Positions 1 to 21,332 of a DNA stretch of 21,332 bases are shown here, in pieces. A program made the translations under genes and the position numbers. Under the pieces are notes generated by a model, which worked only from the letters and a program-made list of their open reading frames with translations, ran no database searches and was not told the origin of the DNA. Location: positions 1 to 21,332 of the IMG/VR virus record IMGVR_UViG_3300006802_000708. One strand, 5' to 3'. How positions within the stretch are numbered: position 1 is the stretch's first letter; every line of letters begins with the position of its first letter. This DNA comes from a virus.

Positions 1-1605
1 GACCTGCTTCAGCCCCTTACCTGCTGTACCGTAGCCACTTACTGCATCAGTAGGCTGTCCATCACTCAATACAATCAATAGCTTACGCTTTTCTCTGCGT
101 TGTAGCAGTCGATTCGCTGCCCACATTACAGCATCAGCGTCCTGATTGCCGCCTACTTTCTCCTCAAATCTCCGCATCCTATTAGCTATGTCCTGCCTAG
201 TGTAACGCTGCTCGTTAAAGTTCTTCACAACTCCATGCTTAAAGGGTCGCTGTCCTCCACCAGCTCCGAACATCAGAAGCTCAGTGGGCAGGTGAAGCAC
301 CCTATCAAACACATGAAGGTAAGTCTGCGCCCCTTGAATAGCCGTTGACATCTTCTGCCCAGCCATAGAGCCGGAGGAGTCTACCAGCACAGTGATAGCA
401 GTATCAAGGTCAATGCCCTGCTTGCGCTGCTTGAACACTCTAGCGTTCCAGTCACTGTTAGGCATAGAAGGTGTGGCTATGCGGTATAGGTTACGGTTAT
501 GCAGCTTACCAGTCAGTCGTTCCGTCTGAATCTTGGAACGTGTCAAGGTCTGAAGCAATCGCCGTGCCTTGTTACCACAAGCCGCAGCCTCTACTGTCAG
601 CTCAGTATCTGAAGCGTAGATGTACTTAGCTGAGGCTTTCCAGTTCGCTAACTGTATCTCTTCACAATAGTCCTCTCCAGCAGGCTCAAAGGGTGTGTTG
701 TTATAGTCTATGTGTTGGTGCTCTTCGTAAGGCTTCTCCTCTAGCTCTTGTGATACGCTCGTCCTATCCCACAGCTCCTGCTCAGGTGGTGGAGTCTGGC
801 TCTCACCGTTATAGTCGCCAGTTTGAGGGCTCTCCTGTTCTTCAGGATGACCTTCCTCATCAGCGTTGCCTTCACCCTCAGTGTTAGGCTCTTGCTCCTC
901 TTCGCCCTGCTCATCACTGGTCTCTTCGCTCTCAGTCTCTTGCTCTTCCTCATCCTCCGGCTGTAAAAAGGCACGCTCATACAGGGCACGGCTCAGCTCA
1001 GCAACCTCATCAATAGTAGCAGCCTCTTGTATCCGAGTGTGCCAGCCTTCATCAACCAGCTCATCGAACAGTGCTACTGCTTTCGAGGGCACAGCTTTGC
1101 TCAACCGCAGCAGCCCCATGTCAGCACGGCAATCCCAATCAGTGCGAGACTTTAGGGTAAGCAGTGACATGGCAGCAATCCGAGCAGCCTCAGCAGTGTT
1201 AGGCAGTGGGCTAGTAAGCAGCGACTCAGCGTTCCTGATAACGCAGGACTCATAACCTTTGCTTATAACTTCTGCGTCACCAGCGTACTCTTTAGCGTGC
1301 AGCCTTTCCATTACGTCATCTTCAACCACGTTCCAGACACGCATCTCAGAGTGCCCGACTTCCATCTCTTTAATCTTAGTCAGTGTCTCCTTACGGATGT
1401 GATGCAACGGCTCATGTATATAGCTATGCTGCAACTCAATCAGCTCCTCCTCAGTCATGTCAGGCGACGGCATCTCTAAGTAGATGTGGTCTCTCACATA
1501 GTAAGGTGCATCCAATCCCTGCCTGAAGTGTACGTGAATACCAGCATCTTCAGCGCGGCGAGTAGTAATGCGTTGCAGATTGAACAGGTCAATTATGTTA
1601 GACAT
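1..1605 (-). CDS. cobT: CobT-like VWA-domain protein, 3' end outside window
   Basis: The leftward frame is open for all 535 codons from ATG at 1605 to the window edge. The C-terminal part is a von Willebrand A domain: the MIDAS motif DSSGS is at residues 409-413 (DxSxS), followed by GGNQDAD near 485-491 and IVLSDGQPTD at 511-520. Residues about 216-260 form a very acidic low-complexity linker, typical of CobT. The N-terminal region carries HEPLH (64-68), which fits HExxH, followed by NVVEDD (92-97); this resembles the metallopeptidase-like N-terminus of some VWA proteins. The start overlaps the stop of the upstream ATPase (TAATG) and has a GGGAG RBS, so the two are translationally coupled. 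Family knowledge: CobS/CobT or MoxR/VWA pairs act as AAA+ motor plus metal-binding partner. In a phage the substrate is unknown, and cobalamin synthesis itself is unlikely without CobN. The label CobT is by domain layout. Confidence 0.82.
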   Translation of the reverse strand, partial: MSNIIDLFNLQRITTRRAEDAGIHVHFRQGLDAPYYVRDHIYLEMPSPDMTEEELIELQHSYIHEPLHHIRKETLTKIKEMEVGHSEMRVWNVVEDDVMERLHAKEYAGDAEVISKGYESCVIRNAESLLTSPLPNTAEAARIAAMSLLTLKSRTDWDCRADMGLLRLSKAVPSKAVALFDELVDEGWHTRIQEAATIDEVAELSRALYERAFLQPEDEEEQETESEETSDEQGEEEQEPNTEGEGNADEEGHPEEQESPQTGDYNGESQTPPPEQELWDRTSVSQELEEKPYEEHQHIDYNNTPFEPAGEDYCEEIQLANWKASAKYIYASDTELTVEAAACGNKARRLLQTLTRSKIQTERLTGKLHNRNLYRIATPSMPNSDWNARVFKQRKQGIDLDTAITVLVDSSGSMAGQKMSTAIQGAQTYLHVFDRVLHLPTELLMFGAGGGQRPFKHGVVKNFNEQRYTRQDIANRMRRFEEKVGGNQDADAVMWAANRLLQRREKRKLLIVLSDGQPTDAVSGYGTAGKGLKQV

Positions 1606-2768
1606 TAGAGTCTCCCAGATTCCTCAGTGTATACTTGGTTCCAACAATCTCGTACTACTTTCTGGTCATCCTTAGTCAAGCGATTGAACACGCTCAGCTT
1701 AAAGGATTGCTTCACATCATCAAAGGCTACTGCATCCTGTGCCCATGTCAGCAGCTCACGGATACTCATAGTCTCCATGCAAGTACCAGTTCGGAACGCT
1801 GTCCGTACCAGTCCGGCAAGAGTGACCATGTTTTCAGCCTTATCAGGTGTGAGGTCAGGATACTTGTCAGTCAGCAGCTTCTGCTCCTGCTTGGCAGTCA
1901 TATACTTGACCTCAATGCTGCGGCGGATACGGTTCCTAGTACTGGTGTCCTGTACCTCAGCTACATAGTTACCCGTCACATCACCGGAACCCGTGGTGTT
2001 ATCAGTCAGCACCATGAAGAACTTGTCAGCATCAGGCTCCAGCTGTCTGCTATTACCGTGCGAGTCCTGCAAGTTAAGCTCATGCGGGTACTCAAGCAGT
2101 GATTGAACAGACATCAGCGCATTAGGAGGAGTGCGGAACACCTCATCCAGCACTACCATGCCACCATGCTTACAGCCCAGTGTCAGGTCAGTGTCACTGT
2201 GCTTAGTGATAGGCACACCACCGTCATTCACCACGCTATTAGCACCGACCAGCTCGGACTGTTCCATCTGACCGTGACAACTAACACGCATGAAGGGAAT
2301 GTTAAGACGGGCACACACTTCTCTAGCAAGGGAAGTCTTACCTGTACCAGTCTCACCGTGCAGCAGCACTGTACCACCAGCAGTCAGAGAGTACACGAAT
2401 GCCTCAACTGTACGCTTGTTCAGCTGGTACGTAGTATCAGGCTCCGGAATACGCTCAGCTACCGCATCATCCCAGCTATCAGCACTGAACTTCGGTACTT
2501 CAAAGTCCGGCATAGACTGCGGCTTCCAGAACAAGTGACTGAACATCAACGCGCCACTCTTAGGTGCAGCCTTAGCCTTCGGCTTCGGTGCAGCCTTCGG
2601 CTTAGCAGGTGCAGCTTCTTCGACAATCTCGTTCATTGTCTTATCAGCAACTGCCTTCTCTTCTTCTTCCTTACTAGGGATAGACGTAACCTCAACAGGC
2701 TCCGGCTCACTACTAACAGCACCAGCCTGTGCCATCATCTTCTTTAACAGCTCTGGGTCTAAACTCAT
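1605..2768 (-). CDS. cobS: CobS/MoxR-like AAA+ ATPase
   Basis: A 387-residue ATPase. Walker A GETGTGKT is at 138-145, Walker B GMVVLDE at 203-209, a sensor-1-type Asn in LTDNTT (about 257), arginines at 278-283 after the second conserved block, and SIREL near 335-339 as a sensor-2-type site. Residues 51-72 are an Ala/Pro/Lys linker after an acidic N-terminal segment. The order and spacing fit the CobS family, a subset of MoxR AAA+ proteins common in marine podoviruses and T4-like phages. I chose ATG 2768, which has GGAG six bases upstream; an in-frame TTG at 2780 lies on that RBS and is unlikely. It is coupled to the CobT-like gene by a 1-base overlap. It probably powers remodelling of a partner held by the VWA protein; the partner is not evident from the sequence. 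Confidence 0.88.
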   Translation of the reverse strand: MSLDPELLKKMMAQAGAVSSEPEPVEVTSIPSKEEEEKAVADKTMNEIVEEAAPAKPKAAPKPKAKAAPKSGALMFSHLFWKPQSMPDFEVPKFSADSWDDAVAERIPEPDTTYQLNKRTVEAFVYSLTAGGTVLLHGETGTGKTSLAREVCARLNIPFMRVSCHGQMEQSELVGANSVVNDGGVPITKHSDTDLTLGCKHGGMVVLDEVFRTPPNALMSVQSLLEYPHELNLQDSHGNSRQLEPDADKFFMVLTDNTTGSGDVTGNYVAEVQDTSTRNRIRRSIEVKYMTAKQEQKLLTDKYPDLTPDKAENMVTLAGLVRTAFRTGTCMETMSIRELLTWAQDAVAFDDVKQSFKLSVFNRLTKDDQKVVRDCWNQVYTEESGRL

Positions 2769-2795
2769 ATCATTCTCCAAACATATAAAGTAGAA

Positions 2796-2849
2796 CTACA
2801 ATAAGCAGATAACGACAGCCACTTGCCATACTACAATTACTTCATCCAT
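2796..2849 (-). CDS. 17-residue hydrophobic micro-ORF upstream of cobS-like gene
   Basis: ATG at 2849 has a good RBS (GAGAGGG, about 5 bases upstream) and the frame encodes MDEVIVVWQVAVVICLL before a stop. It is hydrophobic apart from the acidic start. It lies 15 bases downstream of the long hairpin at 2864-2912 and ends 27 bases before the ATPase start. It could be a tiny membrane peptide or a translated leader that affects expression of the ATPase gene. Such a short frame can occur by chance; the strong RBS is the only positive evidence. Confidence 0.35.
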   Translation of the reverse strand: MDEVIVVWQVAVVICLL

Positions 2850-2863
2850 GATTCCCTCTCTTC

Positions 2864-2912
2864 GGTTCCCGTTCCCCGTACCTCACTTCGTTCGGTACGG
2901 GTAACGGTAACC
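2864..2912 (-). promoter_or_regulatory. Long intercistronic stem-loop with 11-nt loop
   Basis: Two 19-base arms pair around an 11-base loop. Read on the transcribed (-) strand, the stem has three helical blocks (GGTT/AACC, CCGTT/AACGG, CCCGTACC/GGTACGGG) separated by two single A-G mismatches, and the loop is GAACGAAGTGA. No run of T follows, so it is not a classical Rho-independent terminator. The form (long stem with isolated mismatches between genes) resembles RNase III processing or mRNA-stabilising hairpins in podovirus transcripts. The same loop recurs at 5228-5238. Confidence 0.7.
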
Positions 2913-2913
2913 G

Positions 2914-2994
2914 TCAGCCAAACAGCAACCGGTAAGCTATAAGTACTACCGCAAACGGTAATAGAAAGTAAACGATTGATGCTATAGCATACAA
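2914..2994 (-). CDS. 26-residue putative membrane micro-protein (TTG start)
   Basis: TTG at 2994 is preceded by AGGA with a 6-base gap (GCAGGAAGCGCATTG). The product is almost entirely apolar (YAIASIVYFLLPFAVVLI, then AYRLLFG), a plausible single transmembrane helix with a positive residue at its C-terminal end. It overlaps the end of the preceding ORF (stop at 2982-2984) in another frame and ends two bases before the hairpin at 2864-2912. No family is recognised. A toxin-like, holin-like or host-membrane-targeting role would be guesswork; a non-ATG start lowers confidence. Confidence 0.4.
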   Translation of the reverse strand: MYAIASIVYFLLPFAVVLIAYRLLFG

Positions 2995-3140
2995 TGCGCT
3001 TCCTGCCAGGAGCCTAACTCTCTTGCAGACCCCAGCACGTCGCTGACATAGCGCTCAATTGCCTCTATAGACCCCATAGGCTCTAAATCACCCTTGATAA
3101 CATCGAAACGCACGATAACACTAACAATGTTATCGTGCAA
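2982..3140 (-). CDS. Small hypothetical protein, start uncertain
   Basis: An open frame of 52 codons runs from TTG 3140 to TAG 2982-2984. Alternative starts in the same frame are GTG 3113 (43 residues) and ATG 3077 (31 residues, weak AAGGGTG/GAG upstream). The readout is protein-like: an apolar strand (NIVSVIVRFDVI), then KGDLEPMGSIEAIERYVSD, then a helical LGSARELGSWQEA tail. The TTG and GTG candidates lie in the perfect 11-bp dyad at 3110-3138, so a folded message would hide them. A TATAAT-like -10 lies just upstream (3168-3163). No family recognised. Confidence 0.4.
   Translation of the reverse strand: MHDNIVSVIVRFDVIKGDLEPMGSIEAIERYVSDVLGSARELGSWQEAHCML
3110..3138. repeat. Perfect 11-bp inverted repeat (operator or leader hairpin)
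   Basis: Arms GCACGATAACA (3110-3120) and TGTTATCGTGC (3128-3138) are perfectly complementary around a 7-base centre. The element lies about 25-58 bases downstream of a leftward -10-like TATAAT and covers the possible non-ATG starts of the next ORF. No T-run follows on either strand directly. It could be a repressor operator or an RNA hairpin controlling translation. Confidence 0.65.
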
Positions 3141-3162
3141 TTAATGCGTTAACTATTTATCG

Positions 3163-3168
3163 ATTATA
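3163..3168 (-). promoter_or_regulatory. Candidate leftward -10 box TATAAT
   Basis: On the - strand, AACTATAATCG gives a perfect sigma-70 -10 hexamer in a very AT-rich stretch after an A-run. The -35 match is poor (TAGTTG at 17-base spacing, TTGTTT at 14). It lies where a new transcript toward the micro-ORFs and the CobS/CobT-like pair could start, just after a weak TTAGC/GCTAA stem followed by a T-rich run. Confidence 0.35.
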
Positions 3169-3188
3169 GTTTTTTTATTACAAAACAA

Positions 3189-3239
3189 CTACTTAGCCGT
3201 AACGCTAACGTGCTGCCACCTTATCAGCCTTTTATTCAT
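3189..3239 (-). CDS. 16-residue basic micro-ORF
   Basis: ATG 3239 overlaps the stop of the 45-residue repeat protein (TGATG), with GGAG eight bases upstream. The product is MNKRLIRWQHVSVTAK. Position and coupling fit a gene, but its length gives no statistical support. Confidence 0.22.
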   Translation of the reverse strand: MNKRLIRWQHVSVTAK

Positions 3240-3376
3240 CACTCAGTCTCCAATGCTCTATCTTTATACTTAGCCTTGCGTGGTATTACCTTAGTCTCCA
3301 GCTCATGCCTTTTAGTTTTAGCGTGACTCGGTATCACCTTGCGAGGCTGCCATTCATGCTTACGTTTACTAGCCAT
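3239..3376 (-). CDS. 45-residue basic protein made of internal repeats
   Basis: ATG 3376 follows GGGATAG and lies four bases after the stop of the upstream micro-ORF. After the Met the whole protein parses into 2.6 copies of one unit: ASKRKHEWQPRKVIPSH, AKTKRHELETKVIPRK and AKYKDRALETE. KVIP and the K-R-H-E core recur, and the DNA copies have diverged at third positions (GTG ATA CCG versus GTA ATA CCA), which suggests selection on protein. It is strongly basic and free of hydrophobic core, so it may bind nucleic acid or be disordered. No known family recognised. Its stop overlaps the next ATG. Confidence 0.6.
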   Translation of the reverse strand: MASKRKHEWQPRKVIPSHAKTKRHELETKVIPRKAKYKDRALETE

Positions 3377-3380
3377 CTAT

Positions 3381-3449
3381 CTATCCCATTGATTTGTATA
3401 TCATTATTAGTAGTAACAGAACGCTGAACCTATACAGCAGCAGCGCCAT
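3381..3449 (-). CDS. 22-residue putative membrane micro-protein
   Basis: ATG 3449 lies 14 bases after the stop of the 55-residue gene, with TTGGGG five bases upstream. The product has a short start and an uninterrupted apolar stretch (FSVLLLLIMIY) followed by KSMG, as in a single membrane helix. It ends four bases before the ATG of the repeat protein, which fits an operon chain. No family recognised. Confidence 0.4.
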   Translation of the reverse strand: MALLLYRFSVLLLLIMIYKSMG

Positions 3450-3462
3450 GGATACCCCAATC

Positions 3463-3630
3463 TCATTGTCCACTCTCCGCTTCATCAAGTAACTCCTTTA
3501 ATGTGACAAGCTGCCACTGGTCAAGGTGAGCTGTCAGTCTGCCAAGACCGTGTAACAGTCCGACTTGATTACAGTAACTAGCAAAGTCTGCTATAACAAA
3601 GTGTTCGTGCATCTCTTTCTCATTAGTCAT
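3463..3630 (-). CDS. Small hypothetical phage protein (55 aa)
   Basis: ATG 3630 has a strong RBS (GGAGAGT, seven bases) and overlaps the upstream gene's stop by 8 bases (ATGACTAA). The in-frame open region extends upstream into the neighbouring gene, but that part is a shadow. The product begins MTNEKEMHEHFVIAD and is mostly helical with an acidic C-terminus (LKELLDEAESGQ). No transmembrane segment and no motif recognised. Position suggests co-expression with the conserved 160-residue protein before it. Confidence 0.7.
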   Translation of the reverse strand: MTNEKEMHEHFVIADFASYCNQVGLLHGLGRLTAHLDQWQLVTLKELLDEAESGQ

Positions 3631-4105
3631 AACAACTCTCCAACATAAAGTCAGGAACATCTCGCTTTTTATAAGTAGCAATGCCACTCTTATGCTCACG
3701 GTAGTATATACGGTAAGCCTCAATACTACAAGAACGCTTACACTCATTAGGCATAGCTTGAGTAGGCTGAGTGAAGCCGCCCTGCCCACTGGTAGGTACA
3801 GCTTTTAGTACGTCACGCAGCTTGCTATCAGTCTTGTGTATCTTACCATAGCGGTGAGTGTACTCGTCACAAGTAGCTAAGAACAGCGAGTATAGCCACT
3901 TGTAATTGTTCTCGCTTTTACGTGCCCAAATAGCAGACGGGTGGTTGATGTGAGTCGGCTTGTACATTGGTTCCTTCCAGCTACCAGCTACGTGGTGCGC
4001 CGTTGACAGTAACTGAGCGTACTCTAGCACCATCTTAACTACATGCTTATCACAGTGTAGCTTCGCACAACTAACAGGGTCATGATCTAAGTAAAATATA
4101 TTCAT
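3623..4105 (-). CDS. Conserved phage protein, pyrimidine dimer DNA glycosylase-like
   Basis: A 160-residue protein starting MNIFYLDHDP, a start very typical of a protein found in many tailed phages. Conserved blocks are LDHDP (6-10), CDKHVVKM (18-25), QLLSTAHH (31-38), YKPTHINHPSAIWAR (48-62) with the following NNYKWL, and QAMPNECK (116-123). Homologues are often annotated as pyrimidine dimer DNA glycosylase or endonuclease V-like, or left hypothetical; I recall this from the family and could not test it. If right, it would act in excision of UV lesions. The start overlaps the upstream stop as ATGA. The many conserved His, Asp and Cys residues leave room for another nuclease or metal-dependent role. 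Confidence 0.75.
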   Translation of the reverse strand: MNIFYLDHDPVSCAKLHCDKHVVKMVLEYAQLLSTAHHVAGSWKEPMYKPTHINHPSAIWARKSENNYKWLYSLFLATCDEYTHRYGKIHKTDSKLRDVLKAVPTSGQGGFTQPTQAMPNECKRSCSIEAYRIYYREHKSGIATYKKRDVPDFMLESCYD

Positions 4106-4263
4106 TTAATTACTCTCCAACCATTAGCACTCCACTCATAGCTCCAGCTATGCAAAGATTCACACCAAGCCTTATCCTTAGTACTAAACCAGTCAAGAGC
4201 CGGACAAACCTGCCACTCTATACTCACGTTGGCACACTGTATTCCTATGTCAATGATTTCCAT
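4102..4263 (-). CDS. Small hypothetical protein (53 aa)
   Basis: I chose ATG 4263, which follows TAGTGAGAGTGTT, ten bases after the stop of the 38-residue membrane ORF. A longer start at 4338 would overlap that ORF and lacks an RBS. The product begins MEIIDIGIQCANVSI and is rich in Trp and Ser (WQVCPALDWF, SWSYEWSANGWRVIK). Its stop overlaps the next ATG (ATGA). No family recognised; the Trp-rich C-terminus is its main visible feature. Confidence 0.6.
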   Translation of the reverse strand: MEIIDIGIQCANVSIEWQVCPALDWFSTKDKAWCESLHSWSYEWSANGWRVIK

Positions 4264-4273
4264 AACACTCTCA

Positions 4274-4390
4274 CTATAAAGACAGAACCAGAACCATGAA
4301 CACCCACAGTACAAAGCAAGTAACTGTACATTGAGCAACTACTACTACCCAATCTTTCCAAGTCATCTCTTCTAGTATTTCTTTAAGCAT
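4274..4390 (-). CDS. 38-residue putative single-pass membrane protein
   Basis: ATG 4390 overlaps the end of the upstream gene by 8 bases (ATGCTTAA), with AAGGGA about nine bases upstream. The N-terminus is charged and amphipathic (MLKEILEEMTWKDW), followed by about 24 apolar residues (VVVVAQCTVTCFVLWVFMVL to the end), so a single membrane helix is likely. The reading frame is clean and the chain of overlaps (upstream gene, this ORF, then the 53-residue gene) argues that it is real. Function unknown; it could act at the host membrane. Confidence 0.55.
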   Translation of the reverse strand: MLKEILEEMTWKDWVVVVAQCTVTCFVLWVFMVLVLSL

Positions 4391-4649
4391 CTTCTGTTTC
4401 CCTTATAACTTTAAGTAATGAACGCTCAGCACCAAGAGTTATATCAGCATCAGACTCTAGGTATCTGACCGCAGCCTTGTGAATCTCCTCTCTATCCTCA
4501 GTAATAGGACGGATACCAGCATCACGCTTGAGTATCTTAACCTTCCTGATTCCAGTGTGAGTCAGGACTATAAACCAGTCATACTTCCGGCCCTCCTCTA
4601 CCCTCAAAGCCAGCTTGAACTGGTCGTTATACCAGATTGTACCTAACAT
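4383..4649 (-). CDS. Hypothetical protein (88 aa)
   Basis: I prefer ATG 4649, which has GGAGAGT seven bases upstream, the RBS form used by its neighbours. ATG 4670 with AAGGGTAG would give 95 residues. The product starts MLGTIWYNDQFKLALRV and shows an alternating apolar/polar pattern, then a basic stretch (IRKVKILKRDAG) and an acidic helical C-terminus. It looks like a small soluble alpha/beta protein. No family recognised. It is the first gene after the AT-rich hairpin at 4704-4745 and may head its own transcript. Confidence 0.7.
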   Translation of the reverse strand: MLGTIWYNDQFKLALRVEEGRKYDWFIVLTHTGIRKVKILKRDAGIRPITEDREEIHKAAVRYLESDADITLGAERSLLKVIRETEDA

Positions 4650-4703
4650 AGCAAACTCTCCGTTGCTCATCTACCCTTAGACAATTATTGATTTGAAAAA
4701 TTC

Positions 4704-4745
4704 AAAAAAAAAATATATATATACTCAATGAATATATATATATTT
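4704..4745 (-). terminator. AT-only hairpin followed by T-run
   Basis: On the - strand, a 13-bp perfect stem (AAATATATATATA with TATATATATATTT) closes a 9-base loop and runs straight into seven further T. It lies between the coiled-coil gene (stop at 4797) and the next leftward gene. The stem has no G-C pair, so termination would be weak. The same AT-rich block could also serve as promoter or melting region. Confidence 0.4.
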
Positions 4746-4796
4746 GATTTATATAAAGAAAGAGAGCAGTTTTACTACATGCTCAGGTATTCTTTG

Positions 4797-5144
4797 TTAG
4801 CTAGGCAGGCCGTTAATAGCAGCCTTCACCGTGCCTTCCGGTGATACAGTGGCAAGCAGCGTGCTATTCTTCGGAGCGCGGCGGCTCTCTGCCATGTACC
4901 AGACAGACTTGCCATCCACATACACCAGCTTGGCATTAGCGCCACGATTCTTAGCCAGTCGCTTGGCTTTCTTCAGCTGAGTCTTGTACTTAATATCAAA
5001 GTCCTTATCAACATTAGCCTCAGTCTCAGCCTCAGTCTCCACTGCCGGAGCTTTCTGCATCTCAATAATAGCATTCATACATGCTTCCATGCCAGCAGTA
5101 AGAGTAGCGATCTGAGCTTCGAGTGCTTTAATTTCTTTAGACAT
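4797..5144 (-). CDS. Coiled-coil hypothetical protein (115 aa)
   Basis: ATG 5144 has AAGGA about nine bases upstream. Residues 1-32 (MSKEIKALEAQIATLTAGME and on) have heptad-like spacing of apolar residues and probably form a coiled coil. Residues 33-48 are acidic and low in complexity (AVETEAETEANVDKDFD). The next part is basic (KKAKRLAKNRGANAK), followed by a possible small beta domain (LVYVDGKSVWYMAE). This layout suits a small oligomeric nucleic-acid-binding protein, but that is inference. It follows the helix-turn-helix gene and the hairpin at 5200-5266. No family recognised. Confidence 0.75.
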   Translation of the reverse strand: MSKEIKALEAQIATLTAGMEACMNAIIEMQKAPAVETEAETEANVDKDFDIKYKTQLKKAKRLAKNRGANAKLVYVDGKSVWYMAESRRAPKNSTLLATVSPEGTVKAAINGLPS

Positions 5145-5199
5145 AACAGTATTTCCTTAGTTGGTTAACTTACGATGGATTCGGGTCAAAACGGGAAGG

Positions 5200-5266
5200 C
5201 TAACTCCCTTCTCCGTATCCGCCCTCTTCACTTCGTTCAGAGGGCGTATACGGGAAGGAGAGTAAG
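5200..5266 (-). promoter_or_regulatory. Long imperfect stem-loop with the shared 11-nt loop
   Basis: The inner stem CGCCCTCT/AGAGGGCG (5220-5227 and 5239-5246) encloses loop TCACTTCGTTC on the + strand, identical to the loop at 2864-2912. Outward, CGTAT/ATACG and further blocks extend pairing to about 28 positions with isolated mismatches. It lies between the stop of the helix-turn-helix gene (5270) and the coiled-coil gene. No T-run follows on the transcribed strand. The stem sequence is unrelated to the other hairpin, so structure plus loop appear to be what is kept. An RNase III-type processing or mRNA stability site is the simplest reading. Confidence 0.7.
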
Positions 5267-5269
5267 GAC

Positions 5270-5593
5270 TCAGCAAACTGTAGCCAGAACATCCCACGCA
5301 GCCCTTTCAGGGCTCAGGTCAAACTCAGGCTCTTCGATGGGCAGCGGGAAGCCTTCTTCGTCAAATTCTAATACCGTGCGTTTAATGCGCAGGGTATCAG
5401 CGATTTCGGTGCTGCTATAGCCGTAGCCCTCCAGAACACGCACGATATCCCTTTGGGATATTCCCGCGCTTTCTGCGTCAGCTACCAACAAGGCAGCTTC
5501 CTCAATCACCGCCTGATGCATATAACACGCCAGTTCCATAGAATCATTGAACATAGAACCATAACCCATAAGATTATCAATTTCAGCTTTCAT
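5270..5593 (-). CDS. Helix-turn-helix protein, first gene of the leftward block
   Basis: A 107-residue protein. ATG 5593 has AAAGGA seven bases upstream; the longer in-frame TTG start at 5617 has no RBS. Residues about 45-75 (ISQRDIVRVLEGYGYSSTEI, then ADTLRIKRTVLE) fit a helix-turn-helix like that of sigma-70 region 4 or small phage regulators: the GYS-S-EIA-L pattern is typical. The N-terminal half is helical, and the C-terminal 30 residues are acidic (FDEEGFPLPIEEPEFD). As the gene nearest the divergent region it may regulate the leftward or rightward promoters. The tandem hairpin element at 5630-5772 would form its leader if transcription starts upstream of it. DNA binding is inferred from the motif alone. 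Confidence 0.75.
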   Translation of the reverse strand: MKAEIDNLMGYGSMFNDSMELACYMHQAVIEEAALLVADAESAGISQRDIVRVLEGYGYSSTEIADTLRIKRTVLEFDEEGFPLPIEEPEFDLSPERAAWDVLATVC

Positions 5594-5629
5594 GGTATTT
5601 CCTTTTGTCGGTTTCAAATTAGGGCTAAG

Positions 5630-5772
5630 GGAATCATCCAGCCCCCTCCTTAAAGAGGGGGGCTGGTGATTTCCTAATGCTCCAGCCAGTTTGGCCTAGC
5701 TAAGTATATCATCCAGCCCTCACTTCGTGAGGGGCTGGTGATATACGTAAGGCTCCAGCCGGTCGGCTTTTG
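5630..5772. repeat. Tandem ~75-bp structured element, two copies
   Basis: Two copies about 73-75 bp apart share ATCATCCAGCCC, its complement GGGCTGGTGAT and a downstream GCTCCAGCC(A/G)GT. Copy 1 forms a hairpin at 5630-5674 and copy 2 at 5704-5746. The outer stem bases differ but still pair (GGAA..TTCC versus GTAT..ATAC), which is compensatory change. A bulged T is kept in the left arm of both. A second small stem follows each (GCCA/TGGC in copy 1; AGCC/GGCT then TTTT in copy 2). The downstream CCAGCC could also pair with the GGCTGG of the hairpin's right arm, allowing two alternative folds. Confidence 0.75.
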
Positions 5773-5956
5773 CGTCACGCGCGAAACAGCCTACCGCGCC
5801 GCACGCACGGTTATTATCGCGCCCGTAGCGCGGCATATAGCGCTAGGTTATAAGGGGTTGATAACTGGAACTGGCATAAGCTTATTCGATTTGATTATAT
5901 GGGAGAATAATTTGTTATTTTTCAGCCGGTTATGGCTCATATTTGGGGCGTTCTAG
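5738..5956 (+). CDS. Doubtful ORF in GC-rich patch (72 aa)
   Basis: GTG 5738 begins inside the second hairpin, with no clear RBS, and the frame runs to TAG at 5954-5956. The first part (VTRETAYRAARTVIIAPVAR) is coded by a GC-rich block unlike its neighbours, and the second part is apolar (ISLFDLIIWENNLLFFSRLW). The Arg/Ala-rich stretch recalls short ORFs I associate with prophage or satellite immunity regions of gammaproteobacteria, but I cannot verify this. It may be a host-derived fragment or simply an open frame across structured DNA. Confidence 0.25.
   Translation: MIYVRLQPVGFCVTRETAYRAARTVIIAPVARHIALGYKGLITGTGISLFDLIIWENNLLFFSRLWLIFGAF
5894..5899 (-). promoter_or_regulatory. Candidate leftward -10 box TATAAT
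   Basis: The - strand reads CCCATATAATCAAATCG. The hexamer is perfect, but no good -35 lies at 16-18 bases. If used, transcription would start near 5887 and give the helix-turn-helix gene a leader of nearly 300 bases containing both tandem hairpins. Confidence 0.3.
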
Positions 5957-6083
5957 AGCTGAGAATGCGATTCACTCTCATTCGCATCTCCACTAGGCGG
6001 ACAGGGGGGACGGGGTAGCGCTATGCGCGTACAAATGCACTCTAATAAAATCTAACAGAAATGTCAGTAATCGGAGATTACGT

Positions 6084-6106
6084 GTTATCCACAGGAAGTG
6101 GATAAC
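6084..6106. promoter_or_regulatory. Inverted pair of DnaA-box-like sequences
   Basis: TTATCCACA (6085-6093) matches the consensus DnaA box exactly. Five bases on, GTGGATAAC (6098-6106) is its inverted partner; on the - strand it reads TTATCCACT, one mismatch. The two form a perfect 9-bp dyad GTTATCCAC-AGGAA-GTGGATAAC. The AT-rich dyads and TA tract about 60-160 bases to the right would suit a melting region. This suggests a host DnaA-dependent origin or a DnaA-responsive promoter. Confidence 0.55.
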
Positions 6107-6168
6107 GGGAATGGGGACTACTACAGAACGTAGTGGATGGGGGCGGGCAGCAAGAGTCTTGGTTAATA

Positions 6169-6262
6169 ATAGTCTTAGCTCGTTAGTAAACTCACTAAGA
6201 CTATATACTTCTAAGATATTCAAGTATTCATATCTAAGAAGTATTATATATATATATATATA
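6169..6262. repeat. Two AT-rich dyads and a TA tract (candidate unwinding region)
   Basis: ATAGTCTTAG (6169-6178) pairs perfectly with CTAAGACTAT (6195-6204). ATACTTCTAAGATAT (6205-6219) pairs with ATATCTAAGAAGTAT (6230-6244) with one central mismatch. CTAAGA or its complement therefore occurs four times in about 70 bases. Nine TA dinucleotides follow at 6245-6262. The arrangement suits initiator-protein sites next to an easily melted tract. Confidence 0.55.
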
Positions 6263-6309
6263 AATACAAGGGGTACAATAATATTGACGAAATATATTCA
6301 ATTTCTTAC

Positions 6310-6344
6310 GTCAATTGTGTCAATTGTTACAATATTGTTACAAT
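6310..6344. repeat. Short direct repeats (iteron-like)
   Basis: GTCAATTGT occurs twice in direct tandem (6310-6318, 6319-6327). TTGTTACAAT follows twice with an 11-base period (6324-6333, 6335-6344). The 11-base period places the second pair on one face of the helix, as for cooperative protein sites. Confidence 0.6.
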
Positions 6345-6346
6345 TC

Positions 6347-6403
6347 GCCGCCTTGCGGCAAAGACGAGCACACCGTAGGTGGATCGCGCCAAGGAAATGG
6401 CGC
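6347..6403. other. Cluster of three GC-rich hairpins
   Basis: GCCGC-CTT-GCGGC (6347-6359), CACC-GTA-GGTG (6371-6381) and GCGCCA-AGGAAA-TGGCGC (6386-6403) follow one another inside an otherwise AT-rich region, and are followed by a C-run at 6415-6420. They could be a structured RNA or part of the origin. No known RNA family recognised. Confidence 0.45.
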
Positions 6404-6539
6404 TGAGGCTGAAACCCCCCTACCAACTTTAATTACGCCTATAATCAACCACTTAGCAAAAATATGCAAAATAATTCAATTTTCTTCGTAAGATTTCGTT
6501 TTATTTTCGTCTATATTACTATACAAGACAAAAAAGTTA

Positions 6540-6588
6540 CACCTTTGGGTGAACGAGGGGATACCCTCTTCCGGCGCTCACTCGCCGG
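6540..6588 (+). promoter_or_regulatory. Three hairpins in the leader of the first rightward gene
   Basis: CACC-TTTG-GGTG (6540-6551), GAGGG-GATA-CCCTC (6555-6568) and CCGGCG-CTCACT-CGCCGG (6571-6588) lie in series just before the GAGGAG RBS of the gene at 6625. They would fold in the 5' leader of the rightward transcript. No T-run follows them, so leader structure or processing is more likely than termination. Confidence 0.5.
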
Positions 6589-6624
6589 ATAGCCCACTTA
6601 ATCAACTCAGTGAGGAGAATAGAT

Positions 6625-6924
6625 ATGAATGAAGTCAAAGCACCTAAGTGGGAAGCGTTTCTGGCGAGGCAACGGGAGAAGCAGAGAACCCCATTCGGCA
6701 AGTACACAAGCCAGAAGGGCCACGCAAAGCACCGAGGCATCGAGTTCAACCTGACCTTTGAAGAATGGATGGACTGGTGGGGAGACGATTTCGACAAGCG
6801 AGGCCGTGGCAAGGATGACCTTGTGATGGCACGGATTGGAGACACCGGCCCCTACGAGTTAGGGAACATCAAGAAGATTACATTCTCTGAGAATCGCAGA
6901 GAAGCATATACGAACAAATCGTAG
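6625..6924 (+). CDS. Small HNH/homing-endonuclease-related phage protein (99 aa)
   Basis: ATG 6625 has GAGGAG eight bases upstream; an in-frame GTG at 6610 lies before that RBS and is rejected. Residues 30-44 (QKGHAKHRGIEFNLT), then FEEWMDWW (45-52), RGRGKDDLVMAR (59-70) and GDTGPYELGNIKKIT (72-86) followed by EN (89-90) form a pattern seen in phage proteins linked to HNH or homing endonucleases (HRGI-FNLT ... GPY--GNI). The canonical HNH catalytic triad is not complete here, so it may be a DNA-binding relative only. It is the first gene of the rightward block. Nuclease activity is uncertain. Confidence 0.65.
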   Translation: MNEVKAPKWEAFLARQREKQRTPFGKYTSQKGHAKHRGIEFNLTFEEWMDWWGDDFDKRGRGKDDLVMARIGDTGPYELGNIKKITFSENRREAYTNKS

Positions 6925-7036
6925 ATTGTCCTAAGCGGGCGCTGGCGAGGAGCCAGAAGAACCAGAAGGCCCACTCAGCCCCGCCGAAGGGACAACTTAT
7001 ACTGGAAATCAATACATAGCGGAGAGTAGCGAACCA

Positions 7037-7294
7037 ATGACCACGACAAGCATTAACGACAAACTAGCCCACACGGGCCGAGGAGCAGAGCGAATCACGG
7101 TGTCTGACTCCACAGTGCTCGCACCGGGGGTGCGTGGCATCAACGTAGCAACTGCCGGTCTGGTGTACGTAGATACCCAAGCGGGTGATACGAACGTCCC
7201 CGTGTATATCGCAGCTGGTGGCGTATTCCCGCTCTCAGTGACTCGCATATACGAAACGGGCACCACGGCAGCAGACATCACGGTAATCCGGTAA
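7037..7294 (+). CDS. Small beta-rich virion-type protein (85 aa)
   Basis: ATG 7037 has GGAGAG about ten bases upstream. The protein is beta-rich (AERITVSDSTVLAPGVRGIN, a GLVYVDTQ strand, then IYETGTTAADITVI at the C-terminus). This arrangement (S-D-x-x-x-L-x-P-x-R-x-I, then a Val-rich strand and a C-terminal TxATxI) is common in small conserved phage and prophage proteins encoded near structural genes, often unnamed. It lies six bases before the beta-helix gene. Probably a minor structural or assembly protein. Confidence 0.65.
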   Translation: MTTTSINDKLAHTGRGAERITVSDSTVLAPGVRGINVATAGLVYVDTQAGDTNVPVYIAAGGVFPLSVTRIYETGTTAADITVIR

Positions 7295-7300
7295 TAAACT

Positions 7301-8926
7301 ATGGCTGACAAGTATTTCGGTTTAGGCGGTGATGACATCAGCAATAGTGGCGATTCTGCTGGCGACCAGTACCTGACGATGAGCGCAGCTATCGCTGGGT
7401 CAACCGCTGGCGATACCATCTTTCTCACTGACGGAGCGCTTCCCGCTCCCTCCAACCGTCACGATCTGAATGACGAGCGCACGCTAAAAGCGGTAAACTG
7501 GCGTGCTGGCATACTGCAAGCCAACAGCGGCTACAGCGACCGAATCCTCGACACTGATGGTTCCCTGCTAGGCAGTGAGGACATCTACTTGTATGGCCTT
7601 ACACTGGATGGGGAAGACCGAGTAGCAGACTGCTTAGTCATCGAACGGTCTGGTTCGTCTTCTCTGGTAGACGTATACATCGACACCGTTGCCTTTCAGG
7701 ACTGGACGAACGAAGCCATCGACTATAACACTATGGGTGGCAGGCTGGAACTGGTAGGCTGTACATTCTCCAGCTCTGGAGCCAGTGCTGGTGTGCTGGA
7801 AAAGGTAGAAGGCCCGGGCTCTGGCATCGGCTACGAAGGAGCTGCGGTAGTCAAGATTAACCATTGCGACATCACGCTTGACGGTCGAACGAGCAGCGCA
7901 ACTGACATAATCTTCCTCGCGGGGCATGATACGGTAACACACGCCAAGCAGGTCAACATACAAGACGTAACTATTGACCTGACAAACACAGCAACAACTG
8001 CGTCTTCTATGGTAGTTGTAGAGGGCATTGACGATGTGGTCGTCGAGGGCGTGACCGGAACCCTGACCGCAGCTAACTCGACCGCCGACTGCTTCGGCAT
8101 CGCAGTCTCCGCAGACGGCTACTCAAACGGAACCGCAGACAACGCTCTCATCCTTCGCAACAAGGTGTTCTTTAACACACCCTCTGGGTTCGCTATCCAG
8201 TTCGGTAACTCTACTGCTGACTCTCGTATGGCGGGTGGACGCTTCTCTGGCAACTACGTAAAAGGCCAGTACTACGCTTCAGACTCACCACACGGCTACG
8301 CACTGGGACAAGATACCACTGCGGAAATGGTAAGCAACGTAGCTGAGGACTTCTTTGTCAACTATCTCATCAGTAAGGTCAATGGTACCACTGAGGTATC
8401 GGGCAACTTGTCAGTGAACTGCTACGGCTCAAGCTACTACATCAAGGGCGCGTATCCAGCAGGCTCTACAGGCGCAGTTCCCGTAGTGTCGAATAACGTG
8501 GCAGTTGTTGACTCAGCCACTGAAATACGAACTCTCGGTGTCATCACCGTGACAAGTCAGTTTGGCGTTGCTACGGGCGGCGTTACTATTGAAGATAACC
8601 TAGTTATCGTAGAAGACGTTACCAAGATGCTGGCAAACGGCGCACACCTTGCTAGGCAGGACACAGGTCAGACAGCTACGTGGCGTAGGAACACCTACAT
8701 TATTCCTGATACCGTTTCAGCCAGCGAAGACCTGTTCTACGATGGCGACACCTACGGCGGGGCGTGTAACTTCGCTGAGTGGTCAGGGCTGCACACGGAT
8801 GAGCGGTTAATCCAGTTACCGCAGGCAGAGGTATCTGCTCTGGTAAACGCATACAAGCTACAAGCGGATGCAGCATCAGGCGAAGCTGGTGGTGCAGGCT
8901 GCGGCTCACTGGGTATTGGCATCTAA
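7301..8926 (+). CDS. Beta-helix fibre/tailspike-like protein (541 aa)
   Basis: ATG 7301 follows the upstream stop by six bases, without a strong RBS, so it is probably coupled. The start contains DGALPAPSNRHDLND, then long runs of short strands ending in Asn, Gly and Asp turns (for example GLTLDGEDRVADCLVIERSG and NNVAVVDSATEIRTLGVITV), the signature of a right-handed parallel beta-helix. The C-terminus is Gly/Ala/Cys-rich (SGEAGGAGCGSLGIGI). Beta-helix folds in phages are usually tailspikes or fibres that bind or cut host surface sugars. No catalytic residues can be named from sequence. It lacks the N-terminal module shared by the two later spike/fibre genes, so it may attach differently or be a head fibre. 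Confidence 0.65.
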   Translation: MADKYFGLGGDDISNSGDSAGDQYLTMSAAIAGSTAGDTIFLTDGALPAPSNRHDLNDERTLKAVNWRAGILQANSGYSDRILDTDGSLLGSEDIYLYGLTLDGEDRVADCLVIERSGSSSLVDVYIDTVAFQDWTNEAIDYNTMGGRLELVGCTFSSSGASAGVLEKVEGPGSGIGYEGAAVVKINHCDITLDGRTSSATDIIFLAGHDTVTHAKQVNIQDVTIDLTNTATTASSMVVVEGIDDVVVEGVTGTLTAANSTADCFGIAVSADGYSNGTADNALILRNKVFFNTPSGFAIQFGNSTADSRMAGGRFSGNYVKGQYYASDSPHGYALGQDTTAEMVSNVAEDFFVNYLISKVNGTTEVSGNLSVNCYGSSYYIKGAYPAGSTGAVPVVSNNVAVVDSATEIRTLGVITVTSQFGVATGGVTIEDNLVIVEDVTKMLANGAHLARQDTGQTATWRRNTYIIPDTVSASEDLFYDGDTYGGACNFAEWSGLHTDERLIQLPQAEVSALVNAYKLQADAASGEAGGAGCGSLGIGI

Positions 8927-8934
8927 GAGGACTG

Positions 8935-9219
8935 ATGAACAACATCAACAACAGAGTACCGAACTCGCATTTGCAGGCCCATGAGGGCACTGTGAATGGC
9001 ATCACGTTGATTGAGTTCTCGCCCGTTCCGCACGAAGTCAGCTTTACAAATGACAGCGCTACGGGTACTCTGAAGTTCCGCGTCAGTGATGAAGACCAGA
9101 CGCTAAACTACAACTGGGCGACACTACGCCCTAACGAAACTATCACGTTGCAGATAAGCACACGCTTCATTGAGCTGAGTGGCAGCAACGTGGAATACAG
9201 GGTCTGGGGTCTAGGATGA
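8935..9219 (+). CDS. Small beta-rich hypothetical protein (94 aa)
   Basis: ATG 8935 has AGAGGA close upstream. The product has an immunoglobulin- or jelly-roll-like strand pattern (HEVSFTNDSATGTLKFRVSD, then NETITLQISTRFIELSGSNV). This suits a small virion surface or fibre-associated protein. Its stop overlaps the next ATG (ATGA). No family recognised. Confidence 0.65.
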   Translation: MNNINNRVPNSHLQAHEGTVNGITLIEFSPVPHEVSFTNDSATGTLKFRVSDEDQTLNYNWATLRPNETITLQISTRFIELSGSNVEYRVWGLG

Positions 9220-9395
9220 GCATTAACAAGTTACTAGGTAGCTCTACGGAGACTGGCAATGCTACACGCATGGAAGTTGATGACCGAGGGCTACAGGTAT
9301 TGGACGGTATACTGAAAGAACTAACTATCATGAATAAGTATCTGGCTATCATGACAGATACCCAAATAGACAGAAAGGACATTGAGCATGGCTGA
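9216..9395 (+). CDS. Small hypothetical protein (59 aa)
   Basis: ATG 9216 overlaps the upstream stop (ATGA), and TGA at 9393-9395 overlaps the next start by 8 bases, so the gene is locked into the operon. The product starts MSINKLLGSSTETGNATRME, then VDDRGLQVL and a helical region (LKELTIMNKYLAIM), and ends in a charged tail. The N-RMEVDDRG-LQV stretch resembles the R-x-D-x-x-N-R-x-x-V pattern of the next gene, so it may share an interaction partner. It resembles small proteins often found beside phage head and tail genes. No family recognised. Confidence 0.6.
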   Translation: MSINKLLGSSTETGNATRMEVDDRGLQVLDGILKELTIMNKYLAIMTDTQIDRKDIEHG

Positions 9396-9984
9396 GATAC
9401 TTAAAGACGGAACTGGTAGTGGTTACCAGATGCGTATTGACGGGAACAACCGCGCACACGTACAGGCGGTTACTATCCCAGAGAACGAGTTTGCAACTGA
9501 GAATGAAGACTCGTACAACCTGAACACTGGCGTTATTACCCTGACCTCTGACTCAGAGACTCCGGTAATGTACGTGAAGAACAACGACACGCGAGACTTG
9601 CACATTAGAGCTATTGCCGTGGGGCTTGGCCCGACTACCGGCGGTAGCGGTGGCATCCCAGTGATTAAGATGATTCGTAACCCGAAGGACGGTACGATTA
9701 CTTCTGGCTCGGACATTGCTGTCAGCTCTAACCGGAACTTCGGTAGCGCAAAAGCTCTCGTAGCTGACCAGAAGGTAGGGGCTACGGGACTGACAATGAC
9801 GGGTGGCACTGACCACCTTATTCTTTTTCAGGGTGCAGGTGATCGGCTGTTAGCCTCCATTGATGAGGTGATTCCTGTGGGTTCTACGGTCGGCATTACT
9901 GTGACTCCGCAGTCAGGAAACACATCAATGGACGTATACGCTGCACTTATCTGTGACCTCTCTGATCCGGCAGGAGCACTCTAA
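9388..9984 (+). CDS. DGTG-motif structural protein, paralogue 1 (198 aa)
   Basis: ATG 9388 has AAAGGA about nine bases upstream; an in-frame TTG at 9382 is less likely. The N-terminus (ILKDGTGSGYQMRIDGNNRA) followed by HVQAV is matched by the next two genes. The rest is beta-rich with a long helix-poor domain (VMYVKNNDTRDLHIRAIAVG and DHLILFQGAGDRLLASIDEV). Proteins starting with [E/K]DGTG-G----VD--NR--V occur in several marine and large tailed phages as unnamed structural proteins. Likely a virion surface or fibre-related protein. Its stop overlaps the next ATG (TAATG). Confidence 0.7.
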   Translation: MAEILKDGTGSGYQMRIDGNNRAHVQAVTIPENEFATENEDSYNLNTGVITLTSDSETPVMYVKNNDTRDLHIRAIAVGLGPTTGGSGGIPVIKMIRNPKDGTITSGSDIAVSSNRNFGSAKALVADQKVGATGLTMTGGTDHLILFQGAGDRLLASIDEVIPVGSTVGITVTPQSGNTSMDVYAALICDLSDPAGAL

Positions 9985-10535
9985 TGGGATTTCAAATAGA
10001 AGACGGAACAGGTAAGGGCTACGTATGGCAGGTAGACTCACAGAACCGAGGCATCGTACGTTCAATTACAGAGCCGCGTGACTACCACATCAACGAAGTC
10101 TCTGGTAAGGTCTGGTCGTGTGAGTTCGGCCCCCAAGACCCCACTGGTGCAGATGACTACGTGTTCTACATCAAGAACACTGGTACACAGAACCTGAGCA
10201 TTAGCGACTTCCGCCTGTCGTGTACAGGCGTGACTGGTCGTGTGAACATTGACGCAGTGACCGGCACAGCAGCGGGTGGTAGCACTATCACACCAACTAG
10301 CCGCAACCTCGGCTCTGCCGCTACGGTAGAGGCAACGGTAGAAGAAGGGGTGAACATCACTGGACTGACGAGTGGAGGCACTATCTTCTATATGGAGCTG
10401 GATACAGTAAGTAAACTGTTTCACCTACGTACCACTTCTAAGATTATCATTCCGAAGGGTACCGCTATTGCTATTGCTTGCGCGGACGCAGGTACTATCC
10501 TGTCCGGCATCGTGAGTGTGATTGAAGAGGAGTGA
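9984..10535 (+). CDS. DGTG-motif structural protein, paralogue 2 (183 aa)
   Basis: ATG 9984 overlaps the previous stop. The start IEDGTGKGYVWQVDSQNRGI repeats the motif of paralogue 1 at the same distance from the N-terminus, and both later carry YVKNNDTRDLHI / YIKNTGTQNLSI and a SNRNFGSAKAL / TSRNLGSAATV block. This shows duplication of the whole gene rather than of the motif alone. The C-terminal strand segment (SKIIIPKGTAIAIACADAG) also lines up with DEVIPVGSTVGITV of paralogue 1. It is coupled to the next gene by GTGA. Role inferred as a minor virion protein. Confidence 0.7.
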   Translation: MGFQIEDGTGKGYVWQVDSQNRGIVRSITEPRDYHINEVSGKVWSCEFGPQDPTGADDYVFYIKNTGTQNLSISDFRLSCTGVTGRVNIDAVTGTAAGGSTITPTSRNLGSAATVEATVEEGVNITGLTSGGTIFYMELDTVSKLFHLRTTSKIIIPKGTAIAIACADAGTILSGIVSVIEEE

Positions 10536-10969
10536 GCACTCCCGTACACATCAAGGATGGGCAAGGCAGTGGGCACTTAGCCTCAGTCAGCAGCACCGGA
10601 GCATTACTTGTAACGCCTCCTGCGTTTGAGGAGGTTAGTTATGCTGACATGACTTCGGCTAACACCGCGTATGAGATGTTCGCTCCCATCTATGGTAAGC
10701 AGTTCGTAATGACAGGAATCATTGTGACTGCGAAGAAGAACGTAGCACAGGACGAGATTGTAGAGGTATACGAAGCAGACAGTGGTGACAGCACAACCGT
10801 CACTAAGGCTATCTTGACTCTTGAGATGCTGGCTAGTTCTTCCCGCGACATCACGGGACTGAACCTGCTCATATCAGCTGGCTCCTTCCTGAACGTAAAA
10901 GCAGACGACAACGATACTGCGGTATCTATTGTTGGCTACTATGTAGACTCAGCTGGACTAAATGACTGA
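10532..10969 (+). CDS. DGxG-motif structural protein, paralogue 3 (145 aa)
   Basis: GTG 10532 overlaps the previous stop (GTGA), with GAAGAGG just upstream. The start VHIKDGQGSGHLASVSSTGA keeps the K-D-G-x-G-S-G motif. The rest (YEMFAPIYGKQFVMTGIIVT and AGSFLNVKADDNDTAVSIVG) is a short beta domain of the kind found in phage surface or fibre proteins, and is more diverged than paralogues 1 and 2. Its stop overlaps the next ATG by 8 bases (ATGACTGA). A related but shorter copy with a different C-terminal part. Confidence 0.65.
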   Translation: MSTPVHIKDGQGSGHLASVSSTGALLVTPPAFEEVSYADMTSANTAYEMFAPIYGKQFVMTGIIVTAKKNVAQDEIVEVYEADSGDSTTVTKAILTLEMLASSSRDITGLNLLISAGSFLNVKADDNDTAVSIVGYYVDSAGLND

Positions 10970-11519
10970 CAACGTATTAAAATTTGAGAAGGGAATCAAA
11001 GCGGCACACCTGAAGCCAGAGGACTTCCGTGATACCGTAGGACGATTCCGCACACAGTCGCTCTTCCGTGAGATGAACCGGGATAAGAAGTTCCCGGCAT
11101 ACTTCACGTTGAAGGACAAGGACACTGACGGCTGTGTAAGTATGCGTCGGGTATACCTAGAAGTAGGAGACCCCACGGAGTATGAGACCGCTAAAGCATT
11201 AGTCGGAGACTACAAACACTGGCAGGCGCTATGCGAGCTGCCGTGGTTTCAGGAGCATCTCAACCAATGGCGCGTTGAATTGGAAGCAAAGCTGGAAAGT
11301 GAGAACATTATGCGACTTCGGGAAACCGCTGCTGACCCGAAGAGCGCATCACGTGTAACCGCAGCCAAGATGCTACTGAGCAAGCCTTGGCGCAGTAAAG
11401 AGAACGTACGTGGTCGCCCGTCTAAGGATGAGGTTAAAGGCTACATGAAAGCAGCAGCCAAAGAGACCTCCGAGGTGGAGGATGACTACAAACGTATCTC
11501 AGGGGATAACGAGAAGTAA
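10962..11519 (+). CDS. Putative small terminase subunit (185 aa)
   Basis: ATG 10962 overlaps the upstream stop. Features: TEYETAKALVGDYKHWQALC (72-91), PWFQEHLNQWRVELEAKL (94-111), a helix with ADPKSASRVTAAKMLL (124-139) and the basic motif RGRPSKDEVK (150-159). The order WF---L--W--ELE-KL, ADPKS--R--AAK-L and RGRPSK-E resembles proteins annotated as small terminase in marine podoviruses and cyanophages. A small terminase recognises phage DNA and helps the large subunit start packaging. It lies two genes before the large subunit instead of directly next to it, because the fibre and spike genes are placed between. The call rests on recalled pattern. Confidence 0.55.
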   Translation: MTDNVLKFEKGIKAAHLKPEDFRDTVGRFRTQSLFREMNRDKKFPAYFTLKDKDTDGCVSMRRVYLEVGDPTEYETAKALVGDYKHWQALCELPWFQEHLNQWRVELEAKLESENIMRLRETAADPKSASRVTAAKMLLSKPWRSKENVRGRPSKDEVKGYMKAAAKETSEVEDDYKRISGDNEK

Positions 11520-12811
11520 TGGCAAAGAAACCGACAATGACTACGATTGATAACATCCGTACTTCGGAAACGGTTATCAATAACAACTTCGATACGCTGG
11601 CTGAGGCTATCAGTGACAACCTCTCGCGGGTAAGCTCTGACACGAACCAGATGGAACAGAACCTTGATATGAATGGCAATCAGGTTCGGAACATAGCTGA
11701 CGCAACGAACAACTCAGATGCTGCCACGCTTGGTCAGGTCAATGACCTCATTACGGGCATCACGCAGGGCGGGACTGACAACACCTTCGATTGGAGCTGG
11801 GGAAGTGTAAACCAGCCCTACAACTTGTCTGATTACTTCTCCCTTCGTACTGGTTCTACAACCTACAAGACTACGTGGGCTGAGCTGGCAGAGAAGACAG
11901 GTGGTGATGTCACCTCAGACCCAGTTGACCCCCGTATCCTGAACCTCGGAACTGGCGTTGTTGAGACCTCGCACATCCTTGACGGAACCATTACGGGCAC
12001 CGACATTGATTCACAGACCATTACAGACAGCAACCTTGCACCTGACAGCGTGGCGACAGACAAGATTGCTGATGACGCGGTACGTACTGTGCATATCCAA
12101 GATGCCAACGTAACAGCTGCGAAGATGGCTAACATCAACTATGGTGAGATTCTTATTCGCACCACCGCTGGTTCGGGTGCTCCCGAGTTCTCAAGCATTA
12201 ACAATCTAACGGCTGCTACTAGCATCGCCGCTTCTACTAGCTTCCTAGTAGACACTGGCGGCATTCCGGCTAAGGCTAGTAGAGACCTACTGTTTACCAA
12301 CACAGACAAGGCGAACTTTGAAGGACTGGGCTCAGTAACAACTAACCGCATCCTTGGTCGAGACACAGCGGGGACTGGTGACTACGAGCAACTTACGCCT
12401 GCCGCAGTAGCGGACATGCTGGACGTTGCCACTGACCAGATTATCACGATGCAAGTCCTCGCACCCGGAGTTGCCACTACTGTTGCTAATGGATTGTTCC
12501 ACATGCGTATGCCCTTTGCTGGAACTATTCAAGAGATTCGTGCGGCAACGGAAAACACTGGACTGGGCTCTGACACCACTATTGACATCAGGCGCAATAC
12601 CGGTGCAGGGTACGTAAGCATCTTCACTGGAACGAACTACTTAACACTAGACGGTGGTACCAGTACCAGTGTAGGCTCGGCAAGCCCTTACGTCTTGGCT
12701 AGTACGGCATTGACGGACGATGACCAGTTATACGTTGACATTAAAGCTATCGGCTCTGGGGCAGCAGCTGATGGCCTAGTCATAACCCTGCGCGTTACGC
12801 CTACTATCTAA
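11519..12811 (+). CDS. Tail fibre-like protein (430 aa)
   Basis: ATG 11519 overlaps the previous stop (TAATG). Residues 1-74 contain NNNFDTLAEAISDNLSRV (21-38), then NLDMNGNQVRN (48-58) and SDAATLGQV (66-74). The LDMNG--I-N...DA-T---V pattern marks the attachment region of many phage tail fibres and is shared with the next gene. The middle repeats D-G-T-I-T--D-I-S/D phrases (TSHILDGTITGTDIDSQTIT), a triple-helix or beta-repeat style, and the last 110 residues form a distinct beta domain (MRMPFAGTIQEIRAATENTG, then DTTIDIRR) typical of fibre C-termini. It probably binds the host receptor or serves as a branching fibre. Receptor unknown. Confidence 0.75.
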   Translation: MAKKPTMTTIDNIRTSETVINNNFDTLAEAISDNLSRVSSDTNQMEQNLDMNGNQVRNIADATNNSDAATLGQVNDLITGITQGGTDNTFDWSWGSVNQPYNLSDYFSLRTGSTTYKTTWAELAEKTGGDVTSDPVDPRILNLGTGVVETSHILDGTITGTDIDSQTITDSNLAPDSVATDKIADDAVRTVHIQDANVTAAKMANINYGEILIRTTAGSGAPEFSSINNLTAATSIAASTSFLVDTGGIPAKASRDLLFTNTDKANFEGLGSVTTNRILGRDTAGTGDYEQLTPAAVADMLDVATDQIITMQVLAPGVATTVANGLFHMRMPFAGTIQEIRAATENTGLGSDTTIDIRRNTGAGYVSIFTGTNYLTLDGGTSTSVGSASPYVLASTALTDDDQLYVDIKAIGSGAAADGLVITLRVTPTI

Positions 12812-12823
12812 CGGAGACTCTGA

Positions 12824-15061
12824 ATGGCTACTAACTTAAAAGACGTAAAAGCAGGGTACGGCCTGACCAATACGATTAACGATAACAACGATACTATCTC
12901 CAGTGAGCTAGACGATAGGCTCTCCCGTACTGCTCAGGCTGGCAACCAGATGGAAGTTGCGCTTGACATGAACGGTCAGCGTATACGTAACCTCGCTCCC
13001 GGCGTGCTGGGTACGGACGCAGTGACCTATGACCAGATTCTTGAGGGCGTACCTACTACAGAAACAGCGCTCACACAAAGCAGTATCTCTACGATTCTCT
13101 ACCCCGACACTACTATAGAGGCCGCTCATGCTACAGTGGTGGATGCAGACCGCATCTGGTCGGGCACTGATGACACTCCGTTAATCGACATCCGGCGATA
13201 TGGCGCAGCGGTTGATGGTGTGACTAATGACTACGCCGCAGTAGCTGAAGCTCTTGAGGTTGCAAAGCAGCGTGGTGGTGGTCGAGTCTTCTTCCCAGAG
13301 GGCGTGACAAGAATTGAAAGCCAGCTGGTTGTTACCGGAGATAACATACAATTAGTTGGCGTATCTTCTGGCAAGAAGGTTGGAAGCGCTCATGAAGACG
13401 AAGGCTCCAAGATTATCTCGACTGTAACATCCGATGACGTTATCCAGTGGGGAAATGGAGTCAGCTCCAAGCGCAATGGCGGTATCATAGACCTTGCTGT
13501 TGAGGCGAGCACGACGGGAGCCCTCCTGTACCTTAACGACGCGCCGTTCTTCAAGCTGGAAAAAGCCTTCCTAAATAACGAAGTCAATGGTGCTGGTTGG
13601 GGCATCTTGGCACATGACTCCCACTTCTTCAGTGCGTACGACTCACGCATCCTGAAGACGACCAACCAAGGCACAACGGATAGCGTTGGTGTCCAGTTCT
13701 ACCGCTCTGGCGCAGTCGGTGGACAGTACAACTTCTACGGATGTGATGTACAAGGCTGGGCGGTTGGCGTTAGTTGTGGACAGTGGGGACTGCTCGCATG
13801 GCACACGACTAATCGTACCTTCTCAGGTAGTTCCAACTACCCCGCAGCTGAAGATGATGTTGGCCTGAACTTCTTTGGTGGTCAGATTAAGTCTTGTACT
13901 ACGGGCTTCCGGTTGGGCTCAGGCTGTAACCAGAGTGTCATTACTGGCGTGTACACGGAAGGCACTAGCTTCCCGGTTAAGGTTGGCTACGGTGCCAGCA
14001 ACGCTCTGATACAAGGTAACATGTTCAACATGGGAACGTCGTCTACCAAGCTGTTGCTTGGTCAGGGCGGCGGTTCTGACCCTGAGAGGCAAGAGTTCTG
14101 GAACATCCAGCTTAAAGGAAACTGGTTCCGCAACATTGACTCTGCTGACCCTGCTATTTCTGTAACAGGCAACAACTCCACTCCAGCCACAGATAAGTCT
14201 TACGCCCTTATTCACGACAATGACTTTGAAATTAACCATGCTAGCGGCTTGGCTATGCAAGTCTCGGGCACTGGTTCAGACTTTGCTTTAGATGTACGTC
14301 GTAACACTATCCGCGACCCCGGTGGCCTAGCGTCAACCTACGTCAGTGGACTGAGCTCTACTATCCGTCCTATTCGGTGGGAGCAGACTGACACAGACAG
14401 CACTGGAAACGTAGTCACTTGGACATACGCTGAGCAGCTGACAGGAGTAAAGCAGCTTAGGTACAATGACCCAGAGATATTGTACTTCACTACGGATGGC
14501 ACTAACCGTGCTGTTTGGTTGCCCTCTCCTGCTAACTGTGTAGGCAAGCGTTTCGTTATCGGAAACTATGATGCAGGCAACACCCTAGTTATCCGCGACA
14601 GTAGCGGAAACTCCTATGGTTCTGTGCAGCCTAAAACTGGCGGCACCCCAGATGTGATCTATCGGGCAGTGTGTTACTGTGACGGTGTGGCATGGACAGT
14701 AGACATCTCGCAGCCTGCCTCTCAAACCTATGAGACTGAGTTTGGTTCGCTGACTCCTAGCGGTGCAGGCGTGACTGTCGCTACGGCAGACATAGACAAA
14801 CTGATTTCGCAGTATAACATCAACCACTCAGCTGCCGATACCATTACGCTTCAAGATGGTAGCATTGATGGACAGCAAGTTCACTTCTACGTAACCAGTA
14901 GCAACGCTGGAGACATTACAATAACACCGAGTAGTCTGCACACAGGAACGAGTGTATCAATGGGCGCAAGCCCGCAGCATGAGCACTGTAGTTTGGTGTG
15001 GGACGACTCAGCTGGCAGCTGGCGTACACTTAACTTCTCTAGTGGCACATCTATTGTCTAA
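12824..15061 (+). CDS. Tailspike with pectate-lyase-like beta-helix (745 aa)
   Basis: ATG 12824 has GGAG eight bases upstream. Residues 1-75 repeat the attachment module of the previous gene (TINDNNDTISSELDDRLSRT, then QMEVALDMNGQRIRNLAPG). Residues 121-160 (IDIRRYGAAVDGVTNDYAAV ... RGGGRVFFPEG) are the classic start of a pectate-lyase-3-type right-handed beta-helix (the D-RR-GA--DG-TND--A pattern). A long beta-helix follows to about residue 500, then a separate C-terminal domain with repeated short strands (LTPSGAGVTVATADID and later) of the trimerising or carbohydrate-binding kind. Likely a depolymerase tailspike acting on capsule or O-antigen. Catalytic residues cannot be assigned without a structure model. 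Its stop overlaps the terminase start. Confidence 0.8.
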   Translation: MATNLKDVKAGYGLTNTINDNNDTISSELDDRLSRTAQAGNQMEVALDMNGQRIRNLAPGVLGTDAVTYDQILEGVPTTETALTQSSISTILYPDTTIEAAHATVVDADRIWSGTDDTPLIDIRRYGAAVDGVTNDYAAVAEALEVAKQRGGGRVFFPEGVTRIESQLVVTGDNIQLVGVSSGKKVGSAHEDEGSKIISTVTSDDVIQWGNGVSSKRNGGIIDLAVEASTTGALLYLNDAPFFKLEKAFLNNEVNGAGWGILAHDSHFFSAYDSRILKTTNQGTTDSVGVQFYRSGAVGGQYNFYGCDVQGWAVGVSCGQWGLLAWHTTNRTFSGSSNYPAAEDDVGLNFFGGQIKSCTTGFRLGSGCNQSVITGVYTEGTSFPVKVGYGASNALIQGNMFNMGTSSTKLLLGQGGGSDPERQEFWNIQLKGNWFRNIDSADPAISVTGNNSTPATDKSYALIHDNDFEINHASGLAMQVSGTGSDFALDVRRNTIRDPGGLASTYVSGLSSTIRPIRWEQTDTDSTGNVVTWTYAEQLTGVKQLRYNDPEILYFTTDGTNRAVWLPSPANCVGKRFVIGNYDAGNTLVIRDSSGNSYGSVQPKTGGTPDVIYRAVCYCDGVAWTVDISQPASQTYETEFGSLTPSGAGVTVATADIDKLISQYNINHSAADTITLQDGSIDGQQVHFYVTSSNAGDITITPSSLHTGTSVSMGASPQHEHCSLVWDDSAGSWRTLNFSSGTSIV

Positions 15062-16596
15062 TGAGTAAAGCGGAAGAGATTAAGCAAGCTGCTGAGAGCG
15101 ACCTCTATACCTTTATTAAGCTGGTCGCTCCTCACCGTGTGCTTGGTCATGTCCATAAGGAAGTTATTAGGTGGTGGACACGGGATGACGCGAAAGACCA
15201 TCAGCTGTTGTTGATGCCACGTGACCACCAGAAGAGTGCATTGATTGCGTACCGAGTAGCGTGGGAGATTACACGCAACCCGGCTACTACAATCTTGTAC
15301 ATTAGTTCGACGAGTAACCTAGCGGAGAAGCAGCTAGGGTTTATTAAGGATATATTAGCTTCATCAATTTACCAGCGGTACTGGCCTGAGATGATTAACC
15401 CCGACGAAGGCAAACGCGCAAAGTGGAGTGCATCGGAAATAGCAGTAGACCACCCATTGCGAAAGCAAGAAGGTGTCCGAGAGCCCACAGTGTTTACAGC
15501 CGGTCTTACAAAGTCCATCACTGGCTTACACTGTAACATTGCAGTCCTAGACGATGTAGTCGTTCAAGAGAACGCTTACTCCCGCGAAGGTCGGCGTAAA
15601 GTCGAAGCCCAGTACTCGCTGCTTGCTTCAATCCAGACTACAGACTCTCAGGAGTGGGTAGTCGGGACGCGGTACCACGGTCGAGACCTGTATCACCAGA
15701 TGCAGGAGATGACCAACGAGGTGTACGATGAGTCCGGGGAAGTGCTCGGCACAGAGAACATCTATGAGATCTATCAGATGGAAGTTGAAGACCGAGGAGA
15801 TGGCACAGGAGAGTTCCTGTGGCCTCGACAGCAACGACCTGATGGCAAGTGGTTTGGCTTCAATGCACAGATTCTGGCACAGAAGCGGGGCAAGTACTTG
15901 GACAAGGCACAGTTCCGAGCCCAGTACTACAATGACCCGAATGACCCAGATAATGAAGAGATTGCTAGTGACTTCTTCCAGTATTACGACAAGAAGAACC
16001 TAGTCAAGCGAGGCAACCAGTGGTACATGGGCATGAAGCCCTTGAATGTGTACGCTGCTATTGACTTCGCTTTCAGTCTCCGCAACACGGCTGACTACAC
16101 AGCCTTAGTGACTATAGGAGTGGACAGTGAAGGCAACTACTACGTACTGGACATCGACAGGTTCAAGACGAACAAGATTGGAGACTACTATAAGTCAATC
16201 TTTGAAGGCCATACCCACTGGGGGTACAAGAAGCTCCGAGCTGAAGTCACAGTGGCGCAGTCTGCTATCGTTGAAGAGCTGGCTACCCGAATCAGGTACG
16301 AAGGACTAGCCTTGAGCATTGATAGGTACAACCCTACGCGCTCTATGGGCACGAAGGAAGAGCGTATTCAGGCTATCCTGAACCCGCGCTACGAGAACAT
16401 GGCTATCTGGCACTACCGTGGAGGTCTGTGTCAGGAGCTGGAGGAGGAACTGAGGCAAGCTCGCCCAGTTCATGACGACATTAAGGATGCGTTGGCAAGT
16501 GCTGTAGATATTGCAGTTATTCCTCGCGCTAAGAAGGAGAGAACCAACGTGGTACCTTTACAATTCAATAGCCGCTTCGGGGGTGTGTCAGCATAA
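15061..16596 (+). CDS. terL: Terminase large subunit (511 aa)
   Basis: ATG 15061 overlaps the previous stop (TAATG). The ATPase part has a divergent Walker A PRDHQKSA (53-60), Walker B NIAVLDD (159-165) and a C-motif-like IQTTDSQEW region near 191-199. The nuclease part is RNase H-like: YAAIDFAFS (331-339) with Asp334 in the first strand, VDSEGNYYVLDIDRF (354-368), and HDDIKDALASAVDIA (471-485) with the C-terminal Asp. Length and layout are normal for TerL. It powers packaging of DNA into the procapsid through the portal and cuts the concatemer. The portal follows at once (TAATG). Confidence 0.93.
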   Translation: MSKAEEIKQAAESDLYTFIKLVAPHRVLGHVHKEVIRWWTRDDAKDHQLLLMPRDHQKSALIAYRVAWEITRNPATTILYISSTSNLAEKQLGFIKDILASSIYQRYWPEMINPDEGKRAKWSASEIAVDHPLRKQEGVREPTVFTAGLTKSITGLHCNIAVLDDVVVQENAYSREGRRKVEAQYSLLASIQTTDSQEWVVGTRYHGRDLYHQMQEMTNEVYDESGEVLGTENIYEIYQMEVEDRGDGTGEFLWPRQQRPDGKWFGFNAQILAQKRGKYLDKAQFRAQYYNDPNDPDNEEIASDFFQYYDKKNLVKRGNQWYMGMKPLNVYAAIDFAFSLRNTADYTALVTIGVDSEGNYYVLDIDRFKTNKIGDYYKSIFEGHTHWGYKKLRAEVTVAQSAIVEELATRIRYEGLALSIDRYNPTRSMGTKEERIQAILNPRYENMAIWHYRGGLCQELEEELRQARPVHDDIKDALASAVDIAVIPRAKKERTNVVPLQFNSRFGGVSA

Positions 16597-18431
16597 TGCC
16601 TACTAAAAATTCAAATACTGTAGACTACAAAGAGCTAGTTAGCGGCGATGAGATTGCTAGTCTGGTTGCCAACATGTGGCAAGGCTGGAAGTCTAGTCGT
16701 GCTGGTTGGGAAGCAGAGCGTGCTGAACTGCGTAACTACCTGTTTGCTACGGATACCTCTACTACAACCAATGGCAACCTGCCGTGGAAGAACACCACGA
16801 CTCGTCCGAAGCTGACGCAGATACGTGATAACCTGCACGCCAACTACATGGCTGCCCTGTTCCCGCATGAGGATTGGTTTACGTGGGAAGCTGCCAACTC
16901 TGATGCAGCTAACAAAGAGAAAGCTAAGATTATCGAAGCCTACATGAAGAACAAGATTAAGCAGAGCGGCTTCATGCAGACTATGAGCCAGTTGGTGTAT
17001 GACTACATTGACTATGGCAACGCTTTTGCGGAAGTGACTTACGTACGGGAAACTGCTATCGACCCAGAGGGCTCCGGTCTGGAGCTGCCGAAGTACAGTG
17101 GCCCGAAGCTGGTGCGTATCAGTCCTCTTAACATTGTGATGAATCCTAAAGCACAGGACTTCCACAGCACTCCGCACATCGTTCGCAGCTTAATGAGTGC
17201 CGGTGAACTGGCTAAGATGCGTAAGACCGTAGCAGGCGCAGCTGGGTGGATTGACGAAGCTTTCGATAAAGCTTTCTCATTCCGACAGAATGTAAGCGCT
17301 AACGCTGGGCAGTATGAAGACCCGCTTATTCAAGCTGCACTTAACATTGATGGCTTTGGTAATCTCTACGAGTACTACAGCTCGGGACAGGTGGAAGTAC
17401 TAGAGTTCCACGGCGACCTGTATGACTCAGAGAACGATGAGCTGCTGGAGAACTATCGCATCATCGTAGTTGACCGTGCACACGTTGTGTTCAAGGGGCC
17501 ATACGATTCTTGGCTTGGACAGTCTAACCGCGAGCATGTGGGCTGGAGACAGCGCCCTGACAACCTGTGGGCAATGGGCCCGCTTGACAACTTGGTTGGT
17601 ATGCAGTACCGCATTGACCATCTTGAGAACCTGAAAGCTGACGTATTCGACCAGATTGCTCACCCGATTGCGGTGCATCGTGGTGACGTAGAGGACTGGG
17701 ACTTTGGCCCCGGTGCTCGCATCTACATGGATATCGACGCTAGTGTGGAGTTCTTGCGTCCTGACGCGACAGCGCTGAACGCTGACTTCCAGATTCAGCA
17801 GCTGGAGAACAGCATGGAAGAGATGGCTGGTGCTCCGCGCCAAGCCATGGGTATCCGTACTCCCGGTGAGAAGACTGCCTTTGAAGTGCAGACACTGGAG
17901 AACAACACGGGTCGTATCTTCCAGCATAAGACTGGCTACTACGATGCCAATTTCAACCAGCCTATCCTTAATCAGATGCTGGCAGCTGCACGTAAGAACA
18001 TTGACGCACCTGACTTGCTGCGTATCGAAGACCCAGACTTTGGTGTGGCCTCCTTCTTGACCATCCTGCCTGAAGACTTGCAGGCTAAGGGTACGCTGAG
18101 TCCGAAGGGCTCTAGCCACTACGCAAGACAGGCACAGATATTCCAGAACCTGAACGGCCTTGCGAGCAGTGCGCTGTACCAAGACCCAGCCGTCAACGTA
18201 CACATGTCTGGGCTGAGCATCGCTAAGGCTATCGAAGAGCTGGTTGACCTTGAGCGCTTTGATGTTGTCATGCCGAATATCCGAGTAGCTGAGCAGATGG
18301 AAACTCAGCAGATGTCGATGGCTGGACAGCAGCAGCTCCAGCAGGAGGAAGTAACGGACACTACAGGTACGCAAATGCTGGAAGACGAAGGACTGCTTCC
18401 AGAGGAAGGCGACTTAGATGCAGAGATTTAA
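16596..18431 (+). CDS. Portal (head-tail connector) protein (611 aa)
   Basis: ATG 16596 overlaps the TerL stop. The N-terminal part has the portal-type phrases LPWKNTTTRPKLTQIRDNLH and MAALFPHEDWFTWEAA; the middle has YEYYSSGQVEVLEFHGD and RIIVVDRAHVV; the later part has AMGPLDNLVGMQYRIDHLEN, the long-helix and tunnel region characteristic of podovirus portals, and IRTPGEKTAFEVQTLENNTG. The C-terminus is Gln- and acid-rich, as often seen in T7-like portals. At 611 residues it is somewhat longer than T7 gp8. It forms the dodecameric ring at one capsid vertex that contacts terminase, scaffold and the tail connector. Confidence 0.9.
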   Translation: MPTKNSNTVDYKELVSGDEIASLVANMWQGWKSSRAGWEAERAELRNYLFATDTSTTTNGNLPWKNTTTRPKLTQIRDNLHANYMAALFPHEDWFTWEAANSDAANKEKAKIIEAYMKNKIKQSGFMQTMSQLVYDYIDYGNAFAEVTYVRETAIDPEGSGLELPKYSGPKLVRISPLNIVMNPKAQDFHSTPHIVRSLMSAGELAKMRKTVAGAAGWIDEAFDKAFSFRQNVSANAGQYEDPLIQAALNIDGFGNLYEYYSSGQVEVLEFHGDLYDSENDELLENYRIIVVDRAHVVFKGPYDSWLGQSNREHVGWRQRPDNLWAMGPLDNLVGMQYRIDHLENLKADVFDQIAHPIAVHRGDVEDWDFGPGARIYMDIDASVEFLRPDATALNADFQIQQLENSMEEMAGAPRQAMGIRTPGEKTAFEVQTLENNTGRIFQHKTGYYDANFNQPILNQMLAAARKNIDAPDLLRIEDPDFGVASFLTILPEDLQAKGTLSPKGSSHYARQAQIFQNLNGLASSALYQDPAVNVHMSGLSIAKAIEELVDLERFDVVMPNIRVAEQMETQQMSMAGQQQLQQEEVTDTTGTQMLEDEGLLPEEGDLDAEI

Positions 18432-18750
18432 GCAATTCATCAACTGGGACAAGGGTCTCGACTGGGTAGACTCGAAGCCGGGAACGGTGTCTACAGAGTG
18501 GACAAGAGATGAAGCGCACTTTGCGGGAGACTACAAGAAGCCGGACTTTGTAGAGTACCTAATGAATCAAGCTATGCTGTGGAGAGTGTTCCGCAGAATA
18601 CTAGAACGAAAGTATACTGAAGTGCATAACCGACAGTATAACTTCAAGGAAAATGCAAACGTCAAAGAGTCAATGCTGTACCATGAAGGGTACAAGCAAG
18701 CGCTCCAAGACATACATAAACTAATCCCCAGACCACGGGGCAAGGAGTAA
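18418..18750 (+). CDS. Hypothetical protein between portal and scaffold (110 aa)
   Basis: ATG 18418 lies inside the end of the portal gene (14-base overlap) and is preceded by AGGAAGG. The product is charged and helical (LMNQAMLWRVFRRILERKYT, then KESMLYHEGYKQALQDIHKL) with an N-terminal Trp-rich part (FINWDKGLDWVDSKPG). The conserved position between portal and scaffold suggests a head-assembly or virion-associated role. No family recognised. It ends with a basic PRPRGKE, seven bases before the scaffold gene. Confidence 0.65.
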   Translation: MQRFKQFINWDKGLDWVDSKPGTVSTEWTRDEAHFAGDYKKPDFVEYLMNQAMLWRVFRRILERKYTEVHNRQYNFKENANVKESMLYHEGYKQALQDIHKLIPRPRGKE

Positions 18751-18757
18751 CACTATC

Positions 18758-19492
18758 ATGACCGATGATATCTTAGGCAAGACCGTTGACCAGACGGAAG
18801 AACCAGCTAGCTCTGCTGTTGAAGAGTTAGTGGGCGAAGGACGCAAATTCAAAGACGTAGAAAGCTTGGCTACTGCTAAACTTGAATCGGATAAGTTCAT
18901 TGAGCAACTGAAGTTTGAGAATGAAAGTATGCGTAAAGAGATTGGCGAGTTGTCCGAAGCAAGAGATACCTCTAAGACCATTGAGGACGTTGTGAAGGCA
19001 CTAGAGACCCGCGAGCAGGGGACAGCCCCAACTAACCAAGTTGAGGAAGCTTCTGTAAATGTAGAGGACGTTGTTCGCAATGTCCTGAACCAAGAACGGC
19101 AACAGGCTACCGCGACAGAGAATCGAAACAAGGTAAACCAAGAGCTGATGAGATACTTTGGTGGAGATGCAGAGAAGGCTGTGCAATATAAGCAGTCCGC
19201 ACTTGACCGAAGCGGTCTTAGTCAGGAAGACTTGGATACTCTTGTAGCTCGTTCTCCGAGCGCTGCTATGGCTGTGCTTGGTTTGAATAGTCAATCCAAC
19301 CAACCTAATGTCTCCATCTCAGCAATGGGAGCTCAGGGCGAAGCGCCAAGAAGTGGTACGGTTGTTCGTAACCAGTCCTACTATAAGGCACTTAAGAAAG
19401 AGATGGGAGCCAATAAGTTCTATGGTGACATCAAGCTACAACAGCAGATGTTCAAGGACGCGGATTCCCTTGGGGACGATTACTTTAAATAG
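18758..19492 (+). CDS. Scaffolding protein (244 aa)
   Basis: ATG 18758 has AAGGAG about ten bases upstream. The protein is acidic and rich in Glu, Gln and Ser, with a helical coiled-coil-like region around residues 40-75 (ATAKLESDKFIEQLKFENES and on), a disordered middle, and a basic helical C-terminus (SYYKALKKEMGANKFYGDIK) that in this class contacts the coat protein. Position immediately before the capsid gene and composition match podovirus scaffolds such as T7 gp9. It guides coat protein assembly and leaves before maturation. No protease domain is seen. Confidence 0.83.
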   Translation: MTDDILGKTVDQTEEPASSAVEELVGEGRKFKDVESLATAKLESDKFIEQLKFENESMRKEIGELSEARDTSKTIEDVVKALETREQGTAPTNQVEEASVNVEDVVRNVLNQERQQATATENRNKVNQELMRYFGGDAEKAVQYKQSALDRSGLSQEDLDTLVARSPSAAMAVLGLNSQSNQPNVSISAMGAQGEAPRSGTVVRNQSYYKALKKEMGANKFYGDIKLQQQMFKDADSLGDDYFK

Positions 19493-19503
19493 GAGTAAGT
19501 TAA

Positions 19504-20511
19504 ATGAGTATTACAACAAGCGTTACTGACACTCATCTTACTCGGTCAACCATCTGGACGGGTGATCTGAAGGAAGCTCTTCAGGACTCACTTGACGGTC
19601 AGAGCTACGTGCGCTGGCTGTCGGACTTTCCCGATGGTGATAACTGGACTATTCCGTCAATCGGTGAAGCTACCGTACGTGACTACAGCGAGAACACCGC
19701 TGCTACGTACGATTCGCTGGACACGGGTCAGTTCCAGTTCAACGTGACTGAGTACAAACAGAGTGGTCTTTACATTACTGAGCAGGCTCGCCAAGACTCT
19801 TGGTACAGCTCTCAGCTGGAAGCGTCCTTCGTGCCGAAGATGCAGCGTGCATTGGCAGAAAGTGTTGAAACTGACATCTTCTCGCTGGCTAACCCGAACA
19901 CGGGTGTATCGAAGGGTGCTCACACCCAGACCAACGATGACCCGAACACTATCAACGGTGCAGCTCACCGTCTGATCGGTTCTGGTTCGGCTGGTGCTAC
20001 GGAACGGTACTTCGACTTCTCAGACGCTGCTCGCGCACTGTACGCACTGAAACGTGCCAATGTGCCGGACAGCAACCTGATTGGTATTGTTGACCCGTCC
20101 GTTGAGTACTACATCAACCTGCACATCCTGCAGACTGACGTAGCTAGCTCGGCTGCACAGCCTCGCTGGGATGGCCTTGTGGAAGATGGTGGTATTGCCT
20201 CTGGTATGCGCTTCGTGCGTAACATCTTTGGCTTCGACCTTTACGTGTCGAACTACCTGTCTGCGAACACAGAGCAGGAGACTAATGTTGCAACTGATAA
20301 CATCGAAATCGGTGACATCAACAACATCTTCTTCAGCGCTGCTGGTCAGGATATCCTTCCCATGATTGGTGCGTGGCGTCAGATGCCGAAGGTTGACAGC
20401 GACTACAACAAAGACTTCCAGCGTGAAGAGTACATCGTTACTTCTCGCTACGGTCTTGACCTGTATCGTCCTGAAAACTTCGTCACTATCGCTACTAACC
20501 CGACAGTTTAA
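19504..20511 (+). CDS. Major capsid protein (335 aa)
   Basis: ATG 19504 has AGGAG eight bases upstream. The sequence starts MSITTSVTDTHLTRSTIWTG, followed by IPSIGEATVRDYSENTA, a GQFQFNVTEYKQSGLYITEQ strand-loop region, then ALAESVETDIFSLA, DAARALYALKRANVPDSNLI and RFVRNIFGFDLYVSNYL, which fit the HK97-fold coat proteins of marine podoviruses (spine helix, P-domain strands, A-domain). Length is close to T7 gp10A. Codon use is strongly biased to GC-ending, highly expressed codons. It builds the icosahedral head; the decoration-type gene and a strong hairpin follow. Confidence 0.92.
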   Translation: MSITTSVTDTHLTRSTIWTGDLKEALQDSLDGQSYVRWLSDFPDGDNWTIPSIGEATVRDYSENTAATYDSLDTGQFQFNVTEYKQSGLYITEQARQDSWYSSQLEASFVPKMQRALAESVETDIFSLANPNTGVSKGAHTQTNDDPNTINGAAHRLIGSGSAGATERYFDFSDAARALYALKRANVPDSNLIGIVDPSVEYYINLHILQTDVASSAAQPRWDGLVEDGGIASGMRFVRNIFGFDLYVSNYLSANTEQETNVATDNIEIGDINNIFFSAAGQDILPMIGAWRQMPKVDSDYNKDFQREEYIVTSRYGLDLYRPENFVTIATNPTV

Positions 20512-20522
20512 GGAGAACTATC

Positions 20523-21083
20523 ATGCCTAGAGGAAATACATGGTATAACGAAGATGGTCTCTCTGTGGGTTTTGGGACTCATACTGCTGACAGCGACACA
20601 GGCGTGACTACGGCCACATCTGGTTCGACTGCTGAGCTGGTAATTGACATCCCTGACTTGACGGCTCTGGACACGGCAGCTAACGCTGTGCTGGCGGCAA
20701 CTGGTGGCATCTATGCTGCTGGTTACCACGCTGGTGCGGCTACTATCCCTGCCAACGCCACCGTTCAACAGGTGACTATCAAAACTACTACTGCTGCTAC
20801 AAGTGGTGGTGCTGCTGACTTGCAGCTTGGTGCGTTCACTGTAGACGGCGACACGGGCTTGCTCGTTGCTGTCGATGCAGACGGTTTTGCTGCTGCTGGT
20901 GATTCGGCTCTTGCCGACTTCAGCGTTGCTGGTGAAACTGTTGTACTGGGCAAGGCTGCTGGTGCTGCCCTTGTCGGTAAAGCGACTGTGGGTGCTGCTG
21001 CTGTTGTAGTAGCCCCGACCTATGCGACGGCTGCGTACACCGCTGGCGCGCTTCAGGTCATCATTGAATACACACATGCTTGA
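20523..21083 (+). CDS. Putative head decoration/minor head protein (186 aa)
   Basis: ATG 20523 has AAGGAGAA seven bases upstream. The composition is extreme in Ala, Gly, Thr and Val, with few charged residues, and a regular strand pattern (STAELVIDIPDLTALDTAAN, TVQQVTIKTTTAATSGGAAD, GALQVIIEYTHA). It directly follows the capsid gene and shares its strong RBS form. Similar Ala/Val-rich proteins after coat genes are common in marine podoviruses, where they are virion-associated. The role as a decoration (or fibre) protein is inferred from position. A strong hairpin follows its stop. Confidence 0.7.
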   Translation: MPRGNTWYNEDGLSVGFGTHTADSDTGVTTATSGSTAELVIDIPDLTALDTAANAVLAATGGIYAAGYHAGAATIPANATVQQVTIKTTTAATSGGAADLQLGAFTVDGDTGLLVAVDADGFAAAGDSALADFSVAGETVVLGKAAGAALVGKATVGAAAVVVAPTYATAAYTAGALQVIIEYTHA

Positions 21084-21105
21084 TTGATTGTGTGACCTCG
21101 GTATG

Positions 21106-21127
21106 GGGAGGGGCTTCGGCTCCTCCC
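21106..21127 (+). terminator. Strong stem-loop with UUCG tetraloop after capsid genes
   Basis: GGGAGGGGC-TTCG-GCTCCTCCC gives a 9-bp stem including one G-U pair, capped by the very stable cUUCGg tetraloop. It lies between the putative decoration gene and the head-tail connector gene. The following bases (TCTACCCC) are not a T-run, so it is either a weak or phage-polymerase-type terminator or an mRNA stability/processing element. In T7 a terminator lies at the same place, after the capsid gene. Confidence 0.65.
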
Positions 21128-21152
21128 TCTACCCCTAACTAAGAGAACACAT

Positions 21153-21332
21153 ATGGCTAAAACCCTACTCAGGACAGTACAAGACATCCTATCTGCTATG
21201 GACAGTGACGAGGTGAACAGCATCTCGGACACTATTGAGTCTGAGCAGGTTGCTATGTGTGTGGAGACTGTCTACAACCAGATGGTTTCCGAGTACGACC
21301 TCCCGGCTAAGACTAAGGTCATCCGACCGGGA
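21153..21332 (+). CDS. Head-tail connector / tail tubular A-like protein, 3' end outside window
   Basis: ATG 21153 follows AAGAGA. The frame is open for all 60 codons to the edge. The product (MAKTLLRTVQDILSAMDSDE, then VNSISDTIESEQVAMCVETV, then a YNQMVSEYDLP segment) matches the N-terminus typical of tail tubular A/gp11-type adaptor proteins in T7-like and marine podoviruses, a helical region that contacts the portal. The position after the capsid gene agrees. Confidence 0.75.
   Translation, partial: MAKTLLRTVQDILSAMDSDEVNSISDTIESEQVAMCVETVYNQMVSEYDLPAKTKVIRPG

What the first reader, a model, noticed from the sequence alone, without database searches (positions are those of the whole stretch)
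5630..5772. Tandem structured RNA-like element with compensatory changes and two alternative folds
Two copies about 75 bp apart keep CCAGCCC/GGGCTGG stems, a bulged T and a downstream GCTCCAGCC(A/G)GT, while their outer stem bases differ yet still pair (GGAA/TTCC versus GTAT/ATAC). Each is followed by a small second stem, and in copy 2 the small stem runs into TTTT. The downstream CCAGCC can compete for the GGCTGG arm, as in attenuators or antisense/immunity RNAs. It lies in the divergent control region next to a regulator gene. Pairing and repeats are seen directly; the switch function is inferred.
Basis: partly seen in the sequence, partly recalled or inferred. Interest (0 to 1): 0.72.

Follow-up and report, generated by a model that had tools for sequence, protein, structure and literature searches.

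The report
Phage early-message RNA hairpins
Two near-identical RNA hairpins sit in the leader of a phage's early genes, most likely as cutting or stabilising marks on the early messenger RNA, as in phage T7, rather than as a genetic switch.

Summary
The hairpins are real: two tandem 75-bp units at 5628-5675 and 5704-5746, with compensatory differences in the outer stem. The window is a fragment of a Zobellviridae/Cobavirinae-like podophage; the hairpins lie in the 5' leader of its leftward early operon, so mRNA sense is minus. Two more, H3 (5200-5266) and H4 (2863-2913), start directly after stop codons of early genes. These are the window's four strongest hairpins. Relatives carry hairpins of unrelated sequence at the same spots, where pairing favours the sense strand and is kept by compensatory changes. 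A covariance model of T7's five early RNase III sites finds early-gene gaps of Zobellviridae phage ICP2 (E down to 2e-7) but not the window. Best reading: T7-like early-mRNA processing or stabilising stem-loops of unrelated sequence; cleavage is untested. The switch idea fails: the competing fold is 23-26 kcal/mol weaker, no U-tract terminator is called, and the TTTT lies on the strand opposite to the operon's mRNA.

The parts
5628..5675 (-). H1, copy 1: leader stem-loop, 20-21 bp
   Evidence: Folds at -30.3 (minus) and -34.5 (+) kcal/mol; third strongest palindrome class of the window
5704..5746 (-). H2, copy 2: leader stem-loop, 19 bp, cap ACGAAGTGA
   Evidence: Folds at -28.4 kcal/mol on both strands; tandem copy of H1 at 75 bp
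5200..5266 (-). H3: stem-loop of about 26 bp starting 3 nt after the stop codon of gene 5270-5593(-)
   Evidence: Folds at -39.9 kcal/mol on minus; gap z -4.63
2863..2913 (-). H4: stem-loop of 18 bp starting directly after the stop codon of small ORF 2914-2994(-)
   Evidence: Folds at -32.3 kcal/mol on minus; gap z -5.44
5720..5728 (-). Cap motif ACGAAGTGA in H2 (also 5228-5236 in H3 and 2883-2891 in H4)
   Evidence: 3 matches in the window, 0.17 expected, 0 of 100 shuffles reach 3
5270..5593 (-). First gene of the left operon, 107 aa (ATG start), function unknown; preceded by AAAGGAAA about 8 nt upstream
   Evidence: no family or homologue
4797..5144 (-). Second gene of the left operon, 115 aa, function unknown
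2914..2994 (-). Small hydrophobic ORF, 26 aa, directly upstream of H4
5594..6609 (.). Noncoding divergent junction; in ICBM1/ICBM2 the direct terminal repeats lie at the equivalent junction

Best explanation
H1 and H2, together with H3 and H4, are stem-loops in the leader and between the genes of a polycistronic early phage mRNA transcribed leftward (minus strand). They most likely act as T7's early RNase III sites do: the stem of about 20 bp is cut co-transcriptionally by the host's double-strand-specific RNase III, and the remaining stems protect the ends, so that early genes get their own stable messages. H1/H2 are a tandem duplication of the leader site. Shown: the hairpins, their positions, compensatory change between copies, and hairpins of unrelated sequence at equivalent spots in relatives that pair better on the sense strand. 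Inferred: transcription of the leader, RNase III as the enzyme, and the effect on mRNA stability or translation.
For: H1-H4 are the four strongest palindromes of the window and all are noncoding, though noncoding DNA is 10% of it. H3 and H4 start within 3 nt of early stop codons. Contig L006 has its two strongest sense hairpins in the first gene's leader and directly after its stop, sense z -5.8/-5.7 versus antisense -1.8/-2.3. ICBM1-3, CRP-5 and PQ867845 have hairpins at or just after early stop codons and P12053L one just before its first gene. Structured early gaps are stronger in sense in 18 of 22 cases, late gaps in 4 of 12. Six pairs of the sio-/veravirus hairpin show compensatory change. 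T7's RNase III sites have the same placement and sense bias, and a model built from them finds four early gaps of the Zobellviridae phage ICP2 at stop codons, E 2e-7 to 0.029. No U-tract follows H1-H4, which speaks against intrinsic terminators.
Against: The window's own hairpins do not show the sense bias of the relatives: H1 pairs better on + by about 4 kcal/mol, with G-T pairs there; H2 is equal; H3 and H4 favour minus by 2-4 kcal/mol. The T7 model does not match the window or any cobavirus. No transcript or cleavage data. P12053L and SIO1 show few or no such hairpins in the gaps tested. The leftward promoter is only a consensus-like guess.
Confidence: 0.6

Rival explanations
1. Passive mRNA stabilisers or translation insulators: the stems shield 5' and 3' ends from RNase E and exonucleases, or stop ribosomes coupling across genes, without being RNase III substrates.
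For: Same position and strand evidence as for the best explanation; stems lack U-tracts.
Against: The T7 model's matches at the same spots in a family member (ICP2) point to RNase III-type sites at least there.
Confidence: 0.22
2. DNA-level elements: cruciform-forming inverted repeats that serve as operator, replication or packaging signals of the terminal-repeat region.
For: They lie in the divergent junction, where relatives have terminal repeats; palindromes are strong on both strands; H1 pairs better on +.
Against: H3 and H4 lie far from the junction, behind stop codons; in relatives the pairing favours one RNA strand through G-U pairs, which a DNA palindrome would not need.
Confidence: 0.08
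3. Attenuator or antisense/immunity RNA on the + strand, switching between the long hairpin and a GGCTGG:CCAGCC alternative.
For: The repeats and the extra CCAGCC are present; + folding is slightly stronger for H1.
Against: The alternative fold is 23-26 kcal/mol weaker; no terminator or + promoter called nearby; the adjoining operon is read on the other strand.
Confidence: 0.05
4. Dispersed repeat hairpins (REP/MITE-like) that inserted between genes and have no role for the phage.
For: H2-H4 share a 9-nt cap; a 19-mer around the H4 cap occurs in 11 other viral contigs, some as short hairpins.
Against: Stems are unrelated in sequence among H1/H2, H3 and H4; several of the 19-mer matches show no extended stem; equivalent positions in relatives carry hairpins of other sequence.
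Confidence: 0.05

Closest known systems
Early RNase III processing sites of phage T7 (R0.3, R0.5, R1, R1.1, R1.3)
   Same: One stem-loop in the leader of the first early gene and others between early genes, mostly just after stop codons, no U-tract, sense-strand bias in T7; T7's early transcript is cut at five sites (PMC4858673)
   Different: No match to a covariance model of the five T7 sites; longer, GC-richer stems; two tandem leader copies; no sense bias in the window's own hairpins; cleavage unknown
T7-type sites in early gaps of Vibrio phage ICP2 (Zobellviridae), found here
   Same: Same virus family and same placement at early stop codons
   Different: ICP2 sites match the T7 model, the window's do not
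Sio-/veravirus early hairpins (core GGTGCAYCT, in ICBM1-3, P12053L, CRP-5), found here
   Same: Same subfamily-level relatives, leader and post-stop positions, conserved core with compensated outer stem
   Different: Unrelated core sequence; clear sense-strand G-U bias, which the window lacks
Transcription attenuators and antisense/immunity RNAs
   Same: Hairpin in an operon leader with a repeated arm sequence
   Different: No comparable alternative fold, no terminator, no + strand promoter called

Membership tests
T7-type early RNase III site (function) | Stem of about two helical turns of double-stranded RNA | tested here: met
   H1 20-21, H2 19, H3 26-27, H4 18 pairs
T7-type early RNase III site (function) | Placed in the leader or between early genes, upstream of the next ribosome-binding site | tested here: met
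T7-type early RNase III site (function) | Pairing favoured on the transcribed strand | tested here: inconclusive
   Relatives and T7 yes; window mixed: H1 favours +, H2 equal, H3/H4 favour minus
T7-type early RNase III site (function) | Cleavage by RNase III | not testable with these tools
   Needs transcripts and enzyme
T7 RNase III site sequence family | Match to a covariance model of the five T7 sites | tested here: not met
   No window match up to E 5; ICP2 matches
Transcription attenuator | Two mutually exclusive folds of comparable stability | tested here: not met
   -12.6/-13.2 versus -38.4/-36.0 kcal/mol
Transcription attenuator | Terminator hairpin with U-tract on the transcribed strand | tested here: not met
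   None called in 5600-5800
Antisense/immunity RNA | Own promoter on the + strand upstream of the hairpins | tested here: inconclusive
   No consensus call nearby; weak 9/12 match at 5358; other promoter types not covered
Any Rfam family | Score at the gathering threshold | tested here: not met
   No match; only sub-threshold matches

The most novel reading that the evidence does not exclude
Zobellviridae early operons carry a fast-changing class of leader and stop-codon hairpins, conserved in place and strand but not in sequence, that is read by a phage- or lineage-specific RNA-binding protein or nuclease rather than by ordinary RNase III; the tandem H1/H2 pair and the shared ACGAAGUGA cap would be its recognition signals.
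Probability: 0.12. Interest if true: 0.55.

Novelty: new member of a known kind. Interest (0 to 1): 0.33.

Why it matters
It suggests that T7-style early-message processing extends to Zobellviridae, a phage family in which such elements are not marked in the records read here, and that the position of such hairpins can persist while their sequence is fully replaced. It gives simple sites to test in cultivated relatives.

Tried and rejected
Core-pattern scans of viral contigs and GTDB genomes: 1 and 13 stretches, without the flanking outer stem or second copy, judged chance; stricter minus-strand pattern: 0. Relatives in IMG/VR of the two genes next to the hairpins and of CobS: none. Covariance model of the two copies over 0.95 Mb of window and relatives: only the window at E < 0.3. 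DNA similarity to the phage collection: none. Strict inverted-repeat search without G-U pairs found almost nothing in relatives; this was misleading, because their hairpins use G-U pairs on the sense strand. Shared cap as a specific signal: the 19-mer recurs in other viral contigs, so it is treated as a common stable cap. Terminator and switch readings rejected on energy and strand. Rfam: no family.

Full report
What the window is. It is a 21,332-base virus record. The right part (from about 6610, + strand) encodes tail, terminase, portal and capsid proteins; the left part (up to 5593, minus strand) encodes a CobS-like ATPase and small proteins. The terminase is 60-63% identical to that of Cobavirinae phages (CRP-4, CRP-5, P12053L, ICBM1-3, SIO1). 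In ICBM1 and ICBM2 the equivalent divergent junction carries the short direct terminal repeats, and the arm with replication genes runs away from it.

The observation. Two 75-bp units lie in the noncoding stretch in front of the left operon's first gene. H1 is 5628-5675 and H2 is 5704-5746. Their arms differ by two double compensatory changes and one one-sided change. The 201-nt block folds with z -7.3 (+) and -6.5 (-), with 0 of 200 shuffles as good. Ranked by the energy of the weaker strand, the four strongest palindromes of the window are H3, H1, H2 and H4, all noncoding, although noncoding DNA is only 10% of the window. H3 begins 3 nt after the stop of the first gene and H4 directly after the stop of a 26-aa ORF. 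H2, H3 and H4 share the cap ACGAAGTGA on the minus strand, found nowhere else in the window.

Strand. The genes on this side are read leftward, so mRNA sense is minus. On either strand the competing fold is far weaker (free -35 to -38, with the 5' arm blocked -11 to -13 kcal/mol), and no intrinsic terminator is called there. The best sigma-70-like match for leftward transcription is 10/12 at 6323, which would place H1/H2 in the leader; this is inference.

Relatives. No sequence homologue of H1/H2 was found. What recurs is the position. Contig L006 (terminase 64%) shares the phrog_624 gene in the same orientation. Its two strongest sense-strand hairpins are in the first gene's leader and directly after that gene's stop; both are far stronger in sense than in antisense. 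ICBM1, ICBM2, ICBM3, CRP-5 and PQ867845 have hairpins beginning at or just after early stop codons, and P12053L has the siovirus core just before its first gene. In the sio-/veravirus set, 6 of 24 pairs show compensatory change against 0-1 when partners are slid (only 5 distinct rows, so supportive rather than conclusive). Over nine annotated relatives, structured early gaps pair better in sense in 18 of 22 cases, structured late gaps in 4 of 12. Limits of this test: gaps were chosen by length, one gene start in PQ867845 was moved by hand past its hairpin, the late arms of some genomes were sampled only in part, and the values were copied.

T7 comparison. T7's early RNase III sites occupy the same kind of positions and show the same sense bias. 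I placed the five sites from the folds of the annotated T7 gaps and my own knowledge of the site names; the record itself does not annotate them. A covariance model built from them matched early gaps of ICP2, a Zobellviridae phage: 29029 (E 2e-7), 32020 (1.5e-6), 28590 (0.0034) and 32799 (0.029), each within 7 nt of an early stop codon. It did not match the window or the cobaviruses. E-values from the short calibration are rough. T7's early transcript is cut at five sites by RNase III (PMC4858673).

Conclusion. The hairpins are best explained as early-mRNA processing or stabilising stem-loops that work like T7's RNase III sites. They are not members of the T7 sequence family, and cleavage is untested. 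The main weakness is that the window's own hairpins lack the clear sense-strand bias of the relatives' (H1 pairs better on +). The cobavirus paper PMC6775973 mentions the central bidirectional terminator and terminal repeats, and does not use the words hairpin, stem-loop or promoter.

Noticed in passing
L066 (Vibrio phage ICP2) 28590, 29029, 32020, 32799: Early gaps of ICP2 match a covariance model of T7's early RNase III sites (E 2e-7 to 0.029), each at an early stop codon; the annotated start of gene 38 (32020) overlaps one of them and may be placed too early.
   Followed up: partly
L069 (phage GX1-k141_326647) 32678-32800, 42201-42341, 35158-35329: Very strong stem-loops between early genes (sense z -6.9, -6.2, -5.2), the last with no antisense structure.
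   Followed up: no
6085-6105: TTATCCACA, a perfect E. coli-type DnaA box, facing an 8/9 copy (AGTGGATAA), next to AT-rich DNA: a possible replication origin.
   Followed up: no
6310-6345: Repeated CAATTGT/TTACAAT palindromes (CAATTGTGTCAATTGTTACAATATTGTTACAATT), operator-like, in the divergent junction.
   Followed up: no
4705-4752: AT-only inverted repeat that on the minus strand runs into a run of ten T, between genes 4797-5144(-) and 4383-4660(-).
   Followed up: no
3110-3138: Perfect hairpin GCACGATAACA/TGTTATCGTGC near the start of small ORF 2982-3140(-), downstream of a TATAAT-like box.
   Followed up: no
L070, L078, L080 (and window 2879-2897): The 19-mer TACCGAACGAAGTGAGGTA, the tip of H4, occurs in 11 other viral contigs, in several as the tip of a longer stem.
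   Followed up: partly
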